Shown here one piece after another: positions 1 to 64,000 of a stretch of DNA of 64,000 nucleotides (the stretch's first letter is position 1; every line of letters begins with the position of its first letter). Origin of the DNA: Fructobacillus parabroussonetiae (GTDB lineage Bacteria; Bacillota; Bacilli; Lactobacillales; Lactobacillaceae); assembly GCF_018437265.1 (NCBI RefSeq), contig NZ_JAAMFL010000003.1, positions 62,001 through 126,000 on the forward strand, written 5' to 3'. The position numbers and the translations under genes are program-made. Under the pieces are notes generated by a model. It was not told the DNA's origin. It made no database searches and worked only from the letters and a program-made list of their open reading frames with translations.

Positions 1-579
1 ATTACACTAGGCATTGAGAGTGCCACGCAGCTCAGCTCACTGCAGGCGCGCATGAACGATGTCAACGAGGTTTTGCCACCGGACAAGCAAGTTGATTTAA
101 CGAATATCAAGCTGGTGTTGCAATCATTTGCGAATGAAATTATTGATTACGATAAACTAGTCGATTTATTGAATGCGTATATGGATGAAACCAGTGTTAC
201 CAACCGTGCCGCTGTTGAAGAGCATGTACAGCCCTTAGATCAAGATAATCGTGAAGAGATTGGGCAAGTCTTAGATGGCATTGAGAACGGGGAGTATCAG
301 GAGCATTTTACGACTGAAACACTCAAGTCAGTCCGTAAGGCGATCCGCACTGCGCAACAAGACTTAAAAATTTACAAGTGGGCAGCCGACCATGATTACA
401 ATGGGAACGATATTCTAGCAGCTTACGAGCTATACCGCCCTGGCATCGCGTTAGTTGATAACACGGCGCTGAATCAATATTTACAAGACTTAGAGAGTCG
501 CTTGGACATTGGCTTCTTTGAGCTAGCGGACTTTGAAGAGTCACTACTGAACTACTTTGCTAAAATCACCAAAAAATAA
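1..579 (+). CDS. hsdR: Type I restriction enzyme R subunit, C-terminal fragment (5' end outside window)
   Basis: The frame is open from base 1 and ends at the TAA at 577-579, so about 192 C-terminal residues are present and the motor and nuclease domains lie left of the window. The acidic helical tail fits the HsdR C-terminal region that docks on the methylase core. The assignment rests mainly on context, since hsdM starts 28 bases downstream and hsdS follows. The intact subunit would be the ATP-dependent translocase and endonuclease of the complex. Confidence 0.75.
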   Translation: MTLGIESATQLSSLQARMNDVNEVLPPDKQVDLTNIKLVLQSFANEIIDYDKLVDLLNAYMDETSVTNRAAVEEHVQPLDQDNREEIGQVLDGIENGEYQEHFTTETLKSVRKAIRTAQQDLKIYKWAADHDYNGNDILAAYELYRPGIALVDNTALNQYLQDLESRLDIGFFELADFEESLLNYFAKITKK

Positions 580-606
580 ATTATTTATTATAGAAAAGGG
601 CTAAAC

Positions 607-2199
607 ATGGCATTAACAGCAGATAAACAAGCATTAATTTGGAAAACATTGAACGAGACCCGCGGTAAGATTGAACCTTCTGAATATAAGAACTACATTT
701 TTGGTCTGATGTTTTATAAGTTTCTATCTGAAAAAGCTCAAACATGGTTGGATAGCCAGTTGCGTGGTGAAACTTGGGCATCAGTTTGGAAACAAAACCC
801 AGAAAAAGCGGCTGCTTTTATGCAAACAAAGTTAGGATATGTCATCCAACCGGGTGAGTTCTTTAGCGACTGGCAAGCGGCCATTAATGTGGATCAATTC
901 AACATTACGAACGTGGCGGATGCGCTGGTTCATTTTAACCAAGAGATTCAACAAGGCGCTAAGGCAACTTTTGAAGGAATCTTTGACGACATGGACTTGG
1001 CTTCAAACCGTCTTGGGAGTAATACGCAAACGCGTACGAAGACCTTGATGGATTGGATTAGTTTGATTGACCAAATCGAATTGGATGAAGATGCCGATGT
1101 GCTCGGTGATCTATACGAATACTTGATTGGGATGTTTGCGGCAAATTCTGGTGCGAAGGCCGGCGAGTTCTATACGCCACACCAAGTATCAGATATTATG
1201 GCCCGTATCTTAACGGCCGGTCGTGAAGAGATGCCAACTTACAGCCTCTATGACCCAGCCATGGGATCAGGCTCATTGCTTTTGACGACTGCTTCATATA
1301 TGAAAAATGATGGCGTTCGTGGGGCCATTAAGTACTACGGGCAAGAAGTTATCACAACAACCTATAACTTAGGCCGGATTAACTTGATGATGCACGGGGT
1401 TGAGTATAATGATATCAATATCCGTAATGCAGATACTTTGAGTTCAGATTGGCCTGACGGGGTCCAAAGTGGTGTGGATAGTCCCCGCATGTTTGATGCC
1501 GTGATGGCCAACCCCCCTTACTCACTGAAGTGGGATAACACGAACCGAGAAGATGACCCGCGTTTCAAGTCCGGTATTGCGCCTAAATCAAAGGCTGACT
1601 TTGCGTTCCTACAGCATGGTTTGTATCACTTGAAGCAAGATGGACGTATGGCAATTGTTCTGCCACACGGGGTCTTGTTCCGTGGTGCCGCCGAAGGGCG
1701 TATTCGCCAAGAATTACTAGAAAATCGCAACATTTCAGCGGTAATTGGGCTGCCTGAAAAAATCTTTACGAACACTGGTATTCCAACCATTATTATGATT
1801 CTGGAAAAGAACCGTACCACTGATGATGTGCTCTTTATTGATGCTTCAAAGGGCTTTGAAAAGCAGAAGAATAATAACAAGTTGCGCCAAGAAGACGTGG
1901 ACTTAATTGTGGAGACGTTCTTAAAGCGTGAAGATGTTGATAAGTATGCGCACGTTGCCAGCTTTGAAGAGATTAAGGAAAACGATTTCAACCTCAATAT
2001 TCCCCGTTATGTGGATACATTTGAAGAAGAAGAACCGGTGGATTTGGTTGCGGTTAGCCAGGAGCTAGGTGATGTTAACCAAAACATTGAACAAAGCGAA
2101 GCAGACTTATTAGCGATGATTAATGATTTAGCAGTCACAGACGATAGTCAGCCGATCATCGAATCAGCTAAGCAATTATTAGGAGGCAAGCATGAGTAA
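607..2199 (+). CDS. hsdM: Type I restriction-modification DNA methyltransferase subunit
   Basis: 530 residues, full length for HsdM. An N-terminal helical domain (about 10-150) is followed by an N6-adenine methyltransferase domain. The SAM-binding motif DPAMGSG is at about residue 216 and the catalytic NPPY motif at about residue 302; FYTPHQVSDIM before motif I is also typical. The protein methylates adenine in the bipartite target chosen by HsdS, protecting host DNA. The start is preceded by AAAAGGG. The stop overlaps the hsdS start by 8 bases (ATGAGTAA), suggesting translational coupling. Confidence 0.95.
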   Translation: MALTADKQALIWKTLNETRGKIEPSEYKNYIFGLMFYKFLSEKAQTWLDSQLRGETWASVWKQNPEKAAAFMQTKLGYVIQPGEFFSDWQAAINVDQFNITNVADALVHFNQEIQQGAKATFEGIFDDMDLASNRLGSNTQTRTKTLMDWISLIDQIELDEDADVLGDLYEYLIGMFAANSGAKAGEFYTPHQVSDIMARILTAGREEMPTYSLYDPAMGSGSLLLTTASYMKNDGVRGAIKYYGQEVITTTYNLGRINLMMHGVEYNDINIRNADTLSSDWPDGVQSGVDSPRMFDAVMANPPYSLKWDNTNREDDPRFKSGIAPKSKADFAFLQHGLYHLKQDGRMAIVLPHGVLFRGAAEGRIRQELLENRNISAVIGLPEKIFTNTGIPTIIMILEKNRTTDDVLFIDASKGFEKQKNNNKLRQEDVDLIVETFLKREDVDKYAHVASFEEIKENDFNLNIPRYVDTFEEEEPVDLVAVSQELGDVNQNIEQSEADLLAMINDLAVTDDSQPIIESAKQLLGGKHE

Positions 2200-3400
2200 T
2201 AATGTGCCTCAAGTTCGCTTTAATGGTTATAGTGATGATTGGGAAGAGCGTAAGTTAACCGATGTAACTTCTAGCTATTCTGGATTAACATATAGTCCAA
2301 CTGATGTACAAGATAAAGGAACATTTGTTTTACGATCATCGAATGTAAAAAATGATCAACTTATTGATGCTGATAATGTCTATGTCAATCCTCATATCGT
2401 CAATTCAAATAATGTAAAAATTGGTGATGTTATTGTAGTTGTACGAAATGGAAGTAGATCTTTAATTGGGAAACACGCTATTGTTACCAAAGAAATGCCT
2501 AATACAGTAATCGGCGCATTTATGTCCGCTTTTCGAGGAGAAAATGGGGATTATATTAATGCATTATTGAGTACTACTAATTTTCAAAAAGAAATTCATA
2601 AAAGTTTGGGAGCCACTATAAATCAAATTACAGGAAAAGACTTTTCTATGATGAACTTTTCAACTCCTAAACTTGAAGAGCAGAGTAAAATCGGTTCATT
2701 CTTTAAACAGTTAGACGATACTATTGCTCTTCATCAGCGTAAGTTAGATTTGCTTAAGGAACAGAAAAAAGGTTTCTTGCAAAAAATGTTCCCTAAAAAT
2801 GGGGCAAAAGTTCCTGAATTGCGCTTTGCGGGGTTTGTTGACGATTGGGAAGAGCGTAAGTTAGGTGATTTGTTAAATAAAAACAGTGAGAAGAATAAAA
2901 ATTTATCTGTTATAAATGTGGAAAGCGTATCTAATAAAACTGGGTTTACAAAGCAAACCGATCAATTTGAAGACTACTCTGTTGCCAGTGCTGATCTATC
3001 GAATTACTATGTTATACGCGAAAAACAATTCGCGTATAATCCTTCTCGTATCAATGTAGGGTCAATTGCTTATAAATATTTAGGTGATGAGATATCTGTT
3101 GTGTCACCTTTATACGTATCTTTCTCAACAAAAAAAGTATTAAACGATGGATTTCTCTGGAATTGGTTTAAGACCGCATCATTTGATGCTCAACGTCAGC
3201 GCCTTTCTGAAGGTGGCGTCAGAGATACACTGAGTTTTAATCAATTGTCTGAAATGAATATTATGTTTCCAACATATCTTGAGCAAGAAAAAATCGGTTC
3301 GTTCTTCAAACTTCTAGATGACACTATCGCTTTTCATCAACGTAAGTTAGATCTATTCAAAGAACAGAAAAAAGGCTTTTTACAAAAGATGTTTGTATAG
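2192..3400 (+). CDS. hsdS: Type I restriction-modification specificity subunit, two target-recognition domains
   Basis: 402 residues made of two half-repeats. Each starts with DDWEERKL, has a variable target-recognition domain (about 20-160 and 225-360), and ends with a conserved helix that begins KIGSFFK and ends KGFLQKMF. The helices space the two TRDs and contact HsdM. The TRDs choose the two halves of the DNA target. The variable parts are visibly more AT-rich than hsdM, consistent with domain exchange by recombination. Only one hsdS copy is in the window. Confidence 0.95.
   Translation: MSNNVPQVRFNGYSDDWEERKLTDVTSSYSGLTYSPTDVQDKGTFVLRSSNVKNDQLIDADNVYVNPHIVNSNNVKIGDVIVVVRNGSRSLIGKHAIVTKEMPNTVIGAFMSAFRGENGDYINALLSTTNFQKEIHKSLGATINQITGKDFSMMNFSTPKLEEQSKIGSFFKQLDDTIALHQRKLDLLKEQKKGFLQKMFPKNGAKVPELRFAGFVDDWEERKLGDLLNKNSEKNKNLSVINVESVSNKTGFTKQTDQFEDYSVASADLSNYYVIREKQFAYNPSRINVGSIAYKYLGDEISVVSPLYVSFSTKKVLNDGFLWNWFKTASFDAQRQRLSEGGVRDTLSFNQLSEMNIMFPTYLEQEKIGSFFKLLDDTIAFHQRKLDLFKEQKKGFLQKMFV
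2237..3396 (+). repeat. Direct repeats inside hsdS (conserved region copies)
   Basis: A 21-base identical direct repeat lies at 2237-2257 and 2843-2863, upstream of each TRD. A longer imperfect pair of about 105 bases lies at about 2686-2796 and 3290-3396 and encodes the two spacer helices. Repeats like these allow homologous or recombinase-driven TRD swapping between hsdS alleles. A truncated tyrosine recombinase gene lies 1 kb downstream. Confidence 0.85.
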
Positions 3401-3440
3401 GGTCTATAATTACATTATCGCCCCTAACGAATCCTATTAA

Positions 3441-3486
3441 AACAACCCCTGTTATCTACTGGTTAGATAACAGGGGTTGTTTTTTG
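3441..3486 (+). terminator. Rho-independent terminator of the hsd operon
   Basis: A perfect 18-bp stem (arms 3441-3458 and 3464-3481) with a 5-base loop, followed by a T-run. It separates hsdS from the GIY-YIG gene, which has its own TATAAT-like element at 3495-3500. Confidence 0.95.
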
Positions 3487-3529
3487 TTAGGTGGTATAAT
3501 AGTACTTAAAAAACGAGGTCGATGACCAC

Positions 3530-4360
3530 ATGCCCAATCACATATTTATCAATCGAGAGTCAGGTAATGATAACATTTCAATATTCTATGACGAACCATC
3601 ATTTGTGGTCATTGCGAATAAAGATGATTTAGCTAGCATTCAGTTGATTGATGAGTCTAAAAAACCTGGAATCTATATATTGTTAGGTGATGATAAACGA
3701 TATATCGGTCAAGCATCAAATGCTATTTTTAATAGGCTTCAGCAACACTATATTAATAAGCCGTGGTGGAACAAGTTAATATTTTTTGGACGTGAAGATG
3801 GCCATTTATCAAAAGCACAATTAGATCTGCTAGAACGAAAAATAATTGAAAAAATGAAACGAGCAGAAATCGAACTAGATAATAATACCCAAGGTAATCA
3901 GAGCTATATTGATAAATTAAGCCAATTTTCTGCCTTATCATTGTTATCGAAAGTTGAAAGGGTATTGATAGATATCGCAAATATTGACTTATTTGCTAGT
4001 GATGATACTGAATTTGATAGGTTAGACCCTACTCCCAACAGCGATACTATATCGATTTTATTTGGCGGACAGCATTATACAGGAAGCTCTTACAGAGACG
4101 TCTTTACTAAGTTAGTATCTACACTTGTTCTGTCATCAGAGATATCTAAATTAACGGATTTAATAAATTCTACTGAACCCAATACTGTACAAATAATAGG
4201 AACCCTAGAGCGCGTGTCAGGGAAAGGTACTAAATTAACTAAAGCTATAGACTCAAGTAAATATCATGTCTACGTTAATTTTTCTAAAGATGCATTATAT
4301 AAAAAGATACAAATACTAGCTCGTTTAACTAACAATAAAGTGACCTTTGAAAGGTGGTAA
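3530..4360 (+). CDS. GIY-YIG nuclease-domain protein in the restriction locus
   Basis: 276 residues. The GIY-YIG signature is seen as GIY at 47-49 and YIG at 58-60, followed by the expected Arg (NRLQQH, about 70) and a later acidic helix (LDLLERKIIEK) that could hold the catalytic Glu. The roughly 180-residue C-terminal part is not recognised. The fold makes metal-dependent DNA cuts in homing, repair and restriction enzymes; a defence role is inferred from position directly after hsdS. The gene is AT-rich compared with hsdM, which suggests separate acquisition. Its own promoter and the strong upstream terminator imply independent transcription. Confidence 0.75.
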   Translation: MPNHIFINRESGNDNISIFYDEPSFVVIANKDDLASIQLIDESKKPGIYILLGDDKRYIGQASNAIFNRLQQHYINKPWWNKLIFFGREDGHLSKAQLDLLERKIIEKMKRAEIELDNNTQGNQSYIDKLSQFSALSLLSKVERVLIDIANIDLFASDDTEFDRLDPTPNSDTISILFGGQHYTGSSYRDVFTKLVSTLVLSSEISKLTDLINSTEPNTVQIIGTLERVSGKGTKLTKAIDSSKYHVYVNFSKDALYKKIQILARLTNNKVTFERW

Positions 4361-4367
4361 TTTAACT

Positions 4368-4661
4368 ATGGTTCAACAAATTGTCCTTCCGATCAAGGAC
4401 TCTAACGTTTTAAAAATGGTACAAGACACCTTATTAGATAGTTTTCGGGCAGGGCGCCGTAACTACACCATCTTTCAAGTTGGCAAAGCCACCCTACTGC
4501 GGGTGAGTGATGTGATGACGTTAAAGAAATCCGATGTCTATAATCCAGATGGCTCTGTTAAACACACGGCCTTTATTCATGATAAAAAGACTAGTAAAGC
4601 AAATACATTATATTTAAAGCCTGTGCAACAAGACCTGCTGACACGTTCGCCGGAAATGTAG
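4368..4661 (+). pseudogene. Truncated tyrosine recombinase (N-terminal half only)
   Basis: Starts at the ATG at 4368 behind AAAGGTGG, just after the GIY-YIG stop. The 97 residues resemble the start of the roughly 180-residue tyrosine recombinases often found beside lactobacillar hsdS genes, including a TLLRVSDVMTLKKSDV stretch with the first catalytic-type Arg. Similarity is lost after about residue 90 and a stop follows, so the second catalytic half (His-x-x-Arg, His, Tyr) is missing. It is probably inactive. The break near 4640 may mark an insertion or deletion boundary. Confidence 0.7.
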
Positions 4662-4667
4662 GAAACA

Positions 4668-4700
4668 AAAAGGAGTGTCCAAAATAGACACCCCTTTGAC
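4668..4700 (+). terminator. Terminator-like hairpin after the recombinase fragment
   Basis: AAGGAGTGTC pairs with GACACCCCTT around a 7-base loop with one G-G mismatch, followed by a weak T-stretch. It may end transcription from the nuclease and recombinase genes. Confidence 0.5.
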
Positions 4701-4861
4701 AACATTAGTTGCAACTACACTTGTATTTTTTCTAAAGTGTTCGAACCTGAACCGAGGTAGAGTCGGTACAGATAACAGTTAAACAGAAGGCATTGCATAG
4801 ATTGGAGGAAGTGGCAAGATACAACCCCTTTACTTTTTGCCAGAAGCGGCAGAAACGCTAA

Positions 4862-5056
4862 ACATCCCCAAAAAGATTAAAGGGGTCTGCATATTGCCGC
4901 TAGCTTAACGACCTAGATTAAACCTAGACCGACAAAGCGTAAGGTATGAAGTAAGGGGGTAGCTTAACGACCTAAGTTTAATTTAGACCGTTCCCCATCA
5001 GTGGGGAAACATTGCCAAAAATGGCAACGTTACAAAGTAGCAAGTATGTAACGGGG
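4862..5056 (+). ncRNA. Candidate structured RNA made of two related modules
   Basis: This lies in the gene-free stretch 4662-5286. The 31-base element at 4901-4931 recurs at 4960-4990. In both copies an inner CTAR...YTAG hairpin is conserved while its sequence changes: a G-C pair in copy 1 is A-T in copy 2, and the next pair goes from A-C to G-T. A second shared block (ACAAAG, then AAG-TATG, then GTAA, then GGGG) follows each copy at 4932-4959 and 5032-5056. CCCC/GGGG hairpins occur at 4865-4884 and 4991-5008, and TTGCCA/TGGCAA at 5012-5027. Compensatory change suggests a folded RNA. The strand is assumed from the downstream genes and no known class was recognised. Confidence 0.5.
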
Positions 5057-5128
5057 ATGGTTACACCTTGAATAGCGGGCAATGATTAACTATATAGCGA
5101 CTATACCAATTTATCTTTTACGCTTATT

Positions 5129-5158
5129 TGACCGTCAATGACCGTCAAGAGACGTCAA
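5129..5158. repeat. Triplet of 10-bp direct repeats
   Basis: TGACCGTCAA occurs at 5129 and 5139 and is followed at 5149 by the variant GAGACGTCAA, all exactly 10 bp apart. It sits about 130 bases upstream of the small gene at 5287 and has the same 10-bp spacing as the large doublet array at 6075-6445. It could be a protein-binding site. Confidence 0.7.
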
Positions 5159-5286
5159 AACGATTAAAAAATAGCTTTACATTTTGTATGACTTCCTTGT
5201 ATTATTTATTTATAGATAGGTGTAGGAACGATGTTTTTTATACCTTTACTTTGTTTCTGGCAACAGTAACGTATAAGGGGGTTACT

Positions 5287-5481
5287 ATGATTATTGATAA
5301 CAAGCATGTTGTTTTTGATTTAGATAACAAGGCACAAGCTGAACAGTACCGTAAGATCTTCCACCCTACACAGGTTGAACAAGAAAAAAATGTAGCTAAG
5401 ATTAAGGCTAGCTTTGCTAAATCTGATGAGGGTGTAAAGCGCTTTAAAGAATTGGTAGAAAATGGAACAATTAGGATTTAA
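5287..5481 (+). CDS. Small protein, possible antitoxin partner of the GNAT protein
   Basis: 64 residues, starting at an ATG behind AAGGGGG. The charged protein has a predicted helical second half (KIKASFAKSDEGVKRFKEL). No ribbon-helix-helix or other DNA-binding motif is evident. Its last 20 bases overlap the start of the GNAT gene, so the pair is translated together. Small-gene-first order with overlap matches type II toxin-antitoxin modules whose toxin is a GNAT acetyltransferase (TacAT/AtaRT type). The antitoxin role is inferred from layout only. Confidence 0.55.
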   Translation: MIIDNKHVVFDLDNKAQAEQYRKIFHPTQVEQEKNVAKIKASFAKSDEGVKRFKELVENGTIRI

Positions 5482-6031
5482 AGTATGTTCTGTTTCTGGT
5501 TTGATTGATACAAAACAACTAGATAATTATAGTTGTGGAGTGGCCGGGCTTGATGAGTTTGTTAAGTATGATTACCAAGACCTAGAGAGAAAACATATAA
5601 CCAGCCTAAACGCTGTTTATCTTGATGATGTGTTAGTTGGAATGTTTGCCCTATCAACCTCAAGTAGCTCTGCTTCCTTTGCTGATGCAAACCGTGAAAA
5701 AATATTTGGGGATGCTAGTGGGATGAAGTCGTTGCCAATGATCAACATAGACCATCTATCTGTTAATAAGCCCTTTCAATTTGGTAATGGGTTAGATGGG
5801 CTACATCTTGGGACAGCTATTCTGAAGTATATTTTTAAGATGTTACTGGATGTAGGCGCACAATACGGGATAGCTTTTGCTGGTGTTATGGTTGAGAGCT
5901 TACCCGATCCAGTTGACTTTTATATAAGCAACGGATTTTATTTTATTGATAAGCACGAAGAGGATGCCCCAAACAAAAAGACATATACGCTAGCCATTAG
6001 TTACGATGACATGTTTAAAGTGTATGAATAA
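5462..6031 (+). CDS. GNAT-family N-acetyltransferase, possible toxin
   Basis: 189 residues. The GNAT fold is suggested by an acetyl-CoA-loop-like region (about 110-130), a late strand and FYISNGFYF (about 157-165), the usual position of the C-terminal Tyr/GF motif. Length and the 20-base overlap with a small upstream gene resemble tRNA-acetylating toxins such as TacT. An ordinary small-molecule acetyltransferase is also possible. It lies in the island just before a terminator (6036-6066), so the two genes form a closed unit. Confidence 0.7.
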   Translation: MEQLGFKVCSVSGLIDTKQLDNYSCGVAGLDEFVKYDYQDLERKHITSLNAVYLDDVLVGMFALSTSSSSASFADANREKIFGDASGMKSLPMINIDHLSVNKPFQFGNGLDGLHLGTAILKYIFKMLLDVGAQYGIAFAGVMVESLPDPVDFYISNGFYFIDKHEEDAPNKKTYTLAISYDDMFKVYE

Positions 6032-6035
6032 GAAA

Positions 6036-6066
6036 AGCCTTACTCAAACGAGTAGGGCTATTTTTG
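6036..6066 (+). terminator. Terminator of the small gene/GNAT unit
   Basis: AGCCTTACTC (6036-6045), AAAC loop, GAGTAGGGCT (6050-6059), then ATTTTTG. The same hairpin type recurs at 7381-7402 and 15861-15885 in the island. Confidence 0.85.
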
Positions 6067-6074
6067 TGCCTATG

Positions 6075-6445
6075 AACCTGCTAAAACCTGCCTTAAAAAC
6101 CTATTAAAACCTATGCCTAAACCTCAGAAAACCTCAGTTATTTTTTACTAAAAACCTAACAAAACCTAACATGAAAACCTGTCAAAACCTGTCATTAAAA
6201 AGCGTTCATTTAGGTTAGCAAATGTTAGCACTTACTCCAGCATTTTCCAGCATTTTACTCCAACATTTTCCAACATTTTACCTTAACAATTCTTAACATA
6301 AATCCTAGCATTCTATTGCAGTATTTTGCAGTGTTGAAAGGCTTATATAGCTATGCCTATACGGTTGATCACGCACTTAAATAGCGTTGCAACGTTGCAA
6401 AAAGTGTTGCAACCTTTTTGGCTGATGGTTGCAAAAGGTTGCACC
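6075..6445. repeat. Array of about twelve 10-bp-spaced doublet repeats with changing words
   Basis: This is the gene-free stretch between the GNAT terminator and the zinc-ribbon gene. Each word occurs twice, almost always exactly 10 bp apart, then a new word follows. Examples: CCTGC at 6077/6087, CCTAT at 6100/6110, ACCTCAG at 6121/6131, AAAACCTAAC at 6151/6161, AAAACCTGTC at 6174/6184, GTTAGCA at 6214/6224, CCAGCATTTT at 6237/6247, CCAACATTTT at 6260/6270, CTTAACA at 6282/6292, TTGCAGT at 6317/6327 and GGTTGCA at 6428/6438. GTTGCAAC at 6386/6406 is 20 bp apart. Short A- or T-tracts repeat in phase with one helical turn. No ORF or CRISPR logic explains it. Binding sites for a cooperative protein, a replication origin, or curved DNA are possible. 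Confidence 0.9.
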
Positions 6446-6573
6446 CTAAAAGTTACAGGGTTGCAGGCTTATAGAGGTTGATATAATAACGATAGTAGAC
6501 TAAAGAGCTTTAAAAAGTGTGCAACAAGGTTACAAAATTTGACTATTGTTTTAGACACAAATTGAGGGTTGCA

Positions 6574-7164
6574 ATGCAAAAAAATACAAGTTATCCAAAA
6601 CTAAATATCATGGAACTAGACTTTAGCAAACATCCCCGTGCTCATCTTGTTAAATGGCAAGGTCACAAGATAGCTTTAGCAACAACTAAACCTAATTATG
6701 GCGGTAAACGTTTTTGGCTTGTTTGTCCTTACTGTGAGAAACGAAAAGGTGCACTATATCAAGTAGGGCAGGCAGTAATATGCCGAGTGTGTGCGGGGTT
6801 GTATTACGCTGGGCAAGATAATAAAGCCAGACGTCACACTTTCACTAAAATTATGGCATTACACGATAAACAGCTAAATCTTATTAACAACCTAGATCCA
6901 GGTTTGTACAACAGTTATATGGGCTTAGGCCATCTATTAGCCTGTGATCTAGCTTATAGATTGTACAATACACCAAAACGGCCGAAAGGGATGCACTGGG
7001 CTACTTACAATAAGAAAATGGATGAAATATGTAGCATAGGCCGACAATTAAATAATCTATATGCACTTTACGGAAAGAGAAAGAAAGCGCATGACAAGGC
7101 CATTAAAGCGCAATGGTCGGAAGCAATAAGAGTACATGGTAAAAAGGTGTATGAAAAAGATTAA
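6574..7164 (+). CDS. Zinc-ribbon protein of unknown function
   Basis: 196 residues from the ATG at 6574, which has GAGGG five bases upstream; a GTG at 6517 would add 19 residues but lies in repeat-like sequence. A four-cysteine zinc ribbon is visible as CPYC and CRVC (about residues 55-80), followed by AGLYYAGQ and a long basic helical C-terminus. This layout is common in uncharacterised phage and island proteins and suggests nucleic-acid binding. A TATAAT element is at 6482-6487. The gene follows the doublet array directly, so the array may control it or be its target; that link is inference. Confidence 0.6.
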   Translation: MQKNTSYPKLNIMELDFSKHPRAHLVKWQGHKIALATTKPNYGGKRFWLVCPYCEKRKGALYQVGQAVICRVCAGLYYAGQDNKARRHTFTKIMALHDKQLNLINNLDPGLYNSYMGLGHLLACDLAYRLYNTPKRPKGMHWATYNKKMDEICSIGRQLNNLYALYGKRKKAHDKAIKAQWSEAIRVHGKKVYEKD

Positions 7165-7380
7165 CAAGGTCACACCTAAAAAGTCACAAACCAGATTCCC
7201 AAAATAGAGCAGTGGTTGGAACGGTTGATTTTATGCCAATTCGTTATCGTTCAGAACGACAACGACATTGTTAGAACGGTTGCAGTAGTTGCTACTGTCT
7301 GCAAAAGCCTGCATTTTTTCGAAAAACTACAAATAGGGTACAGTGATAAAAGTAGTTTTGTGTACATCCCCAAAATAAAA

Positions 7381-7402
7381 AGCCTACTTGTCTGAGTAGG
7401 CT
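7381..7402 (-). terminator. Terminator of the methyltransferase gene (minus strand)
   Basis: AGCCTACT / AGTAGGCT with a 6-base loop. On the minus strand it is followed by a T-rich run (A-rich 7370-7380 on plus). The 216-base gap upstream (7165-7380) holds only short repeated words, such as CTGCA at 7299/7309. Confidence 0.8.
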
Positions 7403-7413
7403 AATTACATAGT

Positions 7414-8148
7414 TTATGAATGGGCTCGTTTTGCGATGATGGAATAGGTGGGCATCCATGGACCTGTCCACCAGCCAGATACACCGTATGTTTTAGCTTC
7501 TATGACTTCAAGACCCAAGCTAGTGAGCACGTCTATGTACTCTTTTTTGTGATGGCCAGTGTCTACAATGATTAGAGAACCATTGTCAGTAAGAACACGT
7601 ACAGCTTCTTCTAGTGCATGTACTCTTTCGGAAGCCGGCTTTATGTTGTGGATGGCTAAACTTGATACGACATAGTCATACTTTTTATCTGCAAAAGGAA
7701 GGCTGATCATGTTCGCCGTTTTGACGTCAGCAATATGGGTTAAGTGCTGTTGCTTAATAATATTTTGAGTATTGTGAAGGCTATTGTCAGACTGGTCAGA
7801 GTTGCGCCACAAGTCAATACCTGTAGCGTGACCATTACCTGATAAAAGTTTAGCGAACATTAGCAAGACCATTCCATGACCAGTACCTAAGTCAAGAACC
7901 TTTGAATTAGGATCAATTGTTATTTTGGATAAAATACTATTCCATATCTTGTGCTTGCCTCTAATGGAGGTGTTTATAAAGATAGCGCCTGCAAAAATCA
8001 TCAGAACGCCGTATAAAATTGTCCACATGTAACCATCGTAGTATTTATGAAAGGCAATGCCGTAGGCCATTGCAAGAATGCCCCCTAAAATATATAAGAA
8101 TGGTACTAAAGGTGCATCGAGGCCTTTTTTCTTTAGCTGTTTAATCAT
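7414..8148 (-). CDS. Membrane-anchored class I SAM-dependent methyltransferase
   Basis: 244 residues. Two N-terminal membrane segments (about 15-33 and 42-60) precede a Rossmann methyltransferase domain. SAM motif I is VLDLGTGHGMV (about residue 85), the acidic GIDLW follows, and VVSSLAIHN is in the motif IV region. The family methylates small molecules, lipids or proteins and the substrate is not predictable here. A membrane anchor suggests a lipid or quinone-like substrate. The gene is single, opposite to its left neighbour, and lies next to the repressor gene as expected for island cargo. Confidence 0.75.
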   Translation of the reverse strand: MIKQLKKKGLDAPLVPFLYILGGILAMAYGIAFHKYYDGYMWTILYGVLMIFAGAIFINTSIRGKHKIWNSILSKITIDPNSKVLDLGTGHGMVLLMFAKLLSGNGHATGIDLWRNSDQSDNSLHNTQNIIKQQHLTHIADVKTANMISLPFADKKYDYVVSSLAIHNIKPASERVHALEEAVRVLTDNGSLIIVDTGHHKKEYIDVLTSLGLEVIEAKTYGVSGWWTGPWMPTYSIIAKRAHS

Positions 8149-8169
8149 TATTTTAAAAATATCCTTTCA

Positions 8170-8246
8170 TCCCCAATAGGGGGAGAACATGCCTTACTAA
8201 TCAAGGCGCTTTGTATCACGTAAGCCCCAAGCGGGCTTTTTTTATT
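8170..8246. other. Hairpin-rich spacer between repressor and methyltransferase genes
   Basis: Three potential hairpins are visible: TCCCC/GGGGG near 8170-8185, GCCTTACTAATCAAGGC at about 8191-8207, and AAGCCC/GGGCTT at about 8221-8240. The last is followed by seven T on the plus strand, so it looks like a plus-strand terminator although no plus-strand gene precedes it. On the minus strand the spacer would be the methyltransferase leader and could act as an attenuator. Confidence 0.4.
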
Positions 8247-8255
8247 TGTACAAAA

Positions 8256-8903
8256 TTAATTTTCTTTGAGAAGTATTTTTATATTTTCTTTGGCTTGTTG
8301 TGCTAGTTCATCCATACCATGTCCGCGGGGTTCTCCCTCAGCCATAAGGACGTTAGTAGTCATTGCTCTTGTTAATGCACGTATTTTTTTAAGAGCCTTA
8401 TCAGAATTATCTGTGTGCAAGTAAGCTAGTTCAAAAACGCTGTTTATTATCTCCATTATTCCAGCTCGTTGGCTTAGGGACGTTATATGTTGGTCTAAAC
8501 TAAAATCATCTTCAAACTCATCTTTTTGCTGTTCTTGGTACAAATTAACAAAAGGGGTAAGAGACTTTGAGTCCGCCTCGGCACCGTTTATCGCCATTTC
8601 TTCTCTAAAATGTTCAGTTCCTACTTCATTTACATAGTTGGATAAGTTTGCTAGTGCTTCTTCAGCACTTTCACTTACCAAACTACCCATTCCGCTTTTG
8701 TGGGTATCTCTAATTTCTGTAAGTCCTTGTAAATATCCAACACCAACTCCGAAGAAGTCCGCAAGTTTTTGCCACGTTGCTAGCTTTGGTTCACGTTCGT
8801 TTCTTTCGTAAAGTGAAATAGCTTGGGTTGAAATACCCAAGTAGTCCGCAAGTTCTCCTTGGGTTATATGTTTATTTTTTCTTAATTCTTTAATTCTGTT
8901 CAT
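8256..8903 (-). CDS. XRE-family repressor (CI-like) of the island
   Basis: 215 residues. The N-terminal HTH_3 domain (about 1-62) has ITQGELADYLGISTQAISLYERNEREP, a classic phage-repressor helix-turn-helix. The helical C-terminus is unlike peptidase-type CI. It is transcribed leftward, divergently from a Cro-like gene across a 150-base control region holding a perfect palindrome at 9008-9024. It should keep the island's replication operon off, with derepression leading to excision and replication. Confidence 0.85.
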   Translation of the reverse strand: MNRIKELRKNKHITQGELADYLGISTQAISLYERNEREPKLATWQKLADFFGVGVGYLQGLTEIRDTHKSGMGSLVSESAEEALANLSNYVNEVGTEHFREEMAINGAEADSKSLTPFVNLYQEQQKDEFEDDFSLDQHITSLSQRAGIMEIINSVFELAYLHTDNSDKALKKIRALTRAMTTNVLMAEGEPRGHGMDELAQQAKENIKILLKEN

Positions 8904-8975
8904 GGCTTAATTATAAATTAAAAATAGCTAATAACAACAAAATGATTATATTTTTATCTAAAATTAAACTTTTTG

Positions 8976-9024
8976 TTGATTTATATTGATGACGGTGCTA
9001 TATTTATTTTGTTTATTAAACAAA
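8976..9024 (+). promoter_or_regulatory. Rightward lytic-type promoter with perfect operator palindrome
   Basis: TTGATT (8976-8981), 17-base spacer, TATATT (8999-9004). The perfect inverted repeat TTTGTTTA-T-TAAACAAA follows at 9008-9024 over the likely start site. Position between divergent repressor and Cro-like genes marks it as the operator of the switch. Confidence 0.8.
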
Positions 9025-9053
9025 TTGTTGAATTTTTATAAGGAGGCACAACA

Positions 9054-9248
9054 TTGCCAGTAATTAGTAATGATATGGCCAAGGCCATTAAGAGACAGCG
9101 GGGCGAACTTAATTTAAAAGTGAGTGACCTAGCAGAGCAGACAAACTTGTCACGCTTTACCTTGTACCGTGTTTTAAACGGAACAGGCGAATACGTGACC
9201 GACAAGACTTATAACGCACTTAACGAGTGGTTATATCAAAAGCTGTAA
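9054..9248 (+). CDS. Cro-like helix-turn-helix regulator
   Basis: 64 residues. The start is TTG at 9054, chosen because AAGGAGG lies 7 bases upstream. The sequence has a compact HTH (VSDLAEQTNLSRFTLYRVLNGTG). It is the first gene of the rightward operon, opposite the CI-like repressor, as in temperate phage switches, and probably competes at the operator at 9008-9024. Confidence 0.75.
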   Translation: MPVISNDMAKAIKRQRGELNLKVSDLAEQTNLSRFTLYRVLNGTGEYVTDKTYNALNEWLYQKL

Positions 9249-9265
9249 GGAGGTAAGCGCAGAGC

Positions 9266-9463
9266 ATGGAACAAACAACACAGACAGTCACAGAGTGGCC
9301 TAGGTGGCTTAATTGGAAACAAGCGGCCAAGTATTGCAATATAGCCCAAGGGACGTTTAAGCGCCACCTCATTGACACTGGGCGAGTACATGCAAAGGTC
9401 ACAGACTTTGGCAAACGGTACGATCGTAACGAAATTGACCAAGCGATTGAGAACTGGTATTAG
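9266..9463 (+). CDS. Small helix-turn-helix protein, possible excisionase
   Basis: 65 residues with AAGGAGG upstream of the ATG. LNWKQAAKYCNIAQGTFKRHLIDTGRVHAK is a MerR/Xis-like winged-helix pattern, followed by a basic YDRNEIDQAI end. Proteins like this serve as excisionases or regulators in integrative elements, and the integrase at 14491 would be the partner. Assignment is from pattern and position. Confidence 0.6.
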   Translation: MEQTTQTVTEWPRWLNWKQAAKYCNIAQGTFKRHLIDTGRVHAKVTDFGKRYDRNEIDQAIENWY

Positions 9464-9474
9464 GAGGGGATGAC

Positions 9475-9597
9475 ATGGAGCTTTGGAATATTGTGACAAC
9501 GCTGGTAACAGTGGTATGTATTGGAGTAGTTGGCTATGTGGCGGGCTACACAGTAGCAGAGAATGAAGCTAAGCGGTCACGAAAGAATAAGGTTTAA
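9475..9597 (+). CDS. Small single-pass membrane protein (40 residues)
   Basis: Starts at the ATG at 9475 behind AGGAGGGG, in the operon. Residues 5-27 form one hydrophobic segment (WNIVTTLVTVVCIGVVGYVA) and the tail is basic (KRSRKNKV). Function unknown; such tiny membrane proteins are frequent in phage early regions. Confidence 0.65.
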   Translation: MELWNIVTTLVTVVCIGVVGYVAGYTVAENEAKRSRKNKV

Positions 9598-9612
9598 GAG
9601 GGGATGATAAGC

Positions 9613-9834
9613 ATGGATAACAGGGACTACACCAAGGACGTGCTTAGCTCGATTGGTTATTACCAAGACGAACTACACAAGGCTGAAACTATTTTAGGCG
9701 GATCTAAAATGCCGGGACTTGAACCAAGCCATAAGGAGCTAATCCTATCTATGCGACTGGCTCAAACGAAGATTAGCAATGTTCTAACTGACTTGGCTAC
9801 TTTGGAAGATACGACAAAAGACCAGCTTAGTTAA
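9613..9834 (+). CDS. Hypothetical protein of the island operon
   Basis: 73 residues from the ATG at 9613. The earlier ATG at 9604 abuts the GAGGGG ribosome site and is too close to use. Predicted all-helical (YYQDELHKAETIL, LILSMRLAQTKISNVLTDLATLE), likely a small coiled-coil protein. No family recognised. Confidence 0.6.
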   Translation: MDNRDYTKDVLSSIGYYQDELHKAETILGGSKMPGLEPSHKELILSMRLAQTKISNVLTDLATLEDTTKDQLS

Positions 9835-9883
9835 AACAAGTTATTTTAGCGATTTGAAAACGCTAAATAAAAGGAGCGACTGA

Positions 9884-10492
9884 ATGGAATTGGTTTATTA
9901 CAAGGGTTTGAAAGATGAACCTTACACAACAGCGGAAGTAATTGCTGAATTTAGTGGGGTTGATTTGGACAGTATTAACCGACTAACAAGAACACATAAG
10001 GAACGCCTTGAAAAGTTTGGCAAGGTCGGATTTGAAATCCGAGCTATGGACAGTGGGCAAAAACAAAAAGTTTGGAAGTATAACGAGCGACAAGCAACCG
10101 TGCTTATTACTTACTTAAGAAACACCGAACAAGTTTTAGATTTTAAGGATGCTTTGGTTAATGCTTTTTACAGCATGAAGCAGGAACTAGACCAAGCAAA
10201 GCTAAGCCGAGAGCTCAATAAGCGGGCAAATATTGGACTGGCCGATACGATCAAGGCAGAGTTACCTGATGATCCCCACGCTTATAGTAACTACCACCAA
10301 CTAGCCTATAAGTACGCCACGGGGATGACACCCAAGCAACTCAAAAAGGCTAAAGGTGTGAATAGCCCAGAAGAGGCACTAGACAACGACCAAAAGGAGC
10401 GCTTGGAACGAGTCAAGCAGAACATTGCCCTGTTTATTCTGGACGGCAACGACTACCAAGACATCAAGAAGAAGCTACTGGCTGATATTTAA
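9884..10492 (+). CDS. Rha-family phage regulatory protein
   Basis: 202 residues. The N-terminal part contains the Rha-type pattern (TYLRNTEQVLDFKDALVNAFYSMKQ split near residue 75-100, preceded by KYNERQATVL). The C-terminus is helical and carries YKYATGMTPKQLKKAKG. Rha proteins occur in temperate phages and satellites and affect lytic development; the biochemical role is poorly defined. AAAGGAG precedes the start. Confidence 0.75.
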   Translation: MELVYYKGLKDEPYTTAEVIAEFSGVDLDSINRLTRTHKERLEKFGKVGFEIRAMDSGQKQKVWKYNERQATVLITYLRNTEQVLDFKDALVNAFYSMKQELDQAKLSRELNKRANIGLADTIKAELPDDPHAYSNYHQLAYKYATGMTPKQLKKAKGVNSPEEALDNDQKERLERVKQNIALFILDGNDYQDIKKKLLADI

Positions 10493-10511
10493 GAAAGGAG
10501 AGCCAGAGACC

Positions 10512-10697
10512 ATGAAAAAGGCACAAAAAAAGACATCCCCTGAAAGTTTGGCGACCGACGGGAATGACTTGGAAAAAACGCCTTTTTTAATGGCTATTTG
10601 GCTATATTTTAACATGAAAAACACACAAACAGTAACAATAAACGGTTTCTATTCGCCAGAAGTGGCGAAAGTTGAGGGGGGCTTGATCAATGACTAA
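10512..10697 (+). CDS. Hypothetical protein of the island operon
   Basis: 61 residues, ATG at 10512 behind AAAGGAG. Lysine-rich N-terminus, then a hydrophobic TPFLMAIWLYFNM stretch. No family recognised. Its stop overlaps the next start by 8 bases (ATGACTAA), so it is coupled to the downstream gene. Confidence 0.5.
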   Translation: MKKAQKKTSPESLATDGNDLEKTPFLMAIWLYFNMKNTQTVTINGFYSPEVAKVEGGLIND

Positions 10698-10950
10698 ACA
10701 AAATAGCAACGATATTTTATTAAATTTAGTAGATGAAACGTTTGAAACACAAAGCCGACTATTACTGTTTTCTGACTATATCCAAAGATTATCTGATGAA
10801 CTTGGAAAAATCACAACGACCACACCACAAAAGAAAGTGATTAAACTACTCGATTTGGCCGTTAGTGAGTTAATTGGCGAACTGAACGCACTAGATGACG
10901 AAATCGAGAGGGCGGAAGAAGCTAGAAAGGCGGTTAATGGCGATGATTAG
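10690..10950 (+). CDS. Hypothetical helical protein of the island operon
   Basis: 86 residues, preceded by GAGGGGGG. Acidic and helical throughout (TQSRLLLFSDYIQRLSDEL, VSELIGELNALDDEIERAEEA), likely a coiled coil. No family recognised. It overlaps both neighbours, consistent with one coupled operon. Confidence 0.6.
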   Translation: MTKQNSNDILLNLVDETFETQSRLLLFSDYIQRLSDELGKITTTTPQKKVIKLLDLAVSELIGELNALDDEIERAEEARKAVNGDD

Positions 10951-11122
10951 AGAATACACCGCAGGGGTATTACTAACTATTGATCAGTTAAAAGAGTTTA
11001 ACGCTCTATCTGATACGCCTATATTCGCTATTGATGAGGATAGACACACATTTAAGGTAATCAATAAAAAGGGATTGGTGGAGCTATTAGAGCGACTGAA
11101 AGAGGAGGCTAACAATGACTAA
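10937..11122 (+). CDS. Hypothetical small protein of the island operon
   Basis: 61 residues from the ATG at 10937, chosen because AAAGGCGG lies just upstream; a second ATG is at 10943. A short beta-rich part (TPIFAIDEDRHTFKVINKKG) precedes a C-terminal helix. Its stop overlaps the next start as ATGACTAA. Confidence 0.5.
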   Translation: MAMIREYTAGVLLTIDQLKEFNALSDTPIFAIDEDRHTFKVINKKGLVELLERLKEEANND

Positions 11123-11438
11123 CGCACGACACCAAGAGCAACTAACAGCACGAGAAAAAGCTGTATACATGGCACTGCCCCAAGGACAGGAGAACGCTAT
11201 TAAAGTGCCTGTATTGGCTAAGAAGGTAGGAATACCGGAAAGACGGTTATACACGATCCTAAGCCACCTAGCAGACCAAGGATGTTTAGTTGGTAGTTTG
11301 AGGAATGCAAAGGGTGGCGTGTACAAGATTGTAAGCAGTGACGAGTATTTTTATACGTTGAACATGATGAAGAATAACGTTAGGAGCTACCAGAAGCGTG
11401 TAGCGGGGCTAGAACAACACAGGGAGCGCTTTGAATGA
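11115..11438 (+). CDS. Winged-helix DNA-binding protein of the island operon
   Basis: 107 residues. IKVPVLAKKVGIPERRLYTILSHLADQG (about 30-57) is a winged-helix reading head, followed by a wing (LVGSLRNAKGGVYKI) and a basic C-terminal helix. It directly precedes the primase gene (ATGA overlap), so a role in replication initiation or its control is plausible but not shown. Confidence 0.6.
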   Translation: MTNARHQEQLTAREKAVYMALPQGQENAIKVPVLAKKVGIPERRLYTILSHLADQGCLVGSLRNAKGGVYKIVSSDEYFYTLNMMKNNVRSYQKRVAGLEQHRERFE

Positions 11439-12259
11439 ATAACAACAAAGTAGAAGCGATTAAGTCCTATATGAACATTGGCGCTTATGTGTTCATGGCT
11501 TTACCTAATACTAAGTACAACAGTGAAGGCGGTGGCTATAAGAATAGCTTTAATCACTGGGAAGAGTTGGCCGAATGGTTAGCAGAGCATCCCCAATACA
11601 AGGGCGGTAATGTGGGCATTGACCTAGACCGTTCGCCTCTGGTGGTGGTGGACGTTGACCAACATGGAAAAGACGGCCTGCATAGTCTAAAGGACTTCTT
11701 GAACAGTCGAGGAGTTGACCTTGCCACCATATCAAACACCTACCTAGAAAATACCGCAGGAGGTGGCTGGCACGTTTTTTATAAGTGTGAAGATAAAGAG
11801 ACTAAGCAACGACTAATAAGCGCCATGGATGGCCTAGACCTGTTAAATAGTGGTGGTGTGATTGTTGCCCCGTCTGTAATTGATGGCAACGAGTACAAAG
11901 CAACCACCGAACTGGAAACACTCCAGAATAAACCGCAGTGGGTGGATGAATTAGACCAAAACAAAGCCAACAGCAAGGAGCAAAACAACCAACGCCATGC
12001 CCGCTATAGCGTGGCGGAGCGCTGGGGAATGATTGCTAATGGTTTTGATACAGGACAACGAAACGACCAAGCGACTAGCCTCATTGGTTGGCTACTGTCT
12101 TACCAGCTACACCCACGCAAGGCCTTAGAGATTGCCGAGGTAGCCAATGACCGAAGCCTTGAACCACTTAGCTATGATGAGTTGGAAAAGGTCTATACAA
12201 GCGTTTTAAAGCGTGAAATTGCTAAGGCAAAACGAAAGAGGGAGGCACTTCATGGGTAA
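11435..12259 (+). CDS. Primase-polymerase domain replication protein
   Basis: 274 residues. The bifunctional primase/polymerase N-terminal domain is visible as NVGIDLDRSPLVVVDVDQHG with metal-binding Asp residues (about 60-75), GGGWHVFYK (about 108-116) and a GGVIVAPS strand. The C-terminal helical part (NDQATSLIGWLL) is of primase-C type. The protein makes primers for island replication. Its stop overlaps the helicase start (ATGGGTAA), the usual prim-pol plus D5-like pair of phages, satellites and plasmids. Confidence 0.9.
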   Translation: MNNNKVEAIKSYMNIGAYVFMALPNTKYNSEGGGYKNSFNHWEELAEWLAEHPQYKGGNVGIDLDRSPLVVVDVDQHGKDGLHSLKDFLNSRGVDLATISNTYLENTAGGGWHVFYKCEDKETKQRLISAMDGLDLLNSGGVIVAPSVIDGNEYKATTELETLQNKPQWVDELDQNKANSKEQNNQRHARYSVAERWGMIANGFDTGQRNDQATSLIGWLLSYQLHPRKALEIAEVANDRSLEPLSYDELEKVYTSVLKREIAKAKRKREALHG

Positions 12260-13679
12260 AACAGAGCAACTTGAACAGAACTTTTTAGCTGAACGGACTG
12301 ACAAGCCGGCCTGGTTGATTTGCAATGAAGACGGCAAGCCTACCGCCGTCAACTATTTAAAACTTGCTGACACGATCCTAAAAGATAACCCTATGGCCGT
12401 TGTTCCTTTTGGGGATGATATGAATTATTACCTCTACAACGGTATTAACTGGGAACAGGTCAAGCGTAACAGAGCATTAGAGCAAGCTAAGCGGGTGGCT
12501 TTTCAATATCTCAAAGCGGAACAATTTTATACCGTCCGCAAGATGGAAGACACGGCTAAGACGGTGCTAGTGCAGGCGCAAAAAAGCTATAACCCCTTTG
12601 AAAAACAAAAGACCGACCGGGTGGCCTTTAAAAATGGAACTTATATGCTGAATAATGGCGAAATCGTGGCCAACCAACAAGAAGACTACTTGATCAACGG
12701 GCATAATATCGAAGCACAGCCGGGGCAGACCTCCCCCAATATTAACGCATGGGGTGCTTATCTATTCGGCAACTCTTGGCAGTATCTCAAGGAGATTATC
12801 GGTTATGCCTTTATACCCGAACAGCACACCTTTAACACCATCACAATTTTGTTAGATGAAACGGGTGGCAGTGGTAAAAGTTATTTTGTGGATAAGATTG
12901 TAAAGCCACTTATCGGACAGGCTAACATCACAGCCAAGGACATCGACACGCTGACCGGTAGCAATGGCAAGAGCGCCCGCTTTGGGACGGTTGACCTAAT
13001 CAACAAGTTAGCTAATATCCACCTAGACATACCCGACACCCGTATCGACATGCCAGACGCTCTAAAAACTCTATCAGGGGGCGACTTGGTAGAAGTCGAG
13101 GGTAAAGGATCTAACTCAATTAGTGTTGAGCTGTACGCCTTACTTATCTTTGCAAGCAACAACAAGCCTAAGCTATCGGTTAGCTCTGCCTTAGTCCAGC
13201 GCATGCACTTAGTGCCTGTTGTAGCCCCTAAGGTACGAGACAACCCGAAAGAGGCCAAACACCGGGCGACCTTATGGAATGAGTCCGAAGCAATCAAGGA
13301 GCTGGGAGGCTTTGCTATTGAGTGCATTACTGCCTTTCAAACAGCCAAGGCTAACATGAAGCTGACGGTTAGTAATGAAATTGAAGAAACAACAAAGGAC
13401 TGGGCGAACAGTCAGGACTTGGTAGCCTCTTTCTTACTAGAAGCACGGCGAGAGACAGAAGAAGGATATACCGGCGGAATATCGAAGCGAGTCGCTTTTT
13501 CACGGTTTGAAGATTGGCTTAGAGATAATAAAATCGAGTCGAAAATGAGTAAGAAGAGTTTTGACACAAAATTGGCACAAAATGGGTATTTAGAGACACG
13601 AACCCGCCTTCATCCAGAGGGAGACTCAAATAATCCACAATTTAGCTGGCTAGGTTTAGACCTCGAAAAGTACGTTTAA
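12252..13679 (+). CDS. D5/P4-type replication helicase (SF3)
   Basis: 475 residues from the ATG at 12252 behind AGGGAGG; an upstream GTG would extend into the primase gene. A D5_N-like region (about 60-170) precedes an SF3 ATPase with Walker A GGSGKSYF (about residue 204) and acidic and sensor motifs (NKLANIHLDIPD, ALLIFASNNKP). A C-terminal DNA-binding wing ends the protein. It should unwind the island origin. TTGACACAAAA and TTGGCACAAAA lie 11 bp apart within the coding sequence at 13561-13582. Confidence 0.9.
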   Translation: MGKTEQLEQNFLAERTDKPAWLICNEDGKPTAVNYLKLADTILKDNPMAVVPFGDDMNYYLYNGINWEQVKRNRALEQAKRVAFQYLKAEQFYTVRKMEDTAKTVLVQAQKSYNPFEKQKTDRVAFKNGTYMLNNGEIVANQQEDYLINGHNIEAQPGQTSPNINAWGAYLFGNSWQYLKEIIGYAFIPEQHTFNTITILLDETGGSGKSYFVDKIVKPLIGQANITAKDIDTLTGSNGKSARFGTVDLINKLANIHLDIPDTRIDMPDALKTLSGGDLVEVEGKGSNSISVELYALLIFASNNKPKLSVSSALVQRMHLVPVVAPKVRDNPKEAKHRATLWNESEAIKELGGFAIECITAFQTAKANMKLTVSNEIEETTKDWANSQDLVASFLLEARRETEEGYTGGISKRVAFSRFEDWLRDNKIESKMSKKSFDTKLAQNGYLETRTRLHPEGDSNNPQFSWLGLDLEKYV

Positions 13680-13720
13680 GAGCGATTGTGCACGTTTTCG
13701 TGTCAGAGGCAAACTGGCAA

Positions 13721-13926
13721 GAGACCTCAAGAGACGTCAACGTGCCACGAATGTGCCCAAAGTTGAAACCTGAAAACCCTTGTTACTCTAAGTCTTAACT
13801 ATATTTTGTGTTATAAGTGTTAGGTTTTGAGTATATAGAAAGGTAATTGAATAAAGAGAGAGGGAGGTAATAGAAACATATATAGAGGAGAGAAGTGGCG
13901 AAAAACCGACACAAAACGACACAAAG
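13721..13926. repeat. 10-bp doublets in the gap after the helicase gene
   Basis: The gap 13680-14017 has no convincing gene. GAGACCTCAA/GAGACGTCAA occur at 13721/13731 and CGACACAAAA/CGACACAAAG at 13907/13917, each exactly 10 bp apart; GTGCC recurs at 13742/13753. An ORF could start at the GTG at 13895, but the ATG at 14018 has a better context. The doublets match the style of the array at 6075-6445 and may be integrase arm or replication-protein sites. Confidence 0.65.
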
Positions 13927-14017
13927 AGCTTGTATGCCTAGAGTCACAACGGATACATCGATTTTCGAATTGACACAAAAAACAGCACATTTTGACCCAA
14001 AGCAAGAAAGGAATACG

Positions 14018-14365
14018 ATGAACATTTTTATAGCAATTTTATTGGCCGTGATGGCTGGTATTATCCTTTACCAAAAGTGGCTAATGAACAAATTTTATCA
14101 AAGCGCACACTTTTTTAGATACTATGCCAAGCTACACGAAAATAAAGCGATCTATGCCGAAGAAGAGGCGGAGACATTTAGAGACCTACTCAAACAGTTG
14201 GGGTATGACGTGGACAGATTGAGTAATGGCGACAAAACAAGAAAGCCACTGACAGAGTCAGAAAAGTGGGCTATCTATGACCGTCAGCAAATACGCAAAG
14301 CACGGTTAAAAGTTACGGATGAAGAACTTGAAGAAGCTGAACGTATTTATAGCATGAGTAATTAG
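14018..14365 (+). CDS. Small membrane-anchored island protein
   Basis: 115 residues from the ATG at 14018 (AGAAAGGA upstream). One N-terminal membrane helix (IFIAILLAVMAGIILY) is followed by a charged cytoplasmic helical domain (LHENKAIYAEEEAETFRDLLKQLG). A GTG at 13895 with AGAGGAG could add 41 residues but would run through repeat sequence. No family recognised. It lies between the replication genes and a terminator. Confidence 0.6.
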   Translation: MNIFIAILLAVMAGIILYQKWLMNKFYQSAHFFRYYAKLHENKAIYAEEEAETFRDLLKQLGYDVDRLSNGDKTRKPLTESEKWAIYDRQQIRKARLKVTDEELEEAERIYSMSN

Positions 14366-14401
14366 GCTATGTACTAGTTGGGGGATGGTGTGGCAATATA
14401 T

Positions 14402-14450
14402 AAAGGTGTTGAGTGTCTATAGATTGCTATAGCTTTCAACGCCTTTTATT
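14402..14450 (+). terminator. Terminator before the integrase gene
   Basis: AAAGGTGTTGA / TCAACGCCTTT outer stem with an inner CTATAG / CTATAG stem, followed by TTTTATTTT. It separates the replication operon from the integrase. Confidence 0.85.
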
Positions 14451-14490
14451 TTGCTTGTTTTGATAGCATCCCCGCTATCGGAGGTAAGCA

Positions 14491-15624
14491 ATGCAATTAA
14501 AAGAATTGAATACAAAGGACGGGAAGACTTGGGAGGTAATAGGGTATCTTGGTAAACATCCTGACGGTACGAGAGCAAGAGTCAAAAAGCGTGGCTTCTT
14601 GTCCCGGAAAGTTGCAAGAGACTGGTTTAATAATGAAAAAGTATTGTTTAAGGCTGGAGAAAGTGAGTACAACAAAAAAGAGCGCCCGGCCGTTCTAACA
14701 GTCAAAGCACTCTATGAACTTTGGCTAGATGGTTACCAAAGCACTGTAGAAGAAAGCTCGCTTAACAAAGTACTAAGCTACTTTGATATACACATTTTAC
14801 CTGTATGGGGTAATACTCCAGTAGATGAAATCACCCCTATAGCTTTACAGAAGTATCTTACCACAATGCAGGCCAAACTTATCAAGTATAAAAAGCCGGT
14901 GCTGTACTTTCGTAAGGTGGTAGATATGGCCGTACGTTTGGACATGATAGCTGTAGATCCATTTACCAAAGTTGTCTTCCCAAGAGAGAGACGAACCAAG
15001 AAGAAAAAGAAGGCCATGAACCTTGAAGAGTTTAGGCGGTTTGTTGAGGTGCTTGATAGCCAATATTGCCAGATTAACAGGCAGGCTTATGTTTTACTTA
15101 GGCTGGCCGCTTTCACTGGTATGAGGTCAGAGGAGCTAATAGCCTTACAGTGGAAGCATGTAGACTTTGATGGTGGCTATATAACCATAGAACAAGCCAT
15201 AGGGAGAGGCCTACACGGTGTAGGGTATTTGAAAGATCCAAAGTCGTCTGCAAGCTATCGAACAATTAAGATAGCCTCTGACATGGTCAGGGTACTAGCC
15301 AGCTACTATGATGAAAGTAGTTATAAAAAGCCAAATGACTTTGTTTTTAATACTGAAGGCCATTTTGTACAGCCGACCAGGCCTAAAAAGTGGATGGATG
15401 ACGTTAAGAAACGCTACAACGTGGCTGAGGGGATAACACCTCATGGGCTACGCCATACGTGGGCAACTCTTGCTCTTGAACGTGGTGCAACCGTTAAGCA
15501 AGCACAAACCTATCTAGGTCATGCTGACGCCTCCATTACGCTAGATATTTATAGTGAAGTGACCAAAGAGGCCAGCGAAAAAACAGCAAGCGTCCTTGAT
15601 GGTATCGTCCCAAAACTAGAATAA
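14491..15624 (+). CDS. int: Tyrosine-type phage integrase
   Basis: 377 residues. N-terminal AP2-like arm-binding domain (about 1-55), core-binding SAM-like domain (65-160), catalytic domain (about 175-365). Catalytic residues are visible: Arg in AFTGMRSEELIAL, HGLRHTW (His, Arg), GHADAS (His) and the Tyr in LDIYSEV. It inserts and excises the island at its att site. GGAGG lies 5-6 bases before the ATG. Position at the extreme right of the island implies attR just downstream. Confidence 0.95.
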   Translation: MQLKELNTKDGKTWEVIGYLGKHPDGTRARVKKRGFLSRKVARDWFNNEKVLFKAGESEYNKKERPAVLTVKALYELWLDGYQSTVEESSLNKVLSYFDIHILPVWGNTPVDEITPIALQKYLTTMQAKLIKYKKPVLYFRKVVDMAVRLDMIAVDPFTKVVFPRERRTKKKKKAMNLEEFRRFVEVLDSQYCQINRQAYVLLRLAAFTGMRSEELIALQWKHVDFDGGYITIEQAIGRGLHGVGYLKDPKSSASYRTIKIASDMVRVLASYYDESSYKKPNDFVFNTEGHFVQPTRPKKWMDDVKKRYNVAEGITPHGLRHTWATLALERGATVKQAQTYLGHADASITLDIYSEVTKEASEKTASVLDGIVPKLE

Positions 15625-15706
15625 AATAACACATAAATTAACACAAAACCCGTAAAACGTTGATATGACAGGCTTTTTTGGAATTCCGCTATCTCCTTGA
15701 TATAAA
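15625..15706. other. Probable right attachment region (attR), not resolved
   Basis: This stretch follows the integrase stop. TAACAC recurs at 15627 and 15639, like integrase arm sites. A GC-richer block (GGAATTCCGCTATCTCCTT, 15680-15698) resembles the 3' end of a host gene next to a terminator. No matching copy was found elsewhere in the window, so the core and the left end remain unknown. Confidence 0.35.
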
Positions 15707-15744
15707 AAGAGGATTGGAAGAATGAACTTCCAATCCTCTTTTTT
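15707..15744 (+). terminator. Strong terminator beyond the integrase
   Basis: Perfect 14-bp stem (15707-15720 and 15727-15740), 6-base loop, T-run on plus and A-run on minus. It could serve both strands. Confidence 0.9.
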
Positions 15745-15860
15745 GTTCCTAAAAGACAGAAAAAGCAATATCTATATATTAAGATCCAAGAACCATATAA
15801 AACCTTACCTTTTTCAATAGTGTATTGCCGATAGCAATTTATAGTCACCCAAAAAATAAA

Positions 15861-15886
15861 AGCCCTTACTTGAATGAGTAGGGCTT
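15861..15886 (+). terminator. Island-type terminator hairpin, third copy
   Basis: AGCCCTTACT / AGTAGGGCT with a single bulge and a T-run. It is closely similar to the hairpins at 6036-6066 and 7381-7402. Confidence 0.75.
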
Positions 15887-15977
15887 TTTAAATCATAAGT
15901 ACTTTGTGTAAGAATATGAAAAATGTATAATTAGTTATAAATAATACTTAGTTTGCTTAGATTAATAGGAGAATATT

Positions 15978-16178
15978 TTGAAAGTAGATAATCCAAATCA
16001 ATATCTTGATAAGAATGTTAAGATTACTAAAAAAGATGGTTCTTTTGTTACGGGAATGTATTTCTGTTGGAATCCTGATGGTGACAACGAAGAACCAGGA
16101 GATGCTATCACATTAAAGGATGGCGATACGGGTCACATGGTTTATACAAAAGATATGAAGTCAATCGAATTTATTTAA
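15978..16178 (+). CDS. Small protein, possible immunity-type or orphan gene
   Basis: 66 residues from a TTG at 15978 with AGGAG seven bases upstream. Predicted beta-rich (VKITKKDGSFVTGMYFCW, DAITLKDGDTGHMVYTKDM), resembling a small SH3-like barrel. No family was recognised with confidence. It sits beside another small beta-barrel gene on the opposite strand, between the island and core genes, a place where orphan immunity genes of polymorphic toxins often lie. A terminator follows. Confidence 0.55.
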   Translation: MKVDNPNQYLDKNVKITKKDGSFVTGMYFCWNPDGDNEEPGDAITLKDGDTGHMVYTKDMKSIEFI

Positions 16179-16189
16179 TAAAGTATGCA

Positions 16190-16220
16190 AGCATTCATTT
16201 ATTTGTGAGTGCTTTTTTTA
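16190..16220 (+). terminator. Terminator of the 66-residue gene
   Basis: AGCATTCA / TGAGTGCT with an 8-base loop, then a seven-T run. Confidence 0.85.
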
Positions 16221-16351
16221 TGCATAAAAAAAGACCGGGACTTTTCCGATAACCAGTCAAGAAAGTTGTACGGTAGCTATAACAATTTAAGTTTATCAAT
16301 ATATCCAATACGAAATACATAGAGGCCTTTTTACTTTTAATTTTATCACGC

Positions 16352-16612
16352 CTACTTCGTCATATCGGCTATTAAGCAATCATAAAACTCTTCGTCGGAC
16401 CAGTATTGACCAGCCTCTAAAGAAGGAGTGTAGGGCGTCAATACCTTCTTGATGTCTTTTGGAAAAATGCCATCCCAGTCAATAACGTGACCTGGCTTTC
16501 CAGGCCAATCTATCTCAATAATAAAATAACCATGTTCTTTGTTGGCTAAATCGACTAAGACGCCAGTGCTTCCATTTTTTAGTTTTACCCAATCATATTC
16601 TCTTAATATCAT
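16352..16612 (-). CDS. DUF4926-like small protein (immunity-like)
   Basis: 86 residues. The pattern YDWVKLKNGSTGVLVDL, YFIIEIDWPGKPG and the final IFPKDIKKVL resembles the DUF4926 barrel, in which small proteins linked to toxin immunity are found. The start codon overlaps the stop of a 45-codon upstream frame (ATGA). No toxin gene is nearby. A recent fragment or an orphan immunity gene is the best reading. Confidence 0.6.
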   Translation of the reverse strand: MILREYDWVKLKNGSTGVLVDLANKEHGYFIIEIDWPGKPGHVIDWDGIFPKDIKKVLTPYTPSLEAGQYWSDEEFYDCLIADMTK

Positions 16613-16746
16613 AGTTTAATACCCTTCATGAAGTGCGAAATGTACTTAATAGCTTTGGAAAAATCTTCTATCACAATGTGAGATAATTCTTCGTTTATCT
16701 GTCCGTTTTCACTTACAAAATCTTTATCAATTACAATACCCGACAT
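16609..16746 (-). CDS. Short frame, possibly the remnant end of a larger gene
   Basis: 45 residues (MSGIVIDKDFVSENGQINEE, then a helical tail ending FMKGIKL). Its TGA overlaps the next ATG, as for translationally coupled genes. No clear ribosome site precedes the ATG and the frame closes 21 bases upstream, so it may be the relic of a toxin C-terminus. The surrounding 16747-16885 shows no gene. Confidence 0.35.
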   Translation of the reverse strand: MSGIVIDKDFVSENGQINEELSHIVIEDFSKAIKYISHFMKGIKL

Positions 16747-16885
16747 TAGTTGAATAATTAGGCTCTTTTATAGGATTTATATTGCTTGGAGCGAACCCTT
16801 TTGCTATATCGATTAAATGCTATGCACTTTTGTCTTATTTTTTTGCGACCATTCTAGCAACAGCTTTTTAAGCAACTTCTATTTT

Positions 16886-17017
16886 TTAAGCTAAAAAGGC
16901 GACGTAGGCAATCATGCTAATAACGGCGATGACAGCAATTAAAATAAACCAAGGCTTGTGGTAGGGCGTTAACTGGTCGGCCTTCTTCTCTTCCTCTTTT
17001 TCCTCTTCTGTTGTCAT
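16886..17017 (-). CDS. Small single-pass membrane protein (43 residues)
   Basis: Preceded by GGAGG five bases before the ATG. An acidic/basic head (MTTEEEKEEEKKADQ) is followed by PYHKPW and one membrane segment (FILIAVIAVISMIAYVAFL). The strong ribosome site and charge layout support a real gene. Function unknown. Confidence 0.7.
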   Translation of the reverse strand: MTTEEEKEEEKKADQLTPYHKPWFILIAVIAVISMIAYVAFLA

Positions 17018-17156
17018 GAAAACCTCCTAACAAATTACCATTCTGATTTCTACGATTAGCATAGCACTTTTTGCAACGTGCAACAGCCCCTTGCTCAGTT
17101 TTACTTTCTTTTTCAAGCTGTTAGAATGGAATAGAAGAGAAGGAAAGGAGCTTTCC

Positions 17157-17654
17157 ATGAAACTTAAGCAATTTGATGGCTATCTGCCTGATCAGTTCGG
17201 AAAATATGCTGCTGACCAAGATAAAGAAGAGGGCGTGCCAGTTTGCTCGTTACCAATTTCGATCAGTGATTTACCAGCCGGAACCAAGGACTTGGTTGTC
17301 ACCTTCATCGATTACGATGCCGTGCCGGTTTGTGGCTTCCCATTCATTCACTGGCTAGCAACGAACTTTGGTCCGGTTACGTCGATACCAGCCGATGCAA
17401 GTCGGCAGGATCAGTCGATTTGCCAGGACAGCAATAGCTTTGCTTCGAAGTTCTACCCAGACTATAGCGAGCGCATCGTGTACCGGTATGGCGGACCGAT
17501 GCCACCGGATAAGGACCACGACTATACGTTAACGGTCTATGCACTTGATGAGAAGCTGAACTTAACGGAAGGCTATTACTTAAACGATCTACTAAAAGCC
17601 ATGAAGGGACACGTCTTAGCACAAACAGCGGTTCCAGTTTTGGCGAAAGCATAG
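17157..17654 (+). CDS. YbhB/YbcL-family (PEBP-like) protein
   Basis: 165 residues from the ATG at 17157, which has AAAGGAG; an upstream TTG is not supported. The phosphatidylethanolamine-binding-protein fold of the YbhB group is visible in VVTFIDYDAVPVCGFPFIHWLA, PDYSERIVYRYGGPMPP and DHDYTLTVYALD. Cytoplasmic members bind small anions; no enzyme activity is established. The gene is followed at 20 bases by a small membrane protein gene. Confidence 0.85.
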   Translation: MKLKQFDGYLPDQFGKYAADQDKEEGVPVCSLPISISDLPAGTKDLVVTFIDYDAVPVCGFPFIHWLATNFGPVTSIPADASRQDQSICQDSNSFASKFYPDYSERIVYRYGGPMPPDKDHDYTLTVYALDEKLNLTEGYYLNDLLKAMKGHVLAQTAVPVLAKA

Positions 17655-17674
17655 ACAGAAAGGGAGGAAAGGCC

Positions 17675-17860
17675 ATGCTCGCAATTGTTGGACTTGGACT
17701 GGTTATTTTAGGAATTATTGTTTTGATTTTTGGAAGCACAGCACCACTGCTGCGCCTTTATTTCGGCGATCGTTCCGTGATTTCACAATTGCTCTGGGGG
17801 ACGCTTCTGTTTGCTCTCGGTGCTTTGCTATTGATTTATAACGCCGCTTACTTAATGTAA
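17675..17860 (+). CDS. Small two-segment membrane protein
   Basis: 61 residues, ribosome site AGGGAGGAAAGG. Two hydrophobic segments (about 2-24 and 38-58) around RLYFGDRSV. Function unknown. Its TAA overlaps the palindrome at 17857-17870. Confidence 0.65.
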   Translation: MLAIVGLGLVILGIIVLIFGSTAPLLRLYFGDRSVISQLLWGTLLFALGALLLIYNAAYLM

Positions 17861-17870
17861 GTATACTTAC
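17857..17870. promoter_or_regulatory. Perfect palindromic operator upstream of the amidohydrolase gene
   Basis: GTAAGTATACTTAC, a perfect 14-bp palindrome. Its 12-bp core TAAGTATACTTA recurs at 48961-48972 in the promoter of the MarR gene at 48499-48939, suggesting that this MarR also controls the genes from 17969. Confidence 0.6.
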
Positions 17871-17968
17871 TTGTCGGACTAAATGGTTCGACTTTTTAAT
17901 TGCTGGAACGAGTAGGATGAGGCAAGCAGAAAGTGTACAATTGGGTTTGAAAAGGATTGGAGAAAGTC

Positions 17969-18943
17969 ATGAAGAAAATTGATGGACACTTACATCTCGT
18001 CAAAACAATTGCCGGGTTAAACGGGAAGGGCCGCTTGAACGCTCTCGGCGATGGAAAAGCCATCTGGGATGATGGAACGGTGATTCAGCTGGTTCCAAAG
18101 GGCGCTGGTGACGATTCCTTTACGGCCGAAGCGGCGCTGTCATTAATGGATCAAGCAGACGTTGAAAAGGCCGTTTTGCTGCAGGGCTCCTTAAATGGCT
18201 ATCAAAATTACTATAGCTATCAAATGGTAAAAAAGTACCCAGAACGTTTCATTGCCGCCTTTTCGGTTGACCCATTTGCTGATCATGCGCTGGCCATCGT
18301 GAAACGGCATGTCGAAGATCTTGGCTTTCGTGCCATTAAGTTCGAAATTTCGCAGGGTGGTGGCTTGCACGGCTACCATTCAGAAAAGCCCTTTCGCTTA
18401 GATACCGATGCCAAAGTCGGGCAGATTTTTCATTATTTAGCCGACTTTCCTGGTTTTACCGTGACGGTGGACTACGGATCTTCTGAACAGATTTCCTATC
18501 AGCCGGAAGCCATCGCTAATTTAGCGGCTCGCTATCCGCTGATGGACTTTGTCGTCTGCCATTTATCTTTTCCTGCTGCTGATCATCTTTATCGCCTGCG
18601 GGCGGCGCTGGAACTCTTTGCGCCACATCCAAATATTGCGACTGATTTGTCGGCAATCCAAGACATTATTGGCGAGACGGACTTTCCTTATCCAAAGTGT
18701 CACGAAGCCGTTGCCATAGCCAAGGAGTTGTTAGGGCCTAAACGCTTGATTTGGGGAACGGATTCCCCATGGTCGGCCACTTTTAATTCGTATGAGAACT
18801 TAGCCAACTGGCTTTCAGCCAGTGACCTTTTTTCAGAAGATGAGCTGGCGGATGTCTTGTATCACAATGCAGACCGGATCTATTTTAAGGACCGTGCGGT
18901 CAAAGCCGCTGCTGAAGCCGTTGATCCAGCCTTGATTAATTAA
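17969..18943 (+). CDS. Amidohydrolase-family (TIM-barrel) protein
   Basis: 324 residues from the ATG at 17969 (GGAG upstream). Metal-dependent hydrolase features: N-terminal HLH (metal His pair, residues 6-8), VVCHLSFP with a later His, and the final Asp in LIWGTDSPWSA. This fits the Amidohydro_2 group of decarboxylases and hydrolases; the substrate is unknown. A perfect palindrome 100 bases upstream suggests regulation by a MarR protein. The UDG-like gene follows at 17 bases, likely in the same transcript. Confidence 0.85.
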   Translation: MKKIDGHLHLVKTIAGLNGKGRLNALGDGKAIWDDGTVIQLVPKGAGDDSFTAEAALSLMDQADVEKAVLLQGSLNGYQNYYSYQMVKKYPERFIAAFSVDPFADHALAIVKRHVEDLGFRAIKFEISQGGGLHGYHSEKPFRLDTDAKVGQIFHYLADFPGFTVTVDYGSSEQISYQPEAIANLAARYPLMDFVVCHLSFPAADHLYRLRAALELFAPHPNIATDLSAIQDIIGETDFPYPKCHEAVAIAKELLGPKRLIWGTDSPWSATFNSYENLANWLSASDLFSEDELADVLYHNADRIYFKDRAVKAAAEAVDPALIN

Positions 18944-18960
18944 AAGGAAGAAGGAGAAGG

Positions 18961-19548
18961 ATGACGATTCATGATGAAATAAAAGCTGATCCAATGAATC
19001 AGGACTATACAAAAAAGGGTTGGGATCCGATTTTTATTGCACCGAAAACGGCGAAAATTGTGATCATTGGTCAAGCCCCCGGTTTGAAGGTCCAGGAATC
19101 TGGGATTATGTGGAATGACGCCTCTGGTGACCGCCTCCGTGAGTGGTTGGGAGTCAGTAAGGAAGAGTTCTACGATTCAGGGGACATTGGCGTTATTCCG
19201 ATGGACTTTTACTATCCGGGCAAGGCCAAGTCTGGCGACGAGCCACCTCGCAAGGGCATTGCCGAAAAATGGCATCCACGCTTGCTTGATCGAATGGCCG
19301 ATCGGCAGTTGACGATTCTAGTTGGCTCTTATGCACAGAAGTATTACCTGCACCTTAAGTCTTCTGCTAAGATTACCGACACGATCAAGAACTACGAGGA
19401 ATACTGGCCAACATACTTTCCAATTGTTCATCCATCACCACGAAATAACATTTGGTTAGCGAAGAATCCCTGGTATGAGAAAGAAGTTGTTCCGGCTTTG
19501 CAAAAACGAGTTCGAGACATTCTTGGTCCACAAAAAACGACGGACTAA
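18961..19548 (+). CDS. Uracil-DNA glycosylase superfamily protein
   Basis: 195 residues. UDG-fold motifs are seen: GQAPGLKVQESG (motif 1 region, about residue 40), IPMDFYYPG, and HPSPRN (about 163-168), the DNA-contact motif. This subfamily is often annotated as uracil-DNA glycosylase family without proven activity. It probably acts in base-excision repair. It ends at a terminator shared with the convergent permease gene. Confidence 0.85.
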   Translation: MTIHDEIKADPMNQDYTKKGWDPIFIAPKTAKIVIIGQAPGLKVQESGIMWNDASGDRLREWLGVSKEEFYDSGDIGVIPMDFYYPGKAKSGDEPPRKGIAEKWHPRLLDRMADRQLTILVGSYAQKYYLHLKSSAKITDTIKNYEEYWPTYFPIVHPSPRNNIWLAKNPWYEKEVVPALQKRVRDILGPQKTTD

Positions 19549-19554
19549 ACAAGC

Positions 19555-19587
19555 AAAAAAGCAGCGATCGATGTCGCTGCTTTTTTT
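19555..19587. terminator. Bidirectional terminator between convergent genes
   Basis: AAGCAGCGA / TCGCTGCTT stem with A-run before and seven T after. The minus-strand permease stop lies within the T-run. Confidence 0.9.
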
Positions 19588-20701
19588 ATGTCAGGGTTAA
19601 GTAGAGAAGGGCAAGTAGCATGCCAAACACTAAGAAAAAAAGGTTATAGCGGGTAAAAACGATGAAAAAGTCCCGTTGAACCCCTGCTTTGACGTTTTCT
19701 TTGACCTGACGGAAGGCCAAAAGGTTGGCAAGGGAAGCAAGCAAAGTACCGAATCCACCGATGGAAACCCCGAGGTAAAGAGCGGTGAATTGTTTGGTGA
19801 CAGGTGCTAGAAGCGCAGCCGCTGGTACGTTTGAAATGAACTGGCTCGATAGGGTAGCGGTCATGAACAGGGAATGCTTTTCAGAACCGAGTTCTTGCAA
19901 TAGTTGGTGCACGACGGGCAAGCCAATCAGGACCGAGACGAGCAAGAAAAAGTTTAAAATCGAAAGGACCACGCCGTAATCAATTGCTTTTAGGACGGTC
20001 GAATCGAAGTGAAAGATCAATAAAAAAACAATGGCCAGTGCACCAAGCAGGTTCGATTGGGACAGCAGGCTAAGCAAAACAAGGATTGACGCCAGAAAAA
20101 GAAGGAGACGATCGAAGGTGCTGAACGGACGAATCTGGGCCTTTTGTTCAATCGGTTGGATGCTTTTCTCTGGCACCATTTTGATGAAAAAGGGAAGGGA
20201 ACAGAGTGCTAAGAAAAGGAGCAACGTGCCGGGTAAAAACAGCTCAGCGAAGCCCTTTTGGTAATGGGCCAACAAAAAGATGTTTTGTGGGTTTCCAAGT
20301 GGCGAAATCGCCGATCCCAGGTTGGCATAGCTGGTAGTTGCCGCGGCGACTTTGACAGTCGGGAAAGGCACTCTTTTGGCCAGGGCAAAGGTAAGGGGCA
20401 AAAAGGTTAAAATCGCGACATCGTTTGTGACCACCATGGCCGAGAAGAAGGTCAGTAGGTAGAGGGCGCAGACGAGTGAGCGGGTCGTCTTGGCCTTTTC
20501 AATGAAAAAGTCAGCTAAGGCATCGATCAAGCCTAGCGATTGGAAGAGTGTGACAAGGCCCAGCAAGGCAAGTAGTGACTCGACTGTCGGCCAAGAGATA
20601 CTTGCCCATTGGACACGACCGAGTAAGGCAAAGAAGAGAACGAGGATGCTGGTCGAAAGGAAAAGGCCATCCCGCGTTAATTGATGGATGATTTTCTTCA
20701 T
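19586..20701 (-). CDS. SLC13/ArsB-type anion permease (IT superfamily)
   Basis: 371 residues from the ATG at 20701 with GGAGG at a 5-base gap. About ten membrane segments. VVTNDVAILTFLPLTFAL and the later SSQFISNVPAAALLAP are the paired re-entrant signature loops of the ion-transporter superfamily; GNPQNIF is also typical. The substrate is not set by sequence: an organic or inorganic anion is likely. Single gene, convergent with the UDG gene and divergent from the hisS T-box. Confidence 0.85.
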   Translation of the reverse strand: MKKIIHQLTRDGLFLSTSILVLFFALLGRVQWASISWPTVESLLALLGLVTLFQSLGLIDALADFFIEKAKTTRSLVCALYLLTFFSAMVVTNDVAILTFLPLTFALAKRVPFPTVKVAAATTSYANLGSAISPLGNPQNIFLLAHYQKGFAELFLPGTLLLFLALCSLPFFIKMVPEKSIQPIEQKAQIRPFSTFDRLLLFLASILVLLSLLSQSNLLGALAIVFLLIFHFDSTVLKAIDYGVVLSILNFFLLVSVLIGLPVVHQLLQELGSEKHSLFMTATLSSQFISNVPAAALLAPVTKQFTALYLGVSIGGFGTLLASLANLLAFRQVKENVKAGVQRDFFIVFTRYNLFFLVFGMLLALLYLTLT

Positions 20702-20825
20702 CAAGACCTCCTTTTGATTGATTGAAAAGTGAATTTTGTTAGGTTCATTATAACGAAAGTTGGGGCGAATCCAAAGGAATACCTATTGACATGCTCCTTG
20801 GAACTGCTAAAATGAAATTAACGAA

Positions 20826-21054
20826 TAACCGATGAGTAGGGAAAGAGCAAACCCCCTCGAAAAAGAGACCCGACGGCTGCTGAGAGTCGGGCGAGGCTTT
20901 GCTCAAGACACCTACACAGGCGCTGTTAACCCAGCCGTTTTCCCGCGTTAAGGGAAACCTAGCGTGTGCACGGCACACGAAAGTAAGGTGGTACCGCGCC
21001 AAAGCGCCCTTAGGAGATGTTGTTAGACAGCATTTCTTGAGGGCGCTTTTTTCG
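20826..21054 (+). promoter_or_regulatory. T-box riboswitch of hisS-aspS
   Basis: The T-box sequence AAGTAAGGTGGTACCGCG lies at 20981-20998. The terminator is AAGCGCCC...GGGCGCTTTTTT (21002-21053). The candidate specifier GACAC at 20907-20911 contains both GAC (Asp) and CAC (His) in overlapping frames, matching the two synthetase genes downstream. Uncharged tRNA would stabilise the antiterminator. Confidence 0.95.
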
Positions 21055-21107
21055 TTATTTGCTCGATAAATTAGATGGAGGCGACGCAGAGGCGTCGATG
21101 ACAACAC

Positions 21108-22415
21108 ATGGCAAAAGCAACTTTTCAAAAGCCAAAGGGAACGGCCGATATTTTTGGGCAAAACGTTCTTGCATGGCAAAAGATTGAACAGCAGGCACGC
21201 ATGATTTTTCCCCGTTACGGTTACGGGGAAATCCGGACGCCCATCTTTGAGTCCTTCGACCTTTTCTCCCGTTCAGCAGGGGATACTTCTGATGTCGTGA
21301 CAAAGGAAATGTATGACTTTGCCGACAAGGGTGACCGTCACATGGCTTTGCGTCCTGAAGGGACGGCCGGTGTTGTCCGTGCCTTTGTTGAAAACAAGCT
21401 CTTTGGCCCGGAACAAGAAAAGCCCTATAAGGCCTTTTACATGGGCCCAATGTTTCGCTACGAACGGCCACAGGCTGGCCGCTTCCGCCAATTCCATCAG
21501 ATTGGTGTGGAAGCCTTTGGCTCGACTGCGCCAAGCTTAGATGCCGAAGTGATCACGATGGTTGTGAAGTTCTTGGCCTCCCTTGGACTAAAGGATCTAA
21601 AAGTCGCCCTGAATACCTTGGGCGACCAAGCATCACGCGCCGCTTATCGCCAGGCCCTGATTGATTACTTGAAGCCACACGAAGCCGAACTATCCGAGGA
21701 TTCTAAGACGCGCTTGGAAAAGAACCCCTTGCGGGTGCTTGATTCAAAGGATCAAAAGGATCAGGCCATTGTTGAAGGGGCACCAACGATCTTTGACTAC
21801 TTGTCAGAAGAATCAAAGGCTCACTTTGAAGCCGTGAAGGCCTATCTGGATGACTTGGGAATCCAATATGAAATTGATTCATCAATGGTTCGTGGCCTTG
21901 ACTATTACAATAATACGATCTTTGAGGTCATGACGACCGATCCCGACTTGAAGGGGGCGGCAACGATTGCTGGTGGTGGTCGTTACTCAGGTTTGGTCGA
22001 AGAATTCGGTGGGCCAGAAACGCCGGGAATTGGTTTTGGACTTGGCGTGGAACGTCTGATTGCCTTGTTAACGGCACAAAATCAGTTGAATCTGGCACCG
22101 GCTCAATTGGACTTTTACTTGGCACACATTGGGGATGACAATCAGGCGCTGACCTTGGAGTTGGCGACGAAGTTGCGTGACCTCGGCTTCTCGGCCGATT
22201 TGGACTTTTCAGGTCGCTCGGTGAAGGCACAGTTCAAGGCGGCCAACCGTCGTCAGGCTCGCTTCGTGATCACAATCGGTGATGAAGAAGCCCAGACTAA
22301 GCAGGTGAAGGTAAAAGACATGGTCACTGGGAAGCAAGCGGCCATGAATATTGCAAAGCTTGAAGAAGAAATTGAAGCTGTCATGGCTGAATTAGTGGCA
22401 GAGGAGGCAGAATAA
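21108..22415 (+). CDS. hisS: Histidine-tRNA ligase
   Basis: 435 residues, full length class II synthetase. Motif 2 [15 protein letters not shown] (about 113-127), the histidine motif [11 protein letters not shown], the GGGRYSGL motif (about 290) and a C-terminal anticodon-binding domain (about 330-425) are visible. It charges tRNA-His in the cytoplasm. T-box controlled and joined to aspS by a 1-base overlap (TAATG). Confidence 0.97.
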
Positions 22416-24199
22416 TGGAACGGACAACCTATGCAGGGTTAGTGGACGAAAAGTACATCGGTCAGACAGTGAAATTGGCTGGTTGGGTGCAGAAGCGCCG
22501 TAATTTTGGTGAATTGGTCTTCGTCGATTTGCGTGATCGCGAAGGCATCGTGCAGTTGACTTTTTCAGCTGATCAAGCCGCTGCTCTCGAAGTCGCTCAG
22601 AAGGCTCGAAACGAATTCGTTTTGGCCATCGAAGGCCAAGTCGTAGCCCGTGCGGACGGACAAAAAAACGACAAGATCAAGTCGGGTGGCATCGAAGTGA
22701 AGGTGTCAAAGGCTGAAATCTTGGCCGATTCAAAGACCCCTGTCTTTGATATCGAAGATAATGTGAACGCTGGGGAAGAACTGAAGCTTCAGTACCGCTA
22801 TTTGGATCTGCGCCGCCCACAAATGCAACACAACTTGCGGGTGCGTTCAAAGATTATGTCTTCTGCCTACCGTTTCATGGAAGAGCACGACTTTATTAAC
22901 ATCGAAACGCCATACTTGGCTAAGTCAACACCGGAAGGGGCCCGTGATTATTTGGTGCCATCGCGTATCTATCCCGGTTCTTTCTATGCCTTGCCACAGT
23001 CACCACAGCTCTTTAAGCAGTTGCTGATGGGAGCTGGCTTTGACCGTTACTTCCAGATTGCCCGCTGTTTCCGTGATGAGGATTTGCGTGGTGACCGCCA
23101 GCCAGAATTTACACAGCTGGACTTGGAGACTTCTTTCTTGAATGCTAAAGAAATTCAAGAACTTGTCGGTCACTGGGTTCAACAAATCATGAAGGATGTT
23201 GTCAACTTCGACTTGAAGTTAGAAGATATTGAGCGATTGACTTGGCAAGAATCAATGGATCGCTTCGGAACGGACAAGCCAGACTTGCGGATTCCATTTG
23301 AAATCAAAAACCTTTCAGACGTTGTCAAGGATTCTGAATTTGGTGTCTTCGCCAATGCTGTTAAGGATGGGGGCGTTGTGAAGGCTTTGGCTGTACCTGG
23401 CGCTGCTGATCACTACTCACGTAAAGACATCGACAAGCTTGGCCAATACATCGAACGTTTCGGTGCCAAGGGTCTGGCCTGGATGAAGGTTGCCGACGAC
23501 GGTTTGACCGGACCAATCGCCAAGTTCTTTGACGAAAAGGCGGCCAAGGACTTGTTGGCTGCAACCGATGCCAAAGTCGGCGACCTCTTGCTCTTTGGTG
23601 CTGGTCGTGCCGATGTTGTGGCAGCCTCACTTGACGCCTTGCGTCGTTTGACGGCCAAGGAATTGAACCTGATTGATACGACGACGCCTTGGCGTTTTGC
23701 TTGGATCGTTGATTGGCCATTGTTTGAGTATTCCGAAGACTTTGATCGTTGGATTGCCGCTCACCATCCATTCACGATGCCAAACGAAGAGGACTTGCAC
23801 TACCTGAATGAGGGAGAAGATCCTCACAAGGCCCACGCCCAGTCTTACGACTTGGTCTTGAACGGTTACGAATTGGGTTCAGGTTCCATCCGTATTCACC
23901 GCATGGACATTCAAGAAAAGATGTTGCGTGCCTTGGACTTTACGCATGAACAAGCAGAAGAAGCCTTTGGTTTCTTGCTTGAAGCCATGGAATACGGCTT
24001 CCCACCAATGGGAGGGATCGCCCTTGGTTTGGATCGCTTGGCCATGCTCTTGGCCGGACAGGATAACATTCGTGAAGTGATTGCCTTCCCTAAGAACTCG
24101 AAGGCTACCGAACCAATGACGGAAGCGCCAACCCCCGTTGATGCCAAGCAATTGGCTGAACTGGGATTGGAAGCTGATGAAGAAGTTTCGAAAGGCTAA
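22415..24199 (+). CDS. aspS: Aspartate-tRNA ligase
   Basis: 594 residues, bacterial-type AspRS. N-terminal OB anticodon domain (about 1-110), class II core with motif 2 [19 protein letters not shown] (about 218-236), a GAD insertion domain (about 290-410) and motif 3 [12 protein letters not shown] (about 530). It charges tRNA-Asp. Co-transcribed with hisS; terminator at 24224-24266. Confidence 0.97.
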
Positions 24200-24223
24200 G
24201 TGGACTTATTAAAAAAAGAAAAA

Positions 24224-24266
24224 AAGCGTGCATGGCGGTCCTAGCGACCGAATGGGCGCGTTTTTT
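24224..24266 (+). terminator. Terminator of hisS-aspS
   Basis: Inner stem CGGTC/GACCG with outer GCGTGC/GGGCGC-type pairing, then six T. Preceded by A-rich sequence. Confidence 0.8.
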
Positions 24267-24346
24267 ATTTGGCTGCTGCGTGACATTTCAAACAAAATGA
24301 CGACATTTTGCAATTTTATGGCCACATTTCAGCCAATCTTGTTAGA

Positions 24347-24460
24347 ATATAAGGGTAGTTCACGGTTCGCCCGTGAATCAGCCAAGGACCAGGCTGCCAT
24401 TTGGTCAAATCTCTGCTAGGGACAAAAGGCTTTTCGCCCAAGTTAACTTAGCACAAGACA
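24347..24460 (+). other. Leader region of the yitT-family gene with hairpins
   Basis: The gap 24267-24460 contains no gene. TTCACGG/CCGTGAA (24358-24376) is a stable hairpin and GACCA/TGGTC forms another at about 24387-24406. No known riboswitch class was recognised. No clear ribosome site precedes the gene start. Confidence 0.35.
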
Positions 24461-25327
24461 ATGATTGCAAAAATCGAAAAAAAGTTAGATCACTATTACT
24501 ATCACCAGTTCATGGGGGCCGTTTTATACGGGGTCATCTTGGCCATCGCCCTAAACTATTTTTGGAAGCCCGGCCACATCTATTCTTCTGGCTTCACGGG
24601 ACTGGCCCAGCTAATTGACACCCTGACCCACGGCCGTGTCTCTGTTTCTTGGGGAATCGCTGCGGCCAATTTGCCACTTCTGCTGATTGCGGCTTTGAAA
24701 CTTTCCAAGCGCTTTGCAGTCTTTACGGCTTTGGCTGTCATTTTATCGGCACTGTTCGTGCCCGTTTTTTCCACATCGATTGTGCTGACACCGGATCCTT
24801 TGATCTGTGCCATGTTTGGTGGTGCGTTGAACGGGATGGCCGTTGGAACGGCTTTGCGCTTTGGGGTTGGAACCGGTGGCTTAGACATCATCGGGATGCT
24901 CTTTAAAATGAAGTTCCATACCAAAGTCGGCTCGGTCAATTTGGCCTTTAACGCATTGATTATGGTTGGGGCAGGCTTGACCTACGGTTGGCAGTACGCC
25001 TTGTATTCGATTATTGGTGTCGTGGTGTCGGCCCACTTTATTGATGTCTTCTACACCCGCCAACAACAAATCCAAGAGATGATTGTGACCAACAAGCCTG
25101 AGATGATGTGTGAACACATTCAGCAAAAGATGCGCCGTGGGGTGACCATTATTGATTCTGCTCACGGTGGCTACACGGGAAAGGATAAGGCCGTTCTTTT
25201 GACGGTTGTCACCCAGCACGAACTGGGTGATTTGCGTGAGGCGATTCACGAGGTGGATCCCCATGCCTTTTACTCCGAGTCCAAAGTCGAGCACACGGGT
25301 GGCCGTTTCTTTGAACCAGAACCTTAA
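24461..25327 (+). CDS. YitT-family membrane protein with DUF2179 domain
   Basis: 288 residues. Five to six membrane segments (about 20-200) with the SSGFTGLAQL and GTGGLDIIGM motifs of the YitT/DUF161 family, followed by the cytoplasmic DUF2179 domain (about 205-285: GVTIIDSAHGGYTGKDKAVLLTV). The transport or sensing role is unknown. The ATG at 24461 lacks a good Shine-Dalgarno, so translation may depend on the folded leader. Confidence 0.85.
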   Translation: MIAKIEKKLDHYYYHQFMGAVLYGVILAIALNYFWKPGHIYSSGFTGLAQLIDTLTHGRVSVSWGIAAANLPLLLIAALKLSKRFAVFTALAVILSALFVPVFSTSIVLTPDPLICAMFGGALNGMAVGTALRFGVGTGGLDIIGMLFKMKFHTKVGSVNLAFNALIMVGAGLTYGWQYALYSIIGVVVSAHFIDVFYTRQQQIQEMIVTNKPEMMCEHIQQKMRRGVTIIDSAHGGYTGKDKAVLLTVVTQHELGDLREAIHEVDPHAFYSESKVEHTGGRFFEPEP

Positions 25328-25338
25328 TTTTCAAAAAA

Positions 25339-25376
25339 ACGAGTCCAAGGATTACTTGGACTCGTTTTTATTTTTT
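25339..25376. terminator. Bidirectional terminator between yitT-family and GNAT genes
   Basis: ACGAGTCCAAG/CTTGGACTCGT, 11-bp perfect stem, A-run left, T-run right. The GNAT stop codon lies in the T-run. Confidence 0.9.
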
Positions 25377-25796
25377 AATCATTTTTTGGTGGGGTGTTCC
25401 CTCGAGTATGAAGAGGGGGCTAACGGCTTGAAAGCCGAATTTTTCATAGAGACCCACGACTTGTTCTTGGGCTTCAATCTCGATGGGGCGCTCCGGCCAC
25501 TTTTCAGCACAAAAAGCTAAAATACGCCGGACTAGTTCGCCACCATAGCCCTGACCACGGGCTGAAAGAGCCGTGGCAACTCGGCCAAAGTGAATGGCAT
25601 CCCCGTTTTCAAAAATCCGGGCGTAGGCCAGGCATTGCCCGTTTTCAATATAGCTGAGGTGGTCGGCTTTTAAATCGATGTCATCAAGGTCATGGTAAAG
25701 TCGCTTTTTTTCGACGACGAAGGTATCGATTCGCAGCTTTTCCATGGCGAAAAAGTCGGTTGCGGATAGTTCGTTTAATTGCTTGATTTGCCAAAT
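25368..25796 (-). CDS. ElaA-type GNAT acetyltransferase, apparent ATT start
   Basis: 142 residues if translation starts at the ATT at 25796. AAAGG precedes that codon by about 9 bases, and homologues begin with similar WQIK-type residues. The longer frame to 25913 would run through the promoter of the divergent MarR gene, and the first in-frame ATG would remove the conserved first strand. LRIDTFVVEKKRLYHDLDDID and GRVATALSARGQGYGGELV (acetyl-CoA loop) fit the ElaA group. Substrate unknown. Confidence 0.75.
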   Translation of the reverse strand: MWQIKQLNELSATDFFAMEKLRIDTFVVEKKRLYHDLDDIDLKADHLSYIENGQCLAYARIFENGDAIHFGRVATALSARGQGYGGELVRRILAFCAEKWPERPIEIEAQEQVVGLYEKFGFQAVSPLFILEGTPHQKMIKK

Positions 25797-25824
25797 GGCA
25801 GGGCACCTTTCTTGTATACTTAAT

Positions 25825-25838
25825 GTTGCAAATACAAC
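25825..25838. promoter_or_regulatory. MarR-type operator in the divergent GNAT/marR promoter
   Basis: GTTGCAAATACAAC is a near-palindrome closely related to the perfect GTTGCATATGCAAC at 26284-26297. A TATACT element lies just upstream at 25815-25820. Confidence 0.6.
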
Positions 25839-25852
25839 AGTGGGGGACAATG

Positions 25853-26269
25853 ATGATTGAATTTGAAATTTTCCGTCAAATGGGGGCCATTTCGCGCACG
25901 GCCACCACGTCAATGAACCAGGCAGCCAAAAAGTATCAGCTCGAAAACAACCTGTTTTTGTACCTGATTCGAATTGTCGAAAACGAAGGCTTAACGCAAT
26001 CGTCTCTTGCTGAACTGGTACGGGTCGACAAAACTACCTTGAGCCGAGCCTTACGTAAGCTAGACGAGCGGGGCTACATTGACAAAGTCGCAGGGCCTGG
26101 CAATCGAAAGGCCAAGCAACTGTTCCCAACTGAAAAGGGGCGGGAAAGTTATCAATTCCTCGAAAAAATCGAAAAAGAATATATTCACGAAAAAATGACC
26201 AAGTTGACAACGACGGAGCAGAAAGAACTGCGACGGTTACTTGCCAAAGTCGATGACGAATGCCTCTAG
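25853..26269 (+). CDS. MarR-family transcriptional regulator
   Basis: 138 residues from the ATG at 25853 (GGGGG upstream; an ATG three bases earlier is possible). Winged helix: GLTQSSLAELVRVDKTTLSRALRKLDERGYIDKV (about 45-78) with wing residues GNRKAKQLFPT. Operators before it and before the next gene suggest autoregulation and control of the YczE-type membrane protein and perhaps the GNAT. Confidence 0.85.
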   Translation: MIEFEIFRQMGAISRTATTSMNQAAKKYQLENNLFLYLIRIVENEGLTQSSLAELVRVDKTTLSRALRKLDERGYIDKVAGPGNRKAKQLFPTEKGRESYQFLEKIEKEYIHEKMTKLTTTEQKELRRLLAKVDDECL

Positions 26270-26283
26270 TTTAGCAGGGTTAT

Positions 26284-26297
26284 GTTGCATATGCAAC
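26284..26297. promoter_or_regulatory. Perfect palindromic MarR operator before the YczE gene
   Basis: GTTGCATATGCAAC, 14 bp, 15 bases after the marR stop and 68 bases before the next gene. Confidence 0.65.
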
Positions 26298-26337
26298 TAA
26301 AGTGTACGCTATAAAAACGAGAAAGGACGTTAACAAC

Positions 26338-26355
26338 ATGGTGAAAAAACAATGA
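26338..26355 (+). CDS. Five-codon minicistron coupled to the membrane protein gene
   Basis: ATGGTGAAAAAACAATGA: an ATG with GAAAGGA 11 bases upstream, five codons, and a TGA that overlaps the ATG of the next gene. The main gene has no ribosome site of its own nearby, so initiation here with re-initiation downstream is plausible. Confidence 0.35.
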   Translation: MVKKQ

Positions 26356-26993
26356 TTAATCGGCAAACAACACGAGTCGTCTTTTTTATTATTGGTTTGT
26401 TACTCGTGACCTTTGGTAACGCGTTGAGCATTATTTCTGGTGCGGGAAACGGTATGTGGACGGCGGCTTCTCTCGGTTTATCACAGGTCTTCCACGCTCC
26501 TTTGAATGCCACAATCATGCTGATTGGTTTTTTGGTCATTATCGCTAATATTTTTCTTTTACCACTTGTGTCTTGGCGGCACGTTGCTGGTTCGGTGCTC
26601 TTTGTTTTCTTTTTTGGTGAACTCATCCATGCTTTTGCCCTTTCCTTTTTCTTTCTCCGTCGCTTTTTCACGGGTGGGGTGGGGCAACTGATACTTGTCG
26701 TACTCGGTATTCTCATTGTCTGCCTCGGTACGTCCTTCTACCAACGGGCCAACCTGTGGATGTACCCAACGGATTACTTGACGGATATCTTGGCGAGTCG
26801 CTTCTTTTCTGGCAATGTTTGGAAGGGGCAATTGCTTGCCTTTTTGCCAGCCATTTTGCTCATTTTCTTGGCCTTTATTGTGACGGGTCATTTTGTTGGA
26901 ATTCAGATTGGGACGGTGCTGGCTTTGTTTTGTAACGGGGAGTGCATTGCCTTTTTCAATCGCTTTGCCTTTCCTTCCTTTCGCCATTATTAG
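26352..26993 (+). CDS. YczE/YyaS-type membrane protein
   Basis: 213 residues with five to six membrane segments. The GNALSIISGAGNGMWTAASLGLS start and GLL/GTSFYQRANLWMYPTDYL are typical of the YczE family, whose transport or regulatory role is not established. It is the second gene after marR, behind a palindromic operator, suggesting an efflux-like system under MarR control. Confidence 0.8.
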   Translation: MINRQTTRVVFFIIGLLLVTFGNALSIISGAGNGMWTAASLGLSQVFHAPLNATIMLIGFLVIIANIFLLPLVSWRHVAGSVLFVFFFGELIHAFALSFFFLRRFFTGGVGQLILVVLGILIVCLGTSFYQRANLWMYPTDYLTDILASRFFSGNVWKGQLLAFLPAILLIFLAFIVTGHFVGIQIGTVLALFCNGECIAFFNRFAFPSFRHY

Positions 26994-27091
26994 CCGCTTG
27001 TTTACCTGAACTTTTGACTTTGCGAAGCATTTAACACTTGTTTAAAAGAGGGGTACAATAAGGGTGTAGACACAGTTGAAAGGAGTGCCCA

Positions 27092-28318
27092 ATGTCAAAA
27101 GATCGACAACAATGGGACCCGAAGACGTCGTTACACCGTTTTTGGATTCTGGCTGTTTCCCTGATTATTACTTCGGGGACAGCGATTTCACCCGCGCTAC
27201 CAGCGATGCAGCGCGCCTTTTCCAATTACCCAAGCACCTTAGTGAACATGGTGGCCACGATTCAACAAATCCCGGCCTTCATTATTTTACTTTTTTCCAG
27301 TCAAATCGCAGCTAAGTTCGGCATTAAAAAAGTCGTTGGACTCGGGATGCTGCTGATGGGGCTGGCAGGGATTGCCCCAGCCATTTTGTCAAACCTTTGG
27401 CTCGTTTTGTTAGCTCGTATTGTTTTTGGGATCGGAATTGGAATGACCAATTCACTGGCCATTACCCTGATTAACCTCTATTATGAAGGGGATGATCAGG
27501 CCCAGATGCTCGGTGAACGCTCGGCCTTTGAACCAATCGGCATTTGCATCATTAACTTGCTGGCCGGTCTCTTATTGAATATCTCCTGGCAGACTTCTTT
27601 TTTGGCTTACGCCTTTATTCTCGTGGTATTGGCAGGCTTTTGGAAAGTCGTGCCGGAGTACCACTTTTCAAAAAAGGCCAAGAAGGCAAATGAGGCCAAG
27701 CCAAAACTCTCATGGCCAATTATTTGGTCCTCGGTCTTTTGTGGCACCTTGACCATTGGCATGGCCATTGTCAACGTGCTGACCCCTTCGGTTGTCGTTT
27801 CAAACCACATGGGTGACGGGACGACGGCTGCTTTCATCATCACTGCCTATACGCTGGCCTCAATGGCCATGGGCTTTTTGTTTGGGACCGCCTTCAAAGC
27901 CTTGCGCCGTTATGTTTTACTGGCAGGCCTGGGCTGCATGGTAATCGGAACCCTTTTGATGAATTACGCCACAAACTTGTGGGTGCTCACACTGGCCGTT
28001 GCCATTATCGGCTTTGCTTACCCGTTGGCGGGTACCTACGTCTTTGACACGATTGATAATCGGATTCCAAAGTCAGCTGATGGACTGGCCAATTCGATTT
28101 TGTTAGTCGGCTGCAACGTTGGAACGGCCTTTGCCCCAGCCATCGTTTCCTTCCTGGGGGCGTTTTCGCCATTGAAGGGAACCAACCCCGGGATTGGCTT
28201 GTATGGCCTGTTAATTCTGGTAATGGCAGTGGTCATTCTTTTGGCCATGCTTCGACCAGGTAAGCATGAAAACGATGGTCAATCAACAAAAGCTGGTCAT
28301 TCACACCAAGCCGCATAA
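27092..28318 (+). CDS. MFS transporter (DHA-type, probable multidrug efflux)
   Basis: 408 residues, 12 membrane segments. The FGIKKVVGLGMLL loop between segments 2 and 3 and LLARIVFGIGIGMTNSLAITL in segments 4-5 match the drug:H+ antiporter-1 type. A charged central loop (KKAKKANEAKPK) and a His-rich tail (GHSHQAA) are seen. AAAGGAG precedes the start. Substrate unknown. Confidence 0.85.
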   Translation: MSKDRQQWDPKTSLHRFWILAVSLIITSGTAISPALPAMQRAFSNYPSTLVNMVATIQQIPAFIILLFSSQIAAKFGIKKVVGLGMLLMGLAGIAPAILSNLWLVLLARIVFGIGIGMTNSLAITLINLYYEGDDQAQMLGERSAFEPIGICIINLLAGLLLNISWQTSFLAYAFILVVLAGFWKVVPEYHFSKKAKKANEAKPKLSWPIIWSSVFCGTLTIGMAIVNVLTPSVVVSNHMGDGTTAAFIITAYTLASMAMGFLFGTAFKALRRYVLLAGLGCMVIGTLLMNYATNLWVLTLAVAIIGFAYPLAGTYVFDTIDNRIPKSADGLANSILLVGCNVGTAFAPAIVSFLGAFSPLKGTNPGIGLYGLLILVMAVVILLAMLRPGKHENDGQSTKAGHSHQAA

Positions 28319-28330
28319 ACAAGGAACAAG

Positions 28331-28678
28331 ATGTCTTATACTCGAGAAGAACTGATTGATTTTACCCTAGCTCATTGTCAGGGCTATGTCGACTATCCTT
28401 TTAACGGTGGAAATTCCAAGGAAAAAATCCTCTGGTCAGTGATTAAGCAAAAGCGCAATCACAAGATGATCGCCATGGTTTTTGAAAAAGATGGGCAGTT
28501 GCTCATTGATTTGAAATTGACGCCGGAACATGGGCAAGAGATGCGTGATTTAGCGGGTGTTTTCCCCGGTTATCACATGAATAAGAAACATTGGAATACA
28601 GTCCGAGTGAATCAAACAGCGGTCACTTCCGCAGAATTAGCAAAGATGATTGAGGAAAGTGCGACCTTGACGAAGTGA
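28331..28678 (+). CDS. MmcQ/YjbR-family protein
   Basis: 115 residues. The CyaY-like YjbR fold is visible as [13 protein letters not shown], the [18 protein letters not shown] strand pair, the [13 protein letters not shown] motif and a final helix. DNA-binding is proposed for the family, with no fixed role. 12 bases after the MFS gene, so probably co-transcribed. Confidence 0.85.
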
Positions 28679-28742
28679 TGAAAGAAGTTCTTGTCGGTTT
28701 CTCTTCCGGACGGTTCACTCCAGCGAAAAGCTGAAGTTTTGC

Positions 28743-28771
28743 TTGACTTTCGAATGGGGCCTTGAGATAAT
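28743..28771 (+). promoter_or_regulatory. Promoter of rpsU
   Basis: TTGACT (28743-28748), 17 bases, GATAAT (28766-28771). About 62 bases before the rpsU start. Confidence 0.75.
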
Positions 28772-28832
28772 AACAAGGTTCAAGTGCATATCGTTTCGAC
28801 GAAAAAAGATGCCAGGAAGGAGGGGAATCGAC

Positions 28833-29021
28833 ATGGCAAAGGTTATTGTTCGCAAGAATGAATCTTTGGATGATGCATTGCGCCGTTTCAAGCGTGGTGT
28901 TTCTAAGGACGGTACTCTCCAAGAATACCGAAAGCGCGAATTCTACGTAAAGCCTTCAGTAGAACGTAAGTTGAAGTCTGAAGCTGCACGTAAGCGCAAC
29001 AAGAAGAAGAACAAGCGTTAA
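28833..29021 (+). CDS. rpsU: 30S ribosomal protein S21
   Basis: 62 residues from the ATG at 28833 behind AAGGAGGGG. Starts [20 protein letters not shown] and ends in a basic tail [10 protein letters not shown], the usual S21 layout. It assembles in the small subunit near the anti-Shine-Dalgarno. Followed by a terminator and yqeY, the common Firmicutes order. Confidence 0.97.
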
Positions 29022-29031
29022 TTCGTTTGTA

Positions 29032-29058
29032 AAAACGCCACTTTGTGGCGTTTTTTTT
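29032..29058 (+). terminator. Terminator of rpsU
   Basis: AAAACGCCAC/GTGGCGTTTT with a TTT loop and eight T. Confidence 0.92.
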
Positions 29059-29113
29059 GTGCCCTCGTGGTAAACTATAACTATATGGAAACTTTCTAAA
29101 AGGAGTGGGTGAA

Positions 29114-29560
29114 ATGAGCTTATTAGCACAGGTGCAAGAAGACATGAAGACGGCCATGAAGGCCAAGGACAAGCAGACTTTGGGCGTTGTCCGTCAGATT
29201 AAGTCCGCCGTGATGAACGAACAGATTAACGTGGGACATGACTTGACGGAAGAAGAAGAACTCAGCGTCTTGTCCCGCGAAGTGAAGCAGCGCAAGGAAT
29301 CAATCGCTGAATTTAAAGAAGGCGGACGTGATGACTTGGCCGAAGCCACACAGGCTGAACTCGATGTCTTGGCCAAGTATTTACCTGCTCAAATGACAGA
29401 AGAAGAGATCAAGCAGGTCGTTGCCGCTGCCATTGAAAAGACGGGTGCGAATTCACCAAAGGACATGGGTAAGGTGATGGGTATTGTTTCTGCTCAAACC
29501 AAGGGCCGTGCCGATGGTAAGGTGGTTGCTGACACGGTCAAGCAAGCATTAGCGAACTAA
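29114..29560 (+). CDS. YqeY/GatB-tail-domain protein
   Basis: 148 residues from the ATG at 29114 (AAAGGAG upstream). It matches the YqeY family related to the tRNA-binding tail of GatB: EDMKTAMKAKDKQTLGVVRQ, SVLSREVKQRKESI and a final NSPKDMGKVMGIV...GRADGKVV. Function is linked to tRNA or ribosome metabolism but undefined. Downstream of rpsU as in most Firmicutes. Confidence 0.9.
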   Translation: MSLLAQVQEDMKTAMKAKDKQTLGVVRQIKSAVMNEQINVGHDLTEEEELSVLSREVKQRKESIAEFKEGGRDDLAEATQAELDVLAKYLPAQMTEEEIKQVVAAAIEKTGANSPKDMGKVMGIVSAQTKGRADGKVVADTVKQALAN

Positions 29561-29637
29561 TAGTTGAACAGGAGTCAGACGAGAAGGTGGGGCAACCCAC
29601 TTTTTTGACTTATTGAATCGGAAGTTTGGAGAAAAGC

Positions 29638-30528
29638 ATGGAAGAACGATTGGGCCAGATCATTAAGGCGAAGGTAACCGACGAAAACGACGCCTACTTT
29701 TACGCGCAGGTCGACGGTGGGCACACCTATGAAATTGATAAAGACGAGCTGGAAAAGCCGCTGAAACTTGGCGGCTACGTGACCGGCTTTGCCTACCAAA
29801 ACGAGGATCACCGCCTGCAAATTACCAAGGCTGTACCCGATATTCAAAAAGATCAGTACGCCTGGGGCAAAGTCGTGCAGGGCCGTTCCGATTTGGGTGT
29901 CTTTGTCGACATTGGCTTAGCAAATAAGGACCTCGTCGTTTCCCTTGATGATTTGCCAACAATCCACGATCTATGGCCTAAAAAGGGCGATCGCTTGCTT
30001 CTCACGATTAAAGAAGATAACAAGGGCCGTCTCTGGGGAAAGCCCGCACAGCAAGACATCGTCAAGGCTGTATCGCGCCAGGCCCGTTTGGGTGCCGGCA
30101 TTAAGAAGGGTGACAAAATCAAAGCGACGGTTTATCGCAATAAGCTGGTTGGAACACTGGTTTTGACAGATAACTACTGCCTTGGCTTTATCCATCCATC
30201 CCAACGCGAAATCGAACCACGCCTCGGTGAGGTCGTCGAAGCCCGTGTCCTTGGAGTTAACGAGCACGGGGTCATTAACCTGTCACTGAAGCCATTGGCT
30301 TATCAGGTCATGGATGAGGACGCACAGTTCCTCTTGCTCCAATTGAAGCGCAAGCCCGAACACTTCCTGCCATTTAATGATAAGTCCGATCCCGAGTCCA
30401 TTAAGATGCAATTCGGCTTTTCTAAGTCACAGTTCAAACGTGCGCTGGGACGACTTTATAAGGAACGGCTGATTGAGCAAGTGGATGACGGGATTCGCTT
30501 AACCGATAAAGGATTGGCGGGCGAATGA
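29638..30528 (+). CDS. cvfB: S1-domain RNA-binding protein CvfB
   Basis: 296 residues from the ATG at 29638 (GGAG); a TTG 12 bases earlier is not needed. Tandem S1-like OB folds (about 1-65, 68-140 with GRSDLGVFVDIGL, and 150-220) and a C-terminal winged helix (SKSQFKRALGRLYKERLIE) follow the CvfB layout. A post-transcriptional RNA-binding role is known for the family in staphylococci and pneumococci. Stop and xerD start overlap as ATGA. Confidence 0.9.
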   Translation: MEERLGQIIKAKVTDENDAYFYAQVDGGHTYEIDKDELEKPLKLGGYVTGFAYQNEDHRLQITKAVPDIQKDQYAWGKVVQGRSDLGVFVDIGLANKDLVVSLDDLPTIHDLWPKKGDRLLLTIKEDNKGRLWGKPAQQDIVKAVSRQARLGAGIKKGDKIKATVYRNKLVGTLVLTDNYCLGFIHPSQREIEPRLGEVVEARVLGVNEHGVINLSLKPLAYQVMDEDAQFLLLQLKRKPEHFLPFNDKSDPESIKMQFGFSKSQFKRALGRLYKERLIEQVDDGIRLTDKGLAGE

Positions 30529-31412
30529 TCAGCTCGGACATGGCCGATTACCTGCGGGTGATTCAGGTCGAACGGGGTCTGTCCCAAAACACTGTCAAGG
30601 CCTATCAGCAAGACCTAACCGCTTTTGCTCGTTTCTTAGAGGAGCAAAAAAAGAGCAAGGATGACGTGGACCATCTCGTCATTTTGACCTTTTTAAACCA
30701 GTTACGTGCAGCTGGACGTGCGAATTCTTCCATTGCCCGGATGGTCACGACCTTGCGAAAGTACTTTGCCTATCTGAAAAAGGAGGGCTTGGTCGCACAC
30801 GATCCGATGCAAACCATCAAACCACCCAAGAAGGCCCAGCACTTACCAGCCGTTTTGACCATTGAAGAGGTCGACCGCTTGCTTGCTGTACCTGATTTGA
30901 CAACGACACTTGGTATTCGAAACAAAGCCCTGCTCGAACTCTTGTATGCGACGGGGCTCCGTGTCTCGGAATTAGTCAATCTGACACTTGATGACTTGCA
31001 CCTTGATTTAGGCCTGCTTCAAACGATTGGAAAAGGGGATAAGGAGCGAATCATCCCCGTTGGCGAAGTCGCCATCGACTGGCTGAACACCTACTTACGT
31101 GACAGTCGGCCAAAACTGTTAAAGAAGCAAAAGGCGGACCAGATCTTTTTAAATGATCACGGTCGCCCCATTTCCAGACAGGGTGTCTGGCTTTTAATCA
31201 AGCAGCTGGTTGCTCAGGCAGGGATTCACAAGGATGTGTCGCCCCACACCTTACGGCATTCATTTGCCACACACATTCTAGAAAACGGTGCTGATTTGCG
31301 TGTTGTCCAGGAACTACTGGGCCACTCGGATATTTCAACCACACAGATTTACACCCATATTTCAAAGGGACGGCTGACTCAGGTCTATGACCAGTTTCAT
31401 CCCCGCGCTTAG
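30525..31412 (+). CDS. xerD: Tyrosine recombinase XerD, chromosome dimer resolution
   Basis: 295 residues. SAM-like N-terminal domain (about 1-90) and catalytic domain with Arg in YATGLRVSELV (about 145), Lys in KGDKERIIPV, HTLRHSFATH, GHSDIS and the Tyr of TQIYTHI. XerD resolves dimers at dif with a partner. It sits upstream of scpA-scpB as in many Firmicutes. Confidence 0.95.
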   Translation: MISSDMADYLRVIQVERGLSQNTVKAYQQDLTAFARFLEEQKKSKDDVDHLVILTFLNQLRAAGRANSSIARMVTTLRKYFAYLKKEGLVAHDPMQTIKPPKKAQHLPAVLTIEEVDRLLAVPDLTTTLGIRNKALLELLYATGLRVSELVNLTLDDLHLDLGLLQTIGKGDKERIIPVGEVAIDWLNTYLRDSRPKLLKKQKADQIFLNDHGRPISRQGVWLLIKQLVAQAGIHKDVSPHTLRHSFATHILENGADLRVVQELLGHSDISTTQIYTHISKGRLTQVYDQFHPRA

Positions 31413-31420
31413 GAGGGCAT

Positions 31421-31777
31421 ATGTTAATTCAACCTCGACCAGACGATGAAAAGACCATTATGGGCCTTTTTTCTTTGGTACCTGAACTAAAGGATATGAA
31501 TCATCTAAACGAAGTCATGGCGACTTATCAAGAAGATGATTTCTATCTTTATTTCTTTCAAGACGAACCACACGATCCGATTACTGGCCTTTTAGGCTAT
31601 GAGTTTTATCAAGACAAGGTGATTTTGGTACGTCGTGTGATTGTGACACCGGGTTCTCCTAAAAAGGCGACCCAGTCACAAATGTTGTCCGATTTGCAGG
31701 AACAACACCCGGACAAGACGTTAATGGGGACCTTTGACACCCAAACTGCCATTGATAAGTGGAGAAAGCACTATTAA
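31421..31777 (+). CDS. ribT: RibT-like acetyltransferase-fold protein
   Basis: 118 residues, RibT family (GNAT-like). The pattern MLIQPRPDDEKTIMGLFSLV, YFFQDEPHDPITGLLGYEF and VILVRRVIVTPGSP is typical. RibT is named from the Bacillus rib operon, but a role in riboflavin synthesis is unproven. Here it lies between xerD and scpA, a common lactobacillar place. Its 3' end overlaps scpA. Confidence 0.8.
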   Translation: MLIQPRPDDEKTIMGLFSLVPELKDMNHLNEVMATYQEDDFYLYFFQDEPHDPITGLLGYEFYQDKVILVRRVIVTPGSPKKATQSQMLSDLQEQHPDKTLMGTFDTQTAIDKWRKHY

Positions 31778-32534
31778 GCCAGCGGATTTAACAATTAAAA
31801 TCACGGACTTTGAGGGGCCACTGGACCTGCTCTTGCACCTGATTAAAAAACACGAGATGGATATCTTGGGACTGCCAATTGCCCAGGTGACGGAGCAGTA
31901 TTTGGCTTTCATCAAGGATCAGCAAGCGATGCAGCTGGATGTGGCAGCGGAATACTTGGTGATGGCGGCCAAGCTGATTCGCCTCAAGTCAAACGACTTG
32001 CTGCCACAGCCCGAAGTCGAAGAAGAACTGACGGATGAAGAGGGCTTGGATCCCAAGCAGGAGCTGATCAATCGCCTGCTGGTCTACCAGCGTTTTCAGC
32101 AGGCGGCGACTTTCTTTGACGAGCGTCAGGAAGTGGGGATGCAATCCTTTGGTCGGCCGGCTTTGACCGACGAGCTACCAGAGGAAGAACGGCAGTTGGC
32201 CCTTGCGCCTGGCTTATCCTTAGTCGATTTGCAGCTTGCTTTCAACAATGTGCTGGTTCGCCAGCAAGACCTGGTGCCAAGGACGCGTCAGGTTCGGTCG
32301 GAATCCTTTACGATTGGGGATGGCATTCAAACGATTGAACGCAAACTATCGACTTTGCCTGAAAAGGCCTCGTTGACTTTTACGGAGCTTTTCGACGGGC
32401 TTTTCTACGTTGACCGTTTGGTCATGACTTTTCTTGGTTTACTAGAAATGTCAAAGGAAAAGAAGCTGACCATTTGGCAAGCGGATTTACAGGATGAAAT
32501 TTTAATTAAAGCGGTGAAGCATGAACGCGAGTGA
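31734..32534 (+). CDS. scpA: Segregation and condensation protein A
   Basis: 266 residues from a TTG at 31734 with GGGG upstream, overlapping ribT by 44 bases. A shorter start near 31770 (no ATG, GTG or TTG; ATT at 31773 with GGAG upstream) would suit the domain start ITDFEGPLDLLLHLI. ScpA is the kleisin that links Smc heads with ScpB. The central acidic region (QPEVEEELTDEEG) is usual, and the C-terminal winged helix (ILIKAVKHERE) is visible. Overlaps scpB by 14 bases. Confidence 0.92.
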   Translation: MTPKLPLISGESTIKPADLTIKITDFEGPLDLLLHLIKKHEMDILGLPIAQVTEQYLAFIKDQQAMQLDVAAEYLVMAAKLIRLKSNDLLPQPEVEEELTDEEGLDPKQELINRLLVYQRFQQAATFFDERQEVGMQSFGRPALTDELPEEERQLALAPGLSLVDLQLAFNNVLVRQQDLVPRTRQVRSESFTIGDGIQTIERKLSTLPEKASLTFTELFDGLFYVDRLVMTFLGLLEMSKEKKLTIWQADLQDEILIKAVKHERE

Positions 32535-33228
32535 TCAAATTGAGGCCCTGCTCTTTGTAGCGGGCGAAGATGGCCTGTCGGCCGCAGAATTAGCAAAGCT
32601 AACGGAATATGAAAAAGGGGCGATCCCGGGCCTTGTTGACGAGTTGTGGCAGAAGCTAAACGAAAACGAGGGGCCATTGACCATCCGGTCGGCGGACGGA
32701 CGTTACGTACTGGTGACAAAACCGGCCTTCGGAAAGCTGGTTTCCTCTTACTTCGACTTACCCGTTAACACGAAGCTGACACAACCACAATTAGAAACAT
32801 TGGTGATTGTCGCCTATCAGCAGCCAATTACCCGTGTTGAAATCGATCAGATCCGAGGTGTCCGTTCAGCCGGCACTTTGCAGAAGCTGCAACTCCATCA
32901 ACTGATTGAGGGCGTGGGTCGAAAAGAAGAAGTCGGCCGGCCAATTTTGTATGGCACGACGCCGGACTTTTTGGATTATTTTGGTTTGGGTTCTTTGGCG
33001 GATTTACCGGAGCTGCCTGATATTCAAGAAGTGATTTTGTCAGATGAGCAACAAGATGAGCTGGCGCTCTTTGATGACATCGATGAAGATGGTGATAAGC
33101 GATTGGAAAGGCCGGCTGCTGTGCAGTCGACAGAAAAACAGTCGACAGAAGATCAGTCGACGGCTGAACCAAAAGCAACAGAAGCGGCTCATTCAAAGGA
33201 GCCGGCAGAAAAGGATGAGAGGAGCTGA
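32521..33228 (+). CDS. scpB: Segregation and condensation protein B
   Basis: 235 residues. Two winged-helix domains (about 1-85 and 90-165: QPQLETLVIVAYQQPITRVEIDQIRGV). The C-terminal 45 residues are low complexity with repeated QSTE units, which come from GTCGACAGA-type DNA repeats at 33126-33165. ScpB dimerises and binds ScpA in the Smc condensin. Confidence 0.93.
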   Translation: MNASDQIEALLFVAGEDGLSAAELAKLTEYEKGAIPGLVDELWQKLNENEGPLTIRSADGRYVLVTKPAFGKLVSSYFDLPVNTKLTQPQLETLVIVAYQQPITRVEIDQIRGVRSAGTLQKLQLHQLIEGVGRKEEVGRPILYGTTPDFLDYFGLGSLADLPELPDIQEVILSDEQQDELALFDDIDEDGDKRLERPAAVQSTEKQSTEDQSTAEPKATEAAHSKEPAEKDERS

Positions 33229-33230
33229 CC

Positions 33231-33983
33231 ATGACAGCAGGCAAGGAAGAACGCTTACAAAAAGTCATTGCTCAAGCGGGTATTGCCTCACGACGGGCAG
33301 CTGAGAAGTTAATCTTAGAGGGGCGTGTGGCGGTTAATGGGCAACAAGTTTCAAAGCTTGGGACCAAGGTAACGTCCGCCGACGAAGTCAAGGTGGACGG
33401 CGTGCCACTCGATGGCTCGGAAAAGAAGGTCTATTACCTCCTAAACAAGCCACGTGGGGTGGTTACAACGGCATCCGACGATAAAGGACGGCAGACGGTG
33501 GTTGATTTGTTAACCGATGTTGACGCCCGAGTTTATCCCGTGGGCCGCTTGGACTATGACACGACGGGCGCTTTGATCATGACCAACGATGGGGAATTGG
33601 CCAACCAGCTCATGCACCCGAAGGGCAAGGTCGACAAGGTTTATACGGCCAAGGTCAAGGGCATTGCGAACTTGGCTGATTTGGCACCCTTAAAGCGTGG
33701 TATTATGCTGAATGGGAAGAAGACCGCACCGGCCCGTGTTGCCATTGAAAAAGTCGATCAGGACCGCAAGGTTTCCTTTATCACGTTGACGATCCACGAA
33801 GGACGCAACCACCAGGTAAAGGATATGCTGCAAAAAGTCGGCTATCCGGTCGACAAGTTACGTCGTGACCGTTATGCCTTCTTAGATTTGTTGGGCTTGC
33901 AGGCCGGCGATTACCGGGACCTGTCACACGATGAAGTGAAGCGACTAAAGAACGGGGATTACCGTTACCTTCGTCGGAAGTAG
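33231..33983 (+). CDS. rluB: 23S rRNA pseudouridine synthase, RluB/RsuA family
   Basis: 250 residues. S4 domain (about 7-65: LQKVIAQAGIASRRAAEKLI) and the catalytic motif GRLDYDTTGALIMTNDG with the active Asp (about 104). It isomerises uridine in 23S rRNA. Placed right after scpB as in Bacillus. Terminator at 33998. Confidence 0.93.
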   Translation: MTAGKEERLQKVIAQAGIASRRAAEKLILEGRVAVNGQQVSKLGTKVTSADEVKVDGVPLDGSEKKVYYLLNKPRGVVTTASDDKGRQTVVDLLTDVDARVYPVGRLDYDTTGALIMTNDGELANQLMHPKGKVDKVYTAKVKGIANLADLAPLKRGIMLNGKKTAPARVAIEKVDQDRKVSFITLTIHEGRNHQVKDMLQKVGYPVDKLRRDRYAFLDLLGLQAGDYRDLSHDEVKRLKNGDYRYLRRK

Positions 33984-33997
33984 TTAAGAGTACAAAT

Positions 33998-34019
33998 GGG
34001 CATAAATATGCCTTTTTTT
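33998..34019 (+). terminator. Terminator of the xerD-rluB operon
   Basis: GGCATA/TATGCC with a short loop, then seven T. Confidence 0.8.
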
Positions 34020-34068
34020 CTTGCACTTTTATTTGCCTGTGCTAAACTAGAAAACGTTCAATTGAATA

Positions 34069-34240
34069 GAACTTCGGGGTCGGGTGAAAATCCCAACCGG
34101 CGGTGATGCAGTCTAACTGATAAGCCCGCGACCTGCTTTTGCAGCTGATTTGGTGAGAATCCAGAGCCGACCGTACAGTCGGGTATAAAGAAGTTTAAAG
34201 ACAGTCTTTTTTTGACTGGCCTTTATTTTGCCCCGCGTGA
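34069..34240 (+). promoter_or_regulatory. FMN riboswitch (RFN element) with terminator
   Basis: RFN signature from ACTTCGGGGTCGGGTGAAAA to GAGCCGACCG, with the conserved CCAACCGGCGGTGATG and GTGAGAATCC segments (34070-34180). A terminator (AAAG-A-CAGTC/GACTG-GC-CTTT, 34197-34236) follows. FMN binding would stop transcription of ribU. Confidence 0.97.
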
Positions 34241-34280
34241 GATCAAGGCCATTTTTTTATGGTCAAAAAAGGAGTATAAA

Positions 34281-34868
34281 ATGACGAATCACGCGACAAA
34301 AAGGTTGACCATCCTCTCGGCACTGACGGCGATTTCTTTCGCTTTGACCATCTTCCCTAAGGTGGCGATTCTGCCGGCAGCATCCTTTTTAAAGATTGAC
34401 TTTTCCATCGTGCCAGCCTTCTTAGCCTTTAGCTGGTACGGTCTGGGATCAGCTAGCCTGCTCTTAGTTGTGCGAACCCTCTTAAAACTCGTTTTGTTTA
34501 ACGAGGGGGTGAACACTTACATTGGCATGCCGATGAACTTTCTGGTTGCCTGGGCCTTTCTTTTGGCCTATGCCATCACGATTGAGCTACCCGGTATTAA
34601 GCCGGCCCGTCCGATCATTAAAAAAGTCATCGGCTTTCTATTGGCAACCGCCTTCATGACGGTAGTGGCCATTGTTGTCAACCTGGTATGGGGCATTCCG
34701 CTCTATTCCTCTTTGGCACATTTTGACATCGCCAAGTTTATCGGGGTCGGTGTTTACCTTTGGGGAATGGTGCTGCCCTTTAACTTGATTGAGGGATTGG
34801 TTTGGGCCCTTGCCAGTCTGGCTGTGGCCAAAGCATTGGCACCTTTTAAGAAAACGTTGCGACCTTAA
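34281..34868 (+). CDS. ribU: Riboflavin ECF transporter S component
   Basis: 195 residues from the ATG at 34281 (AAAGGAG); the longer frame would start inside the riboswitch terminator. Six membrane segments. RibU-like ATKRLTILSALTAISFALTIFP and the AAAFMTVVAI-type late segments are seen. It captures riboflavin and works with a shared ECF energising module outside the window. Controlled by the FMN riboswitch. Confidence 0.93.
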   Translation: MTNHATKRLTILSALTAISFALTIFPKVAILPAASFLKIDFSIVPAFLAFSWYGLGSASLLLVVRTLLKLVLFNEGVNTYIGMPMNFLVAWAFLLAYAITIELPGIKPARPIIKKVIGFLLATAFMTVVAIVVNLVWGIPLYSSLAHFDIAKFIGVGVYLWGMVLPFNLIEGLVWALASLAVAKALAPFKKTLRP

Positions 34869-34938
34869 GAAAAGGTTATTAAACGGGTGGGCCGATTCGT
34901 GTTAGACTAAAAATACGAAGAAATTGGAGGCATACCCA

Positions 34939-35442
34939 ATGAATAACGAAGGTGCAGTTCTTTCACGAAAGAACCGATTTGACGGACCTAAAAAAGAAAA
35001 GAAGCAAGGCGAAGAGAAGAACTACGGTGGTTTATTAGTTTTCTTGGTCTTCTTGTCCATGTTTTTGCTGGCATCAGCGCCAGTTTATGGCATGGTGAAG
35101 AACCAGCCAAAGTTGACCAAGTCAACGACGACAGCAACGAGCACGAAATCATCAAGTAGCAAGAGTGCTGCAAAGGCATCATCTTCTGCTTCTTCTGATT
35201 CAAGTGCGATGGCACAGTCATCGTCTGATTCGATGAGCTCATCAACGGCCGCAACGTCGTCTGATAACCAAGATGCAGCCGCAACGGCCAACGCCGACAC
35301 GGCGGTTTTGGCAGCAGGACAAACCCTGTATAACTTCGCCATTACCCACAATACTTCACCTGCTAACATTGTGAATTTGAACCCTGGTTTGACGGTTCAA
35401 AACTACTCACAGTACGCAGGCCAATTATTGAAGATTAAGTAA
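34939..35442 (+). CDS. Membrane-anchored LysM-domain protein
   Basis: 167 residues from the ATG at 34939 (GGAGG). Cytoplasmic basic head, one membrane segment (about 34-54), a Ser/Thr/Ala-rich linker (about 60-115) and a C-terminal LysM-like domain (AGQTLYNFAITHNTSPANIVNLN, about 122-167). It should bind peptidoglycan outside the membrane. It lies just upstream of cmk, a common lactobacillar arrangement. Confidence 0.85.
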   Translation: MNNEGAVLSRKNRFDGPKKEKKQGEEKNYGGLLVFLVFLSMFLLASAPVYGMVKNQPKLTKSTTTATSTKSSSSKSAAKASSSASSDSSAMAQSSSDSMSSSTAATSSDNQDAAATANADTAVLAAGQTLYNFAITHNTSPANIVNLNPGLTVQNYSQYAGQLLKIK

Positions 35443-35462
35443 TTGAAAGTAGTAAATGAATC

Positions 35463-36143
35463 ATGACAAAACCCGCTTTTTTCCAAGTTGCCATTGATGG
35501 CCCAGCTTCCGCTGGTAAATCAACCATTGCTAAGATTTTGGCTAGCCAGCTCCACTTTGTATACGTGGACACAGGGGCCATGTATCGAGCAGTGACGGTT
35601 GCGGCGAAGAAGGCGGGTCTTTCTTATGGCGATGAGGCCGGGATTACGGCTCTGTTGCCAACGATCCAAATCGACTTTGAACCAGGGCAACCCGTCCAAA
35701 AAGTTTTCTTGAACGGTGAAGAGGTGACGGAAGCGATTCGGTCAACCGAGGTAACCAACAACGTTTCCCTCGTGTCGTCATACGGCGCCGTTCGTTCCGA
35801 CATGGTGGAAAAGCAACGAGCCATGACGGAAAAGAACCCGGTGATCATGGACGGTCGTGACATCGGGACAACCGTTTTGCCAAATGCGCAGGTCAAGATT
35901 TTTCTGATTGCTTCCGTTGATGAGCGTGCGGCTCGTCGCTATAAGGAAAATAAGGAAAAGGGCATGAAAGTCGACCTTGAAACCTTAAAGGATGAAATTA
36001 AGGCCCGCGATTATAAGGATTCACACCGCGCTATTTCACCATTGACCAAGGCGGCTGATGCGATTGAAGTCGATACGACTGGCATCGGTATTGATGAAGT
36101 GGTGGCAAAAATTAAAAAAATTATCGAAGAGCACCAGGCATAA
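35463..36143 (+). CDS. cmk: Cytidylate kinase
   Basis: 226 residues. P-loop [10 protein letters not shown] (about 11-20), VDTGAMYRA and [11 protein letters not shown] (CMP and lid motifs), full length. It phosphorylates CMP and dCMP. Its stop codon lies in the loop of the terminator at 36130-36157. rpsA follows. Confidence 0.96.
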
Positions 36144-36157
36144 GCCGGTGCTTTTTT
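36130..36157 (+). terminator. Terminator of cmk, overlapping the gene end
   Basis: AGCACC-A-GGC / GCC-GGTGCT, with the TAA in the loop, then six T. Confidence 0.85.
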
Positions 36158-36342
36158 CTTGCGGTCAACGGGGCTTTCCTGCTAAAATAGTAGTAATAAG
36201 TGTGTGTTTACGTTTTCTTTTGTCTTTTAAGCAAAGAAGATGAAGGGGCGCTCTGTATTTTTTTCTAAATAATACTAGGAAAAAAGGGGGAGCTCTGATA
36301 AAATACTCTTATAAGTGTAAATGTAGGAGGACGTTTGACGTC

Positions 36343-37533
36343 ATGAATGATACTAACAGCGAATTACTAGCAGCTCTGGAAAGTGCTGATCAAATTAAGG
36401 TGGGCGATGTCGTAACTGGTGAAGTTTTGGCCATCGACAACGATAACCAAGCAGTTATCGGTTTGCATACCGGAGAAGAAGGAGTTGTGCCAGCGCGTGA
36501 GTATTCTGACGACCGTAGCGTTAACTTGGCCGACGACTTGAAGGTCGGAGACTCAATCGAAACGGTTGTTGTTTCGAACGTAACGTCTGACAAGGAAGGG
36601 GTTGCATACCTCTTGTCAAAGAAGCGTTTGGAAGCACGCAAGGCATGGGAAAAGCTCTCATTTGCTGAAGGTGACGTTGTTGACGCCACTGTATTGAACG
36701 CCGTTCGCGGTGGTTTGATTGTTGACGTTGCAGGAATCCGTGGATTCGTGCCAGCTTCTATGGTTGCCGAACGATTCGTTTCTGACTTGAACCAATTCAA
36801 GGGTCAAGACATCAAGGCCGAAGTGATCGAAATCGATCCTGCTAAGGCTCGTTTGATCTTGTCACGTAAGGCTGTTGCAGCCCAAGAACGTGCTGAAAAG
36901 TTGCAAGAAGCCTTCTCACGCTTGGCCGTTGGCGAAGTTGTTGAAGGAACGGTTGCTCGTTTGACTGACTTCGGTGCCTTTGTTGACTTGGGCGGCGTTG
37001 ATGGTTTGGTTCACGTTTCAGAAATCTCACACGACCGTGTGAAGAACCCAGCTGACGTTTTGTCAAAGGGTGAAAAGGTTAACGTTAAGATTTTGGCCTT
37101 GGACACTGAACGTGGCCGCATCTCATTGTCAATCAAGGCAACACAGCCTGGACCATGGGACGAAGTTGCTGAAAAGGCACCTGCTGGTACTGTTCTTGAA
37201 GGAACGGTTAAGCGTGTCAAGGACTTCGGTGCATTCGTTGAAATCTTCCCTGGTATTGAAGGTTTGGTTCACGTTTCACAAATTTCACACAAGCGTGTTG
37301 AAAACCCAGCTGACGTTTTGAAGTCAGGTGACAAGGTGAAGGTACAGGTCTTGGACGTTAAGCCACAAGAAGAACGTATCTCATTGTCAATGAAGGCTTT
37401 GGAAGAAAAGCCTGCTAACAAGCGTGAAGATCACGAAGGTTCAAACGGTGCTTCACGTGCCGATGTTGCAGCTTACCAACAAGACGATGAAGGTGCCGCT
37501 ACTTTGGGTGACATCTTCGGCGACAAGTTGTAA
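36343..37533 (+). CDS. rpsA: 30S ribosomal protein S1
   Basis: 396 residues with four S1 domains (about 18-90, 105-172, 190-260, 275-345), the short Gram-positive form. Repeated signatures are GAFVDLGGVDGLVHVSEISHDRV and GAFVEIFPGIEGLVHVSQISH. AGGAGG precedes the start. It helps mRNA binding in translation. Confidence 0.95.
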   Translation: MNDTNSELLAALESADQIKVGDVVTGEVLAIDNDNQAVIGLHTGEEGVVPAREYSDDRSVNLADDLKVGDSIETVVVSNVTSDKEGVAYLLSKKRLEARKAWEKLSFAEGDVVDATVLNAVRGGLIVDVAGIRGFVPASMVAERFVSDLNQFKGQDIKAEVIEIDPAKARLILSRKAVAAQERAEKLQEAFSRLAVGEVVEGTVARLTDFGAFVDLGGVDGLVHVSEISHDRVKNPADVLSKGEKVNVKILALDTERGRISLSIKATQPGPWDEVAEKAPAGTVLEGTVKRVKDFGAFVEIFPGIEGLVHVSQISHKRVENPADVLKSGDKVKVQVLDVKPQEERISLSMKALEEKPANKREDHEGSNGASRADVAAYQQDDEGAATLGDIFGDKL

Positions 37534-37541
37534 GATGACAT

Positions 37542-37569
37542 AAAAAGGCTGGCTTGCCAGTCTTTTTTT
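37542..37569 (+). terminator. Terminator of rpsA
   Basis: AAAAAGGCTGGC / GCCAGTCTTTTT with a two-base loop and T-run. Confidence 0.88.
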
Positions 37570-37591
37570 ATTGAAAAGAAAGGAGCAGATT

Positions 37592-38902
37592 ATGGCAGCA
37601 CCAGTTGTAGCTGTTGTCGGCCGACCAAATGTCGGTAAGTCAACGCTCTTTAACCGAATCGTTGGAGAACGAATGGCCATTGTCGAAGACATGCCAGGAG
37701 TGACTCGTGACCGTTTATATGCTCGAGCAGAATGGTTGAACTATGACTTTCGCGTCATTGATACGGGTGGATTGGAAATGGGGAACGCGCCGTTTCTGAC
37801 TGAAATCCGTGGCCAGGTCGAGGTCGCCATTGATGAAGCTGACGTTATCGTCATGGTCGTATCTGGCCGTGAAGGGCTGACTGCTGATGACCAGGCGGTT
37901 GCGAACTTGTTGTATGGTTCGGACAAACCAGTTGTTTTAGCGGTTAACAAAGTCGATAACCCCGAAATGCGGGCGGATATCTATGACTTTTATTCACTCG
38001 GATTAGGCGATCCGTACCCAGTTTCTGGTTCTCACGGAATCGGCTTGGGTGATGTGTTAGACCAAGTCGTGAAGCATTTTCCTGATGAAGCGGCCGTTCA
38101 AGATGATGAAGCCGTGCGTTTTTCCATCATTGGTCGACCAAACGTTGGCAAGTCATCCATCGTCAACGCCATTTTGGGTGAAGATCGAATGATCGTGTCA
38201 AACGTCGAGGGAACGACTCGTGACGCAATTGATACGCGCTTTATGACAGCGGAAGGCGACGAGTTTGTCATGGTCGATACCGCCGGTATTCGTAAGCGAG
38301 GCAAAGTTTACGAAAACACGGAAAAGTATTCCGTTATGCGTGCCATGAAGGCCATTGACGACTCCGAAGTTGTTTTGATGGTCTTGGATGCCGAAACGGG
38401 GATTCGTGAGCAGGATACGCACGTCGCTGGTTATGCACACGATGCGGGAAAGGCCCTTGTCATCGTTGTCAACAAGTGGGACGCGATTGAAAAAGACACG
38501 CACACGATGCAAGACTTTGAAAACATCATTCGTGATCGCTTTAAGTTCTTGGATTATGCACCAATTGTCTTTGTATCGGCGAAAACCAAGCAACGCTTGG
38601 ATCGCTTGCCAGATTTGATTCTTTCGGTTAACGAAAACCACCAGAAGCGAATCTCTTCATCCATGTTAAACGATGTGTTGATGGATGCTTTGGCAACCAA
38701 CCCAGCACCTTCTGATAACGGCCGTCGTCTGCGTGTTTACTATGCGACCCAAGTCGCGGTTGCACCACCAACGATTGTTGTCTTTGTCAACGACGTTGAA
38801 TTGATGCACTTTTCTTATCAACGTTTCCTGGAAAATCAGATTCGCTCCGCTTTTGACTTCTCAGGTACGCCAATCAAGCTAATTATCCGACAGCGGAAGT
38901 AA
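37592..38902 (+). CDS. der: Ribosome-assembly GTPase Der (EngA)
   Basis: 436 residues from the ATG at 37592 (AAAGGAG). Two tandem G domains, each with GRPNVGKS (about residues 9 and 182), DTGG and DTAG G3 motifs and NKVD/NKWD G4 motifs, followed by a KH-like C-terminus (about 360-436). Essential in 50S assembly. Confidence 0.97.
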
Positions 38903-39083
38903 TTTTGCTCTAGAAGTCGATTAAATTCAGGTTTCAAGTATTAAATTCACGTTTTTTCCTACACATTTTAATTTAGTTGTGCTAAGCTTGTCATATGGAA
39001 GTTGCTACGGTAGCGTTCCCAGCCTGCTAACGGTTGTCACGTTGACAGGTATTCTAAATTAATTTTTTGCAAGGAGATTAGGA

Positions 39084-39359
39084 ATGGCAAACAAGCAAGA
39101 ATTGATCGACTCAGTCGCAATGAAGACTGGTTTAACTAAGAAGGATGCTGATAAGGCTGTTGCAGCCGTATTGTCATCAATTGAAGACGCTTTGAAGAAG
39201 GGCGAAAAGGTTCAATTGATTGGCTTTGGTAACTTCGAAGTTCGTGAACGTGCAGCCCGTAAGGGACGCAACCCACAAACGAAGGAAGAAATCCAAATTC
39301 CTGCATCAAAGGTTCCTGCATTCAAGCCTGGTAAGGCATTGAAGGAAGCAGTTAAGTAA
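39084..39359 (+). CDS. hup: DNA-binding protein HU
   Basis: 91 residues, full length. [20 protein letters not shown] start and the beta-arm [19 protein letters not shown] are typical. It bends and compacts DNA. AAGGAG precedes the start. The 180-base upstream region has no gene and probably holds its promoter. Confidence 0.97.
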
Positions 39360-39367
39360 AACCTTCT

Positions 39368-39394
39368 AAAAACACCCTCCGGGGTGTTTTTTTT
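39368..39394 (+). terminator. Terminator of hup
   Basis: AAAACACCC/GGGGTGTTTT with a three-base loop and T-run. Confidence 0.9.
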
Positions 39395-39431
39395 GTTGTT
39401 TACAAAACCCTTGTGAATATTCGTGAAGTTG

Positions 39432-39459
39432 TTGACAAACTTTGTTACGATTGTATAAT
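39432..39459 (+). promoter_or_regulatory. Promoter of nox
   Basis: TTGACA (39432-39437), 16 bases, TATAAT (39454-39459). About 45 bases before the nox ATG, so the ATG at 39503 is the likely start. Confidence 0.85.
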
Positions 39460-39502
39460 TAAATTAACAAATGTAATGAAAGCATACCAAAAGGAGTTTT
39501 TC

Positions 39503-40843
39503 ATGAAAGTAGCAGTGATTGGTGCAACACACGCCGGCGTTTTCGCCGCTAAGCAGATTAAGGCGGAACATCCTGACGCAGAGATCGACGTATTTGAAAA
39601 GAACCAAACGGTTTCTTTCCTTTCATGTGGTATCGCGCTTTGGATTGGTAATCATGTTTCATCACCAGAAAAGATGTTTTATGAGTCACCCGAATCATTG
39701 AATGCCCAAGGCATTACGATGCATATGGGAACCGAAGTGGTGGAGGCCGATTTGGCTGCTAAGCACTTGGTATACCAAGACTTGGACTCGAACAAGAAGA
39801 AGGCTGCTGATTACGATAAGTTTGTCATCACAACCGGTTCAAAGGCGATTAAGCCGAACTTGCCTGGTATCTACTCTGACAAAGTCTTTGATTCAAAAAA
39901 CTGGGATAATGCCAATGATTTGAAAAAGGTCACGGGCGACATCAAGTCAGCCATCGTGATTGGTGCGGGTTATATCGGAGCTGAGTTGGCCGAACAGTTG
40001 TCTGTAAACGACAAGCAGGTGACGTTGATTGATGGCCTGGACCGCGTCTTGGCTAAGAACACGTCAGCCGACTTTTCACGGGTCTTTGAAGATGCCTATC
40101 AAGCACACGGTGTGCAGCTTGCCTTAAACCAAATGGTTGAATCATTTGAGGAAACGGACAAGGGCATCAAGGTGAATACGGATAAGGGCTCTTATGAAGC
40201 CGATATCGCCATCTTAGGCATTGGATTCTTACCAAACACGGTGCTCTTTAAGGGGCAGGTTAAGATGCTTTCAAACGGTGCTATTGAAACCAATGAATAC
40301 ATGGAAACCTCCGTTTCTGGTGTCTTTGCGGCGGGTGATGCGGCGACGGTCTTTTACAATCCAACGGGCCGTTATGACTACATCCCATTGGCAACCAATG
40401 CGGTCCGCCAAGGTGTCCTTGTTGGTAAAAACATCGAAAAGAACACGGTTGCTTACCAAGGAACCCAAGCAACTTCTGCCGTGGAACTTTACGACTTGGC
40501 CTACGCAGCAACCGGTCTGACGGTTGAAGCCGCAGCTGCTAAGGGCGTTGATGCCGAAACGGTGACGATTAAAGAAGATTACCGACCAGACTTTATGTTG
40601 TCCACAACGCCGGTCCAGGCATCGTTGACTTGGGAGAAGGGGACAAAGCGGATTGTTGGTGCCGCCTTCTTGTCAAAGCACGACATCTCGCAGGCAGCAA
40701 ACGTTGTGTCACTAGCCATTGAGAACAAGATGACGATTGACCAATTGGCCATGACGGACTTTTTCTTCCAGCCTAACTTCGGGCAGCCAATTAACTACGT
40801 TTCTTCCGTTGCCATGGCAGCGGCTGCCAAGGCAGCAAAGTAA
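39503..40843 (+). CDS. nox: NADH oxidase (water-forming type)
   Basis: 446 residues from the ATG at 39503 (AAGGAG). Pyridine nucleotide-disulfide oxidoreductase fold. FAD motif VIGATHAGVFAAK at the N-terminus, single redox Cys in SFLSCGIALW (Cys42), NAD motif IGAGYIGAELAE (about 155), FAD site VFAAGDAA (about 275). The single cysteine and length match the four-electron NADH oxidases that regenerate NAD+ with oxygen in lactic acid bacteria. Confidence 0.93.
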   Translation: MKVAVIGATHAGVFAAKQIKAEHPDAEIDVFEKNQTVSFLSCGIALWIGNHVSSPEKMFYESPESLNAQGITMHMGTEVVEADLAAKHLVYQDLDSNKKKAADYDKFVITTGSKAIKPNLPGIYSDKVFDSKNWDNANDLKKVTGDIKSAIVIGAGYIGAELAEQLSVNDKQVTLIDGLDRVLAKNTSADFSRVFEDAYQAHGVQLALNQMVESFEETDKGIKVNTDKGSYEADIAILGIGFLPNTVLFKGQVKMLSNGAIETNEYMETSVSGVFAAGDAATVFYNPTGRYDYIPLATNAVRQGVLVGKNIEKNTVAYQGTQATSAVELYDLAYAATGLTVEAAAAKGVDAETVTIKEDYRPDFMLSTTPVQASLTWEKGTKRIVGAAFLSKHDISQAANVVSLAIENKMTIDQLAMTDFFFQPNFGQPINYVSSVAMAAAAKAAK

Positions 40844-40858
40844 GTAAATGAAAACAGG

Positions 40859-40889
40859 GAAGGTCAGCACAAATGCTGGTCTTTTTTTG
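40859..40889 (+). terminator. Terminator of nox
   Basis: AGGTCAGCA/TGCTGGTCT with G-T pairs and CAAA loop, then T-run. Confidence 0.82.
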
Positions 40890-41002
40890 ATTTAACAAAT
40901 GGTCCAATGAAGACTACAATGAGGGTAAAGATGAGCGTTTGGTAGGCTTTTTTGAAGGAAGTTCGACCATCGTTCATTAATCGTTAAAAAAGGGGTGCTA
41001 GC

Positions 41003-41524
41003 ATGCAAGAAAATCGAAATGAACGCAATTGGTGGACAATGGCCGTCGGTGCTTTGTTCGTGATTATGGCCTTGCTGATGGTGAATCAGCCCTTGGCTTC
41101 TTTGGTTTCATTAAGTTATCTATTTGGTCTCTTAGCTTTGATTCATGCTTTTATCGTGGGTTATGAAGCCTGGACGGATCGACAATTGGCTCAGGCAAGT
41201 TCTGGCTGGTGGCTGGCCACCTTTATATTGGACCTGGTTATCGCCGTTCTCTTCCTTTTCCACTGGGTGGCCGGTGTTTCGGTGATTGGTGTCTTCTTTG
41301 CCATTTGGTTTATCTGGGATGCCATCTTTGAAATCTACATGGCTCGACTTGTTCGCCCATTGACGAAGGCGCAGTCCTTTTGGACCGTTGTGCTTGGGTT
41401 AATTTCGTTGCTCTTTGGTTTGATTTTGCTATTCTCACCAATTTTAGCTGCAACGGTGATGGTTTTGCTGATTGCCTTTTATCTTTTTGCCTTCGGTGTT
41501 TTGTTAATTGCCAGGGCTTGGTAA
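41003..41524 (+). CDS. DUF308/HdeD-family membrane protein
   Basis: 173 residues, six membrane segments in three hairpins, typical of HdeD-like DUF308 proteins (GVFFAIWFIWDAIFEI, GLISLLFGLILLFSP). The family is linked to acid stress in enterobacteria; the role here is unknown. A GGGG site precedes the ATG. Confidence 0.8.
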   Translation: MQENRNERNWWTMAVGALFVIMALLMVNQPLASLVSLSYLFGLLALIHAFIVGYEAWTDRQLAQASSGWWLATFILDLVIAVLFLFHWVAGVSVIGVFFAIWFIWDAIFEIYMARLVRPLTKAQSFWTVVLGLISLLFGLILLFSPILAATVMVLLIAFYLFAFGVLLIARAW

Positions 41525-41550
41525 TATAACCGGTTGAATCTTTTCAAATG

Positions 41551-41582
41551 AAAAGCGTCCGTTTTAAACGGACGCTTTTTTT
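41551..41582. terminator. Bidirectional terminator; LysR stop codon inside
   Basis: AAAAGCGTCCG/CGGACGCTTTT around TTTTAAA, with A-run left and T-run right. The minus-strand LysR gene ends at 41564 within the hairpin. Confidence 0.9.
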
Positions 41583-42457
41583 GTTTGAAATTCAGCGATG
41601 TAGTTGAGAATTTCTGCTTTCATCGCCTGAACAAGTGGATCGTTTTTCGCCGAGGAGTTCGTTAGGAGCCCGAGGTGTCGGAAATAGCCTTTTTCAAAGG
41701 GGTAGGCACTGACTTCACCGGACAACCTTGTTAAGGCCAGATCCGGCAGAATTCCCCAGCCAAGGTCGGCTTCCACCATGGCAAGAATCGATTGATCATC
41801 GATGGAATAATTGATGGCCTGTGGTTTGACATCTAATTCATCCAGGGCGACTTTGGTATCCGAATCATAGTCGGCACGTTGTAAAATAAAGTGTTGGCCT
41901 GAAAGATCGGACTGCGAAATCGAATGGCCGTTCTTCGGGCGAAAGTCCTTTGGTGTGAGACATTTGATTTCGTCGTCGATTAAGAAGTGGGCATCCACGT
42001 GTTGCCCGCTCTGATTGGCAGAGAAGCCTAAATCAATGCGTCCTTGGGTGACACCTTGTTCGATTTCTCGAAAGGACCCCTGGACGATCGTAATGCTCAC
42101 GTCGGGATATTGCTTTTTAAAGTGGCGAATGATGGTTGGCAGCCAGGCGATACATACCGAAGAGATGGCGCCGATTCGAAGGGTCCCGCCGGCCAGCCCG
42201 GCAATCTTGGCTGCACGGGCATGAATCTGGCGATCTTCGTTGAGCAGACGCTCGACCATTGGCAGCAATTCGTTTCCTGCTTGCGAAAGGACCATTTCGG
42301 AACGGTTGCGAATGAGCAGTGGCAGGCCCAGTTCGTTTTCCATGCTGGCAATGGCGTGAGAAACGGCAGAAGGGGTGATATGCAGCTGCTGGGCGGTCTT
42401 TTTAAAAGAGGCGGTTTCGGCAACCGAGGCAAAGATTTGGTAAGTAAAGATTTTCAT
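41564..42457 (-). CDS. LysR-family transcriptional regulator
   Basis: 297 residues. N-terminal winged HTH (about 1-60: FKKTAQQLHITPSAVSHAIASMENELGLPLL) and a periplasmic-binding-like effector domain (about 88-290). Divergent from the amino acid permease gene across 105 bases, the usual arrangement for LysR control of a neighbour. Effector unknown. Confidence 0.9.
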   Translation of the reverse strand: MKIFTYQIFASVAETASFKKTAQQLHITPSAVSHAIASMENELGLPLLIRNRSEMVLSQAGNELLPMVERLLNEDRQIHARAAKIAGLAGGTLRIGAISSVCIAWLPTIIRHFKKQYPDVSITIVQGSFREIEQGVTQGRIDLGFSANQSGQHVDAHFLIDDEIKCLTPKDFRPKNGHSISQSDLSGQHFILQRADYDSDTKVALDELDVKPQAINYSIDDQSILAMVEADLGWGILPDLALTRLSGEVSAYPFEKGYFRHLGLLTNSSAKNDPLVQAMKAEILNYIAEFQTKKASV

Positions 42458-42562
42458 AGGAACCTCGATGAATTATTTTCACTTTAAATTGAAAAGGTTT
42501 AGTTTTACTTATTTATAAAGTCAGTATAAACTACAAGAGAGGAAATGAAAAGGAGTCATCGT

Positions 42563-43903
42563 ATGGCAGAAGAACAACAGGGCTTTGCCCGTACACTATC
42601 GCACCGACACGTGGCCATGATCGCCCTCGGTGGGACAATCGGAACTGGTCTTTTTTTGGGAGCGGGTTCGTCGATTGAAAAGGCCGGACCAGCAATTTTG
42701 TTGGTTTATATTATTACGGGTCTCTTTGTCTTCGCGATGATGCGGGCGCTGGGTGAATTGCTGATTTCAGATGATTCGAAGCCTGTCTTCATTGATTTTA
42801 TGACTCAGTACTTAGGGAAAAAGGCCGGCTTTGTGCTTGGCTGGACCTATTGGATTGGTTGGATTGTCATTGCCATGACCGAATTAACGGCCATCGGAAC
42901 TTATATGCATTATTGGTTCCCAAGCATGCCAACCTGGCCATGGGAATTGTTATTCCTGGTCGTTTTGTACCTTGTCAACGTGATCGCCGTGAAGGCCTTT
43001 GGTGAGGCCGAGTTCTGGTTTTCAATGATCAAAGTCACGGCCATTATCGCCATGATCGTGACTGGCTTGATTTTGGCCTTTGGCCAAGTGCACACGGACA
43101 TGGGAAAGACGGAGTTTTCGACGCTTTGGTCACACGGCCTGATTGCCAACCATGGTAAGACGTTGCTAGCAGCCTTCCAAATGGCTTTCTTCTCCTTTTT
43201 GGGTGTTGAATTTGTCGGCGTAACGGCCGCAGAAACCAAGGATCCACTGCAAACGATTCCACGAGCAGTTAATTCGATTGTCTTTCGAATCTTGATCTTT
43301 TACATTGGGGCTTTGTCCGCCATCATGATCATTCAGCCATGGACGAACTACATGGCTGGTGAATCACCCTTCGTTCAGGTCTTTTCTGGTATTGGGGTTC
43401 AGTCAGCAGCGGCTTTGATTAACTTCGTTGTTTTGACGGCGGCGGCTTCGGCCATTAACTCAGCCTTCTTTACGACGGGTCGGATGCTTTATTCGTTGGC
43501 TGGTCCTAAGTCTCGCTACGGGCAATTGAATAAGAATCAGATTCCACGAAACGCCATCAATATCTCGACTTTGATTGTCGGTCTTTCGGTGGTGGTGAAC
43601 TACTTCTTCCCAACGGATGCCTTTAGCTTGATTTCATCAACGGCTTCTGCTGCCTTCCTAATCATTTACATGGCCCTAATGGTCACACACGTGGTTTATA
43701 AGAAGCAGGAGAAGGCTGGAAAAGTCGCTCGCGTAGCAGGATTTAAGTTACCCTTTGCGCCAAATTCCAACTATCTGACCATTGCTTTCTTAGCCTTGAT
43801 CTTTGTGCTGATGTTGCTGTCAAAGGCGACGATGTTCACGACAATCCTGGCGATTGTCTGGCTGCTGGTCATGTCGGCTTTGGCCTATATCAAAAAAGTA
43901 TAA
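42563..43903 (+). CDS. Amino acid permease (APC superfamily)
   Basis: 446 residues from the ATG at 42563, which follows AAAAGGAG; an upstream in-frame ATG at 42545 lies before the ribosome site. Twelve membrane segments. LSHRHVAMIALGGTIGTGLFLGAG is the classic first-segment motif of the amino acid transporter family. GFFSFLGVEFVGVTAAE-type motif in segment 6. Substrate unresolved. Divergent from a LysR gene that may regulate it. Confidence 0.9.
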   Translation: MAEEQQGFARTLSHRHVAMIALGGTIGTGLFLGAGSSIEKAGPAILLVYIITGLFVFAMMRALGELLISDDSKPVFIDFMTQYLGKKAGFVLGWTYWIGWIVIAMTELTAIGTYMHYWFPSMPTWPWELLFLVVLYLVNVIAVKAFGEAEFWFSMIKVTAIIAMIVTGLILAFGQVHTDMGKTEFSTLWSHGLIANHGKTLLAAFQMAFFSFLGVEFVGVTAAETKDPLQTIPRAVNSIVFRILIFYIGALSAIMIIQPWTNYMAGESPFVQVFSGIGVQSAAALINFVVLTAAASAINSAFFTTGRMLYSLAGPKSRYGQLNKNQIPRNAINISTLIVGLSVVVNYFFPTDAFSLISSTASAAFLIIYMALMVTHVVYKKQEKAGKVARVAGFKLPFAPNSNYLTIAFLALIFVLMLLSKATMFTTILAIVWLLVMSALAYIKKV

Positions 43904-43908
43904 GAATA

Positions 43909-43941
43909 GAGTCGATGGCCTGCTGGTCATCGACTTTTTTA
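43909..43941 (+). terminator. Terminator of the permease gene
   Basis: AGTCGATGGCC/GGTCATCGACT with TGCT loop and T-run. Confidence 0.9.
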
Positions 43942-44008
43942 CTGTTTGCCTTAGTCAATCAGGCATTTATGCTAAAATAATAACAAGAAATTCTTTTGGA
44001 GGTACATG

Positions 44009-44782
44009 ATGAAGGTTGGTGTTGTTGGATTAGGACATATGGGGACCGCTCTTGTACAAGGGATGCTACGTCAGGATTTATTGGCTGATTTAACGGTAGT
44101 TGCCAAGACGTCAAATGCCAAAAAGGCGCAGGCATTGGGCATTGACTCCTTTACTGAACAAAAGGACTTTGTCGCAGCCGACCTCGACTTGCTGATGTTA
44201 ACGGTTCCGGCTAAGGCGACGGTTTCGGTCCTTGCGGACTTAGTTGCCGCGGGACTACCTGCCAAGACCGTTGTCCTTTCTGCAGCAGCCGCCGTTTCAT
44301 CGGCTTCGTTAAAAACCGTGGCACCACAGAATGCCATTTATCCCTTTATTCCCAATATTCCAGTCGCTGTTAATGCAGGAACCATCGCCCTTGCGCTTTC
44401 TGAAGCAGGGGAGGAGGAAGAGACGACTTTGGTAAAGGGACTCTTAGAGAGCTTGGGAGACGTCTTAATCGTCAAAGAGGAACAATTAAGCATCGCCGGA
44501 GTAGTTGGCGGCTGTTCACCAGCCTTCATTGACGTTTTGATGGATGCAATGGAAGATGCCGCGGTGTCGAAGGGCTTGGATCGTGAGAAAGCGGCCGGCT
44601 TGATCGCCTCGGTTGTTCGAGGAACAGCGGTGCTTGCACAAGAATCGGATCGCTCAACAGCGGACCTGAAGGGGCAGATTACATCGCCTGGTGGGACAAC
44701 CATTCAGGGTGTTCTAGCACTTGATGAACACGGTTTCCGACATGCCGTCCATGCGGCTATTTTGGCTGCTGACAAGGGATAA
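44009..44782 (+). CDS. proC: Pyrroline-5-carboxylate reductase
   Basis: 257 residues from the second ATG (44009), six bases after GGAGG. Rossmann start VGVVGLGHMGTALVQGM and C-terminal dimerisation helices with DLKGQITSPGGTTIQGVLALDEHG, the P5CR signature (about 215-238). Reduces P5C to proline with NAD(P)H, the last step of proline synthesis. Confidence 0.92.
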   Translation: MKVGVVGLGHMGTALVQGMLRQDLLADLTVVAKTSNAKKAQALGIDSFTEQKDFVAADLDLLMLTVPAKATVSVLADLVAAGLPAKTVVLSAAAAVSSASLKTVAPQNAIYPFIPNIPVAVNAGTIALALSEAGEEEETTLVKGLLESLGDVLIVKEEQLSIAGVVGGCSPAFIDVLMDAMEDAAVSKGLDREKAAGLIASVVRGTAVLAQESDRSTADLKGQITSPGGTTIQGVLALDEHGFRHAVHAAILAADKG

Positions 44783-44865
44783 TAGATAAGTGCACTTATA
44801 ATTTTTAAAGAAAAGTGATCGTGTAGTGGCGCTTTATTTGTGTGAATTAGAAAGAGATAATAAGG

Positions 44866-45336
44866 ATGAAGAACTTACCCAAGCAAATGAAAACCGTCTG
44901 GTATGTGATGGAGGTCATTTCGGCCCTGACCCTCGCTGCTATCTTGGCCGCCTTGAATTGGCTTTTGCCGCTCTTTTTCAAGTGGACGATGCCAAAGTGG
45001 TTGATGAGCCTGCTCGTGATTTTGGCCCTGCTGGCGGTTGTGTTTGGCTTTTTTCTTGTCCACTACCGCTATGCGGTCTACCACTACCGCGTAAACGAGC
45101 ACAGCGTTGAAATTCAGAAGGGCTTTTTCTTTCGTCGTTTAATCGCCATCCCCATTGACCGTATTCAAAACGTCGATTTGGATCAGGGCCCATTGCTGCA
45201 ACTCTTCCACCTTCAAAAAGTCGTCTTGGTCACCGGTGGTTCCCACCACGAAGTCGAGGCACTCTTAACAGAAGAAGCACAGGCTTTTAAAGATCGCGTG
45301 ATGCTTTTGGCTAAGGAGGCGCGCCGTGAAGCCTAG
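44866..45336 (+). CDS. YdbS-like bacterial PH-domain membrane protein
   Basis: 156 residues. Two membrane segments (about 18-65) then a bPH2 domain (VEIQKGFFFRRLIAIPIDRIQNVDL). Overlaps the next gene by 11 bases. The YdbS/YdbT pair is widespread in Firmicutes with an unclear membrane role. Confidence 0.85.
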   Translation: MKNLPKQMKTVWYVMEVISALTLAAILAALNWLLPLFFKWTMPKWLMSLLVILALLAVVFGFFLVHYRYAVYHYRVNEHSVEIQKGFFFRRLIAIPIDRIQNVDLDQGPLLQLFHLQKVVLVTGGSHHEVEALLTEEAQAFKDRVMLLAKEARREA

Positions 45337-46846
45337 ACATTTTCACGTACTCGCTTTTATCGAGCAGCTGGTGTTGGATGGTAAGACCCTGATCCTTGCC
45401 GTGATTTCGATGTTGGCTTTTTTACATCTTACATGGTGGCAGTGGCTCATTGCCGCTTTTTTCTGGGCAGGCTTTGAAATCCTTGATTTTGCTAAGCAGC
45501 GCTACTGGTTGACGGAAAACGAGTTGGTTCTGACCTCAGGAATTATTCATAAACATTGGCGGCACTTGCCCTACGATAAAATACAAAACATTCACCGGTC
45601 TCAGTGGTTTTTCCTAAAACCCTTCCGTTTGGAAAAAATCTCCGTTGATTCTGCTGGTCATGGTGGGGAACGGTCCAATCAAATCAAATTACCAGTGATT
45701 CCTAATTGGTTGACTTGGGTATTGGAACAAAAGCATCAAAATCCTACTCAATCACTGGATGATTTGCGGCAGATTGTGGCGGTTGCTGACGAAAAGAAGC
45801 GCTATGACTTTGATCAGTTGGCAAAAGAAGTGCAACCACACGCCATGTTTCAGTCGGCTGCGGATGCGAACGAAGAGCCGAAGAAACGTGCTTTCCGAGC
45901 CTCGACTTTTTCGCTTTTCCTGTACGCGATTACGGCACCAGAAGTGCTTTTGCAGTTTGCCCTGGTTTTTGGTTTGATTTCGCGGATTGATCATAATGGG
46001 GAACTTTATTCCAAGATTTTCTCAGAAATGACGGCCCTTGGCATTGTCATCGTGATTGCGCTTGTGTTAGCTTTCTTGCTGCTCCTCTTTATCTTCAACA
46101 TTATCAAAACCGTGATTTTGTACTACGGCTTTACTGTGAAAAAAGAGGGCCATCACCTGCACATTCAACGTGGACTCTTCGAGGTTCGCTCACTGTCACT
46201 TTCAGAAAGTCGTATCCAAAGCCTGCAGATTGAACAAAATATATGGCGAAACTTACTGGGATTGGCCACCGTTCGTTTACGAATCATCACGGATCGAAAT
46301 GGCGATGATGAAGTGGCCAAGCGCTTACCAACGTTATTACCACTGGTCAAAATGAAAACCGCCGCTTCCGTTGCTCATCGCTTTTTACCAGAGCTGGTGG
46401 CGCCTAAAAACCTACACATTCACTCCAAGGACTGGTATCAATCGTTAACAATGGGCCGTAACGGGCTTCTCTGGTTGTGGTTATTACTGGGCTGGACCCT
46501 GTATTTTTTTTGCAATCCGATAACTGTTCTCCTCGCTATTTTGTTGTCAGCGCTGGTGTTTGCTGCTGGTTTCTACAAGGGAAAGGTGACGGGAACGACC
46601 ACCATTTTGGATGGTCGGGTGCTCGTCATGCAGACGGCCCACTTGTTTGATAAGAAAACGGTCTATGTGCCATGGAATCGTATTCAATCGATGACGCTTT
46701 CGCAATCCTTTTGGCTTTCCTTATCAAATCAACGGGCTCATCTGATGGTTCTGATTCGCTCGGATAATGATGTTTCTTCTGTTGAATGCCGTTATTTGCC
46801 CTTAAAAGAGGCCAAAGCCATTTATCAGGAGTATCAAAGAAAATAA
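45326..46846 (+). CDS. YdbT-like protein with repeated bPH2 domains
   Basis: 506 residues. Three bPH2-type domains (about 55-130, 270-340, 425-500), each with a [RK]-[IQ]-Q-x-[IM] strand such as PYDKIQNIHRSQW, SESRIQSLQIEQN and PWNRIQSMTLSQS, alternating with membrane pairs. Forms an operon with the YdbS-like gene. Confidence 0.85.
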   Translation: MKPRHFHVLAFIEQLVLDGKTLILAVISMLAFLHLTWWQWLIAAFFWAGFEILDFAKQRYWLTENELVLTSGIIHKHWRHLPYDKIQNIHRSQWFFLKPFRLEKISVDSAGHGGERSNQIKLPVIPNWLTWVLEQKHQNPTQSLDDLRQIVAVADEKKRYDFDQLAKEVQPHAMFQSAADANEEPKKRAFRASTFSLFLYAITAPEVLLQFALVFGLISRIDHNGELYSKIFSEMTALGIVIVIALVLAFLLLLFIFNIIKTVILYYGFTVKKEGHHLHIQRGLFEVRSLSLSESRIQSLQIEQNIWRNLLGLATVRLRIITDRNGDDEVAKRLPTLLPLVKMKTAASVAHRFLPELVAPKNLHIHSKDWYQSLTMGRNGLLWLWLLLGWTLYFFCNPITVLLAILLSALVFAAGFYKGKVTGTTTILDGRVLVMQTAHLFDKKTVYVPWNRIQSMTLSQSFWLSLSNQRAHLMVLIRSDNDVSSVECRYLPLKEAKAIYQEYQRK

Positions 46847-46980
46847 TTTTTTTAAAAAGAATCGAGAATCTACCCTAAAAAATTCTTACTTTTTGATCCT
46901 TTTAGCAATTTCATACTTAATAAAAATTAAATGATAATGCTTACATTTAATAAATATCGGTCATTTAGGCGGAAATATGT

Positions 46981-47121
46981 TTGACAATTTTTAAAATACT
47001 ATCTAAAATTTAATTAGGGTTAAGGGTGAAAGGCCCTTCAGCATTTAGGGGCTATCAGCCGGTCAGCAATCCAATCGACCAGCCCAAGCCTCTTTCGACT
47101 ATCAGAAATGAGGAAAAAATT
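46981..47121 (+). promoter_or_regulatory. Promoter and structured leader of the MFS gene
   Basis: TTGACA (46981-46986), 17 bases, TAAAAT (47004-47009). The roughly 105-base leader contains AAGGG/CCCTT and GGTC/GACC hairpins. No known riboswitch class recognised. The stretch 46847-46980 is AT-rich with no gene seen. Confidence 0.6.
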
Positions 47122-48468
47122 ATGTTTGCATGGAAGAAGACTGTTCAGCAGTCAGTCAGGGGCGGGCAGTTGGCCGCCTACAAGCGTCGTCAAATCGGTG
47201 TATTACTGGCAACGTCCTTTTCGTACATCGGTTATTACATTATTCGTTTGGTCTTTACGACCGAGCAGGTACACATTATGAAGGCCTATGGCTTTGATCT
47301 GGGCCAAATTGGTCTTATCCTATCGACCTTTGGTTTGGGCTACGGAATCGCCAAGATTTTCATGGGCGCCCTCGTTGATCGCTTGAATGCCCGCTGGTTT
47401 TTGGCCATTGGCCTCTACTTATCGGCTTTCTTCAACTTGCTGATTGGGTTTACACAGAATTTCTTTGTGATTTTGCTTTTGATGTTATTGATTGCGGTGA
47501 CACAATCGATGGGGGCACCGGCCTGTCAGCGGCAAATTTCCCTTTGGTTTTCAAAGAAGCACCGCGGCTCCATCTTTTCGATTTGGGCCTCTGCCCATAA
47601 TGCCGGTGCTTTCCTCTGTGTCGCATCGATTCAAGTCGCGACTTTTCTATTTGCTGGTTCCTTAACCATGGTTTTCGTTGTTGCTTCTTTCGTTTCCGCA
47701 ACGATTGCCACACTGATGCTGCTCATTAACACCGATACGCCAGAGAGTGTGGGCTTGCCTGATATTGGCACGTTGACGGGCTACGTGGAGGTCGATGGGC
47801 AGGGAAGAGTACGAGCAAGTCAGCAGACCCGGCCGAATTTTGGTGAAATTTTCTTGCACAGCATCTTGTTGAATCGTGTGGTTTGGTTAGTGACCCTGAC
47901 TTCGATGTCGATTTACATCGTTCGTTATGGCATCTTGTCATGGATCCCTTCTTACCTGCCAACAAAGGGATTTTCTGTCACTTGGGCCAAGTGGTTTGTT
48001 GGTATCTTTGAATTGTCGGCCGTGCCAGGTGTGATTGCGTTGGGCGCCTTGTCCGACCTGTTAAACGGCCGCCGGGCACTCATCTGCTTGATTTCTTCAA
48101 TTGGCATGCTCGCATGCTTGGTCCTTTACTTTACTTCAGAGAACCAGCTGCTTTTGGTGATCGTTCTCTTCTTGATGGGGACGTTGATCTATACGCCACT
48201 TTCACTCGTTGGATTAATGGTTAACGAAGCCGTTCCAAACTATGCACTGGGCCTGTCCACTGGCTTTATGGGCTTCTTTCAGTACATCTTTGGTGAAACG
48301 ATTGCCACTGCTTTAATTGGGCTTTTGGTTAACCAGTATGGTTGGCAGATGGGCTCGAATGTCATTTATGCAGCTGCCGTTTTCGCCATCGCTTTGCTCA
48401 TTGCCTTGGTTTATAAGGAAAAGCAATTACGTGCTGTGGAAGTGGCGGCCAACCAAACGAATCAATAA
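47122..48468 (+). CDS. GlpT/UhpT-family organophosphate transporter
   Basis: 448 residues from the ATG at 47122 (GAGG upstream); the longer frame starts in the leader. Twelve membrane segments. GYGIAKIFMGALVDRLNARWFLA and SMGAPACQRQISLWFSKKHRGSIFSIW match the organophosphate:phosphate antiporter family. The likely substrate is a sugar phosphate or glycerol-3-phosphate, not decided by sequence. Confidence 0.85.
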   Translation: MFAWKKTVQQSVRGGQLAAYKRRQIGVLLATSFSYIGYYIIRLVFTTEQVHIMKAYGFDLGQIGLILSTFGLGYGIAKIFMGALVDRLNARWFLAIGLYLSAFFNLLIGFTQNFFVILLLMLLIAVTQSMGAPACQRQISLWFSKKHRGSIFSIWASAHNAGAFLCVASIQVATFLFAGSLTMVFVVASFVSATIATLMLLINTDTPESVGLPDIGTLTGYVEVDGQGRVRASQQTRPNFGEIFLHSILLNRVVWLVTLTSMSIYIVRYGILSWIPSYLPTKGFSVTWAKWFVGIFELSAVPGVIALGALSDLLNGRRALICLISSIGMLACLVLYFTSENQLLLVIVLFLMGTLIYTPLSLVGLMVNEAVPNYALGLSTGFMGFFQYIFGETIATALIGLLVNQYGWQMGSNVIYAAAVFAIALLIALVYKEKQLRAVEVAANQTNQ

Positions 48469-48471
48469 AGA

Positions 48472-48501
48472 AAAGAGCTAAGCGAAGGCTTAGCTCTTTT
48501 A
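48472..48501. terminator. Bidirectional terminator between MFS and marR genes
   Basis: AAAAGAGCTAAGC/GCTTAGCTCTTTT with GAAG loop. The marR stop lies in its right end. Confidence 0.9.
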
Positions 48502-48939
48502 ATTGAAATCTTTTTTAACCGCTTGAATCAATGCTTGGCGGTTGGGATTTTGGTCTTTCCAGTAGTCTTTTTCAAAGTCATGCAAAAGGGCCAAGGCTTG
48601 GCTCAGTTGTTCTTGTCCATTTTCGTTAATCCGCAAAGCCTTTGTTCGCAGTTTTTTCTTACCAGGGAAGCGGTCAATCAAATCTTCCCGCGCAAGCTTT
48701 GTGATAATTGCAGAAGCTGTCATCGGATCGATGTTAGCTTTTTTTGCGACCATGACTTGTGTAATTTCTTCTTCTTCAAACGTGAGTGCCTGAAGGGCAG
48801 CCAACACTTGCACTTGTGGGTGTGTCAAATGAAGGGGACGTAATTGCCGCTTCATTTGGCGATGCCAGTCCGTATAGAGAGCAAAAAAGTCCTGCGAAGT
48901 CGATTCTTGGAAGGCGGTAATTAAATCTTTGGATGGCAT
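48499..48939 (-). CDS. MarR-family regulator
   Basis: 146 residues. Winged helix at about 50-95: EITQVMVAKKANIDPMTASAIITKLAREDLIDRFPGKKKLRTKAL (split across helix 3 and wing). A perfect palindrome sits at its promoter and again before the amidohydrolase operon 31 kb away, so both may be its targets. Confidence 0.88.
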   Translation of the reverse strand: MPSKDLITAFQESTSQDFFALYTDWHRQMKRQLRPLHLTHPQVQVLAALQALTFEEEEITQVMVAKKANIDPMTASAIITKLAREDLIDRFPGKKKLRTKALRINENGQEQLSQALALLHDFEKDYWKDQNPNRQALIQAVKKDFN

Positions 48940-48960
48940 GATTGGACTCCTTTTGTCCGA

Positions 48961-49002
48961 TAAGTATACTTACAATATAAGATTTATTGATTTTATTTTC
49001 AA
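48961..49002 (-). promoter_or_regulatory. marR promoter with palindromic operator
   Basis: Minus strand: TTGAAA (49002-48997), 17 bases, TATATT (48979-48974), then TAAGTATACTTA at 48961-48972, a perfect 12-bp palindrome over the start site. Confidence 0.75.
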
Positions 49003-49073
49003 GTCATTTTAGAATAAAAACTTGTTTGTTTGCTAACTTCTTGCTATAGTTTGCTTGTATTTAATTGCATATA

Positions 49074-49202
49074 GAACTGGGGTACCGTTTTCGGTTGAGA
49101 TAAGACCCATTGAACCTGTTGGTTAATACCAGCGTAGGGAGTTTCGCACAAGCTTTTTTGAGATCATTCGTGCTGGATTCCGTCCAAACGAGTGATTTTT
49201 TT
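49074..49202 (+). promoter_or_regulatory. TPP riboswitch 1 with terminator, upstream of ykoEDC
   Basis: ACTGGGGTACC, TTGAGATAAGACCCATTGAACCTG split by loops, and ATACCAGCGTAGGGAG are the thi-box segments (49076-49142). The terminator ATCATTCGT/ACGAGTGAT with T-run is at 49162-49202. Confidence 0.95.
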
Positions 49203-49251
49203 ATTGGCAAGTGTTGTCAATGGTTCCCCCTGACAAAAAAGGAGGATAAGC

Positions 49252-49818
49252 ATGAAGAATACACAGTGGAAATTACGGGACGCCATTTTGTTGGCATTGA
49301 TTGGGATTATTTTCTCGGTCATCTATTTTTTGATGGACCCGCTGTATCAGATTATTTCAGGTGGCCTGACCGTGATTGGGTTGCAAGCCTTCGCCGGTGA
49401 ACTAACCATCGGCGTTTGGATGATGGCTGGTCCCTTGGCTGCCTATCTTTTAAAGAAGCCAGGAACCGCATTGCTAGCTGAAATGATTGGTGCTGCTGGC
49501 GAAATGTTTCTCGGTGGCTATTGGGGAGCAGCGACTTTGATTTCTGGTATGGTTCAAGGAGCCGGATCAGAACTCGGATTTACGCTGACTGGCTATAAGA
49601 AAGGGTCAACTAGCCTCTGGCTATCGACTTTGACGGGGACGGTTGTTACCTTTGTTTGGCAGTTCTTCCATTCAGGATATGGTCATTATCACTTTGGAAT
49701 GTTAGTTGTACTCTTTGTCGTCCGCTACCTTTCGATTTTCTTCTTCTCAGGTGTTTTGGTGAAGGGGATTGAAAAGCTATTAGACCGTTCAAAGTTCATG
49801 CAAACGCACACTGACTAG
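49252..49818 (+). CDS. ykoE: ECF transporter S component YkoE (thiamine-related)
   Basis: 188 residues, six membrane segments. LRDAILLALIGIIFSVIYFLMDPLYQ and GAAGEMFLGGYWGAA are typical of YkoE, which binds thiamine or its hydroxymethylpyrimidine precursor. Behind a TPP riboswitch and followed by ykoD and ykoC, forming a dedicated ECF importer. GGAGG precedes the start. Confidence 0.9.
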   Translation: MKNTQWKLRDAILLALIGIIFSVIYFLMDPLYQIISGGLTVIGLQAFAGELTIGVWMMAGPLAAYLLKKPGTALLAEMIGAAGEMFLGGYWGAATLISGMVQGAGSELGFTLTGYKKGSTSLWLSTLTGTVVTFVWQFFHSGYGHYHFGMLVVLFVVRYLSIFFFSGVLVKGIEKLLDRSKFMQTHTD

Positions 49819-49827
49819 GAGGTTGTC

Positions 49828-51222
49828 ATGCCACTTATGGTTAAAAATCTCTCGTTTTCCTATCGTGAAAAGCAGCTCTTCTCTGACTTTTCGATTAGCC
49901 TTGAGTCAGGAGACTTCGTCTTGTTAATGGGGCCATCGGGCTGTGGAAAGTCTTCTTTGCTAAAAACTTTGGCCGGTATTTACCCACAGTATGGTGGCAA
50001 AATTTCTGGTTCTTCTTCAATTAATGGCTGCCTTTTGGCAGAAGAAAAGGCCAATGATCGAGCCAAGCAAGTCGGATTACTTTTTCAAAATCCAAGAGAA
50101 CAGTTTGTCATGCAAACCGTGGAAGAGGAATTTGCTTTTACCTTGGAAAATCTATCAGTTGACCCTAAACAGATGTCTGAAAAAATTGATGAGGTGTTAG
50201 AACGTGTGGGCCTTTCAGACTTTAGAAAGCGTTTGTTATCGGAACTGTCAGGTGGCGAACTACAAAAAGTCGCCCTTGCCGAGGTGCTCTTAACTGGAGC
50301 CAAGTATCTTTTGCTAGATGAACCATTTGCAGCAGTCGACCAAGCATCACGTGCGGACCTGCAGGGGCTTCTTGCATCACTTGCCAAGGAAGGTTATGCC
50401 ATTTTGGTTTCTGATCACGATGACCATGGTTATCTAGATAAGATTACTGCCTTTTATTCTTTTGCTTCAGGTCACTTCGAACCAGTTGAGAAAGAACAGT
50501 GGCCAAAGAAGAAGGAAAGAAAAGAAGTTCGAATTCAAAAGAAGCAAAATCGTCCTGTTTTGTTTGATTTAAAAAATGTTGCGATTGAAAATGATCAGCG
50601 GCATTTGATTCATCAAGTAGAACTGGCAATTACTGCAGGTGAATGGACATTGGTGACGGGGCCCAATGGTTCTGGTAAATCGTCCTTTTTGAAAGTGCTC
50701 GCGCGACTTTTAAAGGCGGACGGGTCCATGACTTATCTTGGACATGACTTTTCTAAGTGGAAGAAAAAGGATTACTATCGTCAGGTGACCATGCTCTTCC
50801 AGAATTCACTGGATCAGTTTATAAACATAACGGTGGAAGAAGAGATTCAGCAGGTTCGGCAACAGAGTTATCAAAAACTGTACTGGACGGATGAAAAAGT
50901 CTCAAAAGTCATTTCGACACTTGGATTGGATGGCCTTTCGAATCGTTCAGTTTACACGCTATCTGGTGGACAGCAAAAGAAGCTGCAGCTGTTGCTGATG
51001 GTGGTGATGGCAAGTCCAGTACTCTTATTGGATGAGCCACTTGCTGGTTTAGATAGCGAATCAGTTCGTGCCGTCTTAGCGCTAATGACAGAGGTAAAAG
51101 ACAATCTGAACATCACGTTACTGGTGGTTTCACACCAGGTTGATCAACTCGCAAGTTTGGTGAATCGACACTTGACTCTTCAGAACGGAGAGTTTGTGGA
51201 TGAGGAGGTCGTTGCCATATGA
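49828..51222 (+). CDS. ykoD: Double ATPase of the YkoEDC ECF transporter
   Basis: 464 residues with two fused ABC ATPase domains: Walker A GPSGCGKSS (about 36) and GPNGSGKSS (about 278), signatures LSGGELQKV and LSGGQQKKL, Walker B LLLDEPFA and LLLDEPLAG. The fused form serves a single S component (YkoE) with T component YkoC. Overlaps ykoC by 4 bases. Confidence 0.93.
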   Translation: MPLMVKNLSFSYREKQLFSDFSISLESGDFVLLMGPSGCGKSSLLKTLAGIYPQYGGKISGSSSINGCLLAEEKANDRAKQVGLLFQNPREQFVMQTVEEEFAFTLENLSVDPKQMSEKIDEVLERVGLSDFRKRLLSELSGGELQKVALAEVLLTGAKYLLLDEPFAAVDQASRADLQGLLASLAKEGYAILVSDHDDHGYLDKITAFYSFASGHFEPVEKEQWPKKKERKEVRIQKKQNRPVLFDLKNVAIENDQRHLIHQVELAITAGEWTLVTGPNGSGKSSFLKVLARLLKADGSMTYLGHDFSKWKKKDYYRQVTMLFQNSLDQFINITVEEEIQQVRQQSYQKLYWTDEKVSKVISTLGLDGLSNRSVYTLSGGQQKKLQLLLMVVMASPVLLLDEPLAGLDSESVRAVLALMTEVKDNLNITLLVVSHQVDQLASLVNRHLTLQNGEFVDEEVVAI

Positions 51223-51884
51223 TGAACGCCAGTCAACGTTTGTTTTTAGCACTTTTCCTTTCACTTGAAATCGTGCTGACAAATTCCCTGTCCTTTAATT
51301 TGATCTTGCTGCTTTGCTTTAATGCGTTGGTCATTTATCGAAAAATTGCATGGAAACGTTATGGCACTTACTGGTTGGTTGCCATCATTCCAAGTTTTGG
51401 ATCCTTTTGGTCCTTTTATCTCTATGCACAGGGAGACTTAGCCATGCGATTACACACCGGCCTTGTTATGGGATCACGTGTTATCGTCTTAATCTTCCTT
51501 GGTGCTTGGCTGGTAAACGGGACAAAGGAAGCGGTTTTACTTCAATCACTTCAGCAAAATCTGCATTTATCAAACACCTTTATTTATGGAATGCTTGCTG
51601 CTTTGAACTTTATGCCACGGTTCAAACAGGCCTTTCAAAATATCCAAGCGGCCAGCCAAATGCGTGGGGTGACCCTTCGCTGGTATCAGCCGACCTTATA
51701 TTTTAAAGCTCTGATTCAAGCCATCCAATGGTCTGAATCGCTGGCGATGGCCATGACGGCTCACGGCTTTCAAGAAGGAGCAAAGCGAAGTGCTTATCAG
51801 CAGTATCCATTTAAGAAAATTGGCTTTTACTGGATTGCGCTCATTGCAATAGTAAGTGTTGCAATGAGCTATTTACCATATTAG
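51219..51884 (+). CDS. ykoC: ECF transporter T component YkoC
   Basis: 221 residues, five to six membrane segments. The coupling helices with Ala-Arg-Gly-type motif are represented by QAASQMRGVTLRW (about 145) and AMTAHGFQEGAKR (about 182). Couples YkoD to YkoE. Confidence 0.9.
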   Translation: MMNASQRLFLALFLSLEIVLTNSLSFNLILLLCFNALVIYRKIAWKRYGTYWLVAIIPSFGSFWSFYLYAQGDLAMRLHTGLVMGSRVIVLIFLGAWLVNGTKEAVLLQSLQQNLHLSNTFIYGMLAALNFMPRFKQAFQNIQAASQMRGVTLRWYQPTLYFKALIQAIQWSESLAMAMTAHGFQEGAKRSAYQQYPFKKIGFYWIALIAIVSVAMSYLPY

Positions 51885-51903
51885 TTTTCAAAACAAAATC
51901 ACG

Positions 51904-52025
51904 ACTGGGGTGCCTTGTGCTGAGATTATACCCATTGAACCGGAAACCGTTAGAACGGCCGTCGGGAGTAGTCTGAGTACAAATGCTCATTTTAGAATGC
52001 TCTTGGCACAGCCAGGGGCGTTTTT
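51904..52025 (+). promoter_or_regulatory. TPP riboswitch 2 with terminator, upstream of the thi operon
   Basis: ACTGGGGTGCC, CTGAGATTATACCC, TTGAACC and GTCGGGAG are the conserved parts (51904-51969). The P4/P5 arm is atypical (CCGTTAGAACGG). A terminator GCTCTTGGC/GCCAGGGGC with T5 follows at 51999-52025. Confidence 0.9.
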
Positions 52026-52056
52026 AATTACAGAAATTCAAGAAGAGGAAAAGAAA

Positions 52057-52308
52057 ATGATTTTTATTGAACAGTTTAAGAAAATTATGCAGGATGCTAT
52101 GCCAACCTTTTTGGGTAATCCTTACTATCCATGGTTTGACTTTTATAAGAAAACGGATGGACAACTGACCGTTGATTTCATGAAAGTTCTGGAAGAACAA
52201 GCTGAACAAGTCAGTGAAGAGGAACAGACGCGTGGGTTAACTGCTTTTTACCAAAGCGTTCAGTTTGAAAATGATTTCTTTGCACAGTCAATCGAGGAAA
52301 AAGCATGA
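52057..52308 (+). CDS. Small unknown protein of the thiamine operon
   Basis: 83 residues from the ATG at 52057 (GAAGAGGAAAAG upstream). Acidic, probably helical, with LGNPYYPWFDFYKKTDGQL and VLEEQAEQVSEEEQTRG. No family recognised. Overlaps thiD-thiE by 4 bases and is behind a TPP riboswitch, so a role in thiamine metabolism is likely but undefined. Confidence 0.65.
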   Translation: MIFIEQFKKIMQDAMPTFLGNPYYPWFDFYKKTDGQLTVDFMKVLEEQAEQVSEEEQTRGLTAFYQSVQFENDFFAQSIEEKA

Positions 52309-53774
52309 GTGAGAAAAGACAGTATCCAACGGTTTTGACTATAGCTGGTTCTGATTCTGGTGGTGGGGCAGGATTGCAAGCCGATATGAAGACGATGCAA
52401 GCCTTTGAAGTCTTTTCAACCTGCGTTGTTGTTGGACTTACTGCACAAAACACACTCGGTGTGCAGGGAGCTTACCCAGCTGATGAATCGGTCGTACGGG
52501 CTCAGTTTGAGTCGATCATGGCTGACTTTGAAATTCGGGCAGCTAAGACCGGTGCGCTTTTTGATGAACGACGGGTTAAAGAAGTAGCTAAAAACGTTTC
52601 GCGGTATAAGATTAAGAACTTGGTTGTCGATCCAGTCATGGTGGCCAAAGGTGGTGCGCCGCTTCTTGACGAAGATGGCGTCAGGACAATGAAGGAGGAT
52701 TTGCTCAAGCGAGCATTACTTGTAACGCCAAACATTCCCGAAGCCGAACTTCTGTCGGGAATGTCGATTGGGAACTTGGAAGAGATGAAAAAGGCAGCGT
52801 CGAAGATCCAAGCCCTCGGTGTGCCCAATGTACTGGTTAAGGGTGGTCATCTTGCCGGAGAGAAAGTATACAATTTTGCTTTATTAGGCTCTGAAACTTT
52901 CGTGTTAACAGGTGAAAAAGTCAATACGGCACGCAAGCATGGAACGGGTGATACACTCTCTGCAGCCATCATTTCTTTATTGGCTAAAGGCTGTTCCTTG
53001 AAATCAGCGATTATTGCTGCTAATGACTATATGAATGCTATCTTACCTCAACCATTGTTTACTGGCCATGGCCATGGTTCGCTCAACCATGGCCTTTGGA
53101 AGAATCCTGAAAAAGTGCGTGAGTCATTGACAGGGGAATCACTGAGTCGGCAATTGGTCATTGGACTAGGGAATGTTCAATATGATGAACAGAAGCTTTT
53201 AGGCCTTGTCGAAGAAGCCTGCCAGGCGGGGATGACTGTCGTTCAGTATCGCGAAAAAGGGGAGAAGCGAGTTGACTTTGAAAAGCGCCTTGAAATTGCT
53301 AGAAAGCTAAAAGGACTTTGTGCAGCATATGGGGTTCTCCTCTTTATTGATGATGACGTGGACTTAGCGATTTTATCAAAGGCGGACGGGGTGCATGTCG
53401 GACAAGACGATACTTCTGTTGAAGCGATTGTAGAAAGAGCTCCTGAGCTTTTAATTGGCTTGTCGATTTCAACTATGCAGGAATTAGAAAAGAGTAAAAA
53501 AGACTTAGCACAGATTACCTATATCGGCGTCGGGCCAGTTTACGAGACGACAACGAAAACCGATGCTAAGCCAGCAATTGGCTTGGAAGGCTTGAAAGCC
53601 ATCAAGAATCAAGTCAAGGTGCCGGTCATTGCCATTGGTGGAATCAACGAAGAGAATGCAGTAGCTGTTTATTCAGCTGGTGCGGATGGCCTGGCAGTCA
53701 TCTCAGCGATTACTAATAGTGATCATTTAATCGAAACTGTCAAAAAATTAATTAAACATGGAGAAGCAACATGA
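52305..53774 (+). CDS. thiDE: Fused HMP(-P) kinase / thiamine-phosphate synthase
   Basis: 489 residues. N-terminal ThiD kinase (about 1-265): LTIAGSDSGGGAGLQADMKT, VDPVMVAKGG, ARKHGTGDTLSAAI. C-terminal ThiE (about 280-489): VQYREKGEKR, GVHVGQDD, YIGVGPVYET, VPVIAIGGI. It phosphorylates HMP and joins it with thiazole phosphate. The fusion links salvage steps; thiM follows with 4-base overlap. Confidence 0.95.
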   Translation: MSEKRQYPTVLTIAGSDSGGGAGLQADMKTMQAFEVFSTCVVVGLTAQNTLGVQGAYPADESVVRAQFESIMADFEIRAAKTGALFDERRVKEVAKNVSRYKIKNLVVDPVMVAKGGAPLLDEDGVRTMKEDLLKRALLVTPNIPEAELLSGMSIGNLEEMKKAASKIQALGVPNVLVKGGHLAGEKVYNFALLGSETFVLTGEKVNTARKHGTGDTLSAAIISLLAKGCSLKSAIIAANDYMNAILPQPLFTGHGHGSLNHGLWKNPEKVRESLTGESLSRQLVIGLGNVQYDEQKLLGLVEEACQAGMTVVQYREKGEKRVDFEKRLEIARKLKGLCAAYGVLLFIDDDVDLAILSKADGVHVGQDDTSVEAIVERAPELLIGLSISTMQELEKSKKDLAQITYIGVGPVYETTTKTDAKPAIGLEGLKAIKNQVKVPVIAIGGINEENAVAVYSAGADGLAVISAITNSDHLIETVKKLIKHGEAT

Positions 53775-54569
53775 GCATTTTAGAAGATATTCAAACAAAG
53801 CCCGCCATGGTGATCATGAACGGTAATCACGTAACTGAACAGCTGGTGGCCGATGTGATTTCATACCTAGGCGGTTCACCGCTGATTGCGGAGGATTACC
53901 AAGATGATGCCAATTTAGTGCCACTTTCTGCTGCGATTGACTTGAACATGGGCACCATTACCAAATCTAGTCATCAGCGCCTTATTCAGCTTGGCCAAAC
54001 GGCCAACCAACATGGTAAACCAATTGTCTTTGATCCAGTAGGGGTAGGAGCATCTCCTTTAAGGAAGGCGCAGGCAAGGGAAACTTTTAGAGAAAGTTTC
54101 AATGCAAGTGATTCGAGGCAACTTGAGTGAAATTGCTGCATTATTGACTGGTGAGCAGTCTCATCTTGGAATTGATTCAACCAGTGAAGCTGATAGTGTG
54201 AAAACAGCTTTAAAATTTGCTGCGCAATCGAAGGCCTGGGTCGTTATTTCAGGAAAAGTCGACACTATTAGAGATGGCCAACAAGTTTTTCAAATTACCA
54301 ATGGTCATCCGTTTTTAGCAAAAAACGTTGGAATGGGGGATGCTTTGGATGGTATTTTAGCTCTTGGATTAGCACATTGTACGATGATTGAGGAATTGGT
54401 AAAGGTGGCAGCAATTCTTCCGGTTGCTGCAGACTTAGTTATGGAAGAAGATAAGGTTCAAGGACCAGCTTCTTTCAAGATGGCATTGATGGATAAACTG
54501 ACCAATTTATCTGATCAGGAGTTATTGGACTTTGCCCATATCCGAAAAGTAGAGCTAGCGCGTTCATAA
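53771..54569 (+). pseudogene. thiM: Hydroxyethylthiazole kinase, frameshifted
   Basis: Two frames together make one ThiM. The first (53771-54130) carries MNGNHVTEQLVADVISYLGGSP and VFDPVGVGASP; the second (54102-54569) carries VIRGNLSEIAALLTG and GMGDALDGILALG. The correct sequence resumes as KLLEKVSMQVIRGN in the +1 frame at about 54080, so one extra G in AAGGGAAAC would explain it. Real mutation, sequencing error or, less likely, +1 frameshifting. Without repair, thiazole salvage is lost. Confidence 0.85.
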
Positions 54570-54638
54570 AATTTTATGTTTGCCCAATCGTACTTGTGAT
54601 AACCTAGAGTTAATTAGGAAAATCAAAAGGAGCACACC

Positions 54639-55031
54639 ATGCCATTAATGAAAATCGATATGATTAAGGGTCAATACAAGCCTGAAGAAATCAAGAATTT
54701 GATGCAATTGTCCTTTGACGTTGCCAAGGAAACATTGTCTTTGCCAGACCGTGACCGCTTCCAAATTGTGACGCAGCACGAAGACTACGAATTGAACTTC
54801 CAAGACGTTGGGTTGGGTTACGAACGAACAGCCAAGGCGTTGTTCTTTACGATTTTGTCGACGCCACGACCAATGCCAGCTAAGAAGGCTTTTACTAAGC
54901 AATTGGTTGCCGTATTGGAAGAAAAGGCAGGGGTTCGTCCAGAAGACGTCATCATCTCATTTGTCACCAACCATGCCGAAGACTGGTCCTTCGGTAAGGG
55001 AAAGAACCACTTCTTGAATGGAGAATTGTAA
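54639..55031 (+). CDS. Tautomerase-superfamily protein
   Basis: 130 residues with Pro1 after the start Met (MPLMKIDMIKG), the catalytic residue of 4-oxalocrotonate tautomerase/MIF relatives. Longer than the 60-residue type, with a fused second half (VLEEKAGVRPEDVIISFVTNHAEDWSFG). Substrate unknown. AAAGGAG before the start. Confidence 0.85.
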   Translation: MPLMKIDMIKGQYKPEEIKNLMQLSFDVAKETLSLPDRDRFQIVTQHEDYELNFQDVGLGYERTAKALFFTILSTPRPMPAKKAFTKQLVAVLEEKAGVRPEDVIISFVTNHAEDWSFGKGKNHFLNGEL

Positions 55032-55040
55032 GAGTATATA

Positions 55041-55077
55041 AAAAGCCACTCAGTGATAAGCTGAGCGGCTTTTTTTC
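55041..55077. terminator. Bidirectional terminator between tautomerase and GH13 genes
   Basis: AAGCCACTCAG/CTGAGCGGCTT with 7-base loop, A-run and T-run. Confidence 0.88.
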
Positions 55078-56763
55078 TTACTTATTAATTCGGTAAACCT
55101 TTGATTCGTAAGGGCGAAGATCCTTGCCCGCGTCGTCCTTGTAGTTAGAGATGAGCAGTTCGGCATCTTCCGGTACGTTATAGTCACGAACAATGGCATC
55201 TTCTGCAAATGAGTTGATGACCAAAAGTTCTTCGTCATCAAGGACACGCTTGTAGGCGTAGACTTCGTCATCATTCAAGTCGAGCACTTCGTAGTGACCA
55301 GTTGTCACGATATCTAAATCATGTCGGAATTGAATCAGCTTTTGGTAGTGGTAGAAGATGGAACCTTCATCAGCCAAAGCCTGGTCAACGTTGATTTTGT
55401 CAAAGTTGTCGTTTAGCTTCAACCAAGGTGTTCCAGTTGTAAATCCGGCGTTTTCACCATCCGTCCACTGCATTGGCGTACGAGCGTTGTCACGACCCTT
55501 GTAGTGAACGTAGCGAAGCATCGTATCATCATCCAAGAGACCATCGCGTTGTACGAGGTACTTGCGGGCATTCTTGATTTCGATATCGTCGTAGTCGTCC
55601 CAGCCAAAGTTGTTGGCGTTGGTCATTCCAATTTCTTCACCCTGGTAGATGTATGGCGTACCTTGCATAAAGTGAAGCATCGTTGCCAGCATCTTGGCGG
55701 ACTTAACTCGGAATTCAGGAGCATCAGAACCAAAGCGAGAAACAGCACGTGACTGGTCGTGGTTTTGCCAGTAGAGTGAGTTCCAGGCAACGTTTTCAAG
55801 CTCGTTTTGCCACTTCGTCAAGTTGGCCTTCAACTTTGTCAAAGGAAGTGGGGCATCATCCCAACGTCCTAGTGCAGGGTTTGGATTGTTGTCCAGTTCC
55901 ATGTGCTCGAACTGGAAGACCATGTTCAGCTCGGAACCGTCCTTTGCTGCATAACGCTTGGCGTTTTCGATATCAACGTTGGAAGCTTCTCCAACCGTCA
56001 TGATATCGGCGTTGTTCAAGACTTTTTCACGCATTTCATGAATGTATTCGTGAATGTGTGGGCCGTTTGCGACCATGTCGTTTGAGTTGGCGAAGTGAGC
56101 ATCCTTTGAAACAGGTCCATCAGGCAAGCCTTCAGGCTTTGACAAAAGGGAGATCACGTCCATGCGGAAACCGTCGATTCCCTTGTCGACCCAGCGGTTC
56201 ATCATGTCAAAGACGGACTGACGAACTTCAGGATTTTCCCAGTTCAAATCAGGCTGACCTTCGGCAAAGAGGTGCAGGTAGTACTGACCAGTCGTCTCGT
56301 CAAACTTCCAAGTTGAACCTGAGAAGAATGATCCCCAGTTATTTGGTTCATGACCATCAACTGGATCACGCCAAATATAAAAGTCGCGCTTGTCGCTGTC
56401 CTTTGAAGAACGTGATTCGATGAACCACTTGTGTTCTGAAGACGAGTGGTTGACCACCAAGTCCATGACAATCTTAATGCCACGGGCGTGTGCTTCACCC
56501 AAAAGCGTTTCGAATTCTTCCATCGTACCGAATTCGGGGTTGATGGCCTCGTAGTCAGAGATGTCGTAACCGTTGTCGGCGTTTGGTGTTGCGTAAATTG
56601 GGTTTAGCCAGATCACATCGGCACCCAGCTTCTTGACGTAGTCCAAGCGGGAAATGATTCCCTTCAAGTCACCAATACCGTCCTGGTTGGCGTCTTGGAA
56701 GGAGCGGGGGTAGATTTGGTAAACGACGGCTTTTTGCCACCATTTAATTTGATTTTCAGTCAT
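55078..56763 (-). CDS. GH13 alpha-glucosidase (oligo-1,6-glucosidase type)
   Basis: 561 residues from the ATG at 56763 (GGAGG). Barrel motifs: DLVVNHSS (I), GFRMDVIS with catalytic Asp (II), TVGEASN with catalytic Glu (III), NHDQSR (IV). VYQIYPRSFQDANQDGIGDL start and QPDLNWENPEVR are typical of the oligo-1,6-glucosidase/trehalose-6-phosphate group. It probably splits imported isomaltose- or maltose-type sugars in the cytoplasm. Follows the sugar MFS gene. Confidence 0.93.
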   Translation of the reverse strand: MTENQIKWWQKAVVYQIYPRSFQDANQDGIGDLKGIISRLDYVKKLGADVIWLNPIYATPNADNGYDISDYEAINPEFGTMEEFETLLGEAHARGIKIVMDLVVNHSSSEHKWFIESRSSKDSDKRDFYIWRDPVDGHEPNNWGSFFSGSTWKFDETTGQYYLHLFAEGQPDLNWENPEVRQSVFDMMNRWVDKGIDGFRMDVISLLSKPEGLPDGPVSKDAHFANSNDMVANGPHIHEYIHEMREKVLNNADIMTVGEASNVDIENAKRYAAKDGSELNMVFQFEHMELDNNPNPALGRWDDAPLPLTKLKANLTKWQNELENVAWNSLYWQNHDQSRAVSRFGSDAPEFRVKSAKMLATMLHFMQGTPYIYQGEEIGMTNANNFGWDDYDDIEIKNARKYLVQRDGLLDDDTMLRYVHYKGRDNARTPMQWTDGENAGFTTGTPWLKLNDNFDKINVDQALADEGSIFYHYQKLIQFRHDLDIVTTGHYEVLDLNDDEVYAYKRVLDDEELLVINSFAEDAIVRDYNVPEDAELLISNYKDDAGKDLRPYESKVYRINK

Positions 56764-56854
56764 GAATAAATCCTCCATTACTTGATGAATTTTCGGCTTT
56801 GTTCTAAGGCAATTGCTTGCCATTATATCGGAGATTTGACTTGAGGTCTACCGC

Positions 56855-58198
56855 TTAGTGCTCGTCTTTGACCAACCAAATCGTCAAGGATCCGATGGTA
56901 AAGAAAATGGCACAGAGGTAAAACATGTTGGCCATGGAACCGCCAAGGGCTGGCAGAATGAAAAAGGAAAGGGAAGAAGCGATCATCTGTGGGAGACAGA
57001 TGAAGCAGTTGTAAAAGCCAAGTAGTGCGCCATTGTGTTGGCCATCTAAGGCATTGGTCAGAATGGTGAAGGGGATGGTGATGATGGCAATCCAAGCAAT
57101 GCCAAAAAGAACGAAGGCGAGAATGGACAGTGCTTTGCTGTGACCGATGGCGATCAATAAAAAGCCAAAGGCGCCAAGCAATAAGGAAATGGTGTAGATA
57201 GGGCGACGAAGACGCTTCGTTAATTTGGTAAAGAGGAGGCCAAAGATAATGGCGACGGCGCAGTAAATGGCCTGGAGCAGTCCGAACCAATTACCAGCCG
57301 CTTGATAGGCCGCCGACGTCGGATTCTTGGTCTGCCAAATTTGTTCAGCTAGGGCACCGGTTGAGTAAGTCCACATATAAGGAATTGCCATCCAAACAAA
57401 GAAAGCGGCAAGACCGAGCCACCAAAAGACGGTTGGTGCGCTTTTTAAGTTGGCCCAAAAAGTTCTTTTTTCTGACTTGGCATCCGGTGCTTTTTCGTGG
57501 AAGATCGCCATTTCTTTTGGGCTGTACTCCTTAACCGTTTGAATGGTGAAGAGGGTCGAAAGGCCCAAAATGAGCGCTGCTAAGTAAAAAGAAACACGGA
57601 CGGAGACGGGAACCTCTCCGACTTTTGCGGTGTTTGCAAAACCGACGGCCGTTAAGAGAAAGGGTGCACCAAAGGCGGTTAAGGCCCCCAATGAACCCCA
57701 AACGTTTTGCAGGGACCAGAGGGTTTGGGCCTGTTTCTCATTGGCCATGTCTGGAATGATCATTTTAAAGGGCTGTTGCGCCACGTTACAGGCAAGATCG
57801 ATAAACAAAACGGTCACGGCCGCAAAAATCAGGGCTGCTGTTGACCCATAGCCAAAGCCAAAGGAACCAGCGTTGGGTAATAGGAACATAACGACCATGG
57901 CAACCAGGCTCCCTAAAATCAAGTAGGGAAGGCGGCGGCCAAAGCGGGGATGCCAAGTCTTATCTGAAAAATAGCCGACTAAGGGCTGTGTGATTAAACC
58001 AGCTAGTGGGGGAAGAATAAAGAAGAAACCTAATCGGTTTGGGTCGGCCCCGACGGTTTGAAAGATTCGCCCCATCGTACCGGTTTGCATGGCAAAGGCG
58101 ATTTGTGTGCCAAAGTAGCCAAAGGTCATTAAGAAGATTTGCTTTTGGGAGAGCGTCGGTAAATGATTTTTCGACGGGTTTGTTTTTTCTTTTGTCAT
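56855..58198 (-). CDS. SLC45/GPH-like sugar MFS transporter
   Basis: 447 residues, 12 membrane segments. MTFGYFGTQIAFAMQTGTMGRIFQ and FFILPPLAGLITQPLVGYFSDKTWHPRFGRRLPY match the maltose/sucrose-type MFS carriers found beside lactobacillar glucosidases. Sugar specificity is inferred from the co-directional GH13 gene 91 bases downstream. A cre-like site lies upstream at 58250-58263. Confidence 0.85.
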   Translation of the reverse strand: MTKEKTNPSKNHLPTLSQKQIFLMTFGYFGTQIAFAMQTGTMGRIFQTVGADPNRLGFFFILPPLAGLITQPLVGYFSDKTWHPRFGRRLPYLILGSLVAMVVMFLLPNAGSFGFGYGSTAALIFAAVTVLFIDLACNVAQQPFKMIIPDMANEKQAQTLWSLQNVWGSLGALTAFGAPFLLTAVGFANTAKVGEVPVSVRVSFYLAALILGLSTLFTIQTVKEYSPKEMAIFHEKAPDAKSEKRTFWANLKSAPTVFWWLGLAAFFVWMAIPYMWTYSTGALAEQIWQTKNPTSAAYQAAGNWFGLLQAIYCAVAIIFGLLFTKLTKRLRRPIYTISLLLGAFGFLLIAIGHSKALSILAFVLFGIAWIAIITIPFTILTNALDGQHNGALLGFYNCFICLPQMIASSLSFFILPALGGSMANMFYLCAIFFTIGSLTIWLVKDEH

Positions 58199-58249
58199 GA
58201 TTCACCTCATGGATTGTTACGACGAAATGTCTGCTTGGTACAGGCTTAA

Positions 58250-58263
58250 GGTAAGCGCTTTCT
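58250..58263. promoter_or_regulatory. cre-like CcpA site of the sugar operon
   Basis: GGTAAGCGCTTTCT fits the cre consensus at 12 of 14 positions. Located about 50 bases before the MFS start, consistent with carbon catabolite repression. Confidence 0.6.
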
Positions 58264-58454
58264 TTTCACAAGGCAAGGAGAAGGAACGATTACCGGAAAA
58301 AATTGTCCTAACTGGTAGTTAAGAGACATTTATGACTGTAATGCCCCATTGAAAAGCAACAAAATCACGGGGAACATCCTCATAGCTGTCACAAACGGCT
58401 TTTTGCTAAAAGGGTTATAATGAACAGTAGAGAAAGTAGAAAAAGAGGTTTTTC

Positions 58455-59312
58455 ATGAAAAAACACAGTCATTTAATGACCATTCTGATCCTTGTTTTCC
58501 TTGCGTTGATTGCTTATGCAGTCTTTGAGTCGCTTTCTGCCCACCAGCAAGCACCCAACAATAAGGCGCAGGTGTCAGGCAAGACGGCGACCGTTTTCTT
58601 TCATGGCTACGGCTCATCTCGAAACGCCGAGAAATCAATGGCGCAGTATCTTGTTGACAATGGCTATTCCAACCGACGGATGGATGTGACGGTCTCTGAG
58701 GATGGCGAAGTAACCATGGGCCGGCAGATTACCGAAAAAGACAAGAATCCCTTGATTTTGGTTCAATTTAATCAAAATAAGAACCAGGACTTTGATAAAA
58801 CGGCTGATTGGGTGAAGACCATTATGACCAATCTGAAAAAAGAGGGGGTCGATCAAGTCAACCTTGTCGGCCATTCAATGGGAAACATGGCCATTGCTTA
58901 CTATCTGATGAAAACGGCCAAGGCGGATGATCAAACGCTGCCCGTTGTTAAAAAGCAGATTGACCTTGCCGGAACCTATAACGGCTTAATGGTCTCGGAA
59001 AAAGAATCCAATAGTGCGCTTTATGACAACGGCCAACCGATGACAGCAAGTGCTTACTTTAACCGCCTCTTACCACTAAGAGACTATTATCAAAGTCACG
59101 CGATCCAGGTACTCAACATTTACGGGAATTCCCAGGGATCCGGACAAAACGATACAACGGTTTACAACAATTCCTCGAAGTCGTTGAAGTATTTTGTTCA
59201 ACAACCGTCAACTTATCAAGAAAAGTTGATTACGGGTGCTGATGGCCAGCATTCAAAGCTGCATGAAAATAAAGAAGTCGATGCGGCCATGCTCGCCTTT
59301 TTAACAAAGTAA
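58455..59312 (+). CDS. Exported or membrane-anchored DUF915 alpha/beta hydrolase
   Basis: 285 residues. N-terminal signal/anchor (about 8-27). FHGYGSSRNAEKSM (oxyanion region) and GHSMGNMA with nucleophile Ser (about 143); the late HSKLHEN holds a candidate catalytic His. DUF915 family of lactobacilli, probable esterase or lipase of unknown substrate. Confidence 0.88.
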   Translation: MKKHSHLMTILILVFLALIAYAVFESLSAHQQAPNNKAQVSGKTATVFFHGYGSSRNAEKSMAQYLVDNGYSNRRMDVTVSEDGEVTMGRQITEKDKNPLILVQFNQNKNQDFDKTADWVKTIMTNLKKEGVDQVNLVGHSMGNMAIAYYLMKTAKADDQTLPVVKKQIDLAGTYNGLMVSEKESNSALYDNGQPMTASAYFNRLLPLRDYYQSHAIQVLNIYGNSQGSGQNDTTVYNNSSKSLKYFVQQPSTYQEKLITGADGQHSKLHENKEVDAAMLAFLTK

Positions 59313-59320
59313 CCATCAAG

Positions 59321-59349
59321 AAGACGGACGTTGTGCCGTCTTTTTTTTT
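59321..59349 (+). terminator. Terminator of the hydrolase gene
   Basis: AGACGG/CCGTCT-type stem and nine T. Confidence 0.85.
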
Positions 59350-59359
59350 ATTGTTTTTA

Positions 59360-59408
59360 TTGACAAATAAAAAAGTCGGTGTATATTAGTGAGTGACTAA
59401 TCACTCAC
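59360..59408 (+). promoter_or_regulatory. Promoter and TetR-type operator of the ABC exporter
   Basis: TTGACA (59360-59365), 16 bases, TATATT (59382-59387), then GTGAGTGA-CTAA-TCACTCAC (59389-59408), a perfect 8-bp-arm palindrome at the start site. The TetR gene at 61282 is the obvious regulator. Confidence 0.88.
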
Positions 59409-59431
59409 TTTAATTAAAAAAGGAGTCCATT

Positions 59432-60154
59432 ATGGAAAAAATTATCTCATTGGAAAAGGTGGCCAAGTCATTCGGCAAATTAAAAGTCTTAAAAGACGTT
59501 GACCTTTCCCTCGGCCGAGGTGAGATCCTTGGCTTGCTCGGCCCTTCTGGTGCGGGAAAATCAACGGTTATTAACGTGACGCTTGGTGTTGAAAAGGCGG
59601 ATGCTGGAACAGCTTACGTTTTTGGTGAAGTTATGCCACAGCGCCAGTTGCTGGGGAAGATGGGTTACATGGCGCAATCCGATGCGCTATACGAATCGTT
59701 GACTGCTCGTGCCAACTTAAAGTTCTTTGCTGAAATGCACGGTATTTCAAAAGAAGGGCTTGATGAGGAAATCAATCGTGTCGCCGAAGTCGTTTCCCTC
59801 GGCAAAGCACTTGATCAATATGTTTTTGGCTTTTCGGGTGGAATGAAGCGGCGGCTCTCATTGGCCATTGCGCTTTTGGGCAACCCACTTTTACTTGTTT
59901 TGGATGAACCGACCGTCGGGATTGATCCAGCCCTCCGTCGACAAATTTGGGCGGAACTTCATAAGATGAAAGAGGAGGGCCACGCCATCTTAGTCACGAC
60001 ACACGTGATGGATGAAGCAGAACTCGTTGACCGTGTCGCACTCTTGATGGGTGGACACGTGATTGCCAATGATGCACCGAAGAAGCTCGAAGCACAATAC
60101 GGGGTGCCAAGCATTGAAGATGTCTTCTTAAAGGCAGAGGAGGAACTGTCATGA
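59432..60154 (+). CDS. ABC transporter ATP-binding protein
   Basis: 240 residues. Walker A GPSGAGKST (about 36), signature FSGGMKRRLSLA (about 137), Walker B LLVLDEPTVGIDP (about 158), H-loop TTHVMDE. ABC-2 drug or lipid exporter type. Followed by its permease (4-base overlap). Confidence 0.93.
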   Translation: MEKIISLEKVAKSFGKLKVLKDVDLSLGRGEILGLLGPSGAGKSTVINVTLGVEKADAGTAYVFGEVMPQRQLLGKMGYMAQSDALYESLTARANLKFFAEMHGISKEGLDEEINRVAEVVSLGKALDQYVFGFSGGMKRRLSLAIALLGNPLLLVLDEPTVGIDPALRRQIWAELHKMKEEGHAILVTTHVMDEAELVDRVALLMGGHVIANDAPKKLEAQYGVPSIEDVFLKAEEELS

Positions 60155-61248
60155 CAAGAACACTGGCGATTGCCAAACGAATTTTGATGGAAATGATGCG
60201 AGATAAGCGGACCTTGGCCTTGATGTTTTTGGCCCCCGTCTTGATTTTGTCGCTCTTGAACTACGTCTTTACCATTAATTCGACACCATCAGTTGAAATT
60301 GGAACCGTCCGCGTTGAGCAGGTTGTTTCAGATAGCCTGAACCAAACAAGTCATGTTCAAACAAAAAACTATGTTTCGGAAAAGAAGGCGAAAGTGGCTT
60401 TAAAGGACAAGAAAGTCGATGCTGTCTTAACCCAAACCGGTGAGAATCAGTATCAAATCCGTTATGCCAATACCGATGCCTCAAAGACGGCCATGGTTCG
60501 CCAGGCTGTCAATGGTACTTTTACCAAGAACAAAGTCGCCGCGATGACTAAACAAAACGTTACCTTAGCGGCACAAAATGGCCAGCAAGCAGCGGCACAA
60601 AGCAGTGTCTTCTTATCTGAAAAGTATAATTACGGTGATCAGGACACGAGCTTCTTTGATACGATTATGCCAATCTTCATGGGCTTCTTCGTCTTCATGT
60701 TTGTCTTCTTAATATCGGGTATTTCATTGCTTAAAGAACGGACAAAGGGGACCTTATCACGCTTGCTAGCAACACCGGTTCGTCGTTCAGAGATTGTCTT
60801 TGGGTACATGCTGTCTTATGCCTTGATTGCGGTTCTACAGACAGCCGTCATCGTCACCTTTACCATTACGCTCTTACACGTTGAAGTGCTTGGGTCAGTT
60901 TGGCTTTTGTTCCTGATTAATGTCTTGTTGGCTATGGTGGCACTGGCACTTGGTTTGCTGGTTTCGACTTTGGCAGCATCGGAATTCCAAATGATCCAGT
61001 TTATTCCAATCGTTGTTGTGCCACAGATGATTTTCTCTGGCATCATTCCCTTTGATTCGATGGCCTCTTGGGCCCAGGCAATTGGTAACATCTTGCCAAT
61101 GAAGTATGCAGCCGATGCCATGAATGCCGTTGTTTTGCAGGGGCAAGGCCTTTCAGCCATTCTTTGGCCAATCTTTGCCCTTGTTTTCTTCTTGGTTGCC
61201 TTAACGGGTCTGAACATCTTTGGCTTGCGTCGTTATCGTAAGGTATAA
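60151..61248 (+). CDS. ABC-2 type transporter permease
   Basis: 365 residues. One N-terminal segment (about 20-42), a large outside domain (about 45-165), then five segments with the ABC-2 signature (SLLKERTKGTLSRLLATPVRRSEI at about 200). An exporter for drugs, lipids or peptides; substrate unknown. Under the TetR operator at 59389. Confidence 0.92.
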   Translation: MTRTLAIAKRILMEMMRDKRTLALMFLAPVLILSLLNYVFTINSTPSVEIGTVRVEQVVSDSLNQTSHVQTKNYVSEKKAKVALKDKKVDAVLTQTGENQYQIRYANTDASKTAMVRQAVNGTFTKNKVAAMTKQNVTLAAQNGQQAAAQSSVFLSEKYNYGDQDTSFFDTIMPIFMGFFVFMFVFLISGISLLKERTKGTLSRLLATPVRRSEIVFGYMLSYALIAVLQTAVIVTFTITLLHVEVLGSVWLLFLINVLLAMVALALGLLVSTLAASEFQMIQFIPIVVVPQMIFSGIIPFDSMASWAQAIGNILPMKYAADAMNAVVLQGQGLSAILWPIFALVFFLVALTGLNIFGLRRYRKV

Positions 61249-61281
61249 TTAAAAGACAATATTTAAAAAAGGATCGTTATT

Positions 61282-61929
61282 ATGGATCAAATCGTACAGG
61301 ACTTTTTAGCCTTAACGAATGATAAAAAAATGACACCCGCTCAAGTAAAGGTCTTGGGTGCCGCCATTCAATTGTTTGCCAACCAGGGTTATGCCAGCAC
61401 CTCGACGGCTTCAGTCGCAAAGGAAGCCGGCGTGAGTCAAGCGGTTATTTTTAAATACTTTAGCAACAAGGAAGGCTTGCTTGAACAAATTTTAGCCATT
61501 GCCAGTGAAAATCTTTTGCCCCAGTATGGGGAACACTTCATTCAAAAATTAAATCAAGAAGCGGGGAAGAACTCCTTTGAACAATTGATTGCCTTTGCTT
61601 TGAAGGATCGCTTTGAATTTATTTGCGCCAATGGCAATGTCTTGACCATCTTGTTTTCACAAGTGATGGTCGATGATCAGCTAATCGCGCGTCTGCAAAC
61701 CGTATTCTTAGATAAATTTCAGTCGCTGACTCAAATCCTTGAAAAAGTCGCCGGTCCAAAGGCAACTTTGTCAGGCGTTGACATCCTTCGCTTGGTGGGC
61801 TCACAACTTCTTCTTCTCTTCTTGGAAACCCAACGGCTCCACCTGAAAATGTCCGAGGAAGCAGTCGAACAGCGTATCCTGGCTATGACAGACGTAATTG
61901 TCAATGCTGTTTACCAGCATTCAGATTAA
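61282..61929 (+). CDS. TetR-family regulator of the ABC exporter
   Basis: 215 residues. HTH (about 22-65): AAIQLFANQGYASTSTASVAKEAGVSQAVIFKYFSNKEGL. Ligand domain in the C-terminal part. Third gene of the exporter operon, presumably acting at the palindrome upstream of the ATPase gene. Confidence 0.92.
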   Translation: MDQIVQDFLALTNDKKMTPAQVKVLGAAIQLFANQGYASTSTASVAKEAGVSQAVIFKYFSNKEGLLEQILAIASENLLPQYGEHFIQKLNQEAGKNSFEQLIAFALKDRFEFICANGNVLTILFSQVMVDDQLIARLQTVFLDKFQSLTQILEKVAGPKATLSGVDILRLVGSQLLLLFLETQRLHLKMSEEAVEQRILAMTDVIVNAVYQHSD

Positions 61930-61946
61930 AGTCTTGAAAAAAGTCC

Positions 61947-61976
61947 TTGTCAAAGTCAGTTCAGACTGGCTATAAT
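61947..61976 (+). promoter_or_regulatory. Promoter of thiT
   Basis: TTGTCA (61947-61952), 18 bases, TATAAT (61971-61976), just upstream of the TPP riboswitch. Confidence 0.75.
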
Positions 61977-61997
61977 AAAGGCAACAAATTAATAACG

Positions 61998-62136
61998 TCC
62001 GTTTAGGGGTGCTCATTTGAGCTGAGAGGCGTAAGCCGACTCTTCGAACCTGTTGTGTTAACGCACGCGTAGGGAAAACAGAAAAGACAAACAACGTTTC
62101 GTTCGCTTTTGCTGTTCCGGAACGTTGTTTTTTTGT
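61998..62136 (+). promoter_or_regulatory. TPP riboswitch 3 with terminator, upstream of thiT
   Basis: TAGGGGTGCTC, GAGCTGAGAGGCG, CGAACCTG and CGCGTAGGGAA are conserved thi-box parts (62003-62076). The terminator ACAACGTT/AACGTTGT with T-run is at 62089-62135. Confidence 0.93.
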
Positions 62137-62167
62137 GGTCCAGCATGCAGATAAAAGGAGAGAAAAC

Positions 62168-62737
62168 ATGCAGAACACAAAGTCGCAAAACTTACGATTC
62201 ATCACCGAAGTGGCGCTTTTCACCGCCTTATCAGTGGTCTTGAGCTTCTGGTCACTGCGCCTCTGGGGCGAAGGAGGGTCGATTTCATTCCAGATGGTGC
62301 CCACTATGATCATTGCTTACCGCTATGGCTATAAGGGCGGCTTAACCGTGGGCTTCCTCTTTGGTATGATCAAGCTTATCTTAGGGGCCTATATTTTAAC
62401 GCCTGTTCAGGCCTTTATGGATTATCCCTTGGCCTTTACCGTAGTTGGGTTCACTGCGCTGACAGTGCCAATGGTCAAAAAGGCCTTTACAGCAAAAAAG
62501 CTGGGCCTTGCTGGGCTTTGGTTAACGATTGGCGTCTTCATCGGCTCCTTCTTGCGCTTCCTTGCCCACCTCTTGTCAGCCGTTATTTTCTTTGGCCAGT
62601 ATGCACCAAAGGGGGAAAGCGTTTGGCTTTATTCGATTTTCTATAATGGTTCCTACATGTTGCCATCCTTTATTGCTTCGGCCGTTGTGCTGTTGATCAT
62701 CGCTCGGGTTTATCCAAAAATGGTGACGGTTGCCTAA
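62168..62737 (+). CDS. thiT: Thiamine ECF transporter S component
   Basis: 189 residues from the ATG at 62168; the longer frame begins in the terminator. Six membrane segments. LSFWSLRLWGEGGSISFQMVPTMIIAYRYG is the ThiT signature (thiamine-contact region about 25-55), with FYNGSYMLPSF later. Uses a shared ECF energiser. Third TPP-controlled unit in the window. Confidence 0.93.
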   Translation: MQNTKSQNLRFITEVALFTALSVVLSFWSLRLWGEGGSISFQMVPTMIIAYRYGYKGGLTVGFLFGMIKLILGAYILTPVQAFMDYPLAFTVVGFTALTVPMVKKAFTAKKLGLAGLWLTIGVFIGSFLRFLAHLLSAVIFFGQYAPKGESVWLYSIFYNGSYMLPSFIASAVVLLIIARVYPKMVTVA

Positions 62738-62773
62738 GCTTTGCTCATTGTCCCAACACTTGGATGGTCTTAC

Positions 62774-62802
62774 TTGACAGGGAACTCTCATTTTGCTTTA
62801 AT
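62774..62802 (+). promoter_or_regulatory. Promoter of the brnQ leader
   Basis: TTGACA (62774-62779), 17 bases, TTTAAT (62797-62802), 28 bases before the leader-peptide ATG. Confidence 0.82.
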
Positions 62803-62830
62803 AAGATTATCAAATGAAATGAGAAAGACC

Positions 62831-62887
62831 ATGAACAAGAATTTGACTTTGAATTTAGCCGTCGTCGTCAGCGTCGTTATCCACTAG
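62831..62887 (+). CDS. Branched-chain amino acid leader peptide
   Basis: 18 residues, MNKNLTLNLAVVVSVVIH then TAG. Nine of 18 codons are Leu, Val or Ile (3 Leu, 5 Val, 1 Ile), ending in a Val-Val-Val-Ser-Val-Val-Ile run. GAGAAAG lies upstream of the ATG. It is placed between a promoter and a terminator in front of a branched-chain amino acid transporter, so it should sense charged tRNA levels by ribosome stalling. Confidence 0.75.
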   Translation: MNKNLTLNLAVVVSVVIH

Positions 62888-62984
62888 GATAGGGAGCTGA
62901 TTTTTGGCCTGCCTATCCAAATCATGGATGGGCAGCTGAGCGAGTCAAATGACAAAGCCGGTTGCTTCTGCAGCCGGCTTTTTG
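62887..62984 (+). promoter_or_regulatory. Attenuator hairpins before brnQ
   Basis: GGATAGG (62887-62893) pairs with CCTATCC (62912-62918) right after the leader stop. A terminator AAAGCCGG/CCGGCTTT with T5 follows at 62954-62984. Alternative pairings, such as GGGCAGCTG with the terminator arm, could form the antiterminator; a folding run is needed. Confidence 0.65.
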
Positions 62985-63026
62985 TTTGGTCAAATGTCGT
63001 CAAGTTTATGGATGAGGAGTTTTCGG

Positions 63027-64000
63027 ATGGAAGAAAAACGAGCGAGTAAAAAAGACTTATTATTGATCACGTCACTGATTTTCGGCCTCTTTTTTGGGGC
63101 GGGGAACTTGATTTTCCCGGTCCAATTAGGGCAGTTAGCTGGTGGCCATGTTTGGCAAGCCGTTGCAGGATTTCTGCTAACGGGGGCCATCCTGCCATTC
63201 TTGGCGATGCTTGGGATGGCCTTAACCAAATCAACGTCGGTTTTTGATATTGCAAAACCCGTTGCTCCCTGGTTTGCGACCGTGATGGTCATTGCGGTTC
63301 ATTTCTCCCTTGGACCATTATTTGCGACGCCTCGTACGGCGGCCACGGCCTTTGCCATGGGCCTGGCACCCTTAGTTCCGGCAGGCTATCAACAGTTGGC
63401 CATGGTGATTTTCTCAGCACTCTTCTTCTGGCTGGTTTATCGACTGACGATGCAAGAATCCAACCTCATGAAGTGGGTCGGTCAGTACCTCAATCCCATT
63501 TTCTTGATTTTGATTGCAGTTATCTTGTTACTGGCGCTCATTTTCCCGATGGGGAGTTTGCAGCAGCCAGTGACGGGTGCCTATCAATCGGCGGCGACTT
63601 TTCAAGGGATTTTAGAGGGCTATAACACGATGGATTGTTTGGCCCTGTTGGCCTTTGCGGTTTCGGTTGTTTACGCCGTTCAAAACATGGGCTTTTCTGA
63701 AAATCAGGTACCCAAACTTCTGGCAAAGTCAGGCCTTTTCGCTATTTTGCTCGAGTCTTTCATCTATGTGGCCACAGCCTTGCTTGGTGTTTCTTCACTG
63801 GGCATCCTAAAAGTGGCAGACAACGGGGGAACGGCGCTATCCGCCATTATCGTGCACTACACGGGTAATGTCGGCATTATTTTGACTGGTGTTATTGTGA
63901 CCTTAGCCGTCATCACAACGGCCATGGGCCTCTCGGCTTCTTTTTCACAGGATTTACACCGGGTATTCCCAAAAATTTCTTATAAGACTTGGCTGCGAGT
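63027..64000 (+). CDS. brnQ: Branched-chain amino acid transporter BrnQ (3' end outside window)
   Basis: Starts at the ATG at 63027 with GAGGAG seven bases upstream and runs open to base 64000 (about 324 residues seen). LLITSLIFGLFFGAGNLIFP near the N-terminus is the LIVCS-family signature, with nine or more membrane segments visible. Sodium- or proton-coupled import of Leu, Ile and Val. The leader peptide and attenuator upstream match that substrate. Confidence 0.93.
   Translation, partial: MEEKRASKKDLLLITSLIFGLFFGAGNLIFPVQLGQLAGGHVWQAVAGFLLTGAILPFLAMLGMALTKSTSVFDIAKPVAPWFATVMVIAVHFSLGPLFATPRTAATAFAMGLAPLVPAGYQQLAMVIFSALFFWLVYRLTMQESNLMKWVGQYLNPIFLILIAVILLLALIFPMGSLQQPVTGAYQSAATFQGILEGYNTMDCLALLAFAVSVVYAVQNMGFSENQVPKLLAKSGLFAILLESFIYVATALLGVSSLGILKVADNGGTALSAIIVHYTGNVGIILTGVIVTLAVITTAMGLSASFSQDLHRVFPKISYKTWLR

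Follow-up and report, generated by a model that had tools for sequence, protein, structure and literature searches.

The region between thiT and the branched-chain amino acid carrier gene brnQ1 raises the question of how a permease gene is controlled where CodY or a T-box might be expected, and where an earlier note on this DNA had proposed attenuation of transcription by a translated leader peptide. We addressed it in the window, that is, the whole stretch of 64,000 nt that was analysed (G000:C8:62001-126000, in a Fructobacillus genome of 1.2 Mb), and in related genomes of the Lactobacillaceae and of the order. Computed directly were the anatomy of the leader, its conservation, the co-variation of its helices, the exchange of Val for Ile codons in a paralogue and, for this leader in a constrained model, the dependence of the fold on ribosome position. 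Together they make it very probable that the leader would act as a ribosome-mediated transcription attenuator, switching brnQ1 on when Val-tRNA is scarce.

The gene order is TPP riboswitch, thiT, promoter, leader, terminator and brnQ1, with the leader lying between the two transporter genes (Table 1). Elsewhere in the window, Rfam reports an FMN riboswitch (34066-34199) and a TPP riboswitch (49068-49157; two TPP in total), and a T-box match under the gathering score is found at 20823-21014 (C8:82823-83014, 78 bits). The assignment of brnQ1 as a branched-chain transporter gene, already made by the earlier note, is borne out by NCBIfam TIGR00796 above cut-off and by Pfam PF05525; over the part inside the window, its closest named relatives are those of F. 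papyrifericola (88%), F. fructosus (84%) and F. durionis (80%). Two other brnQ genes occur in the genome, brnQ2 in tandem (C8:126645-127937) and a third elsewhere (C11:14827-16137), and the BrnQ1 and BrnQ2 proteins are 67% identical.

Table 1. Features of the thiT-brnQ1 region (window positions; z values refer to matched versus mismatched partner segments)
Feature	Position	Strand	Remarks
TPP riboswitch	61995-62092		Rfam match; precedes thiT beside brnQ1
ThiT/YuaJ-type thiamine transporter (thiT)	62135-62737		directly upstream of leader
Promoter	62774-62802	+	-35 TTGACA 62774-62779, 17-nt spacer, extended -10 TGCTTTAAT 62794-62802
Weak Shine-Dalgarno-like GAGAAAG of leader ORF	62821-62827	+	
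Leader peptide ORF MNKNLTLNLAVVVSVVIH	62831-62887	+	ATG 62831, 18 codons, TAG 62885-62887
Segment 0	62841-62849	+	5' strand of long-range helix 0:0', z = -8.1
Segment 1 (codons VSVVI)	62867-62882	+	partner segment 2, z = -6.5
Segment 2	62887-62901	+	partner 1 for termination, 3 for antitermination
Segment 3	62909-62918	+	partner 2 (z = -7.7) or 4 (z = -7.4)
Segment 4	62926-62938	+	4:5, z = -4.1
Segment 0'	62942-62950	+	partner segment 0 within leader ORF
Intrinsic terminator (segments 5 and 6)	62954-62981	+	12 pairs; followed by T-rich stretch as far as about 62987
brnQ1, branched-chain amino acid carrier	63027-64000	+	exceeds window end; C8:125027 onward in genome

The anatomy described in the earlier note was largely recovered. 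The claimed promoter is present and conserved across Fructobacillus, where TTGACA-17-TTTAAT with an extended TG recurs exactly in 15 of 18 leaders and TGNTTTAAT in 17 of 18; a simple promoter scanner left it unlisted because it requires an A at the second position of the -10 element. The motif CTCAT lies in the promoter spacer before the extended -10 (window 62780-62802) in 13 of the 18 Fructobacillus Val and Ile leaders and, judged from sequence, could be a candidate operator or promoter element. Translation of the leader ORF would start from a poor Shine-Dalgarno site, its dG to the anti-SD (-2.7) being no better than the shuffled mean (-3.0; the mean of 41 family leaders is -4.5). The peptide has indeed the 18 codons and nine branched-chain residues that had been claimed (three Leu, five Val and one Ile), with a Val run made up of GTC codons 11-13 (62861-62869). 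At the L+V+I frequency of the window (0.249), nine or more such residues out of 18 have a probability of 0.019, which is weak by itself, and therefore the weight must come from relatives. The hairpin that had been placed right after the stop required correction: the first hairpin begins inside the Val codons (62867), spans the stop and ends at 62901, and is followed by a second one (62909-62935). The terminator was found as claimed, with its 12 pairs and T-rich run, and a terminator between ORF and gene is present in all 17 Fructobacillus leaders examined, the 18th (G202_V) being interrupted by a run of N. The 3' part of segment 4, GCAGCTG (62932-62938), pairs with the 5' arm of the terminator and thus constitutes the antiterminator.

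As regards the regulators that the earlier note would have expected, CodY was found over cut-off in none of 13 Fructobacillus and none of 397 Lactobacillaceae genomes, with two weak sub-cut-off matches in genus g30; CodY control of brnQ was rejected on this basis. The expectation of T-boxes holds for the genus, the source genome alone containing 16 matches at E <= 0.001, but not for this leader, which gave no match to RF00230 at E <= 1. Among 4227 families of Rfam 15, none reached the gathering score on the leader, the best match of any kind (E = 0.067) falling far below it, and eight related loci yielded two tRNAs only. A T-box or known riboswitch was accordingly discarded as the identity of the leader.

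Relatives within the genus retain the branched-chain codons. A Val leader was identified in 8 of 13 Fructobacillus genomes, reading AVVVSVVIR/H or AVVVSVLIR in seven of them and RVVVSVVI in G202, so that the codon content proposed for comparison in the earlier note proved conserved; conservation does not extend to the Leu codons (F. fructosus has MNNFLTHNSAVVVSVVIR), and the signal would be mainly Val rather than Leu, Val and Ile alike. The leader of the tandem paralogue brnQ2, MTHSFQNNQAIIISIIIP, shares the scaffold but has Ile codons at the corresponding positions (AIIISIIIP), the run codons of the two paralogues differing as whole codons (GTC to ATT). Such Ile leaders precede brnQ in 10 of the 13 genomes, as AIIISIIIP, as RIIISIIIQ/P (G150 and G202) or as AIMISIIHSGRC (G001); the G001 leader (L029) has no stop beside the run, its ORF continuing to a TGA inside segment 2. 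In seven genomes the Val and Ile leaders stand side by side, Val first, and in an eighth they occupy separate loci. No leader of this kind was found before the other Fructobacillus brnQ genes scanned, nor in G073, G100 and G126, which have one brnQ each, and the leaderless BrnQs placed in the tree form a clade of their own (5 rows, support 100/100).

In the BrnQ tree (31 of 38 proteins kept, the motif filter having dropped four no-leader BrnQs and three rows being shorter than 300 aa), the label "Val leader" among Ile-leader BrnQs implies at least three changes by well-supported branches, namely in the Fructobacillus tandem, in G202 and in genus g39, although a single gain with two losses may equally account for them. 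Over the Val codon stretch G202 has the same sequence as the tandem clade, in surroundings that resemble the Ile leader of G202 itself, and gene conversion is therefore as possible as parallel change. The biosynthetic gene ilvD was not found in any of the 10 leader-bearing Fructobacillus genomes, nor in 11 of the 13 of the genus as a whole; it is whole in G073 and present as a piece in G126, both without a leader. Hence, Val and Ile synthesis by that route is probably absent from the leader bearers, in an association that is confounded by ancestry and drawn from genomes 89-99% complete.

The RNA from 62800 to 62990 folds far better than its dinucleotide shuffles (z = -6.2; 0 of 200). Its segments form two mutually exclusive sets of hairpins, 1:2, 3:4 and 5:6 for termination and 2:3 and 4:5 for antitermination, and the long-range helix 0:0' links the start of the leader ORF with the RNA behind segment 4. 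Co-variation was assessed by comparing the binding of each segment to its own partner with that to partners from other clusters, using 20000 permutations on 41 leaders in 21 clusters, selected from 57 alignment rows to remove near-copies. The alignment from which the segments were cut had been fitted to 1:2, 3:4 and 5:6 alone, so that 2:3, 4:5 and 0:0' were unused in it. All five pairings co-varied (Table 1; 0 of 20000 permutations each), with z values that are not exact probabilities, because clusters inside one genus are related, while the control pairings 1:3, 2:5, 3:5 and 0:5 showed no co-variation (z = +0.7, +2.1, -0.5 and +1.9, respectively). A segment bound its own partner more strongly than it bound the foreign partners on average in 15 (1:2), 21 (2:3), 21 (3:4), 17 (4:5) and 17 (0:0') of the 21 clusters; for the last pairing, segment 0' as cut starts within segment 4, where the g16 partner of segment 0 seems to be located. 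The antiterminator fold thus exists and co-varies, and these mutually exclusive hairpins, along with the codon content kept in relatives, support the ribosome-mediated attenuation claimed at the outset.

Most leaders place Ser (AGC) between the codon runs, and there TCAGC pairs with GCTGA; in others the slot is taken by Asn (AAC; L153, L154), Arg (CGC/CGA; L145, L144) or Ile (ATC; L102). In these five variants the partner strand differs as well, and folding of each shows that the stem still forms (-10.5 to -15.5 kcal/mol), from which it follows that the slot residue is there for RNA pairing rather than for the peptide. Core nucleotide conservation is very high, and differences in ORF length among Fructobacillus leaders amount to whole codons. 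Of the 41 leaders, 27 have the start of the codon run at codon 11 and another 8 have it at codon 10 (the window leader having been counted from an upstream ATG, which gives 15 instead of the 11 obtained from 62831), that is, about one ribosome footprint behind the ORF start. With this spacing, a ribosome stalled at the run would extend back far enough to cover segment 0.

The influence of ribosome position was modelled by equilibrium folding of a transcript ended before the 3' arm of the terminator, with a footprint of -16 to +11 around the A-site codon masked. In the window leader, the expected number of 4:5 pairs is about 0 with the ribosome at the stop and 6-7 with the ribosome at Val codon 2, and 4 of 300 shuffles equalled or exceeded the observed increase in pairing at the 5' arm of the terminator. 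Over the 41 leaders, the mean number of 4:5 pairs is 0.56 both with the ribosome at the stop and with none at all; it is 3.2 when a single ribosome occupies the second run codon, and 5.0 when a further one is placed on the start codon. A single ribosome produced the antiterminator in 16 of 41 leaders, or in 18 when it stood on the first run codon; two ribosomes produced it in 25, or in 27 when the third run codon was the one occupied. In this set the reading frame used for L109 was wrong, and the window leader was read from an ATG four codons further upstream in the same frame, the window leader having also been modelled from its correct start at 62831. As only part of the leaders form the antiterminator, equilibrium alone does not explain switching in all of them. 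At a transcript length of 88, which precedes synthesis of segment 4, a ribosome on Val codon 2 leaves 2:3 as the sole hairpin of the minimum free energy (MFE) structure in the window leader (-14.0 kcal/mol), and the same holds for the stalled brnQ2 leader (-12.0 kcal/mol), whereas 2:3 is absent at this length with the ribosome at the stop. In longer transcripts the stalled MFE structure has 3:4 instead, which applies to the window leader at lengths 110-125 and as the complete RNA, and to the brnQ2 leader of the source genome from length 110 onward; the switch must therefore be kinetic, with the antitermination state kinetically held.

BLASTN of the leader against 201 family genomes gave just short matches beyond the genus (E 7e-6 to 0.01), and covariance models were used for this reason. 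The model R1, built from 17 Fructobacillus leaders (G202_V, with its terminator in a run of N, was omitted), matched 97 of 397 Lactobacillaceae genomes at E <= 0.01, many by chance. We inspected 55 matches: 42 outside the genus at E <= 1.2e-5, together with 13 weaker ones from Fructobacillus and from other genera. All 42 strong matches are leaders, 41 of them with an in-frame branched-chain ORF (twice a Val/Ser/Thr one), the irregular cases being a GTG start in L106 and L107 and a frame shift in L123. The 13 weak matches (E >= 2e-5; L124, L125, L127-L137) all have a terminator without a branched-chain ORF and were rejected as leaders. The element is thus present in 10 of 13 Fructobacillus and in at least 37 of 384 other Lactobacillaceae genomes, the latter from 10 genera, a count that is a lower bound because a further model, R2, found more, for example in G019 and as AAC-slot leaders in G054 and G112. 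No such leader was found within 420 nt upstream of the Pediococcus, Lactobacillus and Limosilactobacillus brnQ genes L036-L041, two of which (L036 and L041) are preceded by ORFs that contain a run of three but are unrelated.

Downstream genes were called by sequence signature, with one or two members per class scanned against profiles (the hydratase and MHS models matched below cut-off, PF05525 and PF04262 above). Behind the 42 leaders stand (i) brnQ in 15 cases, (ii) a hydratase-like gene in 12, followed in 9 of them by a brnQ signature no more than 1500 nt away, (iii) an MHS-type MFS transporter gene in 9, (iv) a glutamate-cysteine-ligase-like gene in 2, and (v) nothing found in 4, one of them at a contig end. 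The hydratase-like gene lies behind Ile leaders in g16 (L084 and 11 other loci); the L084 product of 262 aa resembles 2-oxopent-4-enoate hydratases below the NCBIfam cut-off, and a Pfam scan of this ORF found no family. Ile-run leaders precede MHS-type transporters in 9 genomes (L105, which was scanned, L108, L109, L111, L115-L118 and L120), and the sequence of these leaders hints that the transporters may carry Ile or a related acid. In L121 (3489-5080), a second leader, MIKSASIKLTVSVSSVTH, follows an operon of Ile leader, brnQ and ligase-like gene and precedes the glutamate-cysteine-ligase-like (gshA-like) gene; the counterpart in L122 reads MIKSASINLTVSVSSVTH, and Ser, Val or Thr are the candidate sensed residues. 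An orphan leader in g16, LILSVIVIIT with terminator (L112, L119 and L123; two intact, one frame-shifted), has no same-strand gene found behind it, the next gene being a convergent phosphoketolase gene (Pfam scan, L112 only).

Outside the family, R2 gave six weak matches in 395 genomes of the order. Three of them (L146, L147 and L150) were dismissed, no peptide of this type being found. The other three, all in family f5 (L143, L148 and L149, from G646, G673 and G617), encode II-S-II(I)R-type peptides together with an additional hairpin, before a gene for a LivJ-like binding protein (scanned in G646, by likeness in G673) or for threonine ammonia-lyase IlvA. They have no Rfam match and are possibly distant relatives of the brnQ element.

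Three other explanations of the leader were weighed against attenuation. Nascent-peptide arrest, known from the TnaC, SecM and Erm-leader systems, would have a hydrophobic peptide and a small molecule stall the ribosome, codons mattering only as tunnel residues; the conserved short hydrophobic C-terminus (XXX-S-XX) would suit an arrest peptide too. We regard it as highly improbable, given that all five Val are exchanged for Ile in register in the brnQ2 paralogue, that the middle residue varies among S, N, R and I with pairing kept, and that the last residues (H, R, P, Q, S, E and N among others) and the position of the stop vary, so that what survives is no single peptide motif but branched-chain codons and RNA pairing.

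That the leader might be a metabolite riboswitch or T-box-like element carrying an accidental small ORF is suggested by the frequency of T-boxes in the genus and by the very high conservation of the core. This is very unlikely in view of the Rfam results given above and of the coding character of the ORF, which is in frame in 41 of the 42 leaders outside the genus and which, in Fructobacillus, changes in length by whole codons and exchanges GTC for ATT as whole codons. Hardly to be credited, finally, is a constitutive partial terminator that keeps thiT and brnQ apart, accompanied by a small membrane peptide with an independent function: thiT does lie directly upstream and the C-terminus of the peptide is hydrophobic, but a dedicated conserved promoter stands between thiT and brnQ, the antiterminator pairings 2:3 and 4:5 co-vary, and the five Val of the peptide become Ile in the paralogue.

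In the attenuation mechanism that we favour, RNA polymerase would start behind the promoter and a ribosome would begin the 18-codon leader ORF. With ample charged tRNA-Val, which we take as the likely signal, the translating ribosome would reach the stop codon and cover segments 1 and 2, so that segment 3 would pair with 4, the freed segment 0 with 0', and the terminator 5:6 would form, ending transcription before brnQ. When tRNA-Val is short, the ribosome would halt on the GTC codons and cover segment 1; segment 2 would then capture 3, the free segment 4 would capture the terminator 5' arm, and polymerase would read through into brnQ. An untranslated leader would adopt 1:2, 3:4 and 0:0', and transcription would likewise stop. 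The helix 0:0' may act as a lock that the halted (or a queued) ribosome must open.

The class of mechanism is known. The his operon leader of enterobacteria has six segments, A to F, that form a relay of overlapping hairpins, and a T-box (RF00230) senses tRNA charging and controls amino-acid genes. The brnQ leaders resemble the his leader (no Rfam leader family matches the brnQ1 leader at gathering score) in the relay of 1:2, 3:4 and 5:6 versus 2:3 and 4:5 and in the codon run at segment 1; they differ from it in sensing Val or Ile, in controlling a transporter and in adding the co-varying helix 0:0'. Unlike in a T-box, the sensor of the brnQ1 leader would be a translated ORF.

Attenuators of branched-chain biosynthesis have been reported or predicted in several Gram-positives, and the passages of PMC6123439 and PMC5794164 that deal with them provided the set compared, namely E. 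coli ilvGMEDA, ilvBN and leu, the predicted ilv-leu leaders of Lactococcus, Streptococcus and Corynebacterium, and the ilv-leu attenuators of Staphylococcus and Listeria. As described there, these share with the brnQ leaders a short ORF with branched-chain codons before a terminator and a response to ribosome stalling; they stand before biosynthesis operons, whereas the brnQ attenuator precedes a permease gene, exists in two codon-swapped copies and occurs where ilvD is missing. The His leader peptides of hisZ and of a hisS paralogue in bacilli, in the part of PMC2965389 devoted to them, are likewise Firmicutes leader-peptide attenuators that replace T-boxes on paralogous genes, but His codons are common to those paralogues, while the leader codons of the brnQ paralogues specify different amino acids. 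A literature search for leader-peptide control of BrnQ-type permeases in Lactobacillaceae, with subscription literature mostly outside its scope, found no report; as far as checked, the target, the codon-swapped tandem pair and the helix 0:0' are new.

A broader reading, to which we give an even chance, is that of a re-codable family throughout the Lactobacillaceae, in which a seven-segment scaffold would have moved among genes, the codon run resetting its specificity, and would stand in for CodY. Its specificities would comprise Ile versus Val (at least three tree changes) and Ser, Val or Thr before the gshA-like gene, and its targets brnQ, hydratase-brnQ and MHS-type genes. On the same reading, 0:0' would sense where a ribosome has halted, roughly a footprint further downstream, perhaps with another ribosome in the queue. 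Were this true, the MHS-type transporters behind Ile leaders are predicted to carry Ile or a related acid.

The Val and Ile tandem paralogues on one leader RNA amount to a natural codon-swap experiment that sets code against scaffold in an attenuator, and the codon runs predict an amino acid for each BrnQ copy. The leaders also give substrate hints for the MHS-type transporters and the hydratase-like gene, and the helix 0:0' raises the question of ribosome queueing in attenuation. In a family without recognisable CodY, such an attenuator would be a main route linking branched-chain amino acid uptake to demand.
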